A stretch of 64,000 nucleotides of DNA from Tepidanaerobacter syntrophicus (GTDB taxonomy: Bacteria; Bacillota; Thermosediminibacteria; Thermosediminibacterales; Tepidanaerobacteraceae). The translations under genes and the position numbers were made by a program. Positions 1 to 64,000 of the stretch are shown here, one piece after another. The notes under the pieces are model-generated. The model did not search any database. It was not told the origin of the DNA and saw only the letters and a list, made by a program, of their open reading frames with translations. The stretch is taken from positions 372,001 to 436,000 of the forward strand of contig NZ_DF977001.1 in NCBI RefSeq assembly GCF_001485475.2. The letters run 5' to 3'. The first letter of the stretch is position 1. Every line of letters starts with the position of its first letter.

Positions 1-1010
1 ACCGCAGCTGAAGTATCCATAAACATTCCCACGATTAACAAAATAACTACAATCAACAATGTGGCTATAATCGGGTTTGAAGAAATTGAAAGCATCCCAG
101 CGGCTACTGCTTCGGGTATTCTTTCCAACGACATGATTGTTCCAAAGGTTGTTGCTGTCCCGATCACTATAAGAATAGTTGCTGAACTTCCAGCTGCATT
201 ACATAGAATTGTGAATAAATCTGATAGTTTTACTTCTCGATATATGAATACACTTACAAAAAGTGAGTAGAAAACAGCAACCACTGCAGCTTCTGTTGGT
301 GTAAAAATACCGCCGTAAATTCCACCTAGAATTATAATCGGAACAAGTATTGCCCAGATAGCTTCTATAAAAGAAGACTTCAAACGTTTTAAGGAGAAGG
401 GTTCTTGATTTCCACGATATCCTATTTTTTTTGAATAGAAATAGACATAGATACATAAGCAGATTCCGATAAAAACGCCTGGTATCATACCGCCTTTAAA
501 CAAGTCGCCTATGGAAGTTCCTGAGCCTACGCCAAAGAGCACCAAAGGGATACTTGGAGGTATGATTATTCCAAGAGCGCCGGCTGTAGCTAATAATACT
601 GTAGTAAACCGGCTGTCATATCCCTCGCTAATCATCATTGGAATCATCATTCCGCCAACTGCTGCAACTGTTGCCGGTCCTGAACCAGAAATAGCTGCAA
701 AAAATATACATGTAATTACCGCAGCCATGGCCGTCCCACCATAGAAACGTCCAACGAAAACATTGATAAAATTAAATAATCTGCGTGAAATTCCACCTTT
801 TCCCATTAGTTCGCCAGCAAGAACAAAGAAAGGTATTGCCATAAGTGCAAAACTATCTGTCGAAGTTACAAGGCCTTGCGCAATAAAGGTTAGTGTTAAG
901 CTTGGTGAGAAAAGCGCAACAACAATACAAGCTAAACCCATTGCAAAAGCAATGGGTACTTTCAGCGCAATTAATAGCGCAAAAGTTCCAAATAATAAAA
1001 ATGTAACCAT
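1..1010 (-). CDS. dctM: TRAP transporter large permease (DctM type), cut by left edge
   Basis: Large membrane subunit of a tripartite ATP-independent periplasmic (TRAP) transporter, which couples Na+ or H+ entry to uptake of an organic anion. Reading the minus strand from an ATG at 1010 gives 336 uninterrupted, highly hydrophobic residues with typical DctM motifs (GSGPATVAAVGG at about 110, and a GGIFTPTEAAVVA-like segment near 270). The C-terminus lies beyond the left edge. AGGAGGAG precedes the ATG, and the gene starts 11 bp after the small permease ends, so the two are co-translated. The substrate cannot be read from the permease; the linked sugar-metabolism genes suggest a sugar acid or related anion. 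Confidence 0.93.
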   Translation of the reverse strand, partial: MVTFLLFGTFALLIALKVPIAFAMGLACIVVALFSPSLTLTFIAQGLVTSTDSFALMAIPFFVLAGELMGKGGISRRLFNFINVFVGRFYGGTAMAAVITCIFFAAISGSGPATVAAVGGMMIPMMISEGYDSRFTTVLLATAGALGIIIPPSIPLVLFGVGSGTSIGDLFKGGMIPGVFIGICLCIYVYFYSKKIGYRGNQEPFSLKRLKSSFIEAIWAILVPIIILGGIYGGIFTPTEAAVVAVFYSLFVSVFIYREVKLSDLFTILCNAAGSSATILIVIGTATTFGTIMSLERIPEAVAAGMLSISSNPIIATLLIVVILLIVGMFMDTSAA

Positions 1011-1021
1011 ATTAACTCCTC

Positions 1022-1504
1022 CTAATCCAATTTATCGGCCTGGCAGATATACTTATATTTAATTATATTTGTTTGTATCAGTCGGATAATAGAAAGTCCA
1101 AAACCAACCACAGGTGCAAGATATACATATCTCATAGGAATACCTAATGCGGCTGAAGTACGAGTTGCACGGAATACAATGTCAAGTCCAAAATAAGTCA
1201 TAATCAACATAAAAATTAATAGAAATAAATCAGCAAGCATATCAGTTATTAAGTTTCCTTTTTTATCAAATAACGAATCTAAAGCATCTACTTTTAAATG
1301 CATTTTCATCTTTATTCCATAACTTACTCCTACATAAGTCATCCAGATAAATAAGTATCGTGCCAATTCTTCAGACCACGTTAAAGAGTTTCGAAAAATG
1401 AAGCGCATAATAACTTGAAGAAAAACGATTATTGAAGTTGAACTTAGTAAAATAACAAGAAGCCATTCTTCCAAATGATCATCGAGCCATTTTAATGCCC
1501 TCAT
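1022..1504 (-). CDS. dctQ: TRAP transporter small permease (DctQ type)
   Basis: Small four-helix membrane subunit of the TRAP transporter, 160 residues, normal for the family. The motif TWSEELARYLFIW in the second quarter is the DctQ signature. The ATG at 1504 (MRALKW) is chosen over upstream in-frame starts because TAGGAGGG stands just before it and because longer versions would run into dctP. It lies between dctP (10 bp upstream) and dctM (11 bp downstream). Confidence 0.9.
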   Translation of the reverse strand: MRALKWLDDHLEEWLLVILLSSTSIIVFLQVIMRFIFRNSLTWSEELARYLFIWMTYVGVSYGIKMKMHLKVDALDSLFDKKGNLITDMLADLFLLIFMLIMTYFGLDIVFRATRTSAALGIPMRYVYLAPVVGFGLSIIRLIQTNIIKYKYICQADKLD

Positions 1505-1514
1505 AATAACCCTC

Positions 1515-2507
1515 CTAACTTTTTGCTGCTTTAAGAATGCGATCAATAATCTCTTGACCATGAATTCGAGCAAACCATTCGTATACAGGACCAACTTTTT
1601 CTTTAAAGGGTTCCGTATCCACCTCAATCACTTTCATTCCATCTGCAACTAATTCATCTATCATTTGCTGTTCCCTCTCGCGCAGCAGTTGACGGTGAAA
1701 TTCCGCACTTTCCTGGGCTGATTTCTGAATAATTTCTTGATACTCTTTGGAAAGTGATTGAAAAAATTCATCACTAATAATAAGATGAACAGGCATATAT
1801 TGGTGATTTGTCATAATCAAGTAATCTTGCACTTCTTGAAACTTATTCGTATAAGCATTGGCAACTGGATTTTCCTGTGCATCCACCGTGCCTTGTTGCA
1901 AAGCAGTATAAAGCTCGCCAAAGCCCATGGGTGTTGGATTTGCGCCAAGTGCATTAAACACCTGAATTGACATGGGAAATTCTGGTGTACGGATTTTTAA
2001 ACCTTTTAAATCTTCTGGTGAATATATTGGACGATTTGAAGTAATTTGGCGGAATCCATTTTCAAAGTAAGCGAGTATTCTCAAATTATTATCTAAATAT
2101 GTATCCGCTACTTTACGACCAATCTCTCCATCTAATGTAGCCCATGCCTCCTCATAACTATCAAAAAGGTATGGTAGTTCAAAAACGCTGATTAAAGATC
2201 CATATTGATTAGTCGAGCTAGTTGCTACCATTTCCAAATCGTCAAAGGAAACGCTTTCTGTTAATGTAGCTTCATTTCCTAATAATCCTTGTGGATAGAT
2301 TTCTACTCTAATTTCTCCGTTCGAACGCTCTTCCACCAATTCTTTAAAATGGGTTAAGGCAATGTGGCGCTCATTAACCACTGGTTGGTCATGGCCTATA
2401 CGAATCAGGATTGTTTTGTCATCTTCTTTTTGTGTAAAGAAAACAAAGACGAGAGAAAAACCTAACACAAACAAAAGACTAATGACTATACCCCGCATGT
2501 ATTTCAT
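1515..2507 (-). CDS. dctP: TRAP transporter solute-binding protein (DctP family)
   Basis: Extracytoplasmic receptor of the TRAP system, 330 residues. Residues 5-25 form a signal peptide/anchor without a lipobox, followed by a DctP fold with the family segment ALQQGTVDAQENP near residue 200. DctP proteins bind carboxylate-bearing ligands through a conserved Arg, and an IRTPEFPM segment near 170 fits that region. The leader is odd: the AAGGAG ribosome site is about 30 nt from the ATG, with a 20-nt hairpin between them (see separate entry). An in-frame ATG four codons in is an alternative start. Confidence 0.93.
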   Translation of the reverse strand: MKYMRGIVISLLFVLGFSLVFVFFTQKEDDKTILIRIGHDQPVVNERHIALTHFKELVEERSNGEIRVEIYPQGLLGNEATLTESVSFDDLEMVATSSTNQYGSLISVFELPYLFDSYEEAWATLDGEIGRKVADTYLDNNLRILAYFENGFRQITSNRPIYSPEDLKGLKIRTPEFPMSIQVFNALGANPTPMGFGELYTALQQGTVDAQENPVANAYTNKFQEVQDYLIMTNHQYMPVHLIISDEFFQSLSKEYQEIIQKSAQESAEFHRQLLREREQQMIDELVADGMKVIEVDTEPFKEKVGPVYEWFARIHGQEIIDRILKAAKS

Positions 2508-2517
2508 TGTTTTTTAC

Positions 2518-2546
2518 GTCGAGTAGACAGCCTCGACACTCCTTTC
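2518..2546 (-). promoter_or_regulatory. Hairpin between SD and start codon of dctP
   Basis: Read on the minus strand, a GAAAGGAG ribosome site is followed by GTCGAG, an 8-nt loop and CTCGAC, a perfect 6-bp stem, then exactly 10 nt before the ATG. The same arrangement occurs before the short-chain dehydrogenase gene at 4537-4565, with two mismatches in 29 nt. If the stem folds, the SD would come within normal reach of the start codon. Function is inferred. Confidence 0.6.
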
Positions 2547-2665
2547 TAAATATTTTAATCAGTATCAGGTATCTTTCGTATGCAGAAGAGACTACTGAAA
2601 AAATTGATTCATGGTTTTTTAACTCACATTTCAAATTATACTTCGATGCTCTTCTTTTTTAAAAA

Positions 2666-3556
2666 TTACTTCATTTCATCACAGGTAAAATTGGCTAATT
2701 TTTCATAGTAAATTAGCAACCCGCTATGATCCGTTCGCTCATGACCGTGAGCAATCAGCGAACGAAACATTTCCAGAACCTGAGTCGTCAAAGGAAGAGG
2801 AGCATTGATTTCTTTACCGGCATCAATAACATTTTGTAAATCTTTTGCATTTATAGAAATAGGACCACCCGGCTGAAAATTTCTTTTTACTATTTTGGGA
2901 ATTTTTGCATCTAGCACGGCGCTTCCGGCAGCTCCCCCACGGACTGCTTCATACATTTTAGTAATATCAATATCTGCCATTTCGGCAAAAGTCACAGCTT
3001 CTGCCATAGCAGCCATATTAACATTTACCATAATCTGATTAGCTAACTTTACCGTTGTACCAGCACCATTGGAACCAACATGAATAATATCTCTTCCAAC
3101 TGCTTGTAATACAGGAAATGCTTTTTTAAAAGCTTTATCTTCTCCGCCTACCATTATGGAAAGTGTTCTCGATATCGCACCATCTTCACCACCAGATACC
3201 GGAGCATCTACCATGTCAATTCCTTTTTTCCTTAGGGTATCAGCAATCCTTTTTGAAACCACAGGCGAAATTGAACTAGTATCAATTAGTAAGGTATTTT
3301 CTTTCGCATGGCTGATAATTCCGTTTTCACCGAGAACTACTTCTTCCACGTGGGATGAATTAGGCAACATAGTAAAAAACACTTCACTTTTTTCTGCTAA
3401 TTCCGAAACACTTTTTGAGGCTATAGCACCATATTTTTCAACTGCTTCTACTGCCTTTCGATTAATGTCATATACTCTTAACGAATGCCCTGCCTTGATA
3501 AGGTTGTAAACCATTGGTCTTCCCATAATGCCTAGCCCTATAAAACCAATTCTCAT
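2666..3556 (-). CDS. NAD(P)-dependent 3-hydroxyisobutyrate dehydrogenase-family reductase
   Basis: A 296-residue beta-hydroxyacid dehydrogenase of the HIBADH/tartronate-semialdehyde reductase/YihU group. It opens with the Rossmann motif GFIGLGIMGRP, carries the substrate-loop motif DAPVSGG near residue 118, and has the catalytic Lys in VKLANQ near residue 170. The ATG at 3556 follows CAAGGAGGG, so a longer ORF beginning nine codons earlier is not used. Family members reduce semialdehydes such as tartronate semialdehyde or sulfolactaldehyde. The neighbours (transketolase, SDR, TRAP) suggest reduction or oxidation of a short hydroxyacid from the imported compound. Exact substrate unknown. Confidence 0.9.
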   Translation of the reverse strand: MRIGFIGLGIMGRPMVYNLIKAGHSLRVYDINRKAVEAVEKYGAIASKSVSELAEKSEVFFTMLPNSSHVEEVVLGENGIISHAKENTLLIDTSSISPVVSKRIADTLRKKGIDMVDAPVSGGEDGAISRTLSIMVGGEDKAFKKAFPVLQAVGRDIIHVGSNGAGTTVKLANQIMVNVNMAAMAEAVTFAEMADIDITKMYEAVRGGAAGSAVLDAKIPKIVKRNFQPGGPISINAKDLQNVIDAGKEINAPLPLTTQVLEMFRSLIAHGHERTDHSGLLIYYEKLANFTCDEMK

Positions 3557-3727
3557 GATTTCCCTCCTTGTTGCAAAAATCATTCACTATATTTTTCAAT
3601 TCCTTGTTAATGCGCATACCTTTTTCAATTTTGATTAGCCTGTATATTTTGAATAATAATGATAACTTTTAGAGGCACATAATGCAAAAAGTTTATTTTG
3701 TCACGAATTCAGGTAAAAGCGGATTAA

Positions 3728-3758
3728 GCCTTAGGACATTTCGTTAGCTGCCTAAGGC
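3728..3758. repeat. Inverted repeat downstream of the SDR gene
   Basis: GCCTTAGG and CCTAAGGC form a perfect 8-bp stem with a 15-nt loop just after the stop of the short-chain dehydrogenase gene. No T-run follows on the minus strand, so it is more likely an mRNA processing or stability element than a strong terminator. Confidence 0.4.
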
Positions 3759-3767
3759 CTAGTATTT

Positions 3768-4526
3768 TTAATCCATATGTTGCCCACCATTAATATCTAT
3801 ATCTTCACCAGTTATATATGATGCTTCTTCTGACGCTAAAAAAGCAATTGTTGACGCGATTTCCTGAGTTTCTCCTGGTCTTCCTATGGGAATTCCGGCA
3901 ATAATATTGTCTGCCTGTTCTTTTGAAAGAGATTTCCATATCTCTGTATTAATCAAGCCTGGCGCAACACAGTTTACGGTAATACCATCTTGGGCCACTT
4001 CCCGTGCAAGATTTTTAGAAAATCCTAATACTGCAGCCTTTGATGCAGAATAATGCGCGCCGCCAAATATACCTCCGCCTCTTTTTGCAGAAACGGATGA
4101 CAGACTTATAATTCTACCATATTTTTGTTTTTTCATTGGTCGTAAACATGCTTGTGTAATTAAGAACAATCCATACATATTGACACTGAAAATTCTTTTC
4201 ATGTCATCAAGGGTCATATCTTCTACAGTAACTTTTTGTGAGATTCCCGCATTATTCACTAAAATATCAATTCGTCCAAATTTGTCTAAAACATCTTCTA
4301 TTAATGTATCGACAAAGCTTTTGTCTGTAAGATCTCCAGCAACGCCATAGGCTTTTCCACCATTTTCCTCAATGAAGTTAACATTCTTCTTAACGCCGTC
4401 TTCATTAATATCTGTAATAACAACGGTTGCCCCTTGATTCGCTAATGTAGAAGCAATCGTTTTTCCAATACCTTTTTCAGAACCACTTCCAGTAATTATT
4501 GCGACTTTATTATTTAATTCAAACAT
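3768..4526 (-). CDS. Short-chain dehydrogenase/reductase (classical SDR)
   Basis: Cytoplasmic NAD(P)-dependent oxidoreductase of 252 residues, the usual SDR length. Visible are the cofactor loop TGSGSEKGIGK (12-22), NNAG (91-94), a serine pair at 143-144 and the catalytic YSASK (Tyr159, Lys163), ending with an ITGEDIDINGG-type C-terminus. FabG and polyol/sugar-alcohol dehydrogenases share this pattern, but its place in a transketolase/TRAP operon argues for a catabolic ketose, polyol or sugar-acid substrate. Translation appears to depend on the hairpin-spaced ribosome site at 4537-4565. Confidence 0.92.
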   Translation of the reverse strand: MFELNNKVAIITGSGSEKGIGKTIASTLANQGATVVITDINEDGVKKNVNFIEENGGKAYGVAGDLTDKSFVDTLIEDVLDKFGRIDILVNNAGISQKVTVEDMTLDDMKRIFSVNMYGLFLITQACLRPMKKQKYGRIISLSSVSAKRGGGIFGGAHYSASKAAVLGFSKNLAREVAQDGITVNCVAPGLINTEIWKSLSKEQADNIIAGIPIGRPGETQEIASTIAFLASEEASYITGEDIDINGGQHMD

Positions 4527-4536
4527 GTATAGTCTG

Positions 4537-4565
4537 GTCGAGTAGACAGTCTCGACTCTCCTTTC
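4537..4565 (-). promoter_or_regulatory. Hairpin between SD and start codon of the SDR gene
   Basis: Second copy of the dctP leader element. GAAAGGAG is followed by GTCGAG, an 8-nt loop and CTCGAC, then exactly 10 nt (CAGACTATAC) before the ATG at 4526. No other well-placed ribosome site lies near this start. Confidence 0.6.
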
Positions 4566-4586
4566 ATCGTTAATTTATATTTGCAT

Positions 4587-4653
4587 CGCAAAGGGACTGC
4601 CTACTATCCCTTGCGGAACCGTACATGCGGTTTTTCACATGTAAGCAATGCTC
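4587..4653 (-). other. Possible relic of a group II intron 3' end (domain V/VI-like)
   Basis: On the minus strand GAGC, about 30 nt, then CGCATGTACGGTTC resemble the two strands of group II intron domain V, although the 5' strand is a poor match and the element is 38 nt instead of about 34. It is followed at once by a second hairpin (CGCAAGGGA paired with TCCCTTTGCG, 4587-4615) where domain VI would lie. No intron-encoded protein or other domains are present. This is a weak structural resemblance only. Confidence 0.35.
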
Positions 4654-4700
4654 TCATTTATCATGCCTATTGCTATTCTTTGAGCTTTTTTCTTGTATGA

Positions 4701-5645
4701 TTAAAGCAATTGTTTTGCATTCATTATTATGTTTTCTACTGTAATTCCATTTAATTCTAACAGCTTTTCGTAAGGGGCAGATTGACCAAATTGATCTTGA
4801 ATGCCAATTCTTCTTACCTTGCCTTTACCGGCTTCTGCAACAACTTCACAAACTGCGCTTCCTAGACCATTTATTACATTATGATCTTCTACTGTTATAA
4901 TTCTACCAATATCCACACAGTCTAAAACAGCTTGTTTATCAAGTGGCTTAATCGTATGCATATCTAGTAATTTTACAGAAACTCCTTCTTCTTCTAATTG
5001 ATTTGCTGCCTCAATAGCAAGGCAAACTGTATCGCCATTTGCGATAATTGCTACATCCTTGCCTTGTTTTAATTCCTTAGCTTTTCCTATGACAAATTCT
5101 TCATCTTCATCGTATATAACAGGTACTGCATCTCTTGTAAAGCGTAAATACACTGGGCCATAAATTTCTGCCGCTTGTCTTACAAGCTTTCTTGTAGAGT
5201 AATAATCAGCTCCCATTACTACTGTCATATTTGGAATTGTTCTTAATACTCCCATGTCCTCAATTCCTTGATGGCTGCCTCCGTCATTTGCAGGAGTCAA
5301 TCCTCCATGAGAACACGCAATTTTTACGTTTAAATTGGGATAGCAGATTTCTTGTCGGATTTGTTCCGCCATTCTTAAAGATCCAAATACCGCGTATGTG
5401 CTAATAAAAGGAATTTTTCCAGTAGTTGCTAATCCCGCTGCAACTCCCGCACCATTTTGCTCCGCAATACCAACATTAATATGCTGTTTGGGAAGTTGCT
5501 TTTGGAATTCAGTAGTTTTGCAAGACTTTCCTATGTCGATATCCAGGACCATAATGTTTTTATTTTCTTTTCCTAGTTTAACGATTTCGTCACCAAAACC
5601 TTGCCGAGTAGCAATCTTTTTCATATCGTCTTTTTTCACGCTCAT
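4701..5645 (-). CDS. Transketolase, C-terminal subunit (split transketolase)
   Basis: Second half (314 residues) of a two-subunit transketolase: the pyrimidine-binding domain of the TPP site (about 10-180, with the GIAEQNGAGVAAG motif carrying the catalytic Glu) plus the C-terminal transketolase domain. The ATG at 5645 (MSVKKD) follows GTAGGAGG, which overlaps the stop of the first subunit; the longer reading into the upstream gene is rejected. Split transketolases are common in Firmicutes, for pentose-phosphate interconversion or for specialised catabolism in sugar operons. The linked transporter and reductases favour the second role. Confidence 0.93.
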   Translation of the reverse strand: MSVKKDDMKKIATRQGFGDEIVKLGKENKNIMVLDIDIGKSCKTTEFQKQLPKQHINVGIAEQNGAGVAAGLATTGKIPFISTYAVFGSLRMAEQIRQEICYPNLNVKIACSHGGLTPANDGGSHQGIEDMGVLRTIPNMTVVMGADYYSTRKLVRQAAEIYGPVYLRFTRDAVPVIYDEDEEFVIGKAKELKQGKDVAIIANGDTVCLAIEAANQLEEEGVSVKLLDMHTIKPLDKQAVLDCVDIGRIITVEDHNVINGLGSAVCEVVAEAGKGKVRRIGIQDQFGQSAPYEKLLELNGITVENIIMNAKQLL

Positions 5646-5655
5646 TTCAAGCCTC

Positions 5656-6489
5656 CTACTGTACTGATGCACGAAGTTCCTTCATTGCTTGTTCATATTC
5701 TTCATCATTTGGAGCAACTCCATGCCAGTTACATTTATTTTCCATAAAGGATACACCCTTACCTTTAACCGTATCCAAAACGATACATTTTGGCTTTCCA
5801 TTTTTTTGTCCACGAACAAAATCAAGAACACTGACGATTTGTTCCATAGAATGTCCATCAATACGCTGTGTTTCAAAACCAAATGCGCGGAATTTATCTT
5901 CGAAATCTTGTGTAGGCATTATTTCATCTGTAGTACCATCTAATTGAAGGCCATTGTTATCAACAAAAACCACTAGATTATCAAGTTTATATTTAGCGGC
6001 TGTTTGGACAGCTTCCCATATTTGACCTTCATTACATTCTCCATCACCAACCATCACAAACACACGATAATTCTTTTCATCAATTTTTCCAGCAATAGCC
6101 ATTCCAACGCCGCAGGATAAACCTTGACCAAGTGAACCTGTAGAAATGTCAATTCCTGGGCATTTCTTCATGTCAGGATGGCCTTGGAATGGAGATCCAT
6201 ATTCCCTTAACTTGTGGATAGTTTCATAAGGCACGTATCCCAACATTGCAAGGGCGGCATATTGAGCGGGACACGCATGTCCTTTTGATAGCACAAATCG
6301 ATCACGGTCTTCCCATCGAGGATTTTTAGGATCAATGTTCATCTCTTTAAAATAAAGCGCTGTCACCACATCAGCTGCAGAGAAAGATCCTCCCGGATGT
6401 CCCGATTGAGCTTCATAAATCATCGTCAATACCGTTTGTCTTAGTTCTGCTGCCTTTTGTTTTAGTTCTTCAATGCTAATATTTTTCAA
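5656..6489 (-). CDS. Transketolase, N-terminal subunit (TPP-binding)
   Basis: First half (277 residues) of the split transketolase, binding thiamine diphosphate and Mg2+. The TPP motif is clear: GDGECNEGQIWEA followed about 20 residues later by VDNNG; histidines in SGHPGG and KGHACPAQY are conserved active-site positions. The start is taken as TTG at 6489, because GAAGGTGA lies five bases upstream. The in-frame GTG at 6498 is itself part of that ribosome site and is unlikely. The C-terminal subunit begins 10 bp after the stop. Confidence 0.93.
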   Translation of the reverse strand: MKNISIEELKQKAAELRQTVLTMIYEAQSGHPGGSFSAADVVTALYFKEMNIDPKNPRWEDRDRFVLSKGHACPAQYAALAMLGYVPYETIHKLREYGSPFQGHPDMKKCPGIDISTGSLGQGLSCGVGMAIAGKIDEKNYRVFVMVGDGECNEGQIWEAVQTAAKYKLDNLVVFVDNNGLQLDGTTDEIMPTQDFEDKFRAFGFETQRIDGHSMEQIVSVLDFVRGQKNGKPKCIVLDTVKGKGVSFMENKCNWHGVAPNDEEYEQAMKELRASVQ

Positions 6490-6601
6490 GATATTCACCT
6501 TCTTTAAATTTATATTTGTTGTTAGAAATGAAAATCTATAATGCCTAATTTTGGTATCAACATTTAAAACTTATGTACTTGAAAGTTAAAGCTTATATGT
6601 A

Positions 6602-6615
6602 TTTATACGATTAAC
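6602..6615. promoter_or_regulatory. Candidate LacI-type operator O2 (tkt leader)
   Basis: TTTATACGATTAAC shares the half-site CGATTAAC with the two other candidate operators. It lies about 65 nt downstream of the predicted tkt transcription start. The left half is degenerate, so this may be an auxiliary site. Confidence 0.45.
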
Positions 6616-6659
6616 TATGTTACATAAATTATCAGTGTATTATCTGTATATATCAATTG

Positions 6660-6673
6660 GTTAATCGTTTTAC
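6660..6673. promoter_or_regulatory. Candidate LacI-type operator O1 (tkt promoter)
   Basis: GTTAATCGTTTTAC is an imperfect palindrome centred on CG, as in LacI/GalR operators. It begins about 7 nt downstream of the predicted transcription start, a position where a bound repressor blocks RNA polymerase. Confidence 0.6.
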
Positions 6674-6686
6674 TTTTTTGTTTTTA

Positions 6687-6715
6687 ATATTATCATGTAA
6701 ATATTTTGTTGTCAA
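6687..6715 (-). promoter_or_regulatory. Sigma-A promoter of the tkt/TRAP operon
   Basis: On the minus strand TTGACA (6715-6710) and TAATAT (6692-6687) are separated by 17 bp. Transcription would start near 6680 and run into the transketolase genes. Confidence 0.7.
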
Positions 6716-7223
6716 TAGTTATTTAAAAAATTTAATTAAATTCTCAACTTTCCCACCTATAAAATAGGCTTGAACCTTGAAAAAATCATATAGAAACGCA
6801 CTTTGAAATAAAAAAACCTCCATGCAATGGTAAAATCGAATTAGAACAACCCAATAATACCAATTGCTAAGGAGGTTTCTCATGGCAAGTATTGCCCTTG
6901 TCTGCTGACTAGACAGGAAATTTCAGGTGTGGCCCTTAACTATACTTTGCGGTATGAGCGGTATTCCAATAAGAAAGTTGAACAAAGTAAATTATAATAG
7001 GACTTCTGCTATTTCGTTCACAATAAGCGCAGAAAAAAATAGGAGACAATAAAAGAATAGTAGTTGGGCAAAATTAAAAACCGTAGAAGGGAAAAGCTTG
7101 TTGGTAGTGGCTATAACACCATAATTAATGGTGTTATAGAAGTGATGAGAATGACGGTCTTTTGATAAATAGTTACATGATTCTATTTACCAATTGGAAT
7201 AAAATATTCAGCCTTGATTACAA
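6716..7223. other. Intergenic region with palindromes and possible IS remnant
   Basis: No intact gene. An imperfect inverted repeat (AAACCTCC at 6814-6821 against GGAGGTTT at 6871-6878, extending to about 17 bp per arm) is followed by a short broken reading frame on the plus strand, roughly 6850-7000. A perfect 12-bp inverted repeat (7111-7122 and 7128-7139) lies before the lacI stop. It could be the remains of a small insertion sequence; no transposase motif could be confirmed. Confidence 0.35.
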
Positions 7224-8228
7224 TTAACAACCGCATGAATTTCTCACTATTAAAGAAGAAGGCAGTTGTATATGGGTCATATAATCAGGATTGTGGATTT
7301 TGTTTATCAATACATCGAACGCTGTTCTCCCTATGGTTCTTGCAGGAAGGATGATATTTGTCACAGGTGGTTCAATAATGACTGCAGATGGGAAATCGCC
7401 AAATCCGATAATGGCTAAATCATCGGGTATTCTCAATTGCATTTCTTTAATTTTTCCAATGGCGCCTACTGTCATTAGATCTGTTTGGGTAAAAAGAGCT
7501 GTAATATCTTTTTCGCGGCTTAATAAATTAGCTACAGCATCTGCACCGCCTTTAACTGTTCCGTAACCTCTTTCCAAACATCCTTCGCAAAAAGGAATAT
7601 CGAATTGTTTTAAAGCATCTTTATATCCTCTTAATCTTTCTTCTGTTGTTGAAACATTCAGAACAGAATATATAAATCCAATCTTTTTATGGCCATGTCT
7701 CAATAGATGGGTAGTTGCATCAAAGCCAAGCTGATAATTATCGCCAGATACTATGGGGATGTTTTTTATTTTTTTATCAAAACGATTTACCATAACCACG
7801 GGAAACTTATAATTTGTATATTTATTTAAATAGCTGATATCACCAGAAGTAGGCGATAAAATAATTCCATCAACTAAATTAGAATGCAATAGATTAATGG
7901 ATTCTTCTTCATATTTTTCATCTTCTTTGGTGTTTACCAAAAGAAGATTATATCCCATTTCTCTCGCGCGCTCTTCTACACCAAAAATCATATCATTTAC
8001 AAAATTATCAGGCAAACTTGATACAATCAAGCCGGCAGTTTTTGTCTTTTTTTTGCGTAAATTTTTTGCTGATGAATCAGGAACATAATTATACTTTTCT
8101 ATGCTCTTTAGCACTCTTTCGCTTGTTTCCTTAGAAATATTTTTTGTACCGTTTATGACATGAGAAACAGTCGCCACAGAAACTCCGGCTTCTCGAGCAA
8201 TATCCTTCATTGTAATCCTGTTTTTCAA
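7224..8228 (-). CDS. LacI/GalR-family transcriptional repressor
   Basis: A 334-residue regulator with an N-terminal LacI helix-turn-helix (ITMKDIAREAGVSVATVSHV with hinge NGTKNISKETSERV) and a periplasmic-binding-protein-like effector domain (about 60-330). A TTG at 8228 is preferred: GGAGGTGA precedes it by five bases, and the upstream GTG at 8237 lies inside that ribosome site. It lies upstream of the tkt/TRAP operon in the same orientation, with its own promoter. Matching palindromes downstream of both promoters suggest it represses itself and the operon, with a sugar-like inducer. Confidence 0.92.
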   Translation of the reverse strand: MKNRITMKDIAREAGVSVATVSHVINGTKNISKETSERVLKSIEKYNYVPDSSAKNLRKKKTKTAGLIVSSLPDNFVNDMIFGVEERAREMGYNLLLVNTKEDEKYEEESINLLHSNLVDGIILSPTSGDISYLNKYTNYKFPVVMVNRFDKKIKNIPIVSGDNYQLGFDATTHLLRHGHKKIGFIYSVLNVSTTEERLRGYKDALKQFDIPFCEGCLERGYGTVKGGADAVANLLSREKDITALFTQTDLMTVGAIGKIKEMQLRIPDDLAIIGFGDFPSAVIIEPPVTNIILPARTIGRTAFDVLINKIHNPDYMTHIQLPSSLIVRNSCGC

Positions 8229-8242
8229 AATAATCACCTCCA

Positions 8243-8256
8243 GTAAATCGATTAAC
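8243..8256. promoter_or_regulatory. Candidate LacI-type operator at the lacI promoter
   Basis: GTAAATCGATTAAC is the most symmetric of the three sites: the halves match at five of six positions around a central CG. It lies about 11 nt downstream of the predicted lacI transcription start, the same placement as the tkt site, implying autorepression. Confidence 0.6.
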
Positions 8257-8273
8257 TATTTCCACTTTATTAT

Positions 8274-8303
8274 ATTATAAACCTGAATCAATGACAAGGT
8301 AAA
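8274..8303 (-). promoter_or_regulatory. Predicted promoter of lacI
   Basis: TATAAT (8279-8274) is preceded by TTTACC (8303-8298) with an 18-bp spacer on the minus strand. The -35 is weak, as expected for a low-level repressor promoter. Confidence 0.5.
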
Positions 8304-8641
8304 CTTTTAATATTCCATGCTTCCCCAAGCTTCGTAGAAATTGAAAATGACAGCTTTAAGTAATTCTGACGGAACAAAGTTGACAGCACAATATACAATC
8401 AGAATAATAAAAAGCTGTTATAATAGAGTATATCAGTTTAACAGCACATCCGTCAATGAAAGTATTGTTCTTTGACACTTATTTGAATAAAAAACGTTCA
8501 AAGTCCTGAATAGATTCATTTTTTGCCAAGGTTATATATTTAATATTGATGAAAAAATTTTTAAAGAAACAAAGATACGAGAGTTAAAGTTAAGATATAA
8601 TATATTTTGTAAGGGAATCAGAAGTATTAGGGGGCTTTTAA
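8304..8641 (+). other. Intergenic region; possible promoter
   Basis: No gene seen. TTGACA (8380-8385), 17 bp, then AATAAT (8403-8408) could be a plus-strand promoter for the following secreted protein, leaving a leader of about 230 nt. No known riboswitch motif was recognised in that leader. Confidence 0.35.
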
Positions 8642-9904
8642 TTGAAATGGACTGTAAAAGGTAGCTTTTTGCTTTTAATTATTTGTGCTGTTTCTTTGGC
8701 ATTTAATTCTCATAGCTCGACCATTACCTATAGTTCCCAGTCATTGTATCGGGAACTTTTTGAAGAAAAGCAGGCTATTAACGATGCAAAACGGGATAAG
8801 GAGATCGAAAGGCGTAATGAGTGGAATCGAAGAAATGAAGTTTTGAAAGAAACACTGAAAGAATATTATGTACCTTTGCCATTGGATAAGCAGAATTCTT
8901 TTGATGTACCTGTTGTTAAGGGAATATATGTAACCGGAAACACGGCCGGAACTCCAAAATATTTTAATCACTTAATCGACTTTTTAGACCGTTCTGAATT
9001 AAATGCAATGGTGATAGATGTAAAAGATGATAACGGCCTTATAACTTATGAAAGCAATATAGAAATAGTTGAAAGCGCAGAGGCTGATAGATATGTACGC
9101 ATACAGGACATTAAGTCTTTTATACAAACTTTGGAAAATCATAATATATATCCAATAGCAAGGGTAGTAACATTTAAAGACAGTAATTTGTGCAACCATT
9201 ATCCGGAATTTGCAATCCAAAAAAAGAGCGGCGGCATATGGCGCGACAGGAACGGTGTACCCTGGGTAAACCCATATGACAAACGAGTTTGGGACTATAA
9301 TGTTGCTATAGCCAAGGAAGCGGCTCTAAACGGTTTTAAAGAAATACAGTTTGATTATGTAAGGTTTCCTGAAAACGGAAGTAAAGTAGATGCTGAAGCT
9401 TTTTTCCCTGGTAAAAACGATGTTTCGAAAGAGGATTGTGTTGCAGGTTTTCTAGCATATGCGCACCAACAACTGAAAGACTATAATGTCGTTATTTCAG
9501 CTGATGTTTTTGGTCTTACCACAAGTGCAGATGATGACATGAATATAGGTCAAAAATGGGAAAAGATTTCGCCTACAGTAGACTACATAAGCCCAATGAT
9601 ATACCCTTCTCATTATTATCCTGGAAATTACGGCTTTGATAATCCAAATGCTCATCCCTACGAAGTAATCGACAAGGCAGTAAAAGATGCCCTAAAAAAG
9701 GATGCCGGTCTTGAGAAAAAAGCTGTTATAAGGCCGTGGATACAGGATTTTACTCTTGGAAGTCCTAAATACACAGGCGAAGATGTCCTAAAACAAATTA
9801 AAGCCCTTAATGATAATGGAATCCAGGGCTACATGCTGTGGAACGCCGGAAATGTATATTCTGAAAACGCTTTCACCACTGACATAGCCCCATCTACAAA
9901 ATGA
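8642..9904 (+). CDS. Secreted DUF4015-type putative glycoside hydrolase
   Basis: A 420-residue exported protein starting with TTG (MKWTVKG) eight bases after an AGGGGG ribosome site. Residues 5-22 form an uncleaved or weakly cleaved signal segment, followed by a charged linker. From about residue 95 it matches the DUF4015 (PF13200) TIM-barrel family: VKGIYVTGNTAG, AMVIDVKDDNG, FDYVRFPENG and DYISPMIYPSHY are typical blocks, the last two lining the presumed sugar-binding barrel. It probably acts on cell-wall or extracellular polysaccharide; the activity is not established. A hairpin overlaps its stop codon. Confidence 0.85.
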   Translation: MKWTVKGSFLLLIICAVSLAFNSHSSTITYSSQSLYRELFEEKQAINDAKRDKEIERRNEWNRRNEVLKETLKEYYVPLPLDKQNSFDVPVVKGIYVTGNTAGTPKYFNHLIDFLDRSELNAMVIDVKDDNGLITYESNIEIVESAEADRYVRIQDIKSFIQTLENHNIYPIARVVTFKDSNLCNHYPEFAIQKKSGGIWRDRNGVPWVNPYDKRVWDYNVAIAKEAALNGFKEIQFDYVRFPENGSKVDAEAFFPGKNDVSKEDCVAGFLAYAHQQLKDYNVVISADVFGLTTSADDDMNIGQKWEKISPTVDYISPMIYPSHYYPGNYGFDNPNAHPYEVIDKAVKDALKKDAGLEKKAVIRPWIQDFTLGSPKYTGEDVLKQIKALNDNGIQGYMLWNAGNVYSENAFTTDIAPSTK

Positions 9905-9913
9905 TGGGGCTAT
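9884..9913 (+). terminator. Hairpin over the stop codon of the DUF4015 gene
   Basis: ATAGCCCCATC and GATGGGGCTAT form a perfect 11-bp stem with the TGA stop inside the right arm. A T-rich stretch follows about 15 nt later, so termination is plausible but not textbook. Confidence 0.55.
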
Positions 9914-10128
9914 GGAAGCTTTGCTTTAAATTTTATTATTGGAGATGCTGGCTTAGAACTTTCATCTGAAAAGCTGCATTGTATAGAAAACCGAAACAAA
10001 GAAAGATATTTTAAAAGCGCAGTCTAGTGTTGTAGACCCTGGGAAATGCCATGATAACATAGATCTCATAAGCGATTATAACTATGCCAGAAACTGTAAT
10101 ACATTTCATATTGCAACCATTAACATTT
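9914..10128. other. Intergenic region, probably decayed coding sequence
   Basis: No open frame or RNA motif was recognised. Given the broken surface-protein gene that follows, it may be the eroded 5' part of that gene. Confidence 0.3.
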
Positions 10129-10729
10129 AACGTAATATACTTTAAAGGCTTTCCTTACGACAGTGAGCTTGTCAAGATTATTCTCAACGGATATCATAAC
10201 ATATATAGATAAAAGCCCCATTAAATCCGCCAACATCGGCGGTAGGACTATGATATTGACAGAGTATATGAAATACTTTGGCTTTGATGTGAAATAGGAC
10301 CCGGAAGCTAGGCGCTTAGACATTACGTCTCCTGAAATCTATATTATCAAAGGAAAGGTCATAATACCGGATGCAAAGGTCGCCCCCAAAGGCGGTGTGA
10401 AGGTAACCATCAGCGCTTGGATAAATCCCAATTCGGATCCTTCTCTGATTTTAAGCGGATACTTTCCTAAGTTCGTAAGAGAGGTGGAATGCGTAATTCC
10501 AGAAGGACAAAACAGCGTTAGTTACAGGATAGGTGTGCCGAAATCTATGCCATACAATGATGATCTTGGTTTTAGATATATATCAAATTATGTTTTGCTC
10601 TATAGGTATGAATACTATATAGGAGACTTTAAAGCCCAACATGGCAGCTGGCGGCAAGGTTACCTTGACATGAGCACGGGCGATAAAGAGGATGTAGACT
10701 ATGTTTTAGAAAATATCCAGCTTAATTGA
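10129..10729 (+). pseudogene. Broken secreted protein with stalk domain (copper-amine-oxidase-N-like)
   Basis: Remnant of a surface protein. A frame from 10129 is followed, after a frameshift near 10205, by DKSPIKSANIGGRTM and EYMKYFGFDVK, the hallmark of the stalk domain also seen in the protein at 23249-24595. It is interrupted by TAG at 10295-10297, exactly where the family has Trp (a TGG to TAG change), then continues in frame (DPEARRLDI) into a 110-residue open stretch ending at 10729. That tail resembles no domain I can name. At least one frameshift and one nonsense change show it is not functional as a single protein. Confidence 0.75.
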
Positions 10730-10754
10730 AATAATCTACAGCAGCCGTAAAAAT

Positions 10755-10796
10755 AAAACGCGTCTTGTCCAGCCTTTAAGAGCAAGGCGCGTTTTT
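10755..10796 (+). terminator. Rho-independent terminator
   Basis: AAAACGCG and CGCGTTTT arms extended by CTTG/CAAG form a GC-rich stem followed by TTTTT. It ends the remnant gene before it. Confidence 0.75.
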
Positions 10797-10824
10797 GCAC
10801 ACTTTCTTTGAAAGAGGTAAGAGC

Positions 10825-11191
10825 CGTGGATTTTTTAAGAGCTTTATCGCACAAAAGCTGCTCGTCTTGCTTTCCTTTCTATTTATTTTGAGTTTCTCTG
10901 CACTTATCGTGCGAAACAATGCTAAAAGTTATGTAAATGAGCAAAGATATGGATAGCTTCTTTGAAAAGATAGGAATGCCCAATGTGCTAAGCATAGCAT
11001 ACCCTTATGGACAGTTCAACGCGAAGATAGTTAATGAGGCACTCGTGCAAGGCTATAAATTGGGATTTACCATAAATCCGGGGTTTGTATATCAAAACTC
11101 TTCCCCTATGACTTTGAACAGGATGGTAATTATGCCAGGGAAAAGCTTAAGCAAATTTAAAGCTATGCTTAGTGGGAGAGGCTATAGATGA
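10825..11191 (+). pseudogene. Remnant of a polysaccharide deacetylase
   Basis: Two pieces of one former gene. The first (about 10840-10950) encodes a membrane anchor, QKLLVLLSFLFILSFSALI, and then hits a stop. The second (10937-11191, another frame) encodes the C-terminal part of a NodB-type deacetylase: SIAYPYGQFN, GYKLGFTINPGF and NRMVIMPG are typical. The catalytic NodB motifs (TFDD, HSxTH) are missing, so there is an internal deletion as well as a frameshift. It ends where the convergent replication-relaxation fragment begins, which looks like a recombination junction. Confidence 0.7.
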
Positions 11192-11581
11192 ATATATACC
11201 GATTATGTCGCTTTCAATAGGACTTAAGTTCAGCTCTTTAAGCACCCCTTCCCTTGCTTTAATATCGCTTATCCCTTGATTTCGGAGAATGCGATAGATT
11301 TCGTTGCTTTCCAGCACATCGGCCACATTTTCTTTTCTCGCGTAGTACTCATGCAGCTTAACGTCTTCCTTGACAAACTCGGCACCCTTTTTCGACAGCA
11401 CCGCATATCTTTTTTTATACATATAAGGCACCCTCTCCGTCCTTATCAATCTCTTATTTTTAAGCTTTCGCATTATGTAGTATCCCTTCATTTTATTTGC
11501 TTCGCTAATTTGCAGAATATCCAGGATCTGTTCTATTGTCAGCGCTTTATGCTGAAATAGAAGGCGATTTTTTTCTATCTT
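11147..11581 (-). pseudogene. Truncated replication-relaxation family protein
   Basis: The minus-strand frame is open from 11581 to 11147 and reads as the N-terminal winged-helix part of the plasmid replication-relaxation family (PF13814): LTIEQILDILQIS, MRKLKNKRLIRTERV, KKRYAVLSKKGAEFV. The first ATG is at 11491, but homologous-looking sequence continues 30 codons upstream without an obvious start. The family is about twice this length, and the C-terminus here runs into the remnant deacetylase gene. Such proteins belong to plasmids and integrative elements. Confidence 0.6.
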
Positions 11582-11686
11582 TTATATTTATACTGTTAAT
11601 CCTTTATTTTGCTTGGCTTACAGCATATATTAATAACCATTTTTATTAGTTGCCTTTTTTACTGTTTTTTTGACCAAATTTTAGGC

Positions 11687-12376
11687 TTATCTTAAGTCAA
11701 AAAATTCCTCAGGAGACAGCGGATTTTTTTTCATTTCTTCAAGGTGCTCAAATTTACTTTTGTATTTACCATAAAAGAAATGTATCGTTTTAAGCAGGCT
11801 GTTATCGTCTGTTACAAAAACCTCGATACCCTGCTCGCCTCCGGTTGCTAAAATGGGCATCATCGACTCCAATACGTCTTTATTGTCATCTATGATTACT
11901 TTGTTTTTTTCAAGGGAATCTATTATATACTTTATTGCAAAGTTGTCGATGTCTCTTAATATATCAGCGGTGAAGGTAAACTTAATGACGGCGACGGCTT
12001 TGTCAAACGCTTCAAAGGGGAATTTTTCGTCTATAAGCTGCATATTGTCCAAGGCATTTTTGATCTTAATATCCCACCACTTGATAAGGCCGCCTTGAAC
12101 GTTTTTACCGTTTACGAAATTGCTTCTCATTGAGATAGAGCGGTTAAGCGACAGCGGCAGTGAAGGAATTTTTATGTACAGCAGCTTCGGCGGTCCAAAA
12201 TAAAAATACGACCTTTCGAGCGACTCTATTTTTCTTCTTTCCCCTTTATCAAGAAGCGATATGAGTTCGGCTCTGTATTTTTCTTGCTCTACGACAGATA
12301 TAACAAAGCTGCCTATGAGGTCATTGACAGCCTTTTCGCTTTTACGGATAAGTTTGCAAACTTTTTTCCCGCACTT
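11687..12376 (-). CDS. RusA-like / mobile-element protein, start lost or not recognised
   Basis: Open frame of 229 codons; only the last 147 follow an ATG (12130). The upstream 82 codons read as real protein (AELISLLDKGERRKIESLER, YFYFGPPKLLYIKIPSLPL), so the true gene is longer but its start is missing: at 12376 it meets a stop beside the opposite-strand integrase remnant. IDNFAIKYIIDSLE with IIDD downstream resembles the DxDN...DD acidic pattern of RusA-type Holliday junction resolvases. The similarity is weak, and the gene may be 5'-truncated. Confidence 0.45.
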   Translation of the reverse strand, partial: KCGKKVCKLIRKSEKAVNDLIGSFVISVVEQEKYRAELISLLDKGERRKIESLERSYFYFGPPKLLYIKIPSLPLSLNRSISMRSNFVNGKNVQGGLIKWWDIKIKNALDNMQLIDEKFPFEAFDKAVAVIKFTFTADILRDIDNFAIKYIIDSLEKNKVIIDDNKDVLESMMPILATGGEQGIEVFVTDDNSLLKTIHFFYGKYKSKFEHLEEMKKNPLSPEEFFDLR

Positions 12377-12389
12377 TTAATCTTCCTAC

Positions 12390-12764
12390 CTTAAAGAAGA
12401 AGACCTGGAAATATCGGATAGGAAGGGCTTGCTGAGGATAACCGGAAAGGGCAGGAAGGTAAGGGAGGTTCCGGTAAACTCCGAGACGAGAAAATACCTC
12501 AAGGAATACCTTAAGGTAAAGCCCAATTCACCGTACCTTTTTGTAAGCCAAAAAGGCGGCAAGATGGAAAGGAGCACCATATTTAGGATCATAAAAAAAT
12601 ACGCAGCCCTTGCAGGCATAGAAAAGCCCGTACACCCCCACACCCTGCGGCACACCTTCGCTCAGACATTAATAGACAGCGGAGTTGACATCTTCACCGT
12701 TCAGCACCTTTTAGGGCATGAGGACATTACGACTACCCAGCGGTACCACAGGCCGAAAAAATAG
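12390..12764 (+). pseudogene. Tyrosine recombinase (XerC/D type), C-terminal fragment
   Basis: An in-frame stretch encodes about 124 residues of the catalytic domain of a phage/ICE-type integrase: GKGRKVREVPV, HPHTLRHTFA (His-x-x-Arg), HLLGHEDITTTQRYH with the nucleophilic Tyr. The first catalytic Arg and the whole N-terminal DNA-binding domain are missing; the reading begins directly at the junction with the opposite-strand RusA-like ORF. The remnant cannot recombine DNA but marks this region as a former mobile element. Confidence 0.85.
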
Positions 12765-12830
12765 GTAGAGGAACGGGCGGTAGAAAATATGTACGCAAGC
12801 TTATGAAAAAACAAAAATAGAGCGCAAAAT

Positions 12831-12872
12831 TACCCTTAAAATCCTTTGTGGGAGTTTTAAGGGTAGTTTTAT
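12831..12872 (+). terminator. Rho-independent terminator after the integrase remnant
   Basis: TACCCTTAAAA (12831-12841) and TTTTAAGGGTA (12855-12865) form a perfect 11-bp stem followed by GTTTTAT. The remainder of 12765-13000 holds no recognisable gene. Confidence 0.7.
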
Positions 12873-13002
12873 ATGCGAAGATTTTTTCAAAGGCTATAAG
12901 GGCTATTTTTGAAGGTCAGCTTCTAACCTTCTTGCGAAATCATCGTATAAAAGTATGTGCACTTGAGCATCCCTGATATTGCTATGTATTGCTATGTTTT
13001 GC

Positions 13003-13031
13003 TTGATATTGATAGTGAAATGCTATATAAT
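13003..13031 (+). promoter_or_regulatory. Promoter of the relB-yoeB module
   Basis: TTGATA (13003-13008), 17-bp spacer, TATAAT (13026-13031). Predicted start near 13038, 33 nt upstream of the antitoxin ATG. The preceding bases contain three TTGCTATG/TGATATTG-like direct repeats that could bind the antitoxin complex. Confidence 0.65.
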
Positions 13032-13070
13032 AATAGGAGATGTAAGCAGTACACGAAAGGAGCTTTTGAA

Positions 13071-13340
13071 ATGGCACAAGTCAACATTCGCATAGACGAT
13101 GAGTTAAAGAAAAAAGGCGAAGAACTGTTTAATGAGCTTGGAATGAGCTTTTCGACGGCTGTAAGCATATTTGTCAGTCAAGCTGTGCGCCAAGGCGGAA
13201 TACCGTTTGAGATTACAACCAAAGATGATTTTTACAACCCTGTAAATATAAGGCACCTGAAACATTCTATTGAGCAGATGAAGCGGGGCAACGTAGTTGT
13301 CAAAACAATGGGCGAATTAGAGAAAATGGCCAATGAATAG
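13071..13340 (+). CDS. RelB/DinJ-family antitoxin
   Basis: An 89-residue antitoxin. MAQVNIRIDDELKKKGEEL is the ribbon-helix-helix start of RelB/DinJ proteins, and MSFSTAVSIFVSQAVRQGGIPF the conserved middle. The ATG at 13071 lies after GAAAGGAGC; an upstream in-frame extension lacks a ribosome site. The C-terminal half should bind the toxin. It overlaps the toxin start by 8 bp, normal for translationally coupled modules. It probably autorepresses the promoter just upstream. Confidence 0.9.
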   Translation: MAQVNIRIDDELKKKGEELFNELGMSFSTAVSIFVSQAVRQGGIPFEITTKDDFYNPVNIRHLKHSIEQMKRGNVVVKTMGELEKMANE

Positions 13341-13599
13341 CATAACATTTACGGCTGATGCTTGGGAGGATTATCTGTATTGGCAATCGCAAGACAAAAA
13401 AACTTTGAAGCGGATAAACCGTATTATACGCGATATAGCCAGAAGTCCATATGACGGCATAGGAAAACCGGAACCGCTGCGCGGCGATTTGTCAGGGTAT
13501 TGGAGCCGCCGCATAGACGATGCTAACAGGATAGTTTACTGTTTGCATAACGACCTTATTGAAATTTACGCCTTAAGGACCCATTATCAAGACAATTGA
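13333..13599 (+). CDS. yoeB: Txe/YoeB-family mRNA interferase toxin
   Basis: An 88-residue ribosome-dependent endoribonuclease of the YoeB/Txe group within the RelE superfamily. Diagnostic sequence: FTADAWEDYLYWQSQDKKTL at the start, GIGKPEPLRGDLSGYWSRRI in the middle, and IVYCL and LRTHY at the end (catalytic Glu, Arg, His and Tyr positions present by eye). Length is normal for the family. It looks intact. Confidence 0.9.
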   Translation: MNSITFTADAWEDYLYWQSQDKKTLKRINRIIRDIARSPYDGIGKPEPLRGDLSGYWSRRIDDANRIVYCLHNDLIEIYALRTHYQDN

Positions 13600-13651
13600 C
13601 TACTCCCCGCCATAAGCGTGGTAGGGATTTCTGCTAAGGCATACGTAAGAC

Positions 13652-13679
13652 TATAGCCCTATCGAAAGATAGGGCTATA
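13652..13679. terminator. Perfect hairpin after yoeB
   Basis: TATAGCCCTATC and GATAGGGCTATA form a perfect 12-bp stem closed by a GAAA tetraloop and followed by ATTTG. Likely terminator of the toxin-antitoxin operon, although the T-run is short. Confidence 0.65.
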
Positions 13680-13691
13680 ATTTGTAATTTT

Positions 13692-13785
13692 CGAACCGTT
13701 CACTTGTATAGCCGCCAACGGTGGGCGGACAATATTTGTCGAGCCGTTCACTTGTATAGCCGCCAGCGGTGGGCGGACAATATTT
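13692..13785 (+). repeat. Two tandem 46-bp repeats
   Basis: Copies at 13692-13737 and 13740-13785 differ at two positions and are separated by 2 bp. Each contains CCGTTCACTTGTATAGCCGC and an internal CCGCC...GGCGG inverted repeat. They lie between the yoeB terminator and an unrecognised gene. The 2-bp separation excludes CRISPR. They may be iterons, a recombination site or regulatory sites. Confidence 0.85.
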
Positions 13786-13862
13786 TCAGTGTTTTTATTC
13801 ACTCACATTATAGTTCATCAATAGCGATTAAGCAAGTATATTATCGAAAAAGAGGTGATTTT

Positions 13863-14261
13863 ATGCTTTATATATCTGGAATTCACGCACTAAACCTGCC
13901 TTGTAACTTATTAACCTGCGGCGACTGGCATACATTAGGCATTAACTGGGAAAATATAGTCCTTTTAGAGAGCAATGACAGCATTTTTTTGGATTATGGA
14001 ATAGAGAAAAATCGGACTATACCGTTTCATAGAGGCAAATATAATGTCGCAAATCATATAAGAGCTTTACTTGACCTTCTAGCAGAAGGAAAATACAGCA
14101 TAGCTCAGGGCATGAAGGAAGATTATATATGCAATGATATATACACGGAAGAGATTTTCCAAAAAGTATCTTTAATGCAAGAACTTGACAATTGGCCAAA
14201 TATCGATCGGTTTATGGAACGGGAATACGGAATTGAATGGACTGAATTTAATTTATCTTAA
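13863..14261 (+). CDS. Conserved-looking protein of unknown function
   Basis: A 132-residue soluble protein starting at an ATG eight bases after AAAGAGGTGA; an upstream reading through the tandem repeats is discarded. Not recognised. It has an unusual N-terminus (MLYISGIHALNLPCNLLTCG) with two Cys, a DYGIEKNRTIPFH stretch, and a helical C-terminal half (HIRALLDLLAEGKYSIAQGM). No signal or membrane segment. Its place among toxin-antitoxin modules, right after the 46-bp repeats, suggests a defence or toxin-antitoxin-linked accessory role, but this is only inferred from context. Confidence 0.75.
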   Translation: MLYISGIHALNLPCNLLTCGDWHTLGINWENIVLLESNDSIFLDYGIEKNRTIPFHRGKYNVANHIRALLDLLAEGKYSIAQGMKEDYICNDIYTEEIFQKVSLMQELDNWPNIDRFMEREYGIEWTEFNLS

Positions 14262-14284
14262 CAAAAAGACTTTTGTATCTCATG

Positions 14285-14509
14285 CTAGATTTCTAATCTT
14301 TTTTTGACATCATCAAAAGAAATATGCTTAACTTCATTATTTTTAAGTCTTTCTTCATAAGCAAGGATTGCTCTTAAATCAATCTCATCTTCAATTTTTT
14401 CTTCCAAAGCTTTTTTCATCAAAGTAGATAAGGGAACATTTTTGAATTTAGCATATTCCTTGTAAGTCTTAGCTTCATCACTGTTCAATCTGATAGTAAT
14501 AGTACTCAT
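14285..14509 (-). CDS. Ribbon-helix-helix antitoxin-like protein, apparently without a toxin
   Basis: A 74-residue protein whose start, MSTITIRLNSDEAKTYKEYA, is typical of the RHH antitoxins (DUF6290/RelB-like) that pair with RelE/StbE-type toxins. The ATG at 14509 follows GAAAGGAGAGG. Downstream, where a toxin gene would overlap the stop, there is only the convergent unknown gene ending at 14261. A 29-bp palindrome precedes it, the expected binding site for a dimeric RHH repressor. Either an orphan antitoxin left after toxin loss, or a stand-alone regulator. Confidence 0.8.
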   Translation of the reverse strand: MSTITIRLNSDEAKTYKEYAKFKNVPLSTLMKKALEEKIEDEIDLRAILAYEERLKNNEVKHISFDDVKKRLEI

Positions 14510-14525
14510 AAAGACCTCTCCTTTC

Positions 14526-14554
14526 ATATATACATTGTAATACAATGTATATAT
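14526..14554. promoter_or_regulatory. 29-bp perfect palindrome, candidate RHH operator
   Basis: Arms 14526-14539 and 14541-14554 are perfect 14-bp reverse complements around a single base at 14540. TATAAA-type sequence follows on the side away from the gene, so the palindrome overlaps or lies just downstream of the promoter of the RHH gene. Confidence 0.75.
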
Positions 14555-14597
14555 TTTATAACGTGAAAATAAAAGAGGGATGTGCCCTGCCTCCCTT

Positions 14598-14912
14598 CTA
14601 GTCTGGTTTTGCAGTGCTTGCTGCCTTCTTACTTTTACCAAGAAATTTACTGCTTATTTTTTTGTAGATGTCCTGCCCCTTAGGCACTGAAAGCGTAGAA
14701 ATGGCGCTCTTGTATATCATCTGGCTCTTATCGCCGCAGTCCACGAGTACAGTGAAGTTGTCGAAGTCTATTATCTTTCCTTTTACAGGTACACCGTTTG
14801 CAAGGTATATGGTTATTTGCAGCTGCTTTTTCTTAATTTCGTCGAGAAAAAATCCTGAAGGCTTGCTGTTTGATTTGTCATTTTTACCTCTCCCATTCTT
14901 ATTCTTGCTCAG
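14598..14912 (-). pseudogene. Hfq-like (Sm-fold) protein lacking a normal start codon
   Basis: The minus strand has an uninterrupted frame that reads as Hfq. FFLDEIKKKQLQITIYLANG is the N-terminal helix and first strand, GKIIDFDNFTVLVD the Sm1 motif, and IYKSAISTLS matches the YKHAIST Sm2 motif. A charged N-terminal extension (SKNKNGRGKNDK) and a basic C-terminal tail follow the family pattern loosely. No ATG, GTG or TTG occurs in frame back to the stop near 14955; the best candidate is CTG at 14912 with no ribosome site. Probably a decayed element-borne Hfq paralogue, unless CTG is used. Confidence 0.7.
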
Positions 14913-15018
14913 AACAAGTATATTGAGTATATCATGATCAACCTCAAATTTCTATGAATCTTCACAGCGCTGAGTAGCTGACATTCAACAAAAAATTATA
15001 GTATTCTTTCTCTGCTTC

Positions 15019-15111
15019 TTACGTGCAAACGTCCATTTCTTTCGGTATGTAGGCTTCAAGCTGTTCTATGGTTTCTGTATCAAGATTTGCACGTTTTGCT
15101 GCTTTTGTCAT
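15019..15111 (-). CDS. Small ORF, 30 codons, uncertain
   Basis: ATG at 15111 opens a 30-codon frame (MTKAAKRANLDTETIEQL and on) that reads like a genuine helical protein segment, but it has no clear ribosome site and ends early. It may be a fragment of an element gene. The flanking sequence 14940-15230 otherwise holds nothing recognisable. Confidence 0.25.
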   Translation of the reverse strand: MTKAAKRANLDTETIEQLEAYIPKEMDVCT

Positions 15112-15230
15112 TATACTTTTGGCGTGGGTAGTTCACGTCCTTCTGCTATGGTAGAAAGCTTTGTTTTAAACCCCAAAAATCTGACATGGTAGGTATAGGT
15201 TTTGGAAATGGTGAGGTTCATGAGAAAAAG

Positions 15231-15566
15231 TTAATCTGAAACTATTTCTATTTCAGCCGAAACAATATCAATCACTGTTTGCAATAAATCAAGAGGTAGG
15301 CTATCTACTAGATGATACTGCCGAGAATTAATATCAAGAGCTTTCACGTGTTCACAAAGAACGACACCGGTTGTAGTTGTGCGGGTATCAAGCGGGACGT
15401 GCAAAGGAAATTTGTTATCGGTATTTGTAATCGGGCAGACAATTGCCATGTTAGTCTTATTATTAAAAACATCGTTGCTTATGACTACCGCAGGCCTATG
15501 ACCTGCTTGTTCATGACCGGCTTGAGGAGTGAAATTAACCATAATAATGTCCCCTTGTTTTACCAT
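15231..15566 (-). CDS. mazF: MazF-family endoribonuclease toxin
   Basis: A 111-residue PemK/MazF mRNA interferase. Typical blocks are GDIIMVNFTPQAGHEQAGHRP at the N-terminus (the loop before RPAVVIS), VCPITNT in the middle and LDINSRQ near the end. MazF cuts single-stranded RNA at short sequence motifs independently of ribosomes. It overlaps the stop of the antitoxin gene by 7 bp. The frame is intact. Confidence 0.93.
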   Translation of the reverse strand: MVKQGDIIMVNFTPQAGHEQAGHRPAVVISNDVFNNKTNMAIVCPITNTDNKFPLHVPLDTRTTTTGVVLCEHVKALDINSRQYHLVDSLPLDLLQTVIDIVSAEIEIVSD

Positions 15567-15811
15567 ATTTCTCTCCCAACCGGTTTACCCCAATCAATTT
15601 CTTCTGGTTGGTATTCACCTTTAAAATCAGCAAATAATTCCTTGATAGTTTTATGTTTTTGCTGTTTTATATTTGCTTTTTTTATGATAATTTTTCCATC
15701 ATTAGTAATCATTTCAACCTGTTCATTTTCATGCCAGTTTAATTCATCCAAAATATATTTTGGAACTCTGATACCGCAGCTATTACCCCATTTATTAATT
15801 ACAGTAATCAC
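15560..15811 (-). CDS. mazE: MazE-family antitoxin (AbrB fold)
   Basis: An 83-residue swapped-hairpin AbrB-type antitoxin: ITVINKWGNSCGIRVPKYIL is the DNA-binding fold, and the acidic tail after residue 55 would wrap around MazF. A GTG at 15811 is chosen as start, with GAGGGAGG eight bases upstream. The longer ORF reaching back to 15886 would run through the operator palindrome, so it is rejected. MazE and the MazEF complex normally repress their own promoter, here 15831-15867. Confidence 0.9.
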   Translation of the reverse strand: MITVINKWGNSCGIRVPKYILDELNWHENEQVEMITNDGKIIIKKANIKQQKHKTIKELFADFKGEYQPEEIDWGKPVGREIW

Positions 15812-15830
15812 TTCTAACGCCTCCCTCTGT

Positions 15831-15867
15831 ATATACTTAGTATATACTAAGTATATCTTTTCAGCAA
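15831..15867 (-). promoter_or_regulatory. mazEF promoter embedded in a 26-bp perfect palindrome
   Basis: TTGCTG (15867-15862) and TATACT (15844-15839) are 17 bp apart on the minus strand. The -10 lies inside a 26-bp perfect palindrome spanning 15831-15856, so antitoxin binding there would occlude the promoter. Confidence 0.7.
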
Positions 15868-16017
15868 TGTTTTTATTTTGTTCCACGAAATTAGCAAATA
15901 TATAATATACACCCTTTCTTGTCTATATGCATATTTCTTCCTCCTGCATTTCCTGCAATTTCCCAAGGTATATGACGGCAATATTTTTATAGCTGTCAAA
16001 GCCTATTTTACCGGTTA

Positions 16018-16053
16018 AATAATGCCGCATAGGAAAACCTATACGGCATTATT
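16018..16053. terminator. Strong hairpin with AAAA loop
   Basis: Sixteen-base arms (16018-16033 and 16038-16053) pair with one mismatch around AAAA. It lies at the 3' end of the fragment at 16052-16261 and probably terminated it. T-runs are short on both strands. Confidence 0.55.
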
Positions 16054-16261
16054 AACGCTCCGGCCCCGCCTGCCGACTGCCGGCCATTATGCGGTCTAAA
16101 ATTTCTTGAAGTTCGGGGCTTAGTGCAGATATAATCCATCCGGCCTGTGATTTCATGGGGTGCTGCGTGCCTGCTAGGCGCTTTTTTTCTATGTAGCTGC
16201 TTGCCAGCGCATCCTTGACTGCCTGTGCGGTATAGGTTTTAATAAGGTGAGCTGTTCGGCA
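16052..16261 (-). pseudogene. C-terminal fragment of an element protein
   Basis: About 69 codons open on the minus strand without a start: a segment with YTAQAVKDALASSYIEKKRL, then AGWIISALSPELQEILDRI, then a stop at 16052. The composition (Lys/Arg-rich helix, then GW and an acidic helix) resembles the tail of plasmid replication proteins, but I cannot assign it. The rest of the gene is absent; an inverted repeat at 16254-16275 marks its 5' limit. Confidence 0.35.
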
Positions 16262-16275
16262 CTAAAGTGCCGAAC
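16254..16275. repeat. Inverted repeat downstream of vapC
   Basis: GTTCGGCACT and AGTGCCGAAC form a perfect 10-bp stem with only AA between. With such a short loop it may be a cruciform or protein-binding site as well as a terminator for vapC (stop at 16288). Confidence 0.5.
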
Positions 16276-16287
16276 TTTATAATTTTG

Positions 16288-16677
16288 CTACTGAAATTTC
16301 ACAAGCCCATCGATAAGGTCAAAGTGTTTGTCAAGCGAATATACGCAAAGATGATTTTTAATCGCCATACAAGCTATCACTGTATTAGTAAACGGAATGA
16401 CAATACCTTTTTTTCTTAATTCCAGTGAAAAAAAACCTATGTCAGACCAGTCTGATTTCCTGATATCAACATATGGTAAAGCCTTTAGGCTTGCAAGAAG
16501 TTCCTCCGCCTGTTTCTTATTCTTGATACCCTGAATCAGTTCTGCAATTATCGGTCCTGTTATATATGCGCTGCCGGCATCTATCAGCAAATCTACGGCT
16601 TCGCCAATTTGAGCATTACCGCGAAAATATTCTATCCATATGGACGTATCGATTAAAACCTTACTCTGGAGTTCCAT
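16288..16677 (-). CDS. vapC: VapC-type PIN-domain toxin with an altered active site
   Basis: A 129-residue PIN-domain ribonuclease. Conserved acidic residues visible are Asp10 (VLIDTS), Glu46 (IIAELIQG) and Asp116 (YSLDKHF). The third metal-binding Asp, expected in a P-x-x-D-x-x-I-A context, is Asn98 (PFTNTVIA), coded AAT, one base away from GAT. Known biochemistry of PIN domains says loss of one acidic ligand usually abolishes cleavage, so this toxin may be inactive. It overlaps vapB by 17 bp. Confidence 0.88.
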   Translation of the reverse strand: MELQSKVLIDTSIWIEYFRGNAQIGEAVDLLIDAGSAYITGPIIAELIQGIKNKKQAEELLASLKALPYVDIRKSDWSDIGFFSLELRKKGIVIPFTNTVIACMAIKNHLCVYSLDKHFDLIDGLVKFQ

Positions 16678-16879
16678 CGTCTAAACTCCTCATCTTTTCA
16701 ATATCTTCAGGTTCAACTTCGAAATCTATTTTTTTCTTAAGGCTTTTTAATGCGCTCATTCTTTTGTTCCTTATAGCGTCCTTTAATGCTTCTTCTACGG
16801 CCTTTGACTTGTTCTTTTTATTGTAAATTTCCTCTACTTCTTTTAAGATGTCGTCTGAAATGTTAAGGGTAGTTCTCAT
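16661..16879 (-). CDS. vapB: VapB-type antitoxin
   Basis: A 72-residue ribbon-helix-helix protein (MRTTLNISDDILKEVEEIY, then KSKAVEEALKDAI), as in VapB antitoxins. ATG at 16879 follows GAAAGGAG; a longer reading from 16900 has no ribosome site. The acidic C-terminal tail (VEPEDIEKM) would block the VapC active site. Promoter predicted at 16902-16930. Confidence 0.88.
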   Translation of the reverse strand: MRTTLNISDDILKEVEEIYNKKNKSKAVEEALKDAIRNKRMSALKSLKKKIDFEVEPEDIEKMRSLDDGTPE

Positions 16880-16901
16880 ATACATCACTCCTTTCATCAA
16901 G

Positions 16902-16930
16902 ATTATACATTACTTTTTGATGTTGTGCAA
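16902..16930 (-). promoter_or_regulatory. Promoter of vapBC
   Basis: TTGCAC (16930-16925), 17 bp, TATAAT (16907-16902) on the minus strand, giving a short leader before the vapB ATG at 16879. Confidence 0.65.
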
Positions 16931-17315
16931 GCGCATAACTGTATTAACTATTACTAAAGTGAAATAAGTAATATTACCATTTTATTAAAAGTAATCCAAC
17001 TGTATTTTAGTAATAGTTGGCACCTAAAAACCCAGTATTTCCGCACCTTTCAGGCCTCCGAAAACATATTAAAACATATATAAAACAAGCAAAACAAAGA
17101 CTGCTTGCCTGCTTTTTCGCTATCGCTTGCATAATTTTCTCCTCGTGCTTTAACATAAGGATCCCTGAGCCTCTATGCAGTCATCATTAGACTGCTTCTT
17201 TACTATGCTTCTTTACTTATGATCTTTCTCTTCATAGATACACTCTTTTAACGCGCGTTATCTTTACAGGATAAAATTCCGAAGTTCTCTCGCACTTTAT
17301 CTATAAAATAAAACC
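16931..17315. other. Intergenic region with an inverted repeat
   Basis: No recognisable gene. An 11-bp inverted repeat (CTATTACTAAA at 16948-16958 with its complement at 17006-17016) flanks an AT-rich segment. One small minus-strand ORF is listed separately. Confidence 0.4.
17007..17132 (-). CDS. Small ORF, 41 codons, with good ribosome site
   Basis: ATG at 17132 follows GAGGAGAAAATT, an excellent ribosome site. The predicted 41-residue peptide has a short basic start, a hydrophobic Cys-rich stretch (SLCFACFIYVLICF) and a polar tail, resembling a small membrane peptide or a signal peptide cut off from its gene. No family recognised; could be chance. Confidence 0.3.
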   Translation of the reverse strand: MQAIAKKQASSLCFACFIYVLICFRRPERCGNTGFLGANYY

Positions 17316-18932
17316 CTACTTAACAAGATACGGATCGCTTGCCCCGGTAGAAGGGCTGTCGTCGGTCTTCAGCACCTCGATTTTTTCGGTAATCTTGTTG
17401 TTGGCGTATGTAGTCTCGTTTGAAGGCTTGTTTCTTGAGGGGTTTACCTCAACTTCAAGTGAAACACTTGCGCTTGAAGTATTCGGCATTGTAAGGTTTA
17501 CCCTATCTATCGCGCTTGACTTTGCCGGAACCGTTATATTTGCCTTTCTTACCTGCTTTCCTGCAAATTTCCATACGATATCGGTCGTTATGGGCTTTTC
17601 GGATGTGTTGTACACCCTTGCGCTGAAAAGATCGGTTTCATTGGTATAAAGGGCGTCCGTCCATGCAGCAAGCTGAACCGATAGGTCTACTTTATCCTCC
17701 TGCATCGGGATAAATACCTGCTTTTTGTTGTTGTCATACGTGGTCTCGATAAGCCTGTTTTCTCCCAGCTTTTCAGGATTTATCTCGGCTACAACCGTCA
17801 CCGGCTTTGATTTATCGCTTCCCGCCTGAAAGTCGAAGGGAACAGTTCTTGTTTCACCCGGCTTTAAGCCGTTTACGGGAATATCTGTGCTGCTGGTTAT
17901 CTTGCTGTTTGCGGCGGTAAGGTAAATAGTCGTATTTATTGGGTTCGGCATACTGTCAGATGCTCTGTGAAAGGTTATTTTCCCGCTGTAATTTGCGCCC
18001 GGTTTTGCGCTTTGAGTGCCGGCATCGAGCTTATCTAAAACGATGTCCATATCCTCCTTTTTCCCGCCTTCTATGATCTCAATCTTACCTGTGTTAAGGT
18101 CTATTATCTGCATACGGCTTTGAATATCTTCCTCATAGCTTTTAAAGCGGGCAGGGACGTGGATGTCTGTAGAAAAGCTGTTTTCCAGCACATTGTAATA
18201 TACCTTTGTGCCTGTAGCATCTAGCGCAGGTCCCTCGCCGCCTTTAGCGTCCGCCTGGAAAAACTCTACCTCGCCGCACCTTAAAAGGTATCTTGCCTCG
18301 TCTAAAAGGTGCTCTTTTCCTTCAAGCCCCAGGGCTTTTATGATGTATTCCCTGCTTAAAACGGTCGATGTAACGCAGGGCTTGTTAAAGCCCGCGCTGC
18401 CGTATTTGCTTTTAATATAGGCCGCTACATTGCTGTTTGACTCTGCGCGAAACTCCTTTGTATTTTCATACTTTGTATTTACGAAGGCATACTGAAAATC
18501 TATCCTGCCCTTGTCCGGAAAATAAACAAAGCCCCCGGGAAGGGGGACTCTGCTTTCATTTACAGGAATAAGGCCGTCCGATATTGCTATGCGATTTGAA
18601 TTTAGAAGGGCTACCTTGTATCCCACCGTCCTGTAGTAAAAACCGTTGGGAACCTTCGGCCCGTATGTGGACTGCTCGTATATGGTTAAACTGTCAAGCT
18701 GAGCCTTGCCGTCAGGGCCGCCGGAACGGAATGGAGTAGCTTTGTCCATGCTCGTATCCAGTGTTCCTAGACGCTCGAACCTCATCTCAAGTCCGTTTTT
18801 ATCATAAACTATCTGAGGCTTTTCATCACCTTCGGCTTTTGCAGGAAGCGCCGCCATTCCCATAAACATCAAAGCAACAAGCACTGCCGATATTATTTTT
18901 GTCCAGTCTTTCAATCTCATTTTCAATCTCAT
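17316..18932 (-). CDS. Secreted protein with CARDB-like repeats, function unknown
   Basis: A 538-residue exported protein: signal peptide to about residue 32 (ALPAKAEG cleavage region), an unrecognised 270-residue region, then two immunoglobulin-like modules (about 325-410 and 425-525) with the CARDB pattern GETRTVPFDF, VVAEINPEKLGE and TTYDNNK, repeated as KITEKI-type endings. CARDB modules are adhesion or spacer domains of surface proteins. ATG is preceded by AAAGGAGG. It follows the SLH protein gene by 17 bp, so the two are co-transcribed and may form one surface assembly. G+C looks higher here than in flanking core genes. Confidence 0.8.
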   Translation of the reverse strand: MRLKMRLKDWTKIISAVLVALMFMGMAALPAKAEGDEKPQIVYDKNGLEMRFERLGTLDTSMDKATPFRSGGPDGKAQLDSLTIYEQSTYGPKVPNGFYYRTVGYKVALLNSNRIAISDGLIPVNESRVPLPGGFVYFPDKGRIDFQYAFVNTKYENTKEFRAESNSNVAAYIKSKYGSAGFNKPCVTSTVLSREYIIKALGLEGKEHLLDEARYLLRCGEVEFFQADAKGGEGPALDATGTKVYYNVLENSFSTDIHVPARFKSYEEDIQSRMQIIDLNTGKIEIIEGGKKEDMDIVLDKLDAGTQSAKPGANYSGKITFHRASDSMPNPINTTIYLTAANSKITSSTDIPVNGLKPGETRTVPFDFQAGSDKSKPVTVVAEINPEKLGENRLIETTYDNNKKQVFIPMQEDKVDLSVQLAAWTDALYTNETDLFSARVYNTSEKPITTDIVWKFAGKQVRKANITVPAKSSAIDRVNLTMPNTSSASVSLEVEVNPSRNKPSNETTYANNKITEKIEVLKTDDSPSTGASDPYLVK

Positions 18933-18949
18933 TGTCCTACTGCCTCCTT

Positions 18950-20113
18950 TTAATTAAAAATATCTAAAACACCTCTGCCTACATCAAGTACCTTATACTC
19001 CTTGCCTGTAAACCCTACCGTCGCATACCAGGCCTCCCTGCCGTTCACTATTACCCTAAAATAGTGCCTATTAGTGGACTGCCCCGGCTTTGTCTCCCAG
19101 TACAAATCCTTACACACTACAACCGATTTTGCATCTACCTGACTCGTTTTATTAAATAGATAGTCCTCTATGGATGCCTTGTATTTTTCAAATAAATCAT
19201 CATCAATCACGGCCCATCCACCAACAGGAGTCCCCTCAGGAAATCTTGACTCCATTGGACCTAAATCCTTTATCTTTTGGATTATCTCGGGAGTAAGCTG
19301 GGATTCGCTTGTAATTCCTCCCGACTTATCGAGGCTTTCCCAAAGCTCATCGACATTTTCGCTTTTAGGGGGGTTTTCTATGCCTTTATCCTCTGCAAGT
19401 TCATCGAACATCTCATCGGTAATTACGGTGGTATCCTTAGGCACGTCTACAATTCCTATAATCTCATTTGCCTCTGCGCCGCCTTTTTCCGAAGGCTTGC
19501 CCATAAAGGTGGTTATGCCCTTGTCGTTTAAAAGCATTATGAATTGGGTCACCTGATCCCTTTGGAGGGGCTTGTCTTTTTCGTAGGACTCGAAGGTGAG
19601 CCTGCCGGGTATCATTCCGCTTGAAAGGTCGTTTTCATACATGTAGTATATAGCCTGACGCTCGTCTAGATTAAATCCGTTCTTTGCGGCTACAATCCTT
19701 GCAACCTGTCCTCTTGTAATAGCGGAGTCCTTTATCTTGTCATTTGTATATCCGTTAAAGGGCAGCTGCCATTTTATCAGCTCGTCGTATATTGCCTGGG
19801 CCCAGTGCTTTCCTTCTTCCTTTTGGTTTATCCTGTCTTTGTCGGTGTTTTTGGCATACCTTGCAAGTATTGCGGCAAATTCCGCTTCCGTTACATTTTG
19901 GAAAGGCTTGAATGTCCCGTCGGGGAATCCCTCCACTATGCCTTCTTCAGACGCCCAAGTTATTGCGGATGTTGCCCAGTAAAGGTCTACGTCCGAAAAG
20001 GGAGGGTTTAAGAATATAACATCGAATTCCTTCGCTTGCGCAATAGCGGAAACCGAAAAAATCGATAAAAACAATAAAACGGCAAGTAATACGCTTATTG
20101 ATTTTTTAAACAT
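18950..20113 (-). CDS. S-layer-homology (SLH) domain protein
   Basis: A 387-residue exported protein. Signal peptide to about residue 27 (SVSAIAQA). SLH repeats follow: one at about 38-90 with WASEEGIVEGFPDGTFKP and ITWA-type spacing, and weaker ones to about residue 200 (ITRGQVARIVAAKNG; LQRDQVTQFIMLL). SLH repeats bind pyruvylated secondary cell-wall polymer. The C-terminal part (about 230-387) is not recognised. ATG follows AAGGAGG. First gene of a two-gene operon with the CARDB-like protein. Confidence 0.88.
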   Translation of the reverse strand: MFKKSISVLLAVLLFLSIFSVSAIAQAKEFDVIFLNPPFSDVDLYWATSAITWASEEGIVEGFPDGTFKPFQNVTEAEFAAILARYAKNTDKDRINQKEEGKHWAQAIYDELIKWQLPFNGYTNDKIKDSAITRGQVARIVAAKNGFNLDERQAIYYMYENDLSSGMIPGRLTFESYEKDKPLQRDQVTQFIMLLNDKGITTFMGKPSEKGGAEANEIIGIVDVPKDTTVITDEMFDELAEDKGIENPPKSENVDELWESLDKSGGITSESQLTPEIIQKIKDLGPMESRFPEGTPVGGWAVIDDDLFEKYKASIEDYLFNKTSQVDAKSVVVCKDLYWETKPGQSTNRHYFRVIVNGREAWYATVGFTGKEYKVLDVGRGVLDIFN

Positions 20114-20473
20114 GCGATCGTCCTCCTTAAATTTTGTTTTTCAAATATATATACAACAAAAAAACCGGCAATTCCTGCCGGGTAGTTTATTGTGATCAAC
20201 TTTTTATATATATCCAGGTTATTGCACAACAACTTTCGGATTGGAGTAAAAAGCCTGAAACCTTTGATATATAGGAGGTTCAGGCTGGTTTTTTAAGGGG
20301 TTCGGTGTAAAAGTTAAGGTATGGGCAACCCGTGATTTAATGCATGTGCAAAAATTATCTATTTTCATGATATAATATTCTTGAAAAAGTACTGTTGCTT
20401 TTTCCATAAGCATTTAAATAAAATGCTTTCTAAAATACATCAAAACATAAACTTCAATGAGAGGGCGGATACT
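20114..20473. other. Intergenic region between divergent surface-protein genes
   Basis: Contains a CCGGCA/TGCCGG hairpin (20165-20181) in the upstream region of the SLH gene, and the terminator-like hairpin at 20252-20294. A short ORF on the minus strand here has no ribosome site and is not considered real. Confidence 0.5.
20252..20294 (+). terminator. Terminator-like hairpin upstream of the TM2 gene
   Basis: AGCCTGAAACCT and AGGTTCAGGCT pair as an 11-bp stem with one bulge, followed by TTTTTT. No plus-strand gene ends here, so it may be the remnant of a lost gene or an attenuator. Confidence 0.55.
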
Positions 20474-20884
20474 ATGTCAGTTGAGAAGAAGAATCAATTA
20501 TCCGATAAACAGCTTTCAATTCTAGAAAGTGAAATGAAAAAATATGGTAAAAGTGTTGGCGTTGCATATCTTTTGCTAATTTTTTTAGGGACTTTAGGTA
20601 TTCATAAGTTTTATTTAGGTAAAGCCTTATGGGGGACAGTCTATCTTTTACTAGGTATTATAGGTTTGGGATCTTGGTTTGCCGGCAGTCTAGTAGCTTT
20701 TGGAGGAATTCCGGAACTTGCCGGCAGTCTTGGTGCAATCGGTAGTCTGTGCTTAGGTATTCTTTCTATATTAATTCTGATTGACCTTTTTACACTGCCC
20801 CGACAAGTTAGAAAAATTTATGAAAAAGCAGAGGAAAAAATAATAAATGAACTTCTACTAAGCCAAAAAAGTCAAGAAAGCTAA
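20474..20884 (+). CDS. TM2-domain membrane protein
   Basis: A 136-residue protein with a soluble N-terminal helix (1-35) and a TM2 domain: two or three membrane segments around LGTLGIHKFYLGKALWG, the conserved turn of the family, ending with DLFTLPRQV. ATG at 20474 has GAGGG ten bases upstream; an upstream extension without a ribosome site is dropped. Function of TM2 proteins is not established. Confidence 0.85.
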   Translation: MSVEKKNQLSDKQLSILESEMKKYGKSVGVAYLLLIFLGTLGIHKFYLGKALWGTVYLLLGIIGLGSWFAGSLVAFGGIPELAGSLGAIGSLCLGILSILILIDLFTLPRQVRKIYEKAEEKIINELLLSQKSQES

Positions 20885-21062
20885 AATGTTTCTAGGATAT
20901 TTAATCGTTTCAAGTCATTTAGAATATTAGAAGTGCATGCAACAGCAACCTTAAGCAGGTGGCAAAAGTTGTGTTACATTAACAATTTAAAAGTTCGAGA
21001 CTTTTATTTGTCTTAAAAGGCCAATCTGCAAGTGTGTAGAAATTTTTATGTATTGTCGAAAT

Positions 21063-22841
21063 TTATGTTCTAAATGTATTGATTTTGTTTTCTAGGACAT
21101 CTACAACGTCCTTAAGTATTGAAGTAGATGCCTTTAGTTCTTCGCTCATCGCTGCCTGCTCTTGAGCTGTTGCGGCAATGACTTCCATTTTTCCGGAAAA
21201 TTCTTTTATCAGTTTGTTTATTTCATTAAACCTTTCCATAGCTTTATCCAATTCGTCCTGTATCATAGCATATTCCTCAGATATCTTACTTATATTGTTT
21301 ACATTATCTTCTGCATTACCCGTTACATACTTTAGATAATCCTGCATACTTTTAGATAGATTTACACCTTCATCTACCGTATTTATTGTAAGATTCATGT
21401 TAGCAATAGTCTCATTTGCTTTCGAGTCAATGCTGTTGGCTATTTCATTTATGTTTTGAGCAGATTCTTTTGTGCCTTGTGAAAGTTTTTGAATTTCTCT
21501 GGCAACTACAGCAAAACCCCTCCCCGAATCGCCTGCTCTTGCAGCTTCAATACCTGCATTTAGTGCAAGTAGGTTCGTTTGTTCGGCTATATCATTCATG
21601 GTTTGAGTAAAAATATAAATATTTTTGATTTCTGCTAGCAGTCTGTTCAAATTTTCATCCGTCGTTCTGGCTATATCGCTTAAAAGAGATATGCTCTCTT
21701 CAAATTTGCTAATCTCATCTTTTCTCGTCAAAGATGCCTCTTGTTCTAATTTCATATCTTTATAAATAGCTTTTAATTTTTCTACAGCAGTATCAAGTTT
21801 TTCTTTTATTTTATCCATATTTCCAACGGCTTCATCTAAAATCTTTTCTTGGCTAGACGCGCTGTTTGCCGCCTCTACAATATTTGCTGATACATCCTGA
21901 GCTGCGGAGCTTGATGCATCTGCATTTTCTAACAGTTGACTGTTGAAATTGAGTAGTTTACTTACCGAATCCTTTATAGAATTTATTATGCTGGCAGTAT
22001 TCTTTATCATCACAGAAAACGCGCTATATATTTCGCTGATTTCATTGTTGCTTTTTGTTGAATTTTCAACGTTAACAGATAGATTTCCATTTGAAATTTC
22101 TAATGCATAATCTTTTATTTTGATTATGGGGCGAAGTATGCCTGAAATCAGGGCGGCAATAAGAGTTGTAATAGCGGCAAAGCCTAAAAAGATTACCGAA
22201 ACAACCGTGAAAGTAATGGAGTCTATCATACTTTTAACATCATTTGCCGGAGCATCTGCACCCACAATTCCTACTATCTTTCCTTCCGAATTATATATTG
22301 GAGCAAATGCAGAAAAGAGCATTCCCCATTCTTCCGTCTCATAAAAATCAGTATACCCTCCCACGCCTTCAGTAAGAGCCTTTATAGTTTCTTCGGTATC
22401 AATAGTTTCATTTTCTGTATTGACAGATGTGCCTATAGGGCTAAAGTCTTCTTTATTTGTCTCATTTCCATCGACTATGTAGGCTGTAGTTTTTCCATCC
22501 TTAAGATAGCTCTCAGTAAAAAGAAAGCGCAAACCTGTGGTATTTTTTACTTTTATCAAGTATTGCCTCAGTTCCTCGTAGTAGGGATCTTTATCATTCA
22601 AATTTTCAACTAGGCTCTCGTATTTATCGCCGTCAATGCTAGCAGAAACCGTTTCAAGAACTGAAAGGATTTTTTCACCTTCTTTAAGCTTTAAGGTATC
22701 CTGGTAATTGTTTACAATAATCAAACCCAAAATAGTTCCAATTACAGCAAGCACAATTATGCACCAAACAATAGCAGTTCGCTTAATTGAGCTGGTACGT
22801 AGTTTGCGAGTGTTTTTACTATTTGATAAATTATCAACCAT
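21063..22841 (-). CDS. Methyl-accepting chemotaxis protein
   Basis: A 592-residue transmembrane chemoreceptor. TM1 about 24-46; extracellular Cache-like sensor about 47-200 (ending [13 protein letters not shown]); TM2 about 205-230; HAMP about 230-285; signalling domain to the end with the hairpin tip [19 protein letters not shown] and [15 protein letters not shown], where CheA and CheW bind. It would report a small extracellular ligand to a chemotaxis system located elsewhere. Single gene with no che neighbours. Confidence 0.95.
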
Positions 22842-23175
22842 AAGATTGCCTCCCGGATAATGGTAAATATGAACATGTGTTTGTTTTCTAAGTGCTGAGG
22901 GGATGAATCTTCAAAAACGTTTCCGTAAATATGTTACAATACAAATATTTACCATAAGATACATGTTTTTCTAGTCATAAGCAAATTATATCGAATTATT
23001 AAAATTAAATCAACTTATTACAATCTATATGTCAAAAATTGAATAATGTCTAGTCTTGTACAAAAACCCGCAATTATTTTTCAGATCGAAGATCTGCAGA
23101 ATGTTCCTATTTAAAATCAAGATTTGGCATAGAATTTAATTCGCAAAGGCAAGATAAAAATCTATCCTTAGCTTT
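22842..23175. other. AT-rich intergenic region
   Basis: Separates the chemoreceptor start from the terminator of the stalk-domain gene. TAAATATTTGTATTG-like sequence near 22940 could hold the receptor promoter. Nothing else recognised. Confidence 0.4.
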
Positions 23176-23211
23176 TCCAAAAAATATGGTCCTATCATCT
23201 GATAGGACCAT
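23176..23211 (-). terminator. Rho-independent terminator of the stalk-domain gene
   Basis: ATGGTCCTATCA and TGATAGGACCAT form a perfect 12-bp stem with a 2-nt loop. On the minus strand ATTTTTT follows. Confidence 0.8.
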
Positions 23212-23248
23212 ATATATATATATATATGAAAATTTATGATATTTATCT

Positions 23249-24595
23249 TTATTCTTCATATACTATTACAGCTTCCTGTGTGCTGTTTATCCAGTCTACC
23301 TTACAGTTTAGGTTTTCAGCAGCAAATCTTATAGGTACAAATGTTCTTTCATTCTTTAAAACAGGCACTACATCCATCTTCTTGCTTGCCCCATTTACTT
23401 TAATATCTGTCTTTCCAAGCCACATCTCAACTATGTTTCCCCTTGCATTAAGAGTTATCTTGTTTGTAGCATTGTCCCAATCTGCAGTTCCTCCCATGGC
23501 TTCAACAATTGCCCTTATGGGCACCATAGTCCTTCCTGATATCGTAACAGGGGCTGTTCCTCTTCCGGGATCTACTTCTTTTTGCACTCCATCAACACTC
23601 ATATAGGGACTGTCCAGCTTAAGAAGGATAAAGTGCTTAAAGCTTCCTGGCTTATAAATCTGGCTTCCCGTTGTAACAGTAAAGGTTGCAATAGGATCGC
23701 CAAGCTTTTCGTCTATTCCTTCAAAGGGTTTTGCTTCTGCAAGTACAGGTTTTACCGTATAGTAGTATGTTGTATTAGGTTCTACGTTTACATCTGCATA
23801 AGAGGTACTTGTAATGTAAAAGTCGGTTACGGATATTCCAAGTTCGTCAGGAGAAGTTGACCTATAAAGTCTATACCCAAGGCAGTTTGATACTGGGTTC
23901 CACATAATCCTTGCACCTGATTCAAAAGCCTCTGCGTTGGTTGCGCTTATACCAGTAGGAGTAGTGGGAGCGGGTGCGGCAGGTGGTGCCTCCTCCCGCC
24001 ATTCATAGGTATAAGTATAGCCATAGCCTTCACCTAAGCGCAAATATATAGACTTTTTGTCTCCCGGCGAACCTGCGGGAATTGGGGCTTCGCTTTCAAA
24101 ATAGACTTTTTTATCTACTATATTTTTTTCGCCATCTTCAGATACAAAAGATATAGAACCTACTGTAACGCCAGTAGGAATACCCACAATATCAAAGGTT
24201 GCAGACACACCGCTTGGACTCCAAAGTTGTGATTCGAGTGTCTCTGCCTCAACATTAAATCCCACTTTTTGCCCTGCAGGAAGATATTCAGGGGGGCTGT
24301 CCCATGTTACTCTTGTAACTACGCGGGCAACTAGATCGCCTCCGGGGGTTGTGCATTCATTTGTAATTTTCATGTCTCCTTCAGAACCTTCACAGGCATA
24401 AGTCGTAAGTACATAGCCCCCACCCATTACATTGCTTTTAAATGTGCCGTCTGATGGAGAATTCTCAAAATGTTTTTCTACAAGATACCAACCGCCTGTT
24501 GCGGCATTAGCCTTTACTGGAATAAAGGCAACTATTGCTAGCATAAGTGTTACAGCCAGGGCAACTGAGGCAAAAACTGATAACCTTTTTTTCAT
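23249..24595 (-). CDS. Secreted protein with FnIII-like and stalk (copper-amine-oxidase-N-like) domains
   Basis: A 448-residue exported protein. Signal peptide to about residue 31 (VKANAA). An unrecognised beta-rich region (32-205), a fibronectin type III module (about 210-305: ARIMWNPVSNCLGYRLYR), then a C-terminal stalk domain (PF07833) with the paired motifs GRTMVPIRAIVEAMGG and RTFVPIRFAAENLNC. ATG at 24595 follows AGAGGGGGATAATA; the 39-codon upstream reading has no ribosome site. The stalk domain attaches many clostridial proteins to the surface. It is divergent from an ECF sigma gene 290 bp away. Confidence 0.88.
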   Translation of the reverse strand: MKKRLSVFASVALAVTLMLAIVAFIPVKANAATGGWYLVEKHFENSPSDGTFKSNVMGGGYVLTTYACEGSEGDMKITNECTTPGGDLVARVVTRVTWDSPPEYLPAGQKVGFNVEAETLESQLWSPSGVSATFDIVGIPTGVTVGSISFVSEDGEKNIVDKKVYFESEAPIPAGSPGDKKSIYLRLGEGYGYTYTYEWREEAPPAAPAPTTPTGISATNAEAFESGARIMWNPVSNCLGYRLYRSTSPDELGISVTDFYITSTSYADVNVEPNTTYYYTVKPVLAEAKPFEGIDEKLGDPIATFTVTTGSQIYKPGSFKHFILLKLDSPYMSVDGVQKEVDPGRGTAPVTISGRTMVPIRAIVEAMGGTADWDNATNKITLNARGNIVEMWLGKTDIKVNGASKKMDVVPVLKNERTFVPIRFAAENLNCKVDWINSTQEAVIVYEE

Positions 24596-24887
24596 TATTA
24601 TCCCCCTCTTGATTTTTTTGATAATAGCAGGCAACTTTAATTCGCTATATCGGCAAATCATCACCTCTTTCCCGCAAAAAGATATTCTTTGTAATTTAGA
24701 TTTTATTACCATTCTAATAACAATTCTGATATCATCTAAATTATATAGTGAAACTACTCATAAGGCAATAAAAAGTTAATTTGCATGCCACTAAACTCCA
24801 ACTTTTTTTGAGTTATTGTATTATAAAATCTTGCAGGGTTTTTTATTTTTTTCACGTCTTTATAAATAGGGCGGAAGGAGGGGAGCA

Positions 24888-25442
24888 ATGGATCATGATG
24901 CAAAGCTTGTTCAAGAATGCCTTCTCGGCAATGAAGATGCATTCTTTGAAATCGTAGAAGCTTACAAAGGATATGTTTTTGCAATTATTTTAAATTTTAT
25001 AAAAGACTCTTACATAGCTGAGGACATTGCCCAGGAAGTGTTTTTGCAGGTCTACCGCTCTCTTCCTCAATTTAAAAATAAGAATTTCAAGGCATGGATT
25101 GGGAAAATTGCTGTAAATAAAGCTATCGACTTTAAGAGAACTCAAAAGAAATTTTATGAAAATGAAGTTATGCAGGAAAAAGAATCAATTTCAATAGCAG
25201 AAAATAAAATACCAACACCTGAAGATGCCCTGCTTGATAAAGAGCAAAAAACTAAGGTAGATGAAGCTGTGGCAGGCCTTCCGGAAATTTACGGCAGAGT
25301 CCTTAGAAAATATTATTTTGAGGGTAAAACTTATCAGCAGATAGCATTAGAAGAAAATATTACCGTAAAAGCGGTTGAATCAAGATTGTATAGAGCAAAA
25401 AAACTCTTTAAAAAAAGTTGGGGGAGGGAGAATATAACATGA
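24888..25442 (+). CDS. ECF-type RNA polymerase sigma factor
   Basis: A 184-residue sigma-70 family factor of the extracytoplasmic-function group. Region 2 is clear (VEAYKGYVFAIILNFIKDSY, EDIAQEVFLQVY) and region 4 has YQQIALEENITVKAVESRLYRAKK. ATG follows GGAAGGAGGGG. Its stop overlaps the anti-sigma start (ATGA, 25439-25442), showing translational coupling. A CACGTC hexamer at 24853-24858 after a GGGTT block might be an ECF-type autoregulated promoter, but this is weak. Confidence 0.94.
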   Translation: MDHDAKLVQECLLGNEDAFFEIVEAYKGYVFAIILNFIKDSYIAEDIAQEVFLQVYRSLPQFKNKNFKAWIGKIAVNKAIDFKRTQKKFYENEVMQEKESISIAENKIPTPEDALLDKEQKTKVDEAVAGLPEIYGRVLRKYYFEGKTYQQIALEENITVKAVESRLYRAKKLFKKSWGRENIT

Positions 25443-25900
25443 AACATTACAGCAAGGAAGAACTAGCAAGTTACAAAGCAGGCACTCTTTCCGAAAAAGA
25501 TTCGGATATTCTCGAAGAACACCTTACAAAGTGCGATATGTGCTGCGAGATGTTTTTATCGATGATTTATAATGAGGAGATACGCCAAGCCCAAAGCAAA
25601 ATTTCTCTTGATTTTCCAACAAAGGTACTGTGTAAAGTAAAAAAACAGCGCAAAGTGGAGCCTGTTTGTAAAAAGAAGGTTGAGATCACAAGAAAAAGAA
25701 ATCTTTTCATGTATTACATCGCAGCCTCCATAGTTACATTTATGCTGATGAACTTTGGAATGTTCAATAAGATTGCAAACATTGTACCTGTAGCAAATGC
25801 CACGTCTTACCGAGCAGAGTGCAGTATGAATATAGATTTTCCAGAAAAAATAGTCAGTGGAGCACATGAATGGATTCAAAATTTTGAGGAATATAAGTAA
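25439..25900 (+). CDS. Anti-sigma factor with zinc-finger (zf-HC2) domain
   Basis: A 153-residue membrane-bound anti-sigma factor. The N-terminal cytoplasmic domain has the zinc-binding pattern EEHLTKCDMCCEMF (His-x3-Cys-x2-Cys) at 32-45, followed by a basic linker and one membrane helix at about 95-115 (FMYYIAASIVTFMLMNF). A short external part ends the protein. It should hold the ECF sigma factor inactive until an envelope signal arrives. Start ATG overlaps the sigma stop; GGGAGGGAG lies upstream. Confidence 0.9.
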   Translation: MKHYSKEELASYKAGTLSEKDSDILEEHLTKCDMCCEMFLSMIYNEEIRQAQSKISLDFPTKVLCKVKKQRKVEPVCKKKVEITRKRNLFMYYIAASIVTFMLMNFGMFNKIANIVPVANATSYRAECSMNIDFPEKIVSGAHEWIQNFEEYK

Positions 25901-25915
25901 AGGAGAATTTAAACA

Positions 25916-26737
25916 GTGAATAAAAAAAGTAAACTTGTAACATTTATACTATCTTTTATTCCCGGCCTGGCTCATATTTACCTTGGATACCTTGACAGGG
26001 CATTTGTCTTTTTTCTTCTTTTCTTCGGTATAATACTGGGCACGGGAGGGCTAGCCCTTGTCTTGCATCAACATGAATTTATATTTATTTTGGGTTTACT
26101 GCTCCCCATAATATGGCTTATTTCATTGGTAGATGCTATCTCTTTAGCCGATAAGTCAGGATATAACGGCAATAATTCCGAAATACCGCAAGGAGAAAAG
26201 GAAGAAGTAAAAAGTTTTAAAGATGAAAATAAAAAAGTTATAGCGGTAGGTCTTTCGGTTATACCCGGAGCAGGCCACATGTACTTGGGCCTTCAAAGAG
26301 AAGGCCTGATATTGATGAGTATGTTTTTCTTTGACATTTTTTTGATGAGCTGGCTTAACATGAGTTTTTTCTTGTTCCTTTTACCTGTTATATGGTTTTA
26401 CAGCATATTTGACACGCTCCACAGCCTTGAAGGAAAATCGGAGGAATACCGTACAGACAGTTACCTTTTTTCCTTACTTGACAACAATCCCAAAATTGTC
26501 GGCTGGAGCCTTATAGGACTTGGCATATTAGCTACATTTAACAGGATAATCATGCCGCTTTTGCCATGGAGGTTTCAGAGTTATTTGCAAACGATAATTG
26601 TAGCCGCAATTTTAATCGCAACAGGTATAAGGTTGCTAAAAGGTCCTAAGGAAAACAGTGAAAATACCGAGAAAGATCATGATTGTGATGATTATCTTGA
26701 AGAAAGAAGTGAAGATACATGCAGCAAAGAAGAGTAG
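25916..26737 (+). CDS. Polytopic membrane protein with two TM2-like units, function unknown
   Basis: A 273-residue integral membrane protein starting with GTG after AAAGGAG. It contains two copies of a TM2-like element, IPGLAHIYLGYLDRAF (about 15-30) and IPGAGHMYLGLQREGL (about 117-132), each followed by hydrophobic helices, then two more helices and a highly acidic, Cys-containing cytoplasmic tail. No enzymatic motif. It is the third gene of the ECF operon, so it likely belongs to the envelope-stress response. Confidence 0.82.
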   Translation: MNKKSKLVTFILSFIPGLAHIYLGYLDRAFVFFLLFFGIILGTGGLALVLHQHEFIFILGLLLPIIWLISLVDAISLADKSGYNGNNSEIPQGEKEEVKSFKDENKKVIAVGLSVIPGAGHMYLGLQREGLILMSMFFFDIFLMSWLNMSFFLFLLPVIWFYSIFDTLHSLEGKSEEYRTDSYLFSLLDNNPKIVGWSLIGLGILATFNRIIMPLLPWRFQSYLQTIIVAAILIATGIRLLKGPKENSENTEKDHDCDDYLEERSEDTCSKEE

Positions 26738-27639
26738 GCACTTTTACAATGGGCATAGTACTTATATTTTTTGGATTTATTTTGCTCATATCACAGCTCA
26801 AGACACAAAATGCTGCAATTATATTAATAAAAGGCTGGCCGTTGATCCTGGTTCTTTTAGGTCTAGAAGTTTTATGGCGCTACTATACTTTAAAAGATGA
26901 ACAAACCAAAATAAAGTATGATATCCTCAGCATAATTATAATTGGCGCAATATGTGCTACAAGTCTGGGATTGTACGTTTTTACTCAGGTCGGTGTCGTT
27001 TCTCGTATATCGGATATGGTTTTAAATCAAAGCTATAAGATGGATGCTAAAGTCAGCGAATTTATAGTAGATGATACAGTAAAAAAATTAGTTATAGACG
27101 CATCAGGCCTACAGCTTAATGTCAGAACGTCACAGAATAATAAAGTTACCGCGCAGGCTAAGGCTTGTATAAGGGCAAATTCAAAGGAAAAAGCTCAAGA
27201 GCTTCTGCAAGAGCAAGAAGTCGTCTATGAAAAGGAAGGAAATACTGTACATATGTCGTTTAACCGCCCAATTTCCGGGAATATCAGTGTTAACGAATAT
27301 GATATTATTGTTCCCGCAAACCTGGAGGTCGAAGTTTATGAAACATCTGCTATAAAATTTATATGTCAGCAAATCCAGTCTGACTGGTATATATTTGATA
27401 CAGGCAATGTAGATATAACTATTTCTGAGAATACAAATGTAAAACTTATTGCTTTAGTTGAAAATCAAGAATCACTGATGGGAAATGTCGATTGGGATAT
27501 TGACGATCAAGACCCATCCGGCAACAAGGATCTTCCCGGCAATAGCAAAAGCCTTAGGTATGAGGCGACCTTCGGCAGCGGTAAAAATAATATTTATATA
27601 CTCGAATCCGGTGATATAACAGCAAATAAGTTGTTGTAA
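26719..27639 (+). CDS. LiaF-like membrane protein
   Basis: A 306-residue protein overlapping the previous gene by 19 bp. Four short hydrophobic helices in the first 100 residues with the DUF5668/LiaF-type motif (GIVLIFFGFILLISQL, WPLILVLLGLEVLWRY), then an extracytoplasmic beta-rich region (about 115-306) resembling DUF4097/toastrack domains. LiaF-type proteins restrain cell-envelope stress signalling in Bacillus. Fourth gene of the ECF operon. The assignment rests on topology and a few motifs. Confidence 0.75.
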   Translation: MQQRRVGTFTMGIVLIFFGFILLISQLKTQNAAIILIKGWPLILVLLGLEVLWRYYTLKDEQTKIKYDILSIIIIGAICATSLGLYVFTQVGVVSRISDMVLNQSYKMDAKVSEFIVDDTVKKLVIDASGLQLNVRTSQNNKVTAQAKACIRANSKEKAQELLQEQEVVYEKEGNTVHMSFNRPISGNISVNEYDIIVPANLEVEVYETSAIKFICQQIQSDWYIFDTGNVDITISENTNVKLIALVENQESLMGNVDWDIDDQDPSGNKDLPGNSKSLRYEATFGSGKNNIYILESGDITANKLL

Positions 27640-27699
27640 CAACTATAAAACTTTACCAATTTTTTCGTCTTCCTCTTTATAGGTAAAAGATATATTCTG

Positions 27700-27733
27700 A
27701 AGATAGGTTAATTTTAAGTAACCTATCTTTATT
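27700..27733 (+). terminator. Terminator of the ECF operon
   Basis: AAGATAGGTTA (27700-27710) pairs perfectly with TAACCTATCTT (27719-27729), followed by TATTTAT. Confidence 0.75.
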
Positions 27734-27862
27734 TATAAACTTAAGTTTGTAAGGCTCATAAAAATCACTTGACTAAATGAATTATGCTTATATTCCTTCG
27801 GATTACCTTGCAATAACATAATACAGCAAATATAATAATTATAACAGTGCGACACTGAGTTT

Positions 27863-28342
27863 GTGTTTTTAAATTATAACAATTGGAATGTTTTTAAAGC
27901 AGAAGGGAATGATAACAGATTGTTTGATTTAGATGAATGTGTAGCCTTTATTACTAATAAAGCCGCTAAAAAGATGGCAGATGCTTTCAACGAAAGGTTA
28001 AAATCTCTGGGCACTACTCGAGTTCAGTGGACCGCTTTATATTACCTGGGTAAATATGACGGGATAAGTCAAAAAGAGTTAGCTGAAAAAATGAATATTA
28101 AAAGTTCAACTGTAGCTAGACTAATCGATCGTATGGAAAATGACAATCTTGTAATAAGATTGGAGGATCCAGAAGATAGGCGTGCCATAAAGCTCGCACT
28201 AACTGAGAAAGGCAAAGAATTGAGAGAAAAACTGCTTCCGGAAGGGGAAAAGATGAGTAAAATTTTTGCTAGCGGTTTAACCGATGAGGAAATTGAAATA
28301 TTTTTAAAGGTTATCAATAAAATGGTGGAGAATATCAGTTAA
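27863..28342 (+). CDS. MarR-family transcriptional regulator
   Basis: A MarR-type winged-helix repressor, 159 residues from GTG at 27863, or 140 residues from TTG at 27920, which has AGAAGGGA upstream and gives the more usual length; neither start is certain. The core is clear: ISQKELAEKMNIKSSTVARL is the recognition region and LEDPEDRRAIKLALTEKG the wing. The next gene encodes an AhpD-like protein preceded by a 15-bp perfect inverted repeat over the promoter, probably the binding site of this regulator. Confidence 0.9.
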   Translation: MFLNYNNWNVFKAEGNDNRLFDLDECVAFITNKAAKKMADAFNERLKSLGTTRVQWTALYYLGKYDGISQKELAEKMNIKSSTVARLIDRMENDNLVIRLEDPEDRRAIKLALTEKGKELREKLLPEGEKMSKIFASGLTDEEIEIFLKVINKMVENIS

Positions 28343-28369
28343 AAACTCAAAAATCTTCAAAATAAGAAG

Positions 28370-28398
28370 TTGACGTTTTATATAATAGTTGCTATACT
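28370..28398 (+). promoter_or_regulatory. Promoter of the AhpD-like gene
   Basis: TTGACG (28370-28375), 17 bp, TATACT (28393-28398). The -10 overlaps the left arm of the operator-like inverted repeat. Confidence 0.75.
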
Positions 28399-28422
28399 AA
28401 TAATTGATATAGCAACTATTAT
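28382..28422. promoter_or_regulatory. Candidate MarR operator, 15-bp perfect inverted repeat
   Basis: ATAATAGTTGCTATA (28382-28396) and TATAGCAACTATTAT (28408-28422) are exact reverse complements, separated by 11 bp. They bracket the -10 and transcription start, so binding would repress. Confidence 0.75.
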
Positions 28423-28442
28423 ATTTTCAGGAGGCTGTATAA

Positions 28443-28799
28443 ATGTCAAAAACACCGCGTGAGTATCTCAACGAGTTTACCCAAGGATTAAACGATCTTG
28501 CTAAGACCAACAGGGATAATGTAAAGTCTTTTATGAATCTTCTCGGAGTCACATATAAACCGGGAGCATTAGATACCAAAACGAAGGAGCTTATGAGTGT
28601 TGCTATTGCAGCTTATAACCGCTGTGAATATTGCATAACTTACCATGTTTACAAAGCACTCGAAGCAGGTGCCACTCGTGAAGAAATTATGGAAGCTGCA
28701 ATGGTAGCCGTGGCTTTTGGAGGCGGTCCTTCAATGGCCTATAGCGTATCATTGCTCAAAGCTTCAATTGATGAATTTGAACCGGATTTTAAGAAATAA
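28443..28799 (+). CDS. Carboxymuconolactone decarboxylase/AhpD-family protein
   Basis: A 118-residue all-helical protein of the CMD/AhpD family. The active-site pattern is present: RCEYCITYHVYKAL, with Cys-x2-Cys and a His three residues on, as in alkylhydroperoxidase D, and GATREEIMEAAMVA after it. Such proteins act in thiol-dependent peroxide or electrophile defence. ATG follows CAGGAGGC. Controlled by the palindromic promoter just upstream and followed by a terminator, so it is monocistronic. Confidence 0.92.
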   Translation: MSKTPREYLNEFTQGLNDLAKTNRDNVKSFMNLLGVTYKPGALDTKTKELMSVAIAAYNRCEYCITYHVYKALEAGATREEIMEAAMVAVAFGGGPSMAYSVSLLKASIDEFEPDFKK

Positions 28800-28829
28800 A
28801 TACGAATTAATAATGATTTTAAATCAAAT

Positions 28830-28862
28830 AAAAGACACTGACTATATCTTCAGTGTCTTTTA
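28830..28862 (+). terminator. Rho-independent terminator of the AhpD-like gene
   Basis: AAAAGACACTGA and TCAGTGTCTTTT form a perfect 12-bp stem with a T-rich end. Confidence 0.8.
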
Positions 28863-28951
28863 TTTTGACCGCAAATATAACTTATTTGTTGCTTAAATTT
28901 GAGATTGCAGTGTAATGATAAACTGGGAAATTATTTTAATGTAAAGCCTTT

Positions 28952-30052
28952 CTAAAAAGATTTTTCAGGAAGGCAGCGCCGTTGTATAACACCACCGCCT
29001 AAAACTACATCGCCTTTATAAAATACTGCTGATTGGCCGGGAGTAACGGCTTTTTGGGGATTTTCAAAAATGACTTTTACCGTATCGCCATTAAGTGGTA
29101 TGATTTCGGCCGGCTTTTCGATAAAATTGTACCTTATTTTTACATTTGCATTAAACTTTTCACAAGGTATATCTATTGATACCCAGTTAGTTTGACTTGC
29201 TACAAATTCCTTTGTATAAAGGTCTTTTTCGTCCCCTAGAACTACGGCATTATTCTCGGCATCTATATCGACTACATAAAGAGGCTTACCGGCAGATATG
29301 CCCAGGCCCTTCCTCTGGCCTATCGTGTAAAACGGAATACCCTTATGCTTTCCTATTATCTTGCCATTTGTATCTGTAAATGGTCCTTCTTTGATTTTAT
29401 CCGGGGCTTTCTTATATAGAAAGTCACGGTAATTGGTATCGATAAAACAAATCTCTTGGCTGTCTGGTTTATCCGAAACAGATAAGCCTATTTTTTGAGC
29501 TATTTGGCGAATTTCCTTTTTTGTATAATTGCCCAGCGGAAAAAGGACATGCTCAAGCTGCTGCTGAGTCAAGCCATATAAAACATAAGATTGGTCCTTA
29601 TCGCTGTCGACAGATTTTTTTAAAATATATCGGCTTAGAGCATCATCATATTCTACCCTGGCATAATGACCGGTTGCAAGATAAAAAGCATCAAGTTTAA
29701 AAGCTTCTTTTAGAAGTTCGGTAAATTTTAGATATTTGTTGCAAACAATGCAAGGGTTTGGCGTTTTGCCGGATAAATACTCGCTTATAAAATACTTTAT
29801 GACTTTTTCATTAAAGCAGTGCTTCAGATTTACCACATAATGCGGTATGCCCAGATTTTTTGCTACAAGTCGTGCGTCCTGCACAGCTTCGGTGGAGCAG
29901 CTGCCTTCTTTAGCTTTGCTTTTGCCCGATGCATCATCAAATATTTGCATAGTTATTCCGATTACTTCATATCCCTGCTCTTTTAGCAGATATGCGCAGA
30001 CAGAACTGTCTACTCCCCCGCTCATCGCTACTGCAACTTTATTTTTGTTCAA
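28952..30052 (-). CDS. mnmA: tRNA-specific 2-thiouridylase MnmA
   Basis: A 366-residue enzyme that thiolates U34 of tRNA(Lys, Glu, Gln) with sulfur passed from the cysteine desulfurase encoded in the same operon. PP-loop SGGVDSS (11-17) binds ATP; the catalytic Cys pair lies in NPCIVC (about 105) and DSQEICFI (about 205). Length is normal. Start is TTG at 30052, with AGGGG six bases upstream, two bases beyond the iscU stop. Last gene of iscR-iscS-iscU-mnmA. Confidence 0.96.
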   Translation of the reverse strand: MNKNKVAVAMSGGVDSSVCAYLLKEQGYEVIGITMQIFDDASGKSKAKEGSCSTEAVQDARLVAKNLGIPHYVVNLKHCFNEKVIKYFISEYLSGKTPNPCIVCNKYLKFTELLKEAFKLDAFYLATGHYARVEYDDALSRYILKKSVDSDKDQSYVLYGLTQQQLEHVLFPLGNYTKKEIRQIAQKIGLSVSDKPDSQEICFIDTNYRDFLYKKAPDKIKEGPFTDTNGKIIGKHKGIPFYTIGQRKGLGISAGKPLYVVDIDAENNAVVLGDEKDLYTKEFVASQTNWVSIDIPCEKFNANVKIRYNFIEKPAEIIPLNGDTVKVIFENPQKAVTPGQSAVFYKGDVVLGGGVIQRRCLPEKSF

Positions 30053-30054
30053 TA

Positions 30055-30423
30055 TTAACCCCTACTTTTTTTATAATCATTTATCGCTTCCTTAAGCGCG
30101 TCTGCAGCAAGATTTGAACAATGCATTTTTACAGGCGGCAGGCCTCCAAGGGCTTCAGCCACTTGTTTATTGCTTATCTTTAATGCTTCATCAATGGTTT
30201 TACCTTTAACCATTTCAGTTACCATACTGCTGGTAGCAATAGCGGCACCACAGCCAAAGGTTTTAAATTTAATATCTTCAATAACGTTGTCCTTCACCTT
30301 TATATATATCTGCATTATATCACCGCACACCGGATTTCCAACTGTTCCGACACCGTCAGCGTCCGAAATTTCTCCTACATTGCGCGGATTTGAAAAATGA
30401 TCCATAACTTTTTCATTATACAT
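30055..30423 (-). CDS. iscU: Fe-S cluster scaffold protein IscU/NifU-like
   Basis: A 122-residue scaffold on which [2Fe-2S]/[4Fe-4S] clusters are built. The three cluster-binding Cys are in GNPVCGD (about 37), FGCGAAIATSS (about 63) and KMHCSNLA (about 105). ATG at 30423 follows AAAGGAGC and lies 8 bp inside the end of iscS. The upstream extension is in the desulfurase frame overlap and has no ribosome site. Confidence 0.96.
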   Translation of the reverse strand: MYNEKVMDHFSNPRNVGEISDADGVGTVGNPVCGDIMQIYIKVKDNVIEDIKFKTFGCGAAIATSSMVTEMVKGKTIDEALKISNKQVAEALGGLPPVKMHCSNLAADALKEAINDYKKSRG

Positions 30424-31606
30424 TTTTAGGTTGCTCCTTTCTTTTGGCAAAAAGCGGTGACATCTGCCGAAGTTTATTTATTATACTCGGCAAAACCTCC
30501 AACACATAATCCACGTCTTCCTCACTGTTTTCTCTGCCAAGTGTCAATCGCAAAGAACCATGAGCTATTTCGTGAGGTAAGCCAATAGCCAAAAGCACAT
30601 GTGAAGGGTCTAATGATCCGGATGTGCATGCAGAGCCGCTAGATGCGCAAATGCCTTTCATATCAAGATTTAAGAGTATGGATTCGCCTTCAATAAATTC
30701 AAAAGATATATTGACATTGTGAGGCAGTCTTAATGTCGGGTGCCCATTTAATCTAGTATATGGAATTGTGTTTAAAATTCCTTGCATTAGTCTATCTCTA
30801 AGCAAAGTAAGTCTTTCATATTGCTCTTGCTGCTCGCATTCGGCAAGCTCTGCCGCTTTGCCGAAGCCGACAATCCCTGCTATATTTTCCGTGCCTGCTC
30901 TGCGGCTGCTTTCCTGGGCTCCGCCCGTCATAAATGGAGCAATGCGAGTGCCTTTTCTTATATAAAGAGCCCCTACGCCTTTTGGACCGTAGATTTTGTG
31001 CGCGGACATACTCAGTAAATCAACACCCAAATTATTTACATTTACAGGAATTTTGCCTGCCGTCTGAACAGCGTCAGTGTGAAAAATAATTTCGGGATTT
31101 TTTTGTTTAATTATTTTGGCAATTTCATTTATCGGCTGTATCGTTCCAATTTCATTGTTGGCATGCATAATAGAAACCAAAATTGTTTCATCGGTTATCG
31201 CATCTGCTACATCCTTAACATTTATTAATCCGTCTTTATCTACCGGTAAATATGTTATTTTAAATCCTTGCTTTTCCAAATCCCGGCATGTATACAAAAC
31301 AGCATGATGTTCTACAGACGAGGTGATAACGTGTTTACCTTTCTTTACATTTGCGGATACAGCTCCTCTTAAAGCCCAGTTGTCGGATTCTGTTCCACCC
31401 GAAGTAAAGAAAATTTCTTCGGTATTCGCTCCTATTAATTGTGCAACATTTTTCCTGCTTTCCTCAAGTGCTTCTTTTGCTTCTCTTCCATAGGAATATA
31501 TTGTAGATGCGTTTCCGAATTTTTGCGTAAAATAAGGAAGCATCGCCTCTAAAACTTCAGATCTTACAGGAGTAGTCGCTGCATTATCTAAATATGTTCT
31601 CTTCAA
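30416..31606 (-). CDS. iscS: Cysteine desulfurase (IscS/NifS type)
   Basis: A 396-residue PLP enzyme that removes sulfur from cysteine for Fe-S clusters and thiolated tRNA. The PLP lysine is in MSAHKIYGPKG; the active-site Cys in SSGSACTSGS near residue 325, in a long group I-type loop. The start is TTG at 31606 (giving LKRTYLDNAATTP, the conserved N-terminus), with AGGAGATGG seven bases before it. A longer reading from 31669 adds 21 residues not typical of the family. Confidence 0.95.
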   Translation of the reverse strand: MKRTYLDNAATTPVRSEVLEAMLPYFTQKFGNASTIYSYGREAKEALEESRKNVAQLIGANTEEIFFTSGGTESDNWALRGAVSANVKKGKHVITSSVEHHAVLYTCRDLEKQGFKITYLPVDKDGLINVKDVADAITDETILVSIMHANNEIGTIQPINEIAKIIKQKNPEIIFHTDAVQTAGKIPVNVNNLGVDLLSMSAHKIYGPKGVGALYIRKGTRIAPFMTGGAQESSRRAGTENIAGIVGFGKAAELAECEQQEQYERLTLLRDRLMQGILNTIPYTRLNGHPTLRLPHNVNISFEFIEGESILLNLDMKGICASSGSACTSGSLDPSHVLLAIGLPHEIAHGSLRLTLGRENSEEDVDYVLEVLPSIINKLRQMSPLFAKRKEQPKNV

Positions 31607-31687
31607 TTTACCATCTCCTATATTCGTTCTAATTAATCCGGCCATATTTGCAAGCTGCTGCTTATGCAAGGTAAATTCCTTCGAATT

Positions 31688-32116
31688 CTACGGCTCATTT
31701 TTGTTTGATATTTCATGACACATATCCCAAAGAGTAATAGAATCAATGGTTTTAATTATACTGTCCCTTATTTTTTCCCACACTATTCGCGTTATGCAGC
31801 TATCATATTTTTCGCACTCTGCAGCATCCTGTTCCAGCACGCAGTCCACCAGCCCAATGGGTCCTTCCAGTGCTCTAAGCACATCACCCACAGTGATTTT
31901 TGAAGGCTCCCTCGTAAGTAAATACCCACCATAAGCGCCTCTTACGCTTTGCACTAAACCCTCTTTTTTTAAAATGGCCATAAGTTGTTCCAAATAAGGT
32001 TCGGAAATATCCTGACGCTCCGCAATATTTTTTAATGGTATGGGTTCATCACCATAATTTAAAGCCAAATCATACATCGCTTTTAATCCATATCGACCCT
32101 TGGTAGATAATTTCAA
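31688..32116 (-). CDS. iscR: Rrf2-family regulator (IscR-like)
   Basis: A 142-residue winged-helix regulator. MKLSTKGRYGLKAMYDLA and GAYGGYLLTREP are Rrf2 hallmarks. Three Cys (92, 101, 107: DCVLEQ...CEKYDSC) match the [2Fe-2S] ligands of IscR-type members, so it probably senses cluster status and represses the isc operon that it heads. TTG start at 32116 with TTAGGAGAGA eight bases upstream. Confidence 0.92.
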   Translation of the reverse strand: MKLSTKGRYGLKAMYDLALNYGDEPIPLKNIAERQDISEPYLEQLMAILKKEGLVQSVRGAYGGYLLTREPSKITVGDVLRALEGPIGLVDCVLEQDAAECEKYDSCITRIVWEKIRDSIIKTIDSITLWDMCHEISNKNEP

Positions 32117-32163
32117 TACATGTCTCTCCTAATTCCTACTATTTTACTCGGATTTATGTTTAT

Positions 32164-32192
32164 ACTATACTCCTAAACATATAAAATGTCAA
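32164..32192 (-). promoter_or_regulatory. Promoter of the isc operon
   Basis: TTGACA (32192-32187), 17 bp, TATAGT (32169-32164) on the minus strand. GTATAGTATAAAC around the start is a plausible Rrf2 binding site but not a confirmed one. Confidence 0.7.
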
Positions 32193-32373
32193 TACAAACA
32201 ATAAACCTGCAACCGGGGTTAGTTTGTCATGCTGCTAATTTTAAGGTTGATAAAATTTACGATAATGATAAACTAAAGATAACAACTTCGTAATTTGATG
32301 CGGGCACAGTTAAAGAATAGAAAATTGCAGGGAAAAATAAGAAAGTAAAGGGGTCAGGGAAATATCTAATTTA

Positions 32374-32955
32374 ATGCTCAAACGGCTCTTGTTTATAATA
32401 GTTCTTGTATTATTATGTTCTTTTCTGATAATTGAAAGCTTAATTATAGTCAACTCATTTTCTGATGATGATATACCTGTTGATTTTATAATAATTTTGG
32501 GTGCAGGATTATATGGCGGTGAACCGTCACCGTCTCTAAGGTATCGGCTGCAGCAAGCTTTAGAATACGCAAATAAATACCCTCAAGTGCCCATAGTAGT
32601 ATCCGGCGGTCAGGGTTCCAATGAATGGATAAGTGAAGCTGAAGCAATGCAGCGCTTTTTGGTAAAACACGGAATCAAAGAAGAAAGAATAATAAAAGAG
32701 GATCGCTCAACAAATACCGGTGAAAATTTACTTTTTACAAGAGAAGTAATTAAATATGCAGGTGAGACAGAAAGACCGAAAGTAATGATTGTAACCAGTG
32801 AATATCATATGTTTCGTTCCAAGCTCCTAGCAAGGCGATACGGATTTATCCCATATGGTATATGTGCGCCGACACCGGCATATCCCAGATATCTAAAACC
32901 TCTATACTATATACGGGAATACTTTGCTGTGATTAAATCCTTTTTCTTTGACTAA
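32374..32955 (+). CDS. DUF218/YdcF-SanA-family membrane-anchored protein
   Basis: A 193-residue protein with an N-terminal membrane anchor (4-26) and a DUF218 domain: FIIILGAGLYGGEPSP, VVSGGQGSNE, and ASEAEAM-type and STNTGENLLFTREV motifs, then TSEYHMFRS. Family members are linked to envelope polysaccharide or peptidoglycan metabolism in other bacteria, with undefined chemistry. Single gene; its ribosome site (AAAGGGGTCAGGG) is distant from the ATG. Confidence 0.88.
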   Translation: MLKRLLFIIVLVLLCSFLIIESLIIVNSFSDDDIPVDFIIILGAGLYGGEPSPSLRYRLQQALEYANKYPQVPIVVSGGQGSNEWISEAEAMQRFLVKHGIKEERIIKEDRSTNTGENLLFTREVIKYAGETERPKVMIVTSEYHMFRSKLLARRYGFIPYGICAPTPAYPRYLKPLYYIREYFAVIKSFFFD

Positions 32956-32970
32956 ATTCAGATTGCCCTA

Positions 32971-33816
32971 TTACAGACCAAGGAGTCGGCAGGCGTTTTG
33001 TCCGCAAACAAGCTCTTGTTCCTCTTGGCTTAAACCGGATTCTGATATTTCTTTAAGGTATCTTTTCATAGGCAGCAAGGGAAAATCACTTCCAAATAGC
33101 ACTTTATGCAAAACTTCGATATCGCCGGCTGCTTTGTATATGTTTTTATTGTAAAGTAGTGGAGATGCGGCAGTATCATAATATACGTTTTGATTTTGTT
33201 TTTTTATCTCAGGCATTAATTCATAGAACATAAGCCCGCCACCCCAATGGGCAAATATAACTTTAACATCGGGAAAATTTTGAGCAAAGGCACCGGCTTT
33301 TTCCGGTGTGGTGTCAGTCTTTCCTGCATAGTAATGGCCTACAGGCTCATTTGTATGGATTATCAGGGGAAGGTTTCGTTCTATACATAAGTTAGCCAGG
33401 TTTGACATCTCTTTAGAATCTGCTATATCAAATCCCTGTCCTTGAGGAAAAAGTTCACCAATGCCTTTGAGTCCGGCAGCTCTGCATCTGTCAATTTCTT
33501 TTTCCAGCTCCCTCGATGTAGGCATTGCTACCATATATCCTATTAGTTTTTCAGGATATTCTTTTATAGCTTGGGCCGTATAGTCGTTGACATAACGGCA
33601 AAGCCCCATATCTTTAAAAGCAAACCCGAAGATAACTGCCTTGTCAATTTCTGAACTTTCAAGCTCTTCTACAACATCATCAGCCGTAGCAAATTTATTT
33701 ACAGGGCTTTCGCTGAGAAGCTTAAAATAGTCCTCCTTTTCGGCTATTTTCTTCCAGTCTTTTATAATATCCGGTGGTGTTATATGTACATGAAAATCTA
33801 TCTTCAATATCATCAC
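32971..33816 (-). CDS. Amidohydrolase family 2 (metal-dependent hydrolase/decarboxylase)
   Basis: A 281-residue TIM-barrel protein of the ACMSD/amidohydrolase-2 family. Metal-binding HVH (FHVHITP, residues 8-10), IIHTNEP (His near 150), FAHWGGG (near 190) and LFGSDFPLL (Asp near 250) give the complete ligand set. Family members decarboxylate or hydrolyse ring compounds; the substrate is not evident. Possibly monocistronic; a terminator separates it from the upstream DUF1097 gene. Confidence 0.88.
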   Translation of the reverse strand: MMILKIDFHVHITPPDIIKDWKKIAEKEDYFKLLSESPVNKFATADDVVEELESSEIDKAVIFGFAFKDMGLCRYVNDYTAQAIKEYPEKLIGYMVAMPTSRELEKEIDRCRAAGLKGIGELFPQGQGFDIADSKEMSNLANLCIERNLPLIIHTNEPVGHYYAGKTDTTPEKAGAFAQNFPDVKVIFAHWGGGLMFYELMPEIKKQNQNVYYDTAASPLLYNKNIYKAAGDIEVLHKVLFGSDFPLLPMKRYLKEISESGLSQEEQELVCGQNACRLLGL

Positions 33817-33889
33817 TCCTTTAATTTGCTTTCTGTGACTACATTCTATTACATTTTTTTCTGTCTCTCAATGAGTCATTAAGGTAAGC

Positions 33890-33920
33890 AAAAAAGAAGG
33901 CTTTTTGGGCCTTCTTTTTT
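33890..33920 (-). terminator. Terminator after the DUF1097 gene
   Basis: AAAAAAGAAGG and CCTTCTTTTTT form a perfect 11-bp stem; both strands end in T-runs. It ends transcription from the preT-preA-DUF1097 genes. Confidence 0.75.
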
Positions 33921-33964
33921 CTAAGGGTATGTTTTGTTTCTGTATCATAAAAATTTAAAACTTA

Positions 33965-34435
33965 TTAGTCTAGATTTTCTGCGCGTTTTCTGTTTAACAT
34001 TTCATAAATCCAAATTCCCAAAGACTCTGATGTATATCCTAGAACTGCTCCGCACAAAAGCGCAGGAACTACTTGCATCCAATTCCCTTGAGCGGCAAAG
34101 GTAGCGCAGCTTCCAACAAATGCACCTGGAATAAAATCAAATGATTTAAATTTCGCTTGAGCGCACATTATAAAAGAAATAATGCCTGTCATTAAAGCTG
34201 CGGCACCATCAAAACTTGATATACTGCTAACTTTAATCGCAATTACCGCCCAGATAACACCTGTAATATTAGTCATTATGGCTTTTTTAAATCCTTCTTT
34301 TCTCCCTCCGGCGGCAAAGTAAGTCGTGCAGCCCAAGAATCCTGCCCAAGTAATAAGTCCAAAGGCAGAACTTAGATAGGCCCATATTCCCGAAAAAACG
34401 CCTACGCTAATTGCAGTAGTCATAAGAGCATCCAT
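33965..34435 (-). CDS. DUF1097 integral membrane protein
   Basis: A 156-residue protein with four or five hydrophobic helices and the family pattern WAGFLGCTTYFAAGG (about 30-44) and FIPGAFVGSCATFA (about 100). DUF1097 proteins are uncharacterised. Its place right after preT-preA suggests a transport or membrane role in pyrimidine use, but a hairpin lies between. ATG at 34435 has AAGGAGG upstream. Confidence 0.85.
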   Translation of the reverse strand: MDALMTTAISVGVFSGIWAYLSSAFGLITWAGFLGCTTYFAAGGRKEGFKKAIMTNITGVIWAVIAIKVSSISSFDGAAALMTGIISFIMCAQAKFKSFDFIPGAFVGSCATFAAQGNWMQVVPALLCGAVLGYTSESLGIWIYEMLNRKRAENLD

Positions 34436-34457
34436 TAATTATCCTCCTTGCTTTAGG

Positions 34458-34484
34458 AAAAGGGTGCCGATTTGACACCCTTTT
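34458..34484 (-). terminator. Hairpin between preA and the DUF1097 gene
   Basis: AAAAGGGTG and its complement CACCCTTTT form a 9-bp stem flanked by A/T runs. It may terminate most preA transcripts or act as an internal attenuator. Confidence 0.65.
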
Positions 34485-34492
34485 CTCTTGAA

Positions 34493-35728
34493 TTAAATAA
34501 CTAATTTACGTTCTGCGGCACCTGATTTAAATTTGATTTCTCCCTTTTCTATGCACTGCACAGGGCATACATTGGCACATAAATGGCATCCCACGCATCT
34601 ATCTTCTATTAAAATTGGTTTACGCTCTTTTTCATCCCATTCTATCGCCTGGTGTCCGCCATCATAGCAGGATATATAGCATCTTCCGCATTTAACACAT
34701 TTCTTATCATCGAATTTCGGAAATACTATATAATCCCTGTCTAATTTATCAGGAGGTATAATATTTTGAGTAGCAAGTCCTACCATATCGGAAATTTTCT
34801 TAAAGCCCTTTTCTTCCATGTAATAGGACATACCGCTTATCATGTCTTCAACGATCCTATATCCGTACTGCATTACTGCTGTAGTCACTTGTAAGTTTGA
34901 AGCGCCTAAAAGTATAAATTCTGCCGCATCCTCCCATGTTTCTATTCCACCTATTCCGCTTATGGGCACATTTTTTAATTTTGGATTTGACGCAAGTTCA
35001 TATATCCATCTAAGTGCAATAGGCTTGACTGCCTTTCCAGAGTATCCGGAGACACTTGACTTTCCATTTATAATGGGCACAGCCGTATAGTGATTCAGGT
35101 CGATTTTTGTAAGAGATTTTATAGTATTTATTGTAGCAATGCCTGTTGCTCCGCCTTCTATGCTAGCTAAGGCAGGAATTGCCATATCTGATATATTTGG
35201 TGTCATTTTTGCTAAGATAGGAAGACTGGTCCCTTTTCTGACAGCCTGACAGTATTTTTTAACCAAATCCGGATTTTGTCCAACATCTGAGCCCATCGCA
35301 CCACTCGTCATCTGCGGACATGAAAAATTGCACTCTATCATATCGGCTCCGGCTTCGGTTACTAGTTTAGCAAGTTCTGTCCACTCTTTTTCGTTTTCTC
35401 CCATTATTGATGCCACTAGTACCTTGTCGGGATAGTTCTTTTTTAGTTTTCTCATAGCTTCCAGGTTTTCTTCTAAGGGATGTTCCGCTATTTGCTCCAT
35501 GTTTCTAAATCCAACAAAAGGTGTGCATTCCTTTTGCAAATGGTCAAACCTTGGAGAAACCTCATTGGCCACAAAAAATCCTACTGTTTTGAACACTATT
35601 CCGCCCCAACCGGTATCGTATGCCTTTGCACACATTTCATAGCAGTTTCCCACCGGCGAAGAAGACAGAAAGAAAGGATTCTCGCAATGAACACCGCAAA
35701 AATCTATAGATAGGTCTTTCTTAAACAT
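34493..35728 (-). CDS. preA: NAD-dependent dihydropyrimidine dehydrogenase, subunit PreA
   Basis: A 411-residue FMN- and Fe-S-containing subunit that interconverts uracil/thymine and their dihydro forms. The dihydroorotate-dehydrogenase-like barrel (1-320) has ECNFSCPQM with the catalytic Cys loop, and the C-terminus has two [4Fe-4S] motifs, [11 protein letters not shown] and [15 protein letters not shown]. The ATG at 35728 ([10 protein letters not shown]) follows GAGGGTG and overlaps the end of preT by 8 bp; the longer reading is rejected. Confidence 0.92.
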
Positions 35729-36962
35729 TATAAGCACCCTCTTTCTCAAGATATTCCATAATGGCTTTAGCTGCTTCTTTTCCAGTTTTTACTGAATAAA
35801 CCACTGTTTTATCGCCTTCAATTATGTCTCCGGCAGCAAAAATACCTTCTTGAGATGTCATATAATTTTTCACAGGCAAAGTATTATTGTCCAATTTTAG
35901 CCCTAATGATTCTAGATTTTCAGGCTCCTGTCCAATTGCAAATATTATTGTATCAGCAGGCAGATCCAATGTAGAATCATCAAACATGCCTTCGGCTTTA
36001 AAGCGGACTGCTCTACCGTTTTCACCCACTATTTGTTTTGGTTTAAAACCTGTAAAAATCGGGATATCTAATTTAAAAACTCGCTCTTTTTCTTCAGGAT
36101 CCGCCGGCATTTTATCTATGGTTCTGCGGTAAACTATTTTAACATCTTTTGTTCCTAAATCCTTGGCTACAGACGCGCAATCCATTGCTACATCTCCGCC
36201 GCCTATTACTATAACTTTATCTCCTATATTTATGTTTTCTCCCGCTTTTATTCGAGATAAAAATTCCGTTCCTTTGAAAACACCTTCAAGATTTATGCCG
36301 TCAATATCAGGCAACTTGCTGCTCTGAACTCCTACCGCAACTAAAATTGCTTTATAACCCTCTTTTTTTAGCTCATCTAGTGTAATATCTTTTCCAACGC
36401 TGCAATTTGTCTTAAATTCTACACCTAATTTTTTCACATATGAAATGTCCTGTTCAACTGCTTCTCGAGGCAATCTGCTATCTGGGATGCCGTATGTCAG
36501 CCAACCGCCGGGTTTATCTTTTTGCTCAAATATAGTTACTTTGTATCCGTTTCTGGCAAGTTCTGCTGCTGCTTGCAGCCCGCTGGGGCCAGAACCTACT
36601 ATGGCTACTTTTCCCTTATCTGATGTAACGGGTTTTAGTATTTCCAAATCAAGGGACTTTTCATAGTCTGTCAAAAACTGCTGTAATTTAGCAATGCGAA
36701 TCGGCTTATCTATTTCTGTGCGGCTGCATGCACCCTCGCAATAGCGGGAAGTTGGGCATACTCGTGCACATACACTTCCTAATATATTATTCGTCCTTAT
36801 GGTTTCTACAGCGCCTTTTAGGTTTCTAAAGCGCAATGACCGAATAAACTTTCCTGGATCGGTTCCAGCCGGACAAGCTTTGGAACATGGTGAATCATGG
36901 CAAAGCAAGCAACGTGCCGCTTCTTCAATAGCAACTTGTGGTGTAATATGCTCTTGTTGCAA
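35721..36962 (-). CDS. preT: NAD-dependent dihydropyrimidine dehydrogenase, subunit PreT
   Basis: A 413-residue flavoprotein related to the glutamate synthase small subunit. Cys-rich N-terminus for two [4Fe-4S] clusters ([14 protein letters not shown] and [15 protein letters not shown]), FAD motif [13 protein letters not shown] motif GGGDVAMD and a C-terminal second FAD segment (GIFAAGDI). It passes electrons between NAD(H) and PreA. TTG start at 36962 with AGGAGG eight bases upstream. Confidence 0.92.
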
Positions 36963-37069
36963 TTTAAATTCCTCCTTCTGATGCTAATACTGGTTGTTTT
37001 ATTGTTTATTTTTTAACGAACATGTGAAAATTATAACATACTTTGCAATAATCGTCAAAACCCATTACA

Positions 37070-37097
37070 AAAAGGGATGCTTTAAAAGCACCCCTTT
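37070..37097 (-). terminator. Terminator downstream of mtnA
   Basis: AAAGGG and CCCTTT with a TGC/GCA extension form a stem with one mismatch; TTTTTG follows on the minus strand. Confidence 0.65.
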
Positions 37098-37129
37098 AAG
37101 GTTTTAAATATCGATTTATCTGCTATTTT

Positions 37130-38179
37130 TTACTTCTTTCCATCTCTAAGCCTGCTTAAATTTTCCAAATACGGTGGTCTTATAATGCCCTTCTCCGTTA
37201 TTATTCCGGTTATGTTTTCATGAGGCGTTACATCAAAGGCGGGATTGTAAACATCTATACCTTCCGGTGCAATTCTTACGCCGTTTATATGAGTAACTTC
37301 TGTGGCGTCTCTTTCCTCGATTATGATATCTTTGCCGCTTTTTGTTTCAAAATCTATTGTGGAGATAGGCGCTGCAATATAAAAAGGAACATTAAAATCC
37401 TTTGCTATCTGCGACAGCATAAATGTGCCTATTTTATTGGCTGTATCGCCATTTAGCGCAATTCTGTCAGCTCCCACAATAATTATATCAATTTCCCCAT
37501 CTCTAATTAGCACAGGAGCTACGCTGTCAGGAATTAGCTTTGCAGGAATCCTCTCCTGCACCAGCTCCCATGCTGTAAGCCTTGCCCCTTGAAGCCGCGG
37601 TCTTGTTTCATCAGCAAAGACTCGTATGTTTTTGCCTGTGTAATGAGCTTCCCTTATAACGCCAAGAGCCGTCCCGTATCCTGCAGTAGCGAGAGCCCCT
37701 GTATTACAATGAGTTAAAATAGTAGCTCCCTTTGGAACAATCTCGTTTCCATATCTTGCTATAGCTTTATTTGTTTCTAAGTCTTCCCTTTCTATATTTT
37801 TTGCCTCATTTAACAAAATCTCACAGATTTCACTGTTTGTTTTATCTTTATTTGCCTCTAAAACATTCATCATTCTTTTTACAGCCCACATTAAATTTAC
37901 TGCTGTGGGTCTGGCATTTCCTAAAATTGCAGCGCTTTCCTTTACTTTACTAATAAACTCTTCTTTTGACAGATCTAAAAAGTTTTCAGCTGCAAGAACT
38001 ATGCCGTAAGCTCCCACAACCCCTATGGCCGGAGCTCCTCTTACCACCATGTCCTTTATGGCAAATTCTACATCTTTGTGGTCTTTACATTCAAACATAG
38101 AAAGCTTTTCCGGTAATTTTCTCTGATCGATTAAATAAAGTTTTCCGTCCTTAAATTCTATACTTTTTATCAAAGTCAT
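37130..38179 (-). CDS. mtnA: S-methyl-5-thioribose-1-phosphate isomerase
   Basis: A 349-residue aldose-ketose isomerase of the methionine salvage pathway (5-methylthioribose-1-P to 5-methylthioribulose-1-P), related to eIF2B. Active-site Cys in THCNTGALATAG (about 160), catalytic Asp in VGADRIALNGD (about 240) and the RGAPAIG motif at 48-54. No other salvage genes lie nearby; the gene upstream is cstA and the genes downstream are preT-preA. It may instead serve 5-deoxyribose-type by-products. Confidence 0.94.
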   Translation of the reverse strand: MTLIKSIEFKDGKLYLIDQRKLPEKLSMFECKDHKDVEFAIKDMVVRGAPAIGVVGAYGIVLAAENFLDLSKEEFISKVKESAAILGNARPTAVNLMWAVKRMMNVLEANKDKTNSEICEILLNEAKNIEREDLETNKAIARYGNEIVPKGATILTHCNTGALATAGYGTALGVIREAHYTGKNIRVFADETRPRLQGARLTAWELVQERIPAKLIPDSVAPVLIRDGEIDIIIVGADRIALNGDTANKIGTFMLSQIAKDFNVPFYIAAPISTIDFETKSGKDIIIEERDATEVTHINGVRIAPEGIDVYNPAFDVTPHENITGIITEKGIIRPPYLENLSRLRDGKK

Positions 38180-38437
38180 TATCGTAAACCTCCCAGTTAA
38201 TATCCTTGTAATTTGACTCCTTCACCGTTCTAGCTGTGCTTTCTGTGAAATCTTGCCATTTGTAATTATGTGTTACCATTATGTAGTAGTTTATTAAATA
38301 CGCTTTATGTTATATTCGTCTTATGCTCATTTAATCTATATTATAGCATAAGTCAATGACCATGTGCATATATGTTTCCATCCTAAGATTTTGTCAATTA
38401 ATAAGGTTTTAAAAGCATAACCGTTTAGTGAATATAA
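38180..38437. other. Intergenic region upstream of mtnA
   Basis: AT-rich; searched by eye for S-box and T-box signatures, none recognised. Probably carries the mtnA promoter. Confidence 0.4.
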
Positions 38438-38468
38438 AAGGAGCTGTCGGAAATAAGAACAGCTCCTT
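38438..38468 (-). terminator. Terminator after cstA
   Basis: AAGGAGCTGT and ACAGCTCCTT form a perfect 10-bp stem, followed on the minus strand by TTTTA. Confidence 0.75.
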
Positions 38469-38511
38469 AATTTTAGCTTTTAACTTCTTGTTAGTGCTAT
38501 CTTATAATTCA

Positions 38512-39942
38512 TTAGGCCGCCTTTGAATCAGCAACACTTTCTTTCATTTTATTTATGTTAAAAATGAAATACAAGAAGGCTGCTGCCGCCGCAATAATCC
38601 CCGACGGATAGGATATGGCAGTTGGCAGGTTAAATCCTTCGCTTGCCTGTAAAATATACGTTACGCTTACCGCAGTCATAAAAGTTGCGGGCAAAGTAGA
38701 AATCCAATGGTTTTTATTGTGTTTAACCAAATATGCAGATCCGGTCCAAAGCACTATCATAGCCAAAGTCTGATTTGCCCACGCAAAATATCGCCACAAA
38801 ATATTGAAATCCATTTGGGAAAGAGCTATTCCGACGATAAAAAGCGGGATAGCTATTTTGTAACGGTTTGCAGGGGATTTTTGATCAATATTAAACCATT
38901 CAGCCAGAGTATATCTGGCAGCTCTAAAAGCTGTGTCGCCTGAAGTTATGGGAAGAACTACGACTCCAAGTATTGCTAGTACTCCGCCAACGGTACCCAT
39001 CATGGTAAATGCTGCATCTTTTACCACACCGGAAGGACCTGCCGGGTTTGCAAGGGCTTGGCCCAGTCCTTCAGTTCCGCCATAAAAGCTCATAGCTGCT
39101 GCTGCCCAAACCAATGCTATCAACGATTCAGCAATCATCATACCATAAAATACAAATCTGCCTTCTTTTTCGTTTTTTAAGCATCTTGATATGATAGGCG
39201 ATTGTGTTGAGTGAAATCCGCTTATGGCCCCGCAAGCTATAGTAACAAACAAGAGCGGCCATAAGGGCACACCTTCAGGATGTAGATTTTGCAAAGTAAT
39301 TTCAGGAATTTCATATCCTTGAGCAAAGAGTGCTCCCCCGATGCCGACAGCCATAACAATAAGAATTGCTCCAAATATAGGGTAGATTTTTCCTATAATC
39401 TTATCAATAGGCAAAACTGTAGCTAGGAAATAATAGGCAAATATTATCCATACCCAGACCTGTTTAGTTAAAACTTCCGGTGTCAATATGGCAAGTAATC
39501 CGGCTGGACCTGTAACAAAAACAACTCCGACTAAAACCAAAAGCAGCACTGCAAAAATATTTACTATTATTTTTGCTTTTTCTCCCAAATATTTTGATAC
39601 CAATACCGGCACATTTGCCCCGCCGTTCCTAAGAGAAATCATCCCGCTCAAATAATCGTGAACCGCTCCTGCAAAAATTCCGCCGAAAACAATCCATAAA
39701 AAAGCCGCAGGACCCCACATAGCTCCTTGTATAGCTCCGTATATGGGTCCAAGACCCGCAATATTTAATAATTGTATGAGGGCACTTTTATTTTGACTAA
39801 GTGGGACATAGTCTACGCCATCTTGCATAGTATAAGCAGGTGTTTTCCGGTTTGGATCTGCTCCAAAAATCCGTTCTACAAAACGGCCATAAATAAAATA
39901 GCCTAGTAATAATACAATGATAGAACCGATAAAAGAAAACAT
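38512..39942 (-). CDS. cstA: Carbon starvation protein CstA-family transporter
   Basis: A 476-residue, roughly 13-helix membrane protein of the short CstA form. Family motifs include GKRTPAYTMQDGVDYVP-like sequence at 32-46, the HDYLSGMISLRNGG region and ISGFHSTQSP. Members import pyruvate (BtsT, CstA of E. coli) or peptides. It lies directly downstream of a LytS/LytTR pair, like E. coli btsT, which is controlled by BtsSR. A pyruvate uptake role is a fair inference. Confidence 0.92.
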   Translation of the reverse strand: MFSFIGSIIVLLLGYFIYGRFVERIFGADPNRKTPAYTMQDGVDYVPLSQNKSALIQLLNIAGLGPIYGAIQGAMWGPAAFLWIVFGGIFAGAVHDYLSGMISLRNGGANVPVLVSKYLGEKAKIIVNIFAVLLLVLVGVVFVTGPAGLLAILTPEVLTKQVWVWIIFAYYFLATVLPIDKIIGKIYPIFGAILIVMAVGIGGALFAQGYEIPEITLQNLHPEGVPLWPLLFVTIACGAISGFHSTQSPIISRCLKNEKEGRFVFYGMMIAESLIALVWAAAAMSFYGGTEGLGQALANPAGPSGVVKDAAFTMMGTVGGVLAILGVVVLPITSGDTAFRAARYTLAEWFNIDQKSPANRYKIAIPLFIVGIALSQMDFNILWRYFAWANQTLAMIVLWTGSAYLVKHNKNHWISTLPATFMTAVSVTYILQASEGFNLPTAISYPSGIIAAAAAFLYFIFNINKMKESVADSKAA

Positions 39943-40025
39943 TACAAAGCCTCCCTTATTAAAATTATTCGCGTATTATAATTGTATGAATATATTGATA
40001 AATTTTCACTATTTTCCTGCTAAAA

Positions 40026-40066
40026 GGTAAAAAAATAGACCTCATCGGTTAAATACGAGGTCTATT
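40026..40066 (-). terminator. Terminator after the LytTR regulator gene
   Basis: AATAGACCTC (40034-40043) and GAGGTCTATT (40057-40066) form a 10-bp stem; TTTTTTTA follows on the minus strand. It separates the regulator pair from cstA. Confidence 0.75.
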
Positions 40067-40070
40067 CGGC

Positions 40071-40835
40071 TTAGATTTGTAAACGTTCCCTTAACTTTTT
40101 AGCGCATCTGCGACTTACTGGCACTTCATTTTTCTCATAATCTTTCAAAGAAAGTATATATGTGCCATTAAACCAAGGCACTATTTCTAAAACCTTATCC
40201 ATATTCACAAGAAAGCTTTTATGAGTCCTAAAGAAGTTCAAATCTTTTAATCTGTCCTCTAGCTCTGAAAGGCAACAATTTGTCTCAAACTCTCCTTGCA
40301 AGGCCATTACCTTGCTGCCTTTTTCGCAAGCCTCAAAATAGTTTATGTCTTGCGGATTTAATAAATAAATTCTATTATTTTTCCAAACAGGAATTTTGAT
40401 ATTCTGGGACTTGTTTATTGTTTCAATGCACTCAACAAATCTGTAAATATCAAGACTATTTTCATTGTTTTTCGACAGATTGATAATGCGGTTTATGGTT
40501 TTGTCTAATCTTTCTTTTGAAAAGGGCTTTAAAATATAGTCTATGGCATTTATCTCAAAAGCTTTTATTGCATATTCATCATAGGCCGTAGCAAAGACTA
40601 TAAATGGCTTTATTCCCCTTTGGAAAATTATTTTCGCAGTTTCAAAACCATTTAAATCCCACATCTTAATATCTAAAAAGATTACATCCGGCTTGAGTCT
40701 CTCGGCTAATTCTATTGCTTCCTTTCCAGAAGCTGCTTCACCGATCACCTTGACATTAGGATAAGATAAAAGAAGAAAAGAAAGCTCTTCTCTTGCCGGA
40801 GTTTCATCATCAACGATAAGTGTTCTAAGCTCCAT
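40071..40835 (-). CDS. LytTR-type response regulator
   Basis: A 254-residue response regulator. Receiver domain 1-120 with Asp pair in IVDDE, phospho-acceptor in VIFLDIKMWD and Lys in ILKPFSKERL; LytTR DNA-binding domain about 150-254 (FRTHKSFLVNMDKV, PVSRRCAKKLRERL). ATG at 40835 lies inside the end of the kinase gene after AGGATGTGAG; an upstream GTG is too close to that ribosome site. Partner of the kinase just upstream; cstA is the likely target. Confidence 0.92.
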   Translation of the reverse strand: MELRTLIVDDETPAREELSFLLLSYPNVKVIGEAASGKEAIELAERLKPDVIFLDIKMWDLNGFETAKIIFQRGIKPFIVFATAYDEYAIKAFEINAIDYILKPFSKERLDKTINRIINLSKNNENSLDIYRFVECIETINKSQNIKIPVWKNNRIYLLNPQDINYFEACEKGSKVMALQGEFETNCCLSELEDRLKDLNFFRTHKSFLVNMDKVLEIVPWFNGTYILSLKDYEKNEVPVSRRCAKKLRERLQI

Positions 40836-42552
40836 GGTTCTCACATCCTATTGCAGGTATTCGGCTACAAGGGATAAAGAATTTTACTACAGTTCCATGT
40901 TTATATTTTGAGTAAATTTCAAGACAGCTTTTCTTTCCAAAATAACTTTCAAGACGGCCATTTACATTCCACAAACCAATTCTATCTTTGCAAGCTTTAT
41001 ATTTTTTGACGTCTTCCAGTATTTCCTCGCTCATTCCAATACCGTTATCTTCTACGCTGACAATTGTACCCTGATTTACGCTTTCAATCTTGACTGTTAC
41101 TTTTCCCCCTTCTTTTTTTGGCATAATTCCGTGTTTTACCGCGTTTTCTACCAAAGGCTGAAGAATTAAGGGAGGTACTAATATACTAGAGGCCGCATTA
41201 GGTTCTATAATAAATTCTGTTTTAAGTCTTTCGCCAAACCTAGCCTGCTCAATAGACAAATATGCCTTTACATGCTCTATTTCCTGTTCCAGCGGAACCA
41301 TTTCCATGCCGGCTGAAAGATTTTTTCTGAAAAACTCGCTTAAATCCATCAATAGCTTTCTGGATTCGTCTGGATTCTTCCTAGACACAGATATAATTGT
41401 ATTTAGTGCATTAAACAGAAAATGAGGATTTATTTGGGCTTGAAGAGCTCTTCTTTCGGCATTAGCCAAAAGTTTTGCCTGATTCTCAGCTTTGGCCAGT
41501 TCCAATTGAGTAGCAAACATACGTGCAAGGCCCTGGGCAAGTTTTACATCAATGCTGGTTATACTGTTTGGTCTTACTTTATATAATTTTAGGCAGCCAA
41601 TAACCTTATCTCCTTCAAGTAATGGAGCTACTACAGCTGACTGTAAGGGACAAGATGGCTCGGCACAGTTAATTTCCTCTTTTGATGTAGCTATTTTATA
41701 TTCCTTAGAACTAATAACATCTTTCGTAGTCTTTGTCATAAAACTATAGCCGGCTTTGTGGTGATCTTCTCCCTTGCCCACATGTGCCAATATTTTCTCT
41801 GTATCCGTAACGGCGACAGCATCATAGTCGGTTTTATCAAAAATTATCTTTGCAGCCTTATATGCCGAAAGTTCATTGAGTCCTTTGCGTAAATACGGAA
41901 GGGTTTCTGAGGCAATATCAAGAGACAGTTTGGCTTGCAAGGCTCCTACTTGTTCCTGTTCCTTGAAAATATTATCTATTATTAATATAAAAATGGCGAT
42001 GCCGCAAGAATTTACAAAAGTCATGGGAAACCAAATTACCTTTACCAATTCTAAAGCTGCTGAAAATGGTTTTGCAATGGTAACAATAATTACCATTTGC
42101 AAAAGCTCCATAGCTATTCCTACTGCAAAGCCATGCCACCAGCAGATTTTTTTGCCGTTTTCAAACTTTTTGTGTATAAATCCGGCCAAGGTTGCCTCAA
42201 TAAATGTTGAGATTGCACATGCCACAGCGGTAAACCCACCAATGTCGATACTCCATCGGTGTAAAGATGCTATAAGACCTGATAATACCCCTACAAAAGG
42301 TCCTCCCAATAAACCCCCTATAATTACACCTACAGCTCTGGAATTCGCTAAAGCTCCATAGACCGGGATGCCCATATAAGTGCCCAAAATTCCAAAAGAA
42401 CCAAATATAGCTGAAAGAATAATTTTTTCGCCTAAGGAAACTTCTTTTTTTAAAATAAGTTTCTTAAAGGGTGTAAATTGGGATAGTAGAAATGCTATTA
42501 TAACAAATATACCAAGTCGGTTAGCAAGATCAAGAAGGATCTGAAAAGTCAT
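40825..42552 (-). CDS. LytS/BtsS-type sensor histidine kinase
   Basis: A 575-residue kinase. Five or six membrane helices of the 5TM-5TMR_LYT type (about 1-200, motif GPFVGVLSGLIASLHRW), a GAF domain (about 215-350), a His_kinase domain with the phospho-acceptor INPHFLFNALNTI (about 370), and an ATPase domain (ENAVKHG, VEDNGIGM). The same architecture in E. coli BtsS binds pyruvate; in Bacillus LytS responds to pyruvate-linked signals. Overlaps the response regulator gene by 11 bp. Confidence 0.93.
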   Translation of the reverse strand: MTFQILLDLANRLGIFVIIAFLLSQFTPFKKLILKKEVSLGEKIILSAIFGSFGILGTYMGIPVYGALANSRAVGVIIGGLLGGPFVGVLSGLIASLHRWSIDIGGFTAVACAISTFIEATLAGFIHKKFENGKKICWWHGFAVGIAMELLQMVIIVTIAKPFSAALELVKVIWFPMTFVNSCGIAIFILIIDNIFKEQEQVGALQAKLSLDIASETLPYLRKGLNELSAYKAAKIIFDKTDYDAVAVTDTEKILAHVGKGEDHHKAGYSFMTKTTKDVISSKEYKIATSKEEINCAEPSCPLQSAVVAPLLEGDKVIGCLKLYKVRPNSITSIDVKLAQGLARMFATQLELAKAENQAKLLANAERRALQAQINPHFLFNALNTIISVSRKNPDESRKLLMDLSEFFRKNLSAGMEMVPLEQEIEHVKAYLSIEQARFGERLKTEFIIEPNAASSILVPPLILQPLVENAVKHGIMPKKEGGKVTVKIESVNQGTIVSVEDNGIGMSEEILEDVKKYKACKDRIGLWNVNGRLESYFGKKSCLEIYSKYKHGTVVKFFIPCSRIPAIGCENHGA

Positions 42553-42654
42553 GATTTATCCCCAACTTTCGCAGAATCTGTCTACTGTTAATTTAATTCT
42601 ATCATTTGCTTTTTTTATGTCAAATTAGTGTAATTTTATTAAAAAGTACATAGT

Positions 42655-42686
42655 AAAAGACTCGCAAATAATTTGCGAGTCTTTTT
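42655..42686. terminator. Terminator after groEL
   Basis: AAAAGACTCGCAAAT and ATTTGCGAGTCTTTT form a perfect 15-bp stem around a single A; T-runs on both strands. Confidence 0.85.
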
Positions 42687-42697
42687 GTTTGCTTCTA

Positions 42698-44320
<1,623 letters not shown>

Positions 44321-44347
44321 TCAAAGTCCCTCCTCAATGTTTTAATG

Positions 44348-44632
44348 TTATTCTAATATCGCAAGTACATCGCTTTGTCTTAATATCAAGTATTCTTCCT
44401 CGTCAAGTTTTACTTCTGTTCCTGCATACTTGGAGAAAATAATTTTATCTCCAACTTTTACTTCCAAGGGAACCTTTTTACCATCGATTATTTCTCCTGA
44501 ACCTACTGCTACGACTTCACCTTTTTGAGGTTTTTCCTTTGCGGTATCAGGAAGAACTATGCCGCCTTTTGTTTTTTCTTCTTCTTTTAGAACTTTGATA
44601 ACAATCCGATCGCCTAATGGCTTAATATTCAT
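44348..44632 (-). CDS. groES: 10 kDa co-chaperonin GroES
   Basis: A 94-residue heptameric lid of Gro[21 protein letters not shown] start, mobile loop [15 protein letters not shown], and [18 protein letters not shown] is preceded by CAGGGAGGG. First gene of the operon. Confidence 0.98.
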
Positions 44633-44747
44633 TTTGAACCCTCCCTGTTTATAATTTGTTTATTGATGCACACATGAATGCATAATAGTATGAAAGATAT
44701 CTTTCTTGCATTCTTACTTAATTGGAAAATAGGCTTTCGCCTTGTTG

Positions 44748-44774
44748 TTAGCACTCCACTTCGATGAGTGCTAA
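44748..44774. promoter_or_regulatory. CIRCE element (HrcA operator)
   Basis: TTAGCACTC, nine bases, GAGTGCTAA: a perfect copy of the HrcA-binding inverted repeat. It lies just downstream of the groES promoter, the usual place for heat-shock repression. Confidence 0.97.
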
Positions 44775-44785
44775 CTTCATTTAAT

Positions 44786-44814
44786 ATGATATACAAAGGG
44801 AATGCTAAAATCAA
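44786..44814 (-). promoter_or_regulatory. Promoter of groESL
   Basis: TTGATT (44814-44809), 17 bp, TATCAT (44791-44786) on the minus strand, immediately upstream of the CIRCE element. Confidence 0.65.
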
Positions 44815-45291
44815 TTTCTTCTATTCGGTCTCTTACTTGAATAACTAGCATTTTTATAAGATATTCTTGCTTTTTCTTGTTATTTCTCGTTATTTAAACA
44901 AAATGTATTTTGTATTAGTAAAATTATGTTAGAACCATTCTGGTAAAAATTATGTATTATTTATGCAATTGTAGTTATAATATCTCATTTTCTTAGTGAC
45001 ATTTTGCTAAAATTAGATTATAATAAAATACAAAATTCAATGTTTTATTTAGTGAAAAGGAATTGCTTATTATATTTATATTATACAAACTTTCAAAGCG
45101 ACAGATTCCATTTATGGTGTTGTCGTAAATAATCTGTCGCATTTCTATACTTATGAAAATACGGAGGTGGTATATAATTTAGGTTTGTAGTGTGACTATG
45201 ATATTTACGAATTGCGTTAATTGCTTGAAAAATTTCATTCTTATTTTATGTATATTCTAACTAAAAGTATGGTTTGGGAGGTATTTAAAAG
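44815..45291 (+). other. Intergenic region with leader of the liv operon
   Basis: AT-rich divergent region between groESL and the liv genes. GTGACA (44996-45001), 17 bp, TATAAT (45019-45024) is a likely plus-strand promoter. In the resulting leader a perfect 10-bp inverted repeat (GCGACAGATT at 45098-45107, AATCTGTCGC at 45131-45140) is followed by ATTTCTATAC. It could act in attenuation. No T-box signature was recognised. Confidence 0.5.
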
Positions 45292-46470
45292 ATGGGTACA
45301 TTTAGAAGATCACGGTTTTTAGTTATGCTTTTAATCCTTGCTCTTTCGCTTTCTCTTCTTGCAGGTTGTGGTCAAAGCCAGTCAAAACAAGAAAGTTCCG
45401 GTGACGCTTCCTCACAAGAAGCTAAGCCTGAAGAAACTATCAAAATCGGCACCATCGGACCACTTACGGGGAATATAGCAACTTACGGAATAAGCACAAA
45501 GAATGGCGTCGAAATAGCAGTAGAAGAATTTAATCAAAATGGTGGAATAAACGGACGCCCTGTTAAACTTATATCCGAGGATACTCGCGGCGATCAGACC
45601 GAAGCAGCTAATGCCGCTTCCAAGCTTATAGAACAGGATAAGGTTGTGGCAATAGTAGGAGGGGTAATAAGCTCAGAAACTCTTACAGCAGGTCCTATAG
45701 CGAACGACGCAAAAGTTGTGATGATTTCATCTTCATCTACAGCAGCCGGAGTTCCTGAAATAGGCGATTATATCTTTAGAAACTGCCTTTCTGATGAAGT
45801 TCAGGCGGTGCAACTTGCTGAATATGCTGCAAAAGAGTTAGGACTTAAGAAATTTGCCATAATGTATACAAATAATGATTATGGGCTTTCGCTTAAAAAT
45901 GCATTTGAGGCTAAGGCTAAGGAGCTTGCAGAAGTAACAGCAGTAGAAACTTACAATGATGGAGAAAAAGACTTTAGGGCACAGCTTACAAAAATCAAGG
46001 GAACAAATCCTGATGCGCTTTATATAGCAGGCTATTATACCGAAGCCGCCAAAATAGCCCAGCAGGCGAAAGAACAAGGCTTAAATGTACAAATCCTAGG
46101 AGCCGACGGCTTCTATTCACCAGTCCTAATCGAACTTGGCGGAGATGCTGTAGAAGGGGCAATCTTTACAGCCGGATTCTTCACAGATGATCCTTCTGAA
46201 AAAGCTCAAAATTTTGTTAAGGCATATAAGGAAAAATTCAATGCAGAACCTGATATGTTTGCAGCCCAGGCATATGACGCCGCTATGATTTTGCTTACCG
46301 CTCTTAAGAATACCAACGGCGAAGGCGGCGAAGCATTACAGAAAGAAATGGCAAAAACTAAGGATTTTCCAGGCATTACCGGAACTACATCCTTTACTGA
46401 AACCGGAGATGCTATAAAGAACATTATTATCTTAAAAGTTGAAAACGGCAAGTTTACAAAACTTCGTTAG
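45292..46470 (+). CDS. livJ: Branched-chain amino acid ABC transporter, substrate-binding lipoprotein
   Basis: A 392-residue binding protein of the LivJ/periplasmic-binding-protein type 1 fold. Lipoprotein signal with lipobox LLAGC (Cys26), then a Ser/Gln-rich linker and the domain start IKIGTIGPLTGNIATYG; VAIVGGVISSETLTAG and AQAYDAAMIL are typical. ATG follows GGGAGGT. First gene of livJHMGF; the ligand may be a branched-chain amino acid or a related compound. Confidence 0.93.
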   Translation: MGTFRRSRFLVMLLILALSLSLLAGCGQSQSKQESSGDASSQEAKPEETIKIGTIGPLTGNIATYGISTKNGVEIAVEEFNQNGGINGRPVKLISEDTRGDQTEAANAASKLIEQDKVVAIVGGVISSETLTAGPIANDAKVVMISSSSTAAGVPEIGDYIFRNCLSDEVQAVQLAEYAAKELGLKKFAIMYTNNDYGLSLKNAFEAKAKELAEVTAVETYNDGEKDFRAQLTKIKGTNPDALYIAGYYTEAAKIAQQAKEQGLNVQILGADGFYSPVLIELGGDAVEGAIFTAGFFTDDPSEKAQNFVKAYKEKFNAEPDMFAAQAYDAAMILLTALKNTNGEGGEALQKEMAKTKDFPGITGTTSFTETGDAIKNIIILKVENGKFTKLR

Positions 46471-46541
46471 TAATTTTGCCAATTAAGCAACTCTGTCAAT
46501 GGGTGGCATAGCCATCCATTGACTTTGCCCTTTGGAAAGGA

Positions 46542-47423
46542 ATGGATTTAGAAATGTTTTTCGAACAATTGATAAACGGTTTAACACTTGGAAGCACATA
46601 TTCACTAATTGCTTTAGGATATACAATGGTATACGGAATTTTAGAGCTTATTAATTTTGCCCACAGTGAAATATATATGGTTGGAGCTTTTGTGGGACTT
46701 GCAATGGTTACAGTTTACAAGCTTCCTTTTGCAGTAGCTCTCGTTGCAGGCATGTTAGGTTCTTGTTTACTAGGCATAATAATCGAAAAGGCCGCTTACA
46801 AGCCTTTACGCAAAGCAAATCGCATAGCTCCCCTTATCAGTGCAATCGGTGTTTCGATCTTTTTGCAAAACGCGGCATTGATGATAGCAGGTCCCCAGGC
46901 TAGATCCTTCCCATCAGGGCTTAATATACGGACTTTGAGCGTAGGCAGTGTTCATATCTCGACTTTGCAGCTTTTGATTTTAGTTATTTCAATTGTTCTT
47001 ATGGTAGGGCTCCAATTTTTAATACAGAATACCAAATTGGGACAGGCAATGAGGGCTACAGCTCAAGATAAGGAAGTCGCACAACTGATGGGCATAAAAA
47101 TCGACAGTATAATTACCTTTACTTTCGCTATTGGTTCGGCATTAGGCGGTGCCGCCGGAGTTCTTGTAGGGGTTTATTTCGATTCAGTAGATCCGACAAT
47201 GGGATTTTTCCCGGGTTTAAAGGGATTTGTTGCAGCAGTGCTCGGAGGAATCGGAAATATACCTGGTGCGATGCTGGGCGGGTTGATACTCGGCTTAGTT
47301 GAAATGATAGGTGCAGTATATATGTCACGTTATAAAGATGCAATTGCTTTTGCTGTTCTTATAATTATCTTGTTAGTAAAGCCCACGGGATTGCTGGGAC
47401 GAAATGTGCAGGAAAAAGTGTAG
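46542..47423 (+). CDS. livH: Branched-chain amino acid ABC transporter permease LivH
   Basis: A 293-residue permease with the LivH opening LINGLTLGSTYSLIALGYTM and the EAA-like region RATAQDKEVAQLMGI (about 175). The first ATG at 46542 directly abuts GGAAAGGA; the ATG at 46554 is better spaced and may be the true start, giving 289 residues. Dimerises with LivM in the membrane. Confidence 0.94.
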   Translation: MDLEMFFEQLINGLTLGSTYSLIALGYTMVYGILELINFAHSEIYMVGAFVGLAMVTVYKLPFAVALVAGMLGSCLLGIIIEKAAYKPLRKANRIAPLISAIGVSIFLQNAALMIAGPQARSFPSGLNIRTLSVGSVHISTLQLLILVISIVLMVGLQFLIQNTKLGQAMRATAQDKEVAQLMGIKIDSIITFTFAIGSALGGAAGVLVGVYFDSVDPTMGFFPGLKGFVAAVLGGIGNIPGAMLGGLILGLVEMIGAVYMSRYKDAIAFAVLIIILLVKPTGLLGRNVQEKV

Positions 47424-47434
47424 GTGATACAGAA

Positions 47435-48298
47435 TTGAATTATTATTTGCAGATATTGACAGTCATAATGATAAACTCTATACTAGCTGTAAGTCTTAAC
47501 CTGATTACAGGATATACCGGGCAGCTTTCCTTGGGCCATGCAACTTTTATGGGGCTGGGCGCATATGCTGCAACCCTTTTTACGTTAAAGCTGCACTTTC
47601 CTTTTTTAGCAGCTCTTATTGCAGGCGCGCTTGTAGCTGCTTTCTTCGGTTTTATAATAGGGGTGCCTACATTAAGATTAAAAGGCGACTATCTCGCAAT
47701 AGCCACTCTAGGATTTGGCGAGATTACCAAGAATATACTCATGAACCTTAAAATAACAGGCGGGCCAATGGGACTTCGCGGAATACCAAAAGTAACTAAT
47801 GTTTATATAGCCGCTGTGGCTTTATTTCTTGTGATATTTTCATTAAACCGCATAATGAATTCCCGTGTGGGAAAATCTTTTATTGCGATCAGAGAAGACG
47901 AATTGGCTGCAGAAGCCATGGGAATCAATACGACACAATTCAAGATTCTCGCTTTTATAATCGGTGCTTTTTACGCCGGCTTAGCCGGTGGTTTATACGC
48001 CTTTTTATTTAGATATATAAATCCGAAAGATTTTGGCTTTATGAAGTCAATTGAAATACTTTGTATGGTAGTTCTCGGCGGAATGGGCAACACATATGGT
48101 GCTGTTTTAGGCGCGTTTATAATAACGATTTTGCCTGAACTTTTGCGATCGGTGTCTCCTGTCATAGCACAATATAGGATGGTTTTCTATGGTTTATTAC
48201 TGGTTATAATGATGATAGTAAGACCTCAAGGGATCATGAGCGCTCAAGCTTTGGAAAAGAAAAAATATAAAAGTTCATTAGAGAAGGGAGGGTTATGA
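47435..48298 (+). CDS. livM: Branched-chain amino acid ABC transporter permease LivM
   Basis: A 287-residue permease: LITGYTGQLSLGHATFMGLGAY near residue 25, LRLKGDYLAIATLGFGEI near 85 and AIREDELAAEAMGIN near 150 are LivM blocks. TTG start with TAGGTGAT six bases upstream. ATGA overlap with livG. Confidence 0.94.
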   Translation: MNYYLQILTVIMINSILAVSLNLITGYTGQLSLGHATFMGLGAYAATLFTLKLHFPFLAALIAGALVAAFFGFIIGVPTLRLKGDYLAIATLGFGEITKNILMNLKITGGPMGLRGIPKVTNVYIAAVALFLVIFSLNRIMNSRVGKSFIAIREDELAAEAMGINTTQFKILAFIIGAFYAGLAGGLYAFLFRYINPKDFGFMKSIEILCMVVLGGMGNTYGAVLGAFIITILPELLRSVSPVIAQYRMVFYGLLLVIMMIVRPQGIMSAQALEKKKYKSSLEKGGL

Positions 48299-48300
48299 TT

Positions 48301-49083
48301 ATGGAAATTTTAGAAGGACATGATTTGACAATGGTCTTTGGCGGCCTTGCAGCTTTGACCTCGGTCGACATCAAAATAGAGGAAGGCGAAATTTTAAGTG
48401 TTATAGGTCCGAACGGAGCCGGCAAAACTACTCTGTTTAATCTTCTGACGGGCGTTTATTCGCCTACCTCCGGTAAAATATACTTCAAAAAAAAGGAAAT
48501 CAAAAATCTCAAGCCTTATCAAATAACAAAACTGGGTATTGCCCGCACATTTCAAAATATAAGGCTTTTTGGGGAAATGAGTGTCCTTGACAATGTAATA
48601 ATTGGACAGCATTGCCGGACTAAGACCGGCATCTTTGGGGCAATACTTAGAACTCCCTCCGTAAAAAAAGAAGAAGCTTCCGTTAATGAAAAGGCCATGG
48701 ATATTCTTAAATTTGTAGGTCTGGAAAAAGTTTACAATGAAAAAGCAAAAAATTTACCCTACGGAAAGCAGCGCCGCCTTGAAATGGCAAGGGCATTGGC
48801 CACTGACCCTGAGCTTATACTTTTGGATGAGCCGGCAGCAGGCATGAATCCCTTCGAGACTAATGAGCTTATCGAACTTATAGGGAAGATTAATGAAATG
48901 GGTAAAACCATTCTTCTAATTGAACATGATATGAAGCTAGTAATGGGTATATCTAAACGAATAATGGTGCTGGACTACGGCAAAAAAATAGCTGACGGAC
49001 CGCCGGAAGAAATAAAGAATGATGAAAGAGTTATCAAAGCTTATCTCGGAGAGAGCTCCCGCAGGGAGGGCCGCGCATGTTAA
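48301..49083 (+). CDS. livG: Branched-chain amino acid ABC transporter ATPase LivG
   Basis: A 260-residue ABC ATPase. Walker A GPNGAGKTT, the LivG insertion region (ARTFQNIRLFGEMSVLDNV), signature LPYGKQRRLEMARAL (a normal variant of LSGGQ in LivG), and Walker B LILLDEPAAGMNP. ATG at 48301 is chosen: it lies about eight bases after GGGAGG, whereas the ATG at 48295 is too close. Confidence 0.94.
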   Translation: MEILEGHDLTMVFGGLAALTSVDIKIEEGEILSVIGPNGAGKTTLFNLLTGVYSPTSGKIYFKKKEIKNLKPYQITKLGIARTFQNIRLFGEMSVLDNVIIGQHCRTKTGIFGAILRTPSVKKEEASVNEKAMDILKFVGLEKVYNEKAKNLPYGKQRRLEMARALATDPELILLDEPAAGMNPFETNELIELIGKINEMGKTILLIEHDMKLVMGISKRIMVLDYGKKIADGPPEEIKNDERVIKAYLGESSRREGRAC

Positions 49084-49781
49084 AACTTGAAAATGTTGTA
49101 GCACACTATGGAAATATACAGGCACTTAGCGGCATTTCTTTGGAAGTCAGCGAAGGCGAGATAGCAACCATTATAGGCGCAAACGGAGCAGGAAAAACCA
49201 CCACATTAAAAACTATTTGCAGCCTTATATCCCCTACATCAGGCAAAATCTATTTTCAAGGCAAAGATATTACAGGAAGGCCTACTTATGAGATAGTTGA
49301 AGCAGGAATATCTATGGTGCCTGAGGGGCGGCGGGTTTTCCCCCGAATGACCGTCTTAGAAAATCTTCAATTAGGTGCATATCTTAACAAAAACCGGCAA
49401 CAGGTAAAGAGTTATCTTGAAGAGGTTTTTACGCTTTTTCCTGTACTTAAGAGTCGCGCAAAGCAAGTGGCAGGCACTCTTTCAGGCGGAGAGCAGCAGA
49501 TGCTGGCCATCGGTCGTGCCCTAATGGCAAAGCCTAAGCTTTTGCTTTTAGATGAACCTTCGATGGGTCTTGCTCCTAAAATCGTTGAAAGTATTTTTGA
49601 CATAATAACTAAGATAAATTGTGAGGGCACTACCATCTTGCTCGTTGAGCAAAATGCCGGAATGGCTTTGTCTATCGCCAATAAAGGATATGTGCTTGAA
49701 ACCGGAAAAATCGTAATGAGCGATACTGCAGAAAATCTTCTTGAAAATGAAAAAGTAAAAACGGCTTATCTAGGAGAATAA
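49077..49781 (+). CDS. livF: Branched-chain amino acid ABC transporter ATPase LivF
   Basis: A 234-residue ABC ATPase: Walker A GANGAGKTT, MVPEGRRVFPRMTVLENL (LivF hallmark), signature LSGGEQQMLAIGRAL and Walker B LLLLDEPSMGLAP. The ATG overlaps the livG stop. Its last codons form part of a 62-bp perfect palindrome. Confidence 0.95.
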   Translation: MLKLENVVAHYGNIQALSGISLEVSEGEIATIIGANGAGKTTTLKTICSLISPTSGKIYFQGKDITGRPTYEIVEAGISMVPEGRRVFPRMTVLENLQLGAYLNKNRQQVKSYLEEVFTLFPVLKSRAKQVAGTLSGGEQQMLAIGRALMAKPKLLLLDEPSMGLAPKIVESIFDIITKINCEGTTILLVEQNAGMALSIANKGYVLETGKIVMSDTAENLLENEKVKTAYLGE

Positions 49782-49835
49782 AAAGAGTATCTTAAAATTA
49801 TTTGCAAATAATTTTAAGATACTCTTTTTATTCTC
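49774..49835. terminator. 62-bp perfect palindrome, bidirectional terminator
   Basis: Positions 49774-49804 and 49805-49835 are exact reverse complements (31 bp each) with no spacer. It takes in the last codons and stop of livF and ends 5 bp before the stop of the convergent EamA gene. A-run and T-run flanks make it a terminator for both genes. Confidence 0.9.
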
Positions 49836-49839
49836 AGTA

Positions 49840-50736
49840 TTAACCGACAGTATCTTCAGCTGCCCCATTATCTTCAATTGATATAGCGGGAAATAATTCA
49901 GTTATAAGAACTCCTGCTATAACAATAGCAAATCCAGCAACGGTCCTTAATGCTAATTTTTCTTCCCAGAATATAATTGAGAATATGCCTGCAAAAATAG
50001 ACTCAGTGCACATTATTACGGCTGCGTGGGTCGAACTTGTATATTTCTGAGCAATATTTTGCACGATAAAAGCTCCTGCTGTACAAAGTATTGCCCCGAA
50101 CAAAATCGCTCCCCACCCCTTAGCATCAAAATTCAGTGATGCGGAAGGTTCAAAAAATATCGAAATAGCCAATGTAGCAAAACCTGTAAGTGCCACCTGT
50201 ATAATTGCCATGTTTATAGGATTCACGCGTTTCACATAGTGCTCAGTAAAGGTGATCTGCAGTGCAAAGCACACCGCACAAGCAAGCGTTAGGACATCTC
50301 CCCAGCCAATTGCAAGGTTTTTGTCAATAGATATAAACCCAAGCCCTGTAAATGTAAGGATTGCCCCAACTATTTGATTCGTCTGGGGAAATTCTTTTGT
50401 AATAAGATATGAGATAAATGGAACCATGACTACATTGCTGCCGGTTATAAAACCAGATTTAGAGGGGGTAGTATATAAAAGACCCACTGTTTGGGTTATA
50501 AAGCCTAACATTACAAATGTCCCTACAATTAAGCCGGCTTTAATGTCCTCTCGGCTTGCATTCTTAAGCTGCTTATAAAATACCAAAGCCATAAGGACGG
50601 CACCTATACTAAACCTTAAACCAAGGTACATGAAAGGTGTAATTGACGACAAAGCATTTTTTTCAATAACAAAGTTCAAGCCCCAGATAAGAGCTACTAA
50701 AAGGAGTGCAGAATCTGCTATTAGACTTTTTTTCAA
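49840..50736 (-). CDS. EamA-family (DMT) transporter
   Basis: A 298-residue membrane protein with ten helices in two EamA repeats: ALLLVALIWGLNFVIEK at the start, ADSALLLVALIWG-like and LGFITQTVGLLYT typical, then FFEPS and SIIFWEEKLALRTVAG in the second repeat. Family members export amino acids or metabolites. A TTG start at 50736 with AGAGGTGG seven bases upstream is preferred to the ATG at 50778, which would overlap the PBP gene. Confidence 0.88.
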   Translation of the reverse strand: MKKSLIADSALLLVALIWGLNFVIEKNALSSITPFMYLGLRFSIGAVLMALVFYKQLKNASREDIKAGLIVGTFVMLGFITQTVGLLYTTPSKSGFITGSNVVMVPFISYLITKEFPQTNQIVGAILTFTGLGFISIDKNLAIGWGDVLTLACAVCFALQITFTEHYVKRVNPINMAIIQVALTGFATLAISIFFEPSASLNFDAKGWGAILFGAILCTAGAFIVQNIAQKYTSSTHAAVIMCTESIFAGIFSIIFWEEKLALRTVAGFAIVIAGVLITELFPAISIEDNGAAEDTVG

Positions 50737-50767
50737 TATGTCCACCTCTTTAAGCATTTCACAAAAG

Positions 50768-52180
50768 CTATTTTTCATCTGTTAAATATTGAAGCATAAC
50801 ACTGCGTGCGATAGGGGCCGCTACAGCTCCTCCTGATCCACCGTTTTCTACTATAACAGCAACGGCAATTTGGGGGTTTTGTGCCGGTGCAAATCCAATA
50901 AACCAGGCATGGGCTTTTCCGTGGGGATTTTCGGCACTACCTGTTTTACCGGCAACTTCAATTCCTTTTATCGCTGCAGAAGTTCCTGTACCATTTTTTA
51001 CAACTTCTACCATTAGTTCTTTAATCTTGTCTGCCGCATCTTCACTAATCACTTGATTTGAGCTAGCCGATGGCTCCCTTGCCTTTACCACACCTAGAGG
51101 AGAAACTGTTTCTTTTACAATATAAGGACTTATTTCTCTTCCCCTATTAGCTATAATAGCTGCTACACGTGCCATTTGTAAAGGGGTTGCTAAAATTTTT
51201 CCTTGACCGATAAAAGCTTCTGCCATTTCCACATCTTTTTTAACAATTGAAGGTTTTGGAAAGGTGCTTTGGGCTATTGGAATATCGGATTTCTCCTGTC
51301 TATTAAATCCAAAGCTTTCAGCCATTGCTATCATTTTTTCTGTTTCTATTTCTTGACCTATCTGGATAAAAACAGTATTGCTAGAATATCGAAAGGCAGA
51401 TGATAAAGTATAATTTCCCGGTTTTAAGTAATCCGCATCTTTAATAATATTGCCATCTACTTTAATGTATCCGGGGGTATAGAAAGTTTCTGTTTCAACT
51501 TTCGGATTATAAGTTAAGGCCGCCGCAAGAGTTACCACCTTAAAAACAGAGCCCGGTGGATAAAGTCCTTGAGTCGCCCTGTTTAATAAAGGTTTGTCCT
51601 CATCTTTTGAAACAGCATCCCAGTCCTGCTTTATTGTCGAAGGATCATACCCCGGTGAGCTTACTAAAGCCAGTATTTGCCCTGTTTGAGGATCGAGGGC
51701 AACCAATGCCCCCGGACGGCCCTGAAACAGATTATAGGCGGTTTTTTGCAAGTTTAAATCCAATGTAAGTCGAATATCGTTTCCTCTCTCCCCTACCCCA
51801 AGTATCTTTTTTCGAAGAAGCGTAACAGGATCTTGTTCAGCTATTCCCAACAATTCACCGTTCAAGATACTTTCGAGGCCCGCTCTTCCTAAAACCTCAT
51901 CTGAGTATCCTATCAAAGGACCGATAGCTTCTCCTCCTTCATATATTCGTTTTTTTACACCGTTTTCAACTTGCGTATCTGCTAATACTTTGCCGTTTCT
52001 GTCGTAGATACTTCCTCGTATCACTTTTGCTTCTTGCTCCCATAGCCTTCGATTATAAGAATTTTGGATGAGTTCTTCTCTTTCAACAGCAGTAAAATAT
52101 GTTAAGTATAAAATAAGTGAAATAAAAAGTATACTGAATACTAAAAAAATCAACTTTATATTTCTCTCCAGCTTATCCAT
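50768..52180 (-). CDS. Class B penicillin-binding protein (PbpA/FtsI type)
   Basis: A 470-residue transpeptidase. One membrane anchor (about 10-32), dimerisation domain, and a transpeptidase domain with the three motifs SVFK (in PPGSVFKVV), SSN (YSSNTVF) and KTG (AGKTGSAE). It cross-links peptidoglycan together with the SEDS glycosyltransferase encoded just upstream. ATG at 52180 overlaps the end of that gene by 8 bp. Confidence 0.94.
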   Translation of the reverse strand: MDKLERNIKLIFLVFSILFISLILYLTYFTAVEREELIQNSYNRRLWEQEAKVIRGSIYDRNGKVLADTQVENGVKKRIYEGGEAIGPLIGYSDEVLGRAGLESILNGELLGIAEQDPVTLLRKKILGVGERGNDIRLTLDLNLQKTAYNLFQGRPGALVALDPQTGQILALVSSPGYDPSTIKQDWDAVSKDEDKPLLNRATQGLYPPGSVFKVVTLAAALTYNPKVETETFYTPGYIKVDGNIIKDADYLKPGNYTLSSAFRYSSNTVFIQIGQEIETEKMIAMAESFGFNRQEKSDIPIAQSTFPKPSIVKKDVEMAEAFIGQGKILATPLQMARVAAIIANRGREISPYIVKETVSPLGVVKAREPSASSNQVISEDAADKIKELMVEVVKNGTGTSAAIKGIEVAGKTGSAENPHGKAHAWFIGFAPAQNPQIAVAVIVENGGSGGAVAAPIARSVMLQYLTDEK

Positions 52181-53396
52181 TGCTTTCACCACTTGATGCT
52201 CTGATTTTTATGCCATTTAATATTCCTATGGACACAAAGCTCATCACCATGGAGCTGCCGCCATAGCTCATAAAAGGAAGAGTAACTCCTGTCATTGGTA
52301 TAAGCTTTATCACGCCGCCTATTATAGTAAAAATCTGTATGCCGAAAAAGGTTGTAATTCCCAACGCAGCAAGACTCAGGAAGCCGTTATTTATTGACAA
52401 AGCTATTCTTATTCCCCTGTATATCAATAGCAAATAAACTACGATTAATGCCGAGGCTCCCAAAAAGCCAAACTCCTCGAAGAATGCCGAAAAGATAAAG
52501 TCCGTTGTAACAGCAGGGATATAATCCGGGTGTCCAAGGCCTAAACCTGTACCAAAAAAACCTCCCTCAGCTATTGCAAAAAGAGACTGAACAATCTGAT
52601 ACCCTTTGCCCGGCACATCTTCCCATGGGTTTAGCCAAGCTTTTATTCGAACCTTGACATGGTTAAACTGCTTATAACCTACCAATCCTGCAATACACGC
52701 CATAAGCATTCCTGCTGCCGCAATATCAAGCCTTGAAGTTGCCGCAAAAATAACCGCAAGTGCTGTAAAATAAAATATCATAGCTCCTCCCAAGTCTCGG
52801 GCCGCGGCTAAAAGAAGAAGGATTACCAGGATTTGTCCAAAAAACTGCAGTGGGTTTTTAATTTTTCTATCTTTTAAACTATCTGCTAAAAAAAGGCTGA
52901 AGGTAATTTTTGCAAGTTCTGAAGGCTGAAATGAGATTTTTTTATATACTATCCAGCTTTTGGAGCCCCAGCGCTCTACCCCAAAAACTAGCGGAGAAAG
53001 CAGCAAAAGGACAGTTATGACAAAAAGAAAAAGGTCTCTAATTTTTACTTCAACCCAGGCTTTAGATGCAAGGGTGCTTATAAAAAATAAAACCACTCCT
53101 AATCCGTACCAGATAAGCTGCCGCTCAGCAGAATAAGGATTTATCCTATAAAGCATTATAAGGCTGAGCTGGACAATGAAACTTGATAGCAGAATCAAGG
53201 CCGGATCTTGTTGTGGAAATAGCAGGTTTGTAAAGATATAACCGCTGACCATAATAGCAATAAAAATCATTTCACCGTATACAGGTATCGGTGAAAAAGT
53301 GCCGTTATAAAAGGACAAGACCAAGGATGCTATTATCCCTATAAGAGCAATTATCGCCATATTTTCTTTGTAAATAATATTAGCGTGGGGCTTCAA
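52173..53396 (-). CDS. FtsW/RodA/SpoVE-family peptidoglycan polymerase
   Basis: A 407-residue, ten-helix SEDS protein. Typical segments are FQPSELAKITFSLFLA, SLFAIAEGGFFGTGLGLG and MTGVTLPFMSYGGSSM near the end. It polymerises lipid II and pairs with the adjacent class B PBP. A TTG at 53396 follows AGAGGTGA by five bases; the in-frame GTG at 53405 lies in that ribosome site. The start overlaps the FHA gene. Confidence 0.93.
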   Translation of the reverse strand: MKPHANIIYKENMAIIALIGIIASLVLSFYNGTFSPIPVYGEMIFIAIMVSGYIFTNLLFPQQDPALILLSSFIVQLSLIMLYRINPYSAERQLIWYGLGVVLFFISTLASKAWVEVKIRDLFLFVITVLLLLSPLVFGVERWGSKSWIVYKKISFQPSELAKITFSLFLADSLKDRKIKNPLQFFGQILVILLLLAAARDLGGAMIFYFTALAVIFAATSRLDIAAAGMLMACIAGLVGYKQFNHVKVRIKAWLNPWEDVPGKGYQIVQSLFAIAEGGFFGTGLGLGHPDYIPAVTTDFIFSAFFEEFGFLGASALIVVYLLLIYRGIRIALSINNGFLSLAALGITTFFGIQIFTIIGGVIKLIPMTGVTLPFMSYGGSSMVMSFVSIGILNGIKIRASSGESNG

Positions 53397-53802
53397 GCCT
53401 TTCACCTCTTAAGAATGTGAAATTTCTTTTGCCTAAAACAATTTGGTCATTGTCTTTTAATCTGATGGTTTTTTTGACTCTTTTGCCATTTACAAAGGTA
53501 CCGTTGGTACTGTTCAAATCACGGATAACCATCTTGGAGCCTCTTTTTTCGATAAGGGCATGTTTACTGGAAATAAATGGATCATCTATAATAATATCTG
53601 CATCGTTTGCTCTCCCTATTGTGTTTATATCAAAGAGCGGATATATCTTTCCATTTTCTTCTACAAGCACAAACCCGGTTGCCTTTGGATGAGTTTTTTC
53701 TTCTTTTAAGTCAGCCATCATTATCCTTAAGAAATTCAATAGGAAATAGTAAATGAGAAAAATGAAAACAAATTTTGAGATCTTCGACAGGAGCTCAAAC
53801 AC
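53380..53802 (-). CDS. FHA-domain protein with membrane anchor
   Basis: A 140-residue protein. Membrane helix at about 10-28, then an FHA domain (about 60-135) with the phosphothreonine-binding residues in TIGRANDADI, SSKHALIE and LNSTNGTFVNGKRV. GTG start with GAGGTGAT upstream. In Actinobacteria an FHA protein beside rodA-pbpA is read by Ser/Thr kinases; a similar regulatory link to cell-wall synthesis is inferred, but no kinase gene is in view. Confidence 0.9.
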   Translation of the reverse strand: MFELLSKISKFVFIFLIYYFLLNFLRIMMADLKEEKTHPKATGFVLVEENGKIYPLFDINTIGRANDADIIIDDPFISSKHALIEKRGSKMVIRDLNSTNGTFVNGKRVKKTIRLKDNDQIVLGKRNFTFLRGERLEAPR

Positions 53803-53877
53803 TTAAAATCACCTCAATCTTATTATATCTCAAAAATTGAGGTTTTATAATTAAAGTGGTGTAAAGTTGGCTGATTT

Positions 53878-55026
53878 TTAAGCCTGGAAAAATTTCTCGC
53901 CAAACATACTCTTTATCTTCCATATTCTGTAATTTTTTATAAATATCTTAGGAACTCTAGACTTGTCGCTCATTAGCAAAAAATCATAAACAGGCATAAT
54001 TATTTTATCCTTCTGTCTTCCCCACAAAATAGCCTCATCTCCCACATTGACGTTTGGGATGTCAGTAACATCTATCATTGTTTGGTCAGCACATACCCTG
54101 CCAATCACCGGAGCTTTCATGCCCCTTACAAGCACAATTCCTCTATTTGAATAAAGCTTTGTATAACCATCATTATACCCAGCTGCTAGTGTAGCAACAA
54201 TAGTAGTTTTATTAGTAGTATAAGTTCTGTCATAACCTATGCTTACGCCGGGGCCGACCTTCTTTAAAAATATTATATGCGTCTTAAAGTTTTGAGCAAA
54301 TTTAATATCTATTACTTTCTTATCTTCTTCTGAATTATAGACTCCATATATAAGATCGCCGGGTCTTACCATATCAAACTTTTTATAGGTTTCTGGCAGC
54401 GCAGTAATTGCAGCGCTTGATGCACAGTGTTTTATTGGTATATGATAACCACTGGTATCAATGTCATTTAAAACCTTTATAAACAGACTTAACTGGTATT
54501 TCATAAACTCTAGATCATGGGGTGTTGCAAAGTGAGTAAAAATACCTTCCAGCTCTACATTTTTCATCTCGTCGACTTTTGCCACAAAATCAACTGCCTC
54601 TTCCGGGAAAACACCTATTCGACCCATTCCTGTATCGACTTTTAGATGAAGTTTTGCAATTTTGTTAATTTTAGCAGCTTCATCCGATATTCTTTTAACT
54701 GAATCTAGATCGCATACCGTCTGAGTTATGCCATATTCAATAAGTTCCCTTTCCTGCCCTTTCATATTTAAGCACATATTTAAAATAGGCGCTTTTATGC
54801 CCGCCATTCGCAAAAAAATTCCTTCTTCTAGTCTTCCCACTCCAAGATACGATGCACCATTTTCTAAGGCTGTTTGAGAAACTTCTACTATGCCATGAGT
54901 GTAGGCATCGCCCTTTACCACAGCAAGCAGCTTCTTGTCTCTGATGAGTTTTTTTATGCTGCGCACATTTTTCCCTATAATATCTAAATTAATTTCCACA
55001 TAAGTGGGACCGATTGATAAATCCAA
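53878..55026 (-). CDS. alr: Alanine racemase-family PLP enzyme
   Basis: A 382-residue fold-type III racemase. The PLP lysine is in AVVKGDAYTHG, a variant of the usual AVVKANAYGHG; the second catalytic base Tyr is in GYDRTYTTN; GRVCADQTMIDV is well conserved. Alanine racemase makes D-Ala for peptidoglycan, but the changed lysine loop leaves open another amino-acid racemase. Start: TTG at 55026, ten bases after GGAGGT; an in-frame TTG at 55044 is too close to that site. Confidence 0.88.
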   Translation of the reverse strand: MDLSIGPTYVEINLDIIGKNVRSIKKLIRDKKLLAVVKGDAYTHGIVEVSQTALENGASYLGVGRLEEGIFLRMAGIKAPILNMCLNMKGQERELIEYGITQTVCDLDSVKRISDEAAKINKIAKLHLKVDTGMGRIGVFPEEAVDFVAKVDEMKNVELEGIFTHFATPHDLEFMKYQLSLFIKVLNDIDTSGYHIPIKHCASSAAITALPETYKKFDMVRPGDLIYGVYNSEEDKKVIDIKFAQNFKTHIIFLKKVGPGVSIGYDRTYTTNKTTIVATLAAGYNDGYTKLYSNRGIVLVRGMKAPVIGRVCADQTMIDVTDIPNVNVGDEAILWGRQKDKIIMPVYDFLLMSDKSRVPKIFIKNYRIWKIKSMFGEKFFQA

Positions 55027-55188
55027 TATACTTACTACCTCCAACTAAGATTTATATTAATTATAGCACACTTTGCAAAAGGGCTCATAAAACCTGTTGT
55101 TTTCAGCGCCATAAACAGTATAAAAGAAATCCTTATTGTGATATAATGTTTTCAAAGTAAGTATAGATTTAGGAGATGAAAATGTTTT

Positions 55189-56331
55189 ATGGCTCATTCG
55201 ATGGACTTTAAAATTGGCATTATAGGCGGCGGCCAGCTGGGAAAAATGATGGCTCAGGAGGCAAAGAAATTTAATTTTACTGTGAATATATTAGACCCCA
55301 CCCCGGGATGCCCTGCCTCTTCAGTGGTAGATCATCAAATCGTAGGTGGGTTTTATGATGACGATAAAATACGCGAACTTGTAAAATGTAGTGACATTAC
55401 AACTTTCGAAATAGAACATATCAATACTCAGGTATTAAATGAACTAGTTGCAGAAGGTCATACTATATTGCCTTCTCCAAAGGTTTTGGAAATAATACAA
55501 GATAAATCAAAACAAAAGCGTATGCTAAATAAAAATGGCATACCTACTGCCCGATGGGTAATGCTGAATGATGATTTTGTGGAAACCATAAATGACTTCG
55601 GATTTCCTGCAATGCAAAAAGCATGCAAGGGCGGCTACGACGGACGGGGCGTATGTGTTGTCGAGAAACCGGAGGATTTAGAGAATTCATCAATGGGAGA
55701 ATCTTTTCTAGAAGAGCTTGTACCAATCGAAAAAGAGCTTGCGGTTATGGTTTCAAGGAGCACAAAAAAAGAAATAAAGTGTTATCCTGTTGTAGAGATG
55801 ACCTTTGACCAGAAGGCAAATATATGTGATAATACCGTGGCTCCCGCACGTGTAGAAGAGTCAATAAAAAACAGGGCTTTAGAGCTTGCCGTAAGATGTG
55901 TCGAGGCTCTGGGCGGCGTTGGTATCTTTGGTGTAGAAATGTTTCTGACATCGGATAAAGAAGTCCTTGTAAATGAAATTGCTCCACGGCCTCACAATTC
56001 CGGACATTATACAATTGAAGCATGCATAACATCTCAATTTGAACAGCATCTAAGGGCAATTACCGGCTTGCCTTTAGGTTCCACTGAACTTATAATACCT
56101 GCTGTAATGGTTAATCTTTTAGGCGCTGAAGGCTATCAAGGCAAACCCTGTTTTGAGGGAGTGGAAGATATACTGCGCATCCCCGGCGTAAACCTTCATA
56201 TATATGGCAAAAAAGAAACCAGGCCTTATAGAAAAATGGGACATATAACAATAGTTGATAAAGATTTAAACAGGGCTTTAGAAAAAGCCGAGACAGTAAG
56301 AAAGACTATAAAAGTTATTTCGGAGGGATAA
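55189..56331 (+). CDS. purK: N5-carboxyaminoimidazole ribonucleotide synthase PurK
   Basis: A 380-residue ATP-grasp enzyme that carboxylates AIR with bicarbonate in purine synthesis. [18 protein letters not shown] start, [16 protein letters not shown] (ATP loop) and [18 protein letters not shown] (metal site) are diagnostic. ATG lies 13 bases after TTAGGAGATG; another ATG nearer to it is out of frame. Followed directly by purE. Confidence 0.96.
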
Positions 56332-56332
56332 A

Positions 56333-56863
56333 ATGAGTAGTGATAAAGCTTTGGTAGGCATAATTATGGGAAGTGATTCCGATCTTATTGTAATGAAAGA
56401 AGCAGCTAAAGTGCTGGAAGAGTTTAACATAAACTATGAAATGACCATTGTATCCGCTCATCGGACTCCTCAAAGAATGTTTGACTATGCAAGATACGCA
56501 GAATCTCAGGGACTTGAAGTTATTATAGCCGGCGCAGGAGGCGCTGCTCATCTTCCAGGAATGGTAGCGGCTATTACTCCTCTTCCGGTAATTGGTGTTC
56601 CTGTTAAAACATCAACCTTAAATGGGCTGGATTCGCTTTTTTCAATTGTGCAAATGCCTGCAGGAGTGCCAGTAGCCACCGTGGCTATAAACAACGCCGC
56701 AAATGCAGGATTGCTTGCCGCTCAAATACTCGGAATTAAATATCCTGTAATAAGGGACGCAGTAAAAAAATATAAAGAAAATATGAAGGCCGATGTGTGT
56801 GCTAAGGCTGAAAAGCTAGAGGCTATCGGATATAAAAGTTACTTATCTGACAGTGAAAAATAA
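56333..56863 (+). CDS. purE: N5-carboxyaminoimidazole ribonucleotide mutase PurE
   Basis: A 176-residue class I PurE that converts N5-CAIR to [14 protein letters not shown] near the start, SAHRTPQRM (catalytic His) and [11 protein letters not shown] are conserved. ATG begins one base after the purK stop with CGGAGGG inside purK. No other pur genes follow; a terminator ends the pair. Confidence 0.97.
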
Positions 56864-56877
56864 TTATATTAAACAAC

Positions 56878-56911
56878 AAAAATAGGCGCAGCATTTAAAG
56901 CGCCTATTTTT
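56878..56911 (+). terminator. Terminator of purKE
   Basis: AAAAATAGGCGC and GCGCCTATTTTT form a perfect 12-bp stem with a T-run. The A-run on the left may also serve the convergent activase gene. Confidence 0.85.
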
Positions 56912-56933
56912 AATCAAACTGAAGTTATATAAA

Positions 56934-57896
56934 TTACGCCACACCATCATCGACAATTTTCCACTTGTTACATCTATCACCCCAGCGGGCTATTACTTTG
57001 CCTTCCATCTTTATGTTGACAACTTCGCAGTGGTTCGGACATCCGCTGCATTCAAAACTATCCGCTGCAAAATGCATATCCGACAGACCAAACCCTTTAA
57101 ATTTTGTTTTAGATATTTTAGCATGTTTTGCAAGCAGTGCTGCCCCTATGGCCCCCATTACGTCATGGTATTTTGGCACATAAACTTCCTCGCCAAGGGC
57201 TTCTTCAAATGCCGCTTTCATACCGGCATTAGCTGCTACGCCGCCTTGAAATACTATGCGAGGCCGAATTTCTTTGCCCTTTGCAATATTGTTTAAATAA
57301 TTTCTTACAAGAGCTTCGCACAATCCACGGATAATATCCTGGGTTTTATAGCCTAATTGCTGTTTATGAACCATATCTGATTCAGCAAAAACAGCACATC
57401 TGCCTGCTATTCGGACAGGATTTTTTGACTCTAGCGCATAATTTCCAAACTCTTCAATAGGTATATTTAAGCGGTTTGCCTGCTGGTCAAGAAAAGAACC
57501 TGTTCCTGCAGCGCATACTGTATTCATCGCAAAATCAGTTACAACACCGTCTCTAAGTATTATAATTTTAGAGTCCTGACCGCCAATTTCAAGCACTGTT
57601 TGAACATCCGGAACTTCTCTTAAAGCTGCTACAGCATGGGCAGTTATCTCATTTTTTATTATATCAGCACCGACAATCACCCCTGCAAGTTGGCGGCCGC
57701 TGCCAGTTGTTCCTACACCTCTTACATCCCATTTTCCCTTATTCCTAAAGGAAAGCTGCCTCATTCCTTCCTGAACAGCCTTGATAGGGTTGCCTTGTGT
57801 CCTTATATAAATTGACTCTTCTACAACTTCGTCTTCGTTTATCAAAACAAGGTCAGTGCTGACTGAGCCAACATCAACCCCTAAATAATGAGACAT
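56934..57896 (-). CDS. 2-hydroxyacyl-CoA dehydratase activase-type ATPase (BadF/BcrA/HgdC family)
   Basis: A 320-residue member of the ASKHA ATPase family that drives an electron into a dehydratase-type partner at low potential. ATPase motifs VDVGSVSTDLVL (start), LEIGGQDSKII and GGVAANAGM. The [4Fe-4S] ligands shared between two subunits are the Cys in NTVCAAGTGSFLD (about 128) and GRCAVFAES (about 167). An extra C-terminal segment has CSGCPNHC and RCNKW, four more Cys than HgdC. Its ATG overlaps the stop of the upstream dehydratase-family gene by one base. Confidence 0.9.
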   Translation of the reverse strand: MSHYLGVDVGSVSTDLVLINEDEVVEESIYIRTQGNPIKAVQEGMRQLSFRNKGKWDVRGVGTTGSGRQLAGVIVGADIIKNEITAHAVAALREVPDVQTVLEIGGQDSKIIILRDGVVTDFAMNTVCAAGTGSFLDQQANRLNIPIEEFGNYALESKNPVRIAGRCAVFAESDMVHKQQLGYKTQDIIRGLCEALVRNYLNNIAKGKEIRPRIVFQGGVAANAGMKAAFEEALGEEVYVPKYHDVMGAIGAALLAKHAKISKTKFKGFGLSDMHFAADSFECSGCPNHCEVVNIKMEGKVIARWGDRCNKWKIVDDGVA

Positions 57897-59023
57897 CAGC
57901 TCACCTCCTTTGCGATTTTTGATTTTGTCGGAACATATTCCAGCCTTTCTCGTTTCGCCTCAAGCAGATCTACAAATGCTTCCAGTCGAGTTCTAAGACC
58001 TTCTTTCCCTGTTTGTTCATCAAAGTTGATACTAAGAAAACCTAAACCATGTTCTTTACACACTTTTGGGAGGATGCTTTTTGCAACTATTTCAGGTATG
58101 CAGGTAAAAGGCGAAAGCTGAATCACCCCGTCAAAACCTCTTTTCGCAAATATTACAGAATTGCCTACTGATTCCCTGCCGTGGCCGCCGCACATCTCTT
58201 TAAAATAAGGAGCAGCCATTTTTTTAGCGTCTCTGTCGCCTTTAATGTGAAATAAATCTAATACTGCATTTGAAATGGTATATCCGGAAAGAAACATAGA
58301 GCGCTCCACATACACACCTAAATCCCCTAACATCTCCTCGATTTCAAGGTTTGAAGCAGGCTCTAAAAGTACATAAATTTCTCCAACAATACCTATTTTT
58401 ATAGGGTCATAATCTTTCTTCTCAATTAAATCGAAAAGGCGCTCCGATTCATGTTCTATTTCAACTAGCTCACTATATTTTTCAGCTTTCGCAATCATGT
58501 CAACGCATTTCTTGTATGTTTGGGTAGTTTCACCTTTTTTTACTTCTAATGGCCTTACTTTATGCGATAACTTTTCAATCTTATCAAGTAAGACTAATTC
58601 TTTCCATACAAAGCGTCCTATAGTTGCATAATCTTTTATGCTCAGCTTTACATTTATTAATTTTTTTATACTTTCAATTAGATCTTTCAGGTGCCTGCCG
58701 GGCGGTTCAAGGGTAATCATTTCAAATTCATAACCTAAATCTTTTAATATCTTCTCATGAAGAGTGGTATATAAGCCTGCTCTGCATGGCCCGACGCCGC
58801 CTGAGGATACAAGGGTGTTAGCCCCCTTTTCCAAAACTTGAACATACGTTCCTAAGACTATTTTAAATGGATAACATGCAAACTCAGGTGCATACTTCGT
58901 GCCATAGCTGATTGTTTCTTCTGTAGGTCTTGGAGGAACAATCACATCATTTCCGAATGCCTTAAGCAGTTTTTCAAATGGTATATAGGATGTTCCCATG
59001 CATGGAAACGAAACTTTTCTCAT
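57896..59023 (-). CDS. 2-hydroxyacyl-CoA dehydratase (HgdB)-family protein, activase-linked
   Basis: A 375-residue protein of the 2-hydroxyglutaryl-CoA dehydratase D-component superfamily. FPCMGTSYIPFEKLL and FACYPFKIVLGTYV carry Cys where dehydratases bind a [4Fe-4S] cluster, and VSSGGVGPCRAGLY a third. The C-terminus INFDEQTGKEGLRTRLEAFVD is shared with the next gene upstream. No CoA-ester substrate can be deduced. It may be a double-cubane-cluster-like redox protein instead of a true dehydratase. Confidence 0.85.
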   Translation of the reverse strand: MRKVSFPCMGTSYIPFEKLLKAFGNDVIVPPRPTEETISYGTKYAPEFACYPFKIVLGTYVQVLEKGANTLVSSGGVGPCRAGLYTTLHEKILKDLGYEFEMITLEPPGRHLKDLIESIKKLINVKLSIKDYATIGRFVWKELVLLDKIEKLSHKVRPLEVKKGETTQTYKKCVDMIAKAEKYSELVEIEHESERLFDLIEKKDYDPIKIGIVGEIYVLLEPASNLEIEEMLGDLGVYVERSMFLSGYTISNAVLDLFHIKGDRDAKKMAAPYFKEMCGGHGRESVGNSVIFAKRGFDGVIQLSPFTCIPEIVAKSILPKVCKEHGLGFLSINFDEQTGKEGLRTRLEAFVDLLEAKRERLEYVPTKSKIAKEVS

Positions 59024-59979
59024 ACCATTACCGCCTCTTTCTTTTCTTTCTTTATCTTTAGCATATCTACGAAAGCCTCCAGTCTGGTATTTAGACCTTC
59101 TTGGCCGCTTTGCTCGTCGAGAGTAATGGTAAGATATGGCATTTGGTATTTTTTAGCATCTATCTCCATCATTTTGTCAACTATAAAATCGGGGCCACAT
59201 CCGAAAGCTGTAACATGTATTACTCCGTCTACAGTTTTATTTTCAAAAAAATAGTATGCAGATCTTATTACCTCATTGCTAAATGTCCAAAAAAGTGTTT
59301 TTTTGAGTTTGCCGGCTTGTTTTTGCTTGTCCTTTTTACTTAGCATTTCAGGTGTTACCACGTAAACGCCCATATTTATCAACTTTTTTATAAGATCAAG
59401 ACTTAAATAAGAATCATACAGCATATAGGGGTAGCCCACAACAGCAAGGTGTATAGGATTACTTCTTTTTTGAGCTACAATTCCAAGGGGCGGTATACCG
59501 CCTTGTAAAAACTGATAAGTATAGTTTTTAAAACTTGACAAAGCTTTTAAATAAGCTGCATAAGTCTTTAAAAATCCTTTTTTAAATTTTCGTCCCACTT
59601 TCATGCACAGCTTCAGTAAGTCAACTCTTCCTCCCGGTATATCTACTCTTACTTCAAACATATTCTTAAAGTCTGAAATAGAACATGCGATCATGTCCGG
59701 AAGTCCTAGAAATTTGGGGCAGAAAGTAGATTCTTTTTTAATTCTCACAAGCCGCGGGACTAATACATAATCAACCCTGTCTTTTAGATTACGCACATGT
59801 CCATGAAATAATTTAATCGGGACACAGGCATCTGAGATTGCATCCTCTACGCCTAAATCCATAATCTCTTTCGTGGTTTCATCTGACACTACTACCTCAA
59901 AACCAAGCTTTTCAAAAAAGGTTTTTGCAAATGGATAGTAAGCATAATAAGCCAGCGCCCGAGGTACACCTATCTTCAT
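59020..59979 (-). CDS. DUF2229/2-hydroxyacyl-CoA dehydratase-family protein
   Basis: A 319-residue protein with the DUF2229 (CoA enzyme activase uncharacterised) opening KIGVPRALAYYAYYPFAKTF and Cys in DACVPIKLFHGHV, STFCPKFLGLPD and TAFGCGPDF. The end (LDEQSGQEGLNTRLEAFVDM) parallels the previous protein, so the two are distant paralogues. ATGA overlap with it. First gene of a three-gene operon with the activase. Confidence 0.85.
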   Translation of the reverse strand: MKIGVPRALAYYAYYPFAKTFFEKLGFEVVVSDETTKEIMDLGVEDAISDACVPIKLFHGHVRNLKDRVDYVLVPRLVRIKKESTFCPKFLGLPDMIACSISDFKNMFEVRVDIPGGRVDLLKLCMKVGRKFKKGFLKTYAAYLKALSSFKNYTYQFLQGGIPPLGIVAQKRSNPIHLAVVGYPYMLYDSYLSLDLIKKLINMGVYVVTPEMLSKKDKQKQAGKLKKTLFWTFSNEVIRSAYYFFENKTVDGVIHVTAFGCGPDFIVDKMMEIDAKKYQMPYLTITLDEQSGQEGLNTRLEAFVDMLKIKKEKKEAVMV

Positions 59980-60054
59980 CGTTATCTCTCCTCTGATTCA
60001 AACCCTTTAACACGCAGAGACATCGAAACAAAATTTATTTCTATTTCAGTAGCT

Positions 60055-61449
60055 TTATTTATTTTTTAAGTAATTATCTATAGACTGTGCCGCTTTTTTT
60101 CCGGCTCCCATTGCAAGTATTACAGTTGCGGAACCTGTTACAATATCTCCGCCAGCCCAAACTCCTTCTTTTGAAGTTCTTCCATCTTCATCTGTTGCAA
60201 TATATCCATATTTATTAAGATCAAGGCCTTGGGTTGCTTGGATTAAAAGGGGATTTGGTCCGGTTCCTATAGCAATAACTACTGTATCCATATCTAACGT
60301 AAACTCAGATCCTTTAATCGGAACTGGTCTGCGTCTTCCAGAAGCATCAGGCTCGCCCAGCTCCATTTGGATACATTCAACACCTTTTACCCAGCCCTTT
60401 TCATCGCCGATTATGCGTATCGGGTTTGTAAGGAATTTAAAAATAATGCCTTCTTCCTTTGCGTGTTCAAATTCTTCCTTCCTAGCCGGCATTTCTGCTT
60501 CTGACCTTCTATAAATAATGTAAACTTCGTCTGCTCCCATTCTTAAAGCAGATCTGGCAGAATCCATTGCTACATTGCCACCGCCTATTACGGCAACTTT
60601 TTTGCCTACTTTTACAGGCGTATCAGTTTCCGGGAATTTATAAGCTTTCATAAGATTAATTCTTGTTAAAAACTCATTGGCCGAATAAACACCTAAGTAA
60701 TTCTCCCCCGGGATACCCATAAATTTTGGCAGTCCTGCTCCTGTTCCTATAAACACAGCTTCGTATCCTTTTTCAAAAAGATCATCCACTGTCAGAACTT
60801 TGCCCATTACCATATCTGTTTCAACTTTTACGCCAAGTTCCTTTAAGAAATTCACTTCTTGTTTTACAATTTCTTTAGGAAGACGGAATTCGGGTATGCC
60901 GTAAATCAAAACTCCTCCGGCTTCATGGAAAGCTTCGAACACCGTAACATCATAACCTAGTTTTGCAAGATCTCCCGCACAGGTAAGGCCTGCAGGGCCT
61001 GAGCCTATTATGGCAACTTTTTTGCCGATGGGATTAGGCTTTTCTGGAATTTTTACTCCTTTTTCCCTTTCCCAATCAGCGGCAAACCTTTCTAGTCTTC
61101 CTATTCCTACCGGATCTCCTTTTTTTGTCAAAATGCATTTTTGCTCGCATTGATCCTCTTGAGGACAAACTCTACCACAAATTGCAGGCAGGCTGTTGGT
61201 TTCTTTTATTATGCTTATAGCGCTTTCAAAATCTTTTTCTTTTATGCACTTTATAAATCGCGGTATCTGAACTTGAACAGGGCACCCCTGCATACATGTG
61301 GGATTTTTACAATTTAAGCATCTGGCAGCTTCATTTACTGCATCTTCTTCAGTATAGCCAAGAGCTACCTCGTTGAAGTTTCTGCTCCGAACCTTTGGAT
61401 CTTGAGCCGGCATTGGAGTTTTGACTTTGCTTTTATTTATTGATGGCAT
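60055..61449 (-). CDS. nfnB: NADH-dependent ferredoxin:NADP+ oxidoreductase, large subunit (NfnB)
   Basis: A 464-residue flavoprotein related to GltD. N-terminal Cys set for two [4Fe-4S] clusters (CLNCKNPTCMQGCP and CGRVCPQEDQCEQKC), FAD motif GSGPAGLTCAG, NADPH motif GGGNVAMDSA and second FAD block EGVWAGGDIVTGSAT. Paired with the FNR-like subunit it forms the electron-bifurcating NfnAB transhydrogenase (NADPH made from NADH and reduced ferredoxin). GltD-type glutamate synthase subunit is the alternative, but no gltB is present. ATG at 61449 with AGAGGTGG upstream. Confidence 0.9.
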   Translation of the reverse strand: MPSINKSKVKTPMPAQDPKVRSRNFNEVALGYTEEDAVNEAARCLNCKNPTCMQGCPVQVQIPRFIKCIKEKDFESAISIIKETNSLPAICGRVCPQEDQCEQKCILTKKGDPVGIGRLERFAADWEREKGVKIPEKPNPIGKKVAIIGSGPAGLTCAGDLAKLGYDVTVFEAFHEAGGVLIYGIPEFRLPKEIVKQEVNFLKELGVKVETDMVMGKVLTVDDLFEKGYEAVFIGTGAGLPKFMGIPGENYLGVYSANEFLTRINLMKAYKFPETDTPVKVGKKVAVIGGGNVAMDSARSALRMGADEVYIIYRRSEAEMPARKEEFEHAKEEGIIFKFLTNPIRIIGDEKGWVKGVECIQMELGEPDASGRRRPVPIKGSEFTLDMDTVVIAIGTGPNPLLIQATQGLDLNKYGYIATDEDGRTSKEGVWAGGDIVTGSATVILAMGAGKKAAQSIDNYLKNK

Positions 61450-62285
61450 CGGCACCCACCTCTTTCTTTTTCATACTTTTCAAGGGCTATTTTTTCTTCA
61501 GTTGCATATGTTTGCAACCGCTTCATAAGCTCATCAAAGTCTACTTGAGTTCCGTCAAAAGCAGGGCCATCTACACATACGAACTTAGTTTCGCCGCCCA
61601 CTGTCACTCTGCAGCAGCCGCACATTCCTGTCCCATCTACCATTATCGGATTTAGGCTTACCATTACCGGTATGTTGTAAGGTTTTATAATCTCAGTTCC
61701 AATTTTCATAAGTATTGCAGGGCCTATTATGATTATCTCATCAAATTTTTCGCCCTTCTCCAGCAGTTCTTTAAGTACTACAGTTACAAAGCCATGGCGG
61801 CCTTTAGAACCATCATCTGTACAAATATATGTTTCATCGCTTACTGCCTTTATTTCGTCTTCCATTATAAGCATATCAGCGGTTTTTGCGCCTATAATGC
61901 TTATTACCTCGACTCCTTGTTCATGAAGCATCTTAAGCTTTGGATAAAGCGGCGCAACTCCTAATCCTCCGCCAATTCCAAGCACTCTCTTGTGATTCGG
62001 AAACTCCACTGCCTTTCCCAGAGGACCCACAAAATCAGCAAGAAAGTCTCCTTCTTTAAGAGTGCCAAGCTCCTTTGTTGTCTTGCCAACCTCTTGGAAC
62101 ACAACTCTTACTGTGCCGGCTTTTGCATCATAATCCGCTATAGTCAGAGGAATTCTTTCTCCTCCCTCTTTGATTCTTAAAATGACAAATTGCCCCGGCT
62201 TGGCTTTTTGCGCGATTAGCGGCGCATCTACAATAAATTGCTTAATAGATGGTGCAAGATCTTCTCTAGATAATATTTTGAACAT
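61437..62285 (-). CDS. nfnA: NADH-dependent ferredoxin:NADP+ oxidoreductase, small subunit (NfnA)
   Basis: A 282-residue FNR-like FAD protein also known as sulfide dehydrogenase subunit. FAD/NAD domains with GGGLGVAPLYPKLK, and a C-terminal [2Fe-2S] set in GTGMCGCCRVTVGG plus a Cys in FVCVDGPAF. ATG follows AGGAGG. Overlaps nfnB by 13 bp, so both are made together. Confidence 0.92.
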   Translation of the reverse strand: MFKILSREDLAPSIKQFIVDAPLIAQKAKPGQFVILRIKEGGERIPLTIADYDAKAGTVRVVFQEVGKTTKELGTLKEGDFLADFVGPLGKAVEFPNHKRVLGIGGGLGVAPLYPKLKMLHEQGVEVISIIGAKTADMLIMEDEIKAVSDETYICTDDGSKGRHGFVTVVLKELLEKGEKFDEIIIIGPAILMKIGTEIIKPYNIPVMVSLNPIMVDGTGMCGCCRVTVGGETKFVCVDGPAFDGTQVDFDELMKRLQTYATEEKIALEKYEKERGGCRCHQ

Positions 62286-62296
62286 AATAAGCCTCC

Positions 62297-63142
62297 TTAA
62301 ATTTTTTGATTTATTTTTCTCGGATCTTGAGTAAAATAAAGGCGTTTAGCAATTACTTCAACGCTTAGAACGTTCAGACCTGTCATGTGTTCAATAATTT
62401 CTCTTACTCTTTTTTGCACTTTACGGAGCACTTCTTGCATATCACTGCCATATTCAATAGACAGCTCAAGTTTTAGTTTTATTCCCTCGCTGTTGTTTTC
62501 TATGAAAACCTTTCCTCCACTGCCAATACCACAAACCTGCTGAGCTGTATATAGTGCAATTTGACTTATTGTTGTATCGCCTATGGTATACTTTCCCATG
62601 TAACTATAAGTAGGTCTAACGACAGATTTTTCCTCCAGCATTGCAGGCTTGGCCTTTCCCTTTTTTCTAAAAATGCGCAGAGGATCTAAAAGAAAACCGG
62701 AAAAGTCTTTCTTAATTTCAAGGGTTGGCACTGGTATAATGTGTTTACCTGTAGTCTCACGTATTTTGAGAGCTGTGCTTATTTCGCGTTTCGATGAAAC
62801 ATCTTCAATCTTGATGATTCGCTCAGGCAAAGGCAGGTCAAGATTTTTGCATATGACTTCAATCATTGAATAAGAAGTGCCTAATATAAGGATACTTTCA
62901 GGATTTAATTCTGCAATTTTATTTTTTACTTCCTCTGCATGTTCCGGCTCTTGAAATATAGCACACCTGATAGCTCCGATTTTGGTACTCTCTCGCTTCG
63001 CTGAGCGGCCTGCAAGAACTTTGTTCCCTTTTATAAGGATTCCATCATCTATTATGAACTCTATGCCATTTTTTTGAGCGACCCACTGAGCTTTGTGGCT
63101 TTTCCCTGTGCCGCTTCTTCCTACCAAGGCTATGGTGCGCAT
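62297..63142 (-). CDS. P-loop ATPase fused to an Asp23/Gls24-type domain
   Basis: A 281-residue soluble protein with two unlike parts. Residues 1-150 form a P-loop domain (ALVGRSGTGKSHKA at 5-18, then IEFIIDDGILIKG as a possible Walker B). Residues about 180-281 are an Asp23 (alkaline shock protein, DUF322) domain: GDTTISQIALYTAQQVCGI, LELSIEYGSDMQEVLRKVQKRV and IEHMTGLNVLSVEV. ATG at 63142 follows GGAGGT; the upstream extension lacks a ribosome site. It ends 11 bp before nfnA. The role is unknown; Asp23 proteins are tied to envelope stress. Confidence 0.82.
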   Translation of the reverse strand: MRTIALVGRSGTGKSHKAQWVAQKNGIEFIIDDGILIKGNKVLAGRSAKRESTKIGAIRCAIFQEPEHAEEVKNKIAELNPESILILGTSYSMIEVICKNLDLPLPERIIKIEDVSSKREISTALKIRETTGKHIIPVPTLEIKKDFSGFLLDPLRIFRKKGKAKPAMLEEKSVVRPTYSYMGKYTIGDTTISQIALYTAQQVCGIGSGGKVFIENNSEGIKLKLELSIEYGSDMQEVLRKVQKRVREIIEHMTGLNVLSVEVIAKRLYFTQDPRKINQKI

Positions 63143-63242
63143 ATATCTACCTCCACACAATTTACTGTACATTATAACATTTTTTTAAGAAGATTTGTAT
63201 CCATGATAACGATTAAATTCACAAGCTTATCAGCTAAGATAT

Positions 63243-63277
63243 AAATTAAGACCCTAGTCACATAAGGGTCTTAATTT
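63243..63277 (-). terminator. Terminator of the GH18 gene
   Basis: AAATTAAGACCCT and AGGGTCTTAATTT form a perfect 13-bp stem with a 9-nt loop. Confidence 0.75.
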
Positions 63278-63310
63278 GCTACACAATATACAGATAAAGA
63301 CAGATGTATA

Positions 63311-64000
63311 TTAATTCATTTTCACAGGTTTAAAATTGTCTGCTAAGGTATCCCAAAACGATGGGGTAGTATAGCCTAATCTCCATATGGCAATGCCTTT
63401 TAAGCCCTTTTGTAAAACCATTTTGGCCTTCGCATCTATTGAATAATCGCTTTCCATCCAAACTTCGTGTATCTGTCCATTCTCATCGGTATATTTTCCG
63501 TTAAGAAGTCCTGAAGTTTGATCAATGCTCATAGTTAAGTTATATTTTTCGGAAAGGTCATCTGCAAATTCAAGATAAGTTGTACCATTATTTTTTGCAA
63601 TAACAGAACTTCTCTTTCCATTTACCCAGTCGTATCCGTAGCAGCCAATACCAAGCACTATCTTTTCTGCAGGAATACGGGCTGTCGCGTAATTTACAAC
63701 TTCTTCTACCCAATCGATTCCCGATTGAGGACCTGGCACGCTTGGACTCTTATCATAGGCCATAAGCACTACAAAATCGGCATATTTGCCGAGAGTTGTA
63801 TAGTCGTATCCCGGCCTCCAGTCAACACTTTCTGTTTTTACAGGAAGCGAAAGACTCAATGATTTTCCCTGAGCTTTCAATTTTGCATAAAGACTTTTTA
63901 TAAATTCATTAAACTGATCTTTTCCTGAAGCTGTCACAGCTTCAAAATCAATATTTACACCATCAAAACCCTCGTCTGTTGCCATCTTGCTTATTTGATC
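63311..64000 (-). CDS. Glycoside hydrolase family 18 protein, cut by right edge
   Basis: The C-terminal 229 residues of a GH18 catalytic domain; the frame runs without a start to the right edge. The catalytic motif is present (FDGVNIDFE, matching DxxDxDxE), followed by FVVLMAYDKSPS and IAIWRLGYTTPSFWD. The WMESDYSIDAKAKMV block resembles the spore-cortex/YaaH-type GH18 group of Firmicutes, which hydrolyse cell-wall glucosaminyl bonds; N-terminal LysM or SLH domains may lie beyond the edge. Confidence 0.9.
   Translation of the reverse strand, partial: DQISKMATDEGFDGVNIDFEAVTASGKDQFNEFIKSLYAKLKAQGKSLSLSLPVKTESVDWRPGYDYTTLGKYADFVVLMAYDKSPSVPGPQSGIDWVEEVVNYATARIPAEKIVLGIGCYGYDWVNGKRSSVIAKNNGTTYLEFADDLSEKYNLTMSIDQTSGLLNGKYTDENGQIHEVWMESDYSIDAKAKMVLQKGLKGIAIWRLGYTTPSFWDTLADNFKPVKMN

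Follow-up and report, generated by a model that had tools for sequence, protein, structure and literature searches.

We find that the leaders of two genes of Tepidanaerobacter syntrophicus, dctP and a gene for an SDR-family dehydrogenase, are 5'-truncated remnants of one mobile group II intron family, an origin that the sequence makes near certain. The fuller account, in which the leaders are such relics and the living introns insert behind Shine-Dalgarno (SD) sequences, carry a substitute SD and possess a domain VI with two folds, we consider highly likely. What the window (the whole stretch of 64,000 nt that was analysed, positions 372,001 to 436,000 of contig NZ_DF977001.1) contains is thus a pair of intron relics acting as leaders, and its value lies in the parent family that they reveal. 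The features concerned are these:

1515-2507, minus strand: dctP, a TRAP solute-binding protein (PF03480)
2508-2517, minus strand: dctP spacer, 10 nt from hairpin to ATG; former 3' exon
2518-2546, minus strand: dctP leader element; SD GAAAGGAG at 2546-2539, GTCGAG/CTCGAC hairpin at 2537-2518 with loop GCTGTCTA; last 29 nt of the group II intron 3' end (covariance model R1, 36.5 bits)
2666-3583, minus strand: 3-hydroxyisobutyrate dehydrogenase-like gene of the same gene run, with an ordinary SD and without the element
3768-4526, minus strand: SDR-family dehydrogenase gene
4527-4536, minus strand: SDR spacer, 10 nt from hairpin to ATG; former 3' exon
4537-4565, minus strand: SDR leader element; SD GAAAGGAG at 4565-4558, GTCGAG/CTCGAC hairpin at 4556-4537 with loop ACTGTCTA; the domain VI 3' strand of the intron (R1, 63.2 bits over 4537-4636)
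4587-4615, minus strand: domain VI 5' strand with the alternative stem CGCAAGGGA/TCCCTTTGCG, whose loop AGTAGGCA is complementary to the terminal hairpin loop TGTCTACT
4616-4636, minus strand: 3' half of intron domain V (GAAAAACCGCATGTACGGTTC), with the 5' truncation point
4701-6498, minus strand: split transketolase genes upstream of the SDR gene, C half 4701-5672 and N half 5656-6498, an order also found in genomes G284 and G367

The two 29-nt elements are identical at 27 of 29 positions, differing (dctP/SDR) by T/A after the SD and by G/A in the loop. The pattern GAAAGGAGNGTCGAGNCTGTCTACTCGAC matches the window at these two places and nowhere in 100 shuffles of it, and a search of the whole 2.43-Mb genome with the hairpin 20-mer, allowing up to three mismatches, returns only the same two copies. 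In both leaders the 6-bp hairpin is predicted to fold with about -10 kcal/mol and stands exactly 10 nt before the ATG (2517-2508 for dctP, 4536-4527 for the SDR gene), neither spacer holds a second SD, and the gap from SD to ATG is 31 nt when linear and about 11 nt with the hairpin looped out, an overlong spacing of the type known from phage T4. An earlier note on this DNA had described just such twin leaders, near-identical and with no other usable ribosome site, and pattern search, shuffles and folding confirm the description. Its aside that the elements might be a mobile or intron scar was also right, and it missed the recognisable intron sequence that continues upstream of the SDR element at 4566-4636 (minus strand).

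The identity of the elements comes from other genomes. An exact scan of public genome contigs finds the hairpin 20-mer in at least 120 other genome stretches (Lachnospiraceae, Oscillospiraceae, Synergistales, Selenomonadales, Mahella and others), and among the matches listed it is nearly always the exact 3' end of a group II intron. Nearly all of those listed with enough sequence carry, upstream of the hairpin, domain V, the domain VI 5' strand, an AT-rich stretch and GAAAGGAG; an SD pentamer precedes the hairpin by a few nucleotides in 121 of 122, and conservation ends abruptly after CTCGAC, beyond which the listed sequences vary. For many of the matches listed a contig end is 30-100 nt away, which fits a multicopy element that breaks assemblies. 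Family members were collected by exact match to the terminal hairpin, and conservation of that hairpin within the main subfamily is therefore partly circular.

Full-length copies measure about 1.88 kb and start with GTGCGCC / GTGCGCCAGTTCGG, and the complete ones encode a group II reverse transcriptase (RT)/maturase of 426-435 aa; the protein of copy L043 scores above the cut-off of TIGR04416 (group II RT/maturase), and that of L207 has RVT_1 and GIIM domains. The 5' GUGYG and 3' AY boundaries are present in 15 two-ended copies (GTGCGCC...CTCGAC), domain V has the AGC triad and the 2-nt bulge (GAGCCGTATGCGG-GAAAA-CCGCA-CG-TACGGTTC; alignment A1), and the branch-point A expected 7-8 nt from the 3' end is found at -7 in ACTGTCT-A-CTCGAC, where the minimum-energy fold bulges it. 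The family thus resembles bacterial mobile group II introns with an RT/maturase lacking the endonuclease domain, sharing with them the GUGCG 5' end, domains V and VI, the bulged branch-point A, the AY 3' end, the intron-encoded RT/maturase and the EBS1-IBS1 interaction; it differs from known bacterial group II introns in targeting the SD and in a domain VI with a substitute SD and a second fold. Among viral contigs one full-length relative, L207, lies in a phage-like contig, and plasmid and phage collections yield only RT-region or short similarity to the family. Two copies, L098 and L090, are mini-introns of 193 and 228 nt that keep both family ends and almost no interior, and both adjoin an SD and an ATG.

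Covariance model R1, built from 19 relatives with the window sequence excluded, has exactly two matches in the window, at 4537-4636 (63.2 bits) and 2518-2577 (36.5 bits). The SDR copy is the last 100 nt of the intron: truncated within the domain V loop, it begins with the 3' half of domain V and runs through the domain VI 5' strand and the linker to the SD and the hairpin. At dctP, clear intron sequence is limited to 29 nt; the similarity of this copy to intron linkers upstream of the SD is not significant (12 of 200 shuffles). Neither window element has a complete ribozyme and reverse transcriptase. Rfam at gathering thresholds gives nothing in the window and RF00029 has no match in the whole genome, because the window copies are truncated. 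The genome has no group II RT, its single RT (G000:C5:26899-27501; L125 1291-2316) looking instead like the type found in diversity-generating retroelements, with a small ORF of accessory size and a phage-tail-like ORF adjacent. With most of the intron gone and no group II RT in the genome, the window copies are relics unable to splice or move. Comparably short copies occur elsewhere, hairpin-only or confined to domain VI (L062, L069, L076; L029, L046, L070, L091), and truncation is therefore general in the intron family.

The truncation may have come about by incomplete reverse transcription or by later deletion. For dctP in particular, the scar could instead stem from a deletion between two repeats, the native SD and that of the intron, or from a local copy of the SDR leader, and we give this a chance a little short of even. 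The native SD and the intron GAAAGGAG form natural direct repeats, the certain intron sequence at dctP starts exactly at GAAAGGAG, and L062, L069 and L076 are further hairpin-only copies. The dctP and SDR copies are, however, different family variants (T..G and A..A), which makes recent copying unlikely, and the copies cut inside domain V or VI (the SDR copy, L029, L046, L070 and L091) suggest a graded 5' truncation such as interrupted target-primed reverse transcription leaves.

Sites without the intron are found for the SDR gene. The syntenic order transketolase N half, C half, SDR recurs in 2 of 398 genomes of the phylum (G284 and G367), and there the SDR leaders, gaGAAGGAGtctttaattATG in G284 and gaAGGAGtgtataacATG in G367, are a plain SD followed by 8 or 9 nt and the ATG, without the element. 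The window SDR leader has the same layout, except that about 100 nt of intron separate the upstream region from the spacer cagactatac. Neither a dctP ortholog nor an empty dctP site was found in the 398 genomes of the phylum. The 40 nearest relatives contain no close counterpart of dctP or the SDR gene, which suggests that the gene run (window 1022-6498) came from another source and may have brought the relics with it. Upstream of the transketolase genes, window 6800-7190 holds short broken reading frames behind a strong SD that resemble a decayed insertion sequence.

These sites and the wider distribution also bear on the reading favoured in the earlier note, a host cis-regulatory leader common to dctP and the SDR gene that would tune binding protein and dehydrogenase jointly. 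That two almost identical leaders occur in a single run of genes with related functions would fit it, but the genome has only these two copies, the same element ends a mobile intron in many and distant genomes, where it precedes many different downstream sequences, and the syntenic SDR operons do with an ordinary leader. Joint tuning is thus unsupported; the idea is largely refuted, and we regard it as very improbable.

Among the parent introns, an SD core lies in the last 9 nt of 25 of 36 distinct 5' exons, as against 3 in a control window, and the mean pairing of the 5' exons with the anti-SD is -5.8 kcal/mol versus -1.8 kcal/mol in the control. On the other side, an ATG that opens a reading frame follows the hairpin by 7-12 nt in 79 of 118 flanked relatives among the matches listed, and shifted windows give 20-26 ATGs scattered across the whole 30-nt range. 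Joining the exons yields an SD, 6-12 nt and an ATG in 10 of 15 two-ended copies, as in the restored leader aatcaaaggag^GTTATTATATG. An EBS1 hexamer sits at one fixed offset in a domain I loop and forms on average 5.14 of 6 pairs with IBS1, compared with 4.18 when partners are shuffled (0 of 5000 shuffles reach the observed value); the two covary, exon GAAGAA occurring with EBS1 TTCTTT and exon TATGGG with EBS1 CCCATT, and EBS1 is anti-SD-like. The parent introns thus appear to insert directly behind SD sequences, guided by this anti-SD-like EBS1. Assignment to the group IIC class, which targets terminators and attC sites, was considered and set aside, since the 5' exons end in SD cores.

The origin of the substitute SD is shown by canonical introns of the window organism's own family. 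Multicopy group II introns there (L151, L158, L162, L171, L174 and L176, in G010 and G011) have nearly the same 3' strand (TGTCTACTCGAC) without the SD insert, and they are likely a sister lineage. Three of them (L151, L158 and L174) end in ...CCCATGTCTACTCGAC, and L174 and L176 end in GTGAGGGGC-ATGGGCCGCAAGGCCCAT-GTCTACTCGAC; from the first of these endings it follows that the 3' strand of the hairpin is also that of domain VI and that the SD forms part of an insertion into the loop of this domain. The SD family has the two domain VI strands parted by an insert that includes CCTTTCAC, a linker, GAAAGGAG and GTCGAG. We also considered a 3' extension like that of B.c.I4 (domain VII) and dropped it, as the canonical sister introns place the insert inside the domain VI loop and leave the branch strand terminal.

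Two competing folds are predicted for this enlarged domain VI. In fold S the branch-point helix GAG-GGGCAGU/ACUGUCU-A-CUC forms, the insert lies in its loop and CCUUUCAC pairs with the SD; in fold T the hairpins GUGAGGGG/CCUUUCAC and GUCGAG/CUCGAC form, the branch-point helix is lost, and the SD is free, with a hairpin between it and the ATG. The loops of the two fold-T hairpins are complementary (UAGGCA/UGUCUA) and are jointly changed to UGGACG/CGUCUA in a diverged subfamily. That subfamily keeps both helices with other letters and stands 6-7 nt before the ATG; because a MAFFT alignment of the switch region misaligned it, pairing was judged for each sequence by constrained folding. The folds were compared in 51 distinct members, namely 50 relatives plus the SDR copy of the window. 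The SD has a mean accessibility of 0.12 in S and of 0.79 in T; S has the lowest energy in 47 of the 51, and T lies about 4 kcal/mol higher. SD accessibility changes by at least 0.5 between the folds in 71% of members versus 9% when the insert is shuffled. A first T stem of some kind appears in half of the shuffled inserts. For subfamily 2 the prediction is a partly paired SD in S and T alike. In two genera of the window organism's family, the same membrane-protein gene has a copy of the diverged subfamily 6 nt upstream (L149 and L150, in G005 and G007), and the G005 copy, at about 613 nt, is too short to encode an RT.

The window SDR copy keeps the first T stem by paired changes (CGCAAGGGA/UCCCUUUGCG) and has mismatches at the base of the branch-point helix; its minimum is predicted to be T (-20.9 kcal/mol), in which SD accessibility is about 0.9. 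T is likewise the predicted minimum in truncated L070, and S still is in truncated L029.

These folds allow the leaders to be weighed against a simpler account, in which they are intron relics without any structural function: an SD with a fortuitous hairpin, from which ribosomes would reach the start codon by sliding or re-initiation, the hairpin bridging nothing and the parent having no switch. Intron origin alone would explain the sequence identity, and most intact copies have a minimum-energy fold other than T. Yet the GUCGAG strand is unneeded for domain VI and absent from the canonical sister introns, it is kept in the diverged subfamily, which was found by model and not by pattern, hiding and release of the SD depend on the order of the insert far more than in shuffles, and the SDR copy has compensated the basal pairs of its first T stem while the base of domain VI is broken. 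We therefore judge functionless relics to be unlikely, at roughly one chance in four. A hairpin-bridged SD, as the earlier note proposed for the two leaders, is plausible, given the ATG spacing among relatives and the precedent of the T4 gene 38 and gene 25 leaders, where an excessive SD-AUG distance is likewise reduced to a working one by an intervening hairpin (PMC3014915); the T4 leaders differ from those of the window in not deriving from a mobile element and in having no competing splicing fold.

With a bridging hairpin and a switching parent, the following sequence of events would result. The intron would insert right behind an SD and so separate it from its start codon, and the enlarged domain VI would bring a substitute SD. 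In fold S this SD would be hidden and the RNA able to splice, and the spliced mRNA would regain its native SD-ATG leader; in fold T the unspliced RNA would offer a free substitute SD, with the hairpin bridging the distance to the ATG to something close to the native spacing. Since a ribosome could not occupy the substitute SD while the branch-point helix is formed, translation and splicing would be kept apart. A truncated copy would have use for fold T alone, with dctP and the SDR gene relying on the SD left by the intron. That the RNA splices in cells, that translation begins from the substitute SD and that switching takes place is what folding and sequence comparison lead us to infer. In its boldest form the proposal is that the SD is a fourth kind of target, recognised through an EBS1 that mimics the anti-SD, that domain VI is a bistable switch between splicing and translation, one or the other, that the host gene is translatable with or without its intron, and that broken copies persist as intron-donated ribosome-binding sites; we lean towards it.

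Published systems match parts of this arrangement. B.c.I4 and related domain VII introns (PMC3261151) share with the parent family an extra sequence near the 3' end, but theirs is 53-70 nt beyond a complete domain VI and acts on splicing, whereas the parent family has its insert within the loop of domain VI, whose 3' strand remains terminal; that paper does not mention SDs. In the alternatively spliced C. tetani intron C.te.I1 (PMC3919590) domain V/VI motifs likewise carry translation start signals for downstream genes, but the annotated start codons lie inside the intron, and neither insertion at an SD nor a substitute SD is reported. The C. difficile c-di-GMP riboswitch with its group I ribozyme (PMC3984707) is alike in that a self-splicing leader intron decides whether a ribosome-binding site reaches the start codon; it differs in being group I and ligand controlled, and it has been described as a regulatory element that was domesticated. 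Shine-Dalgarno sites go unmentioned in a recent group II intron census (PMC8919778), and we found no published SD-targeting group II intron family in the open-licence literature.

If the proposal holds, a mobile element would enter a bacterial gene at its most sensitive point and yet not silence it, bringing its own ribosome-binding site. To homing sites, terminator motifs and attC sites, the three target kinds listed for bacterial group II introns (PMC4424553), the family would add another, and its domain VI would be a natural RNA switch that couples splicing to translation through the same fold that holds the branch point. It would also mark a route from mobile intron relics to working host leaders, as at dctP and the SDR gene.
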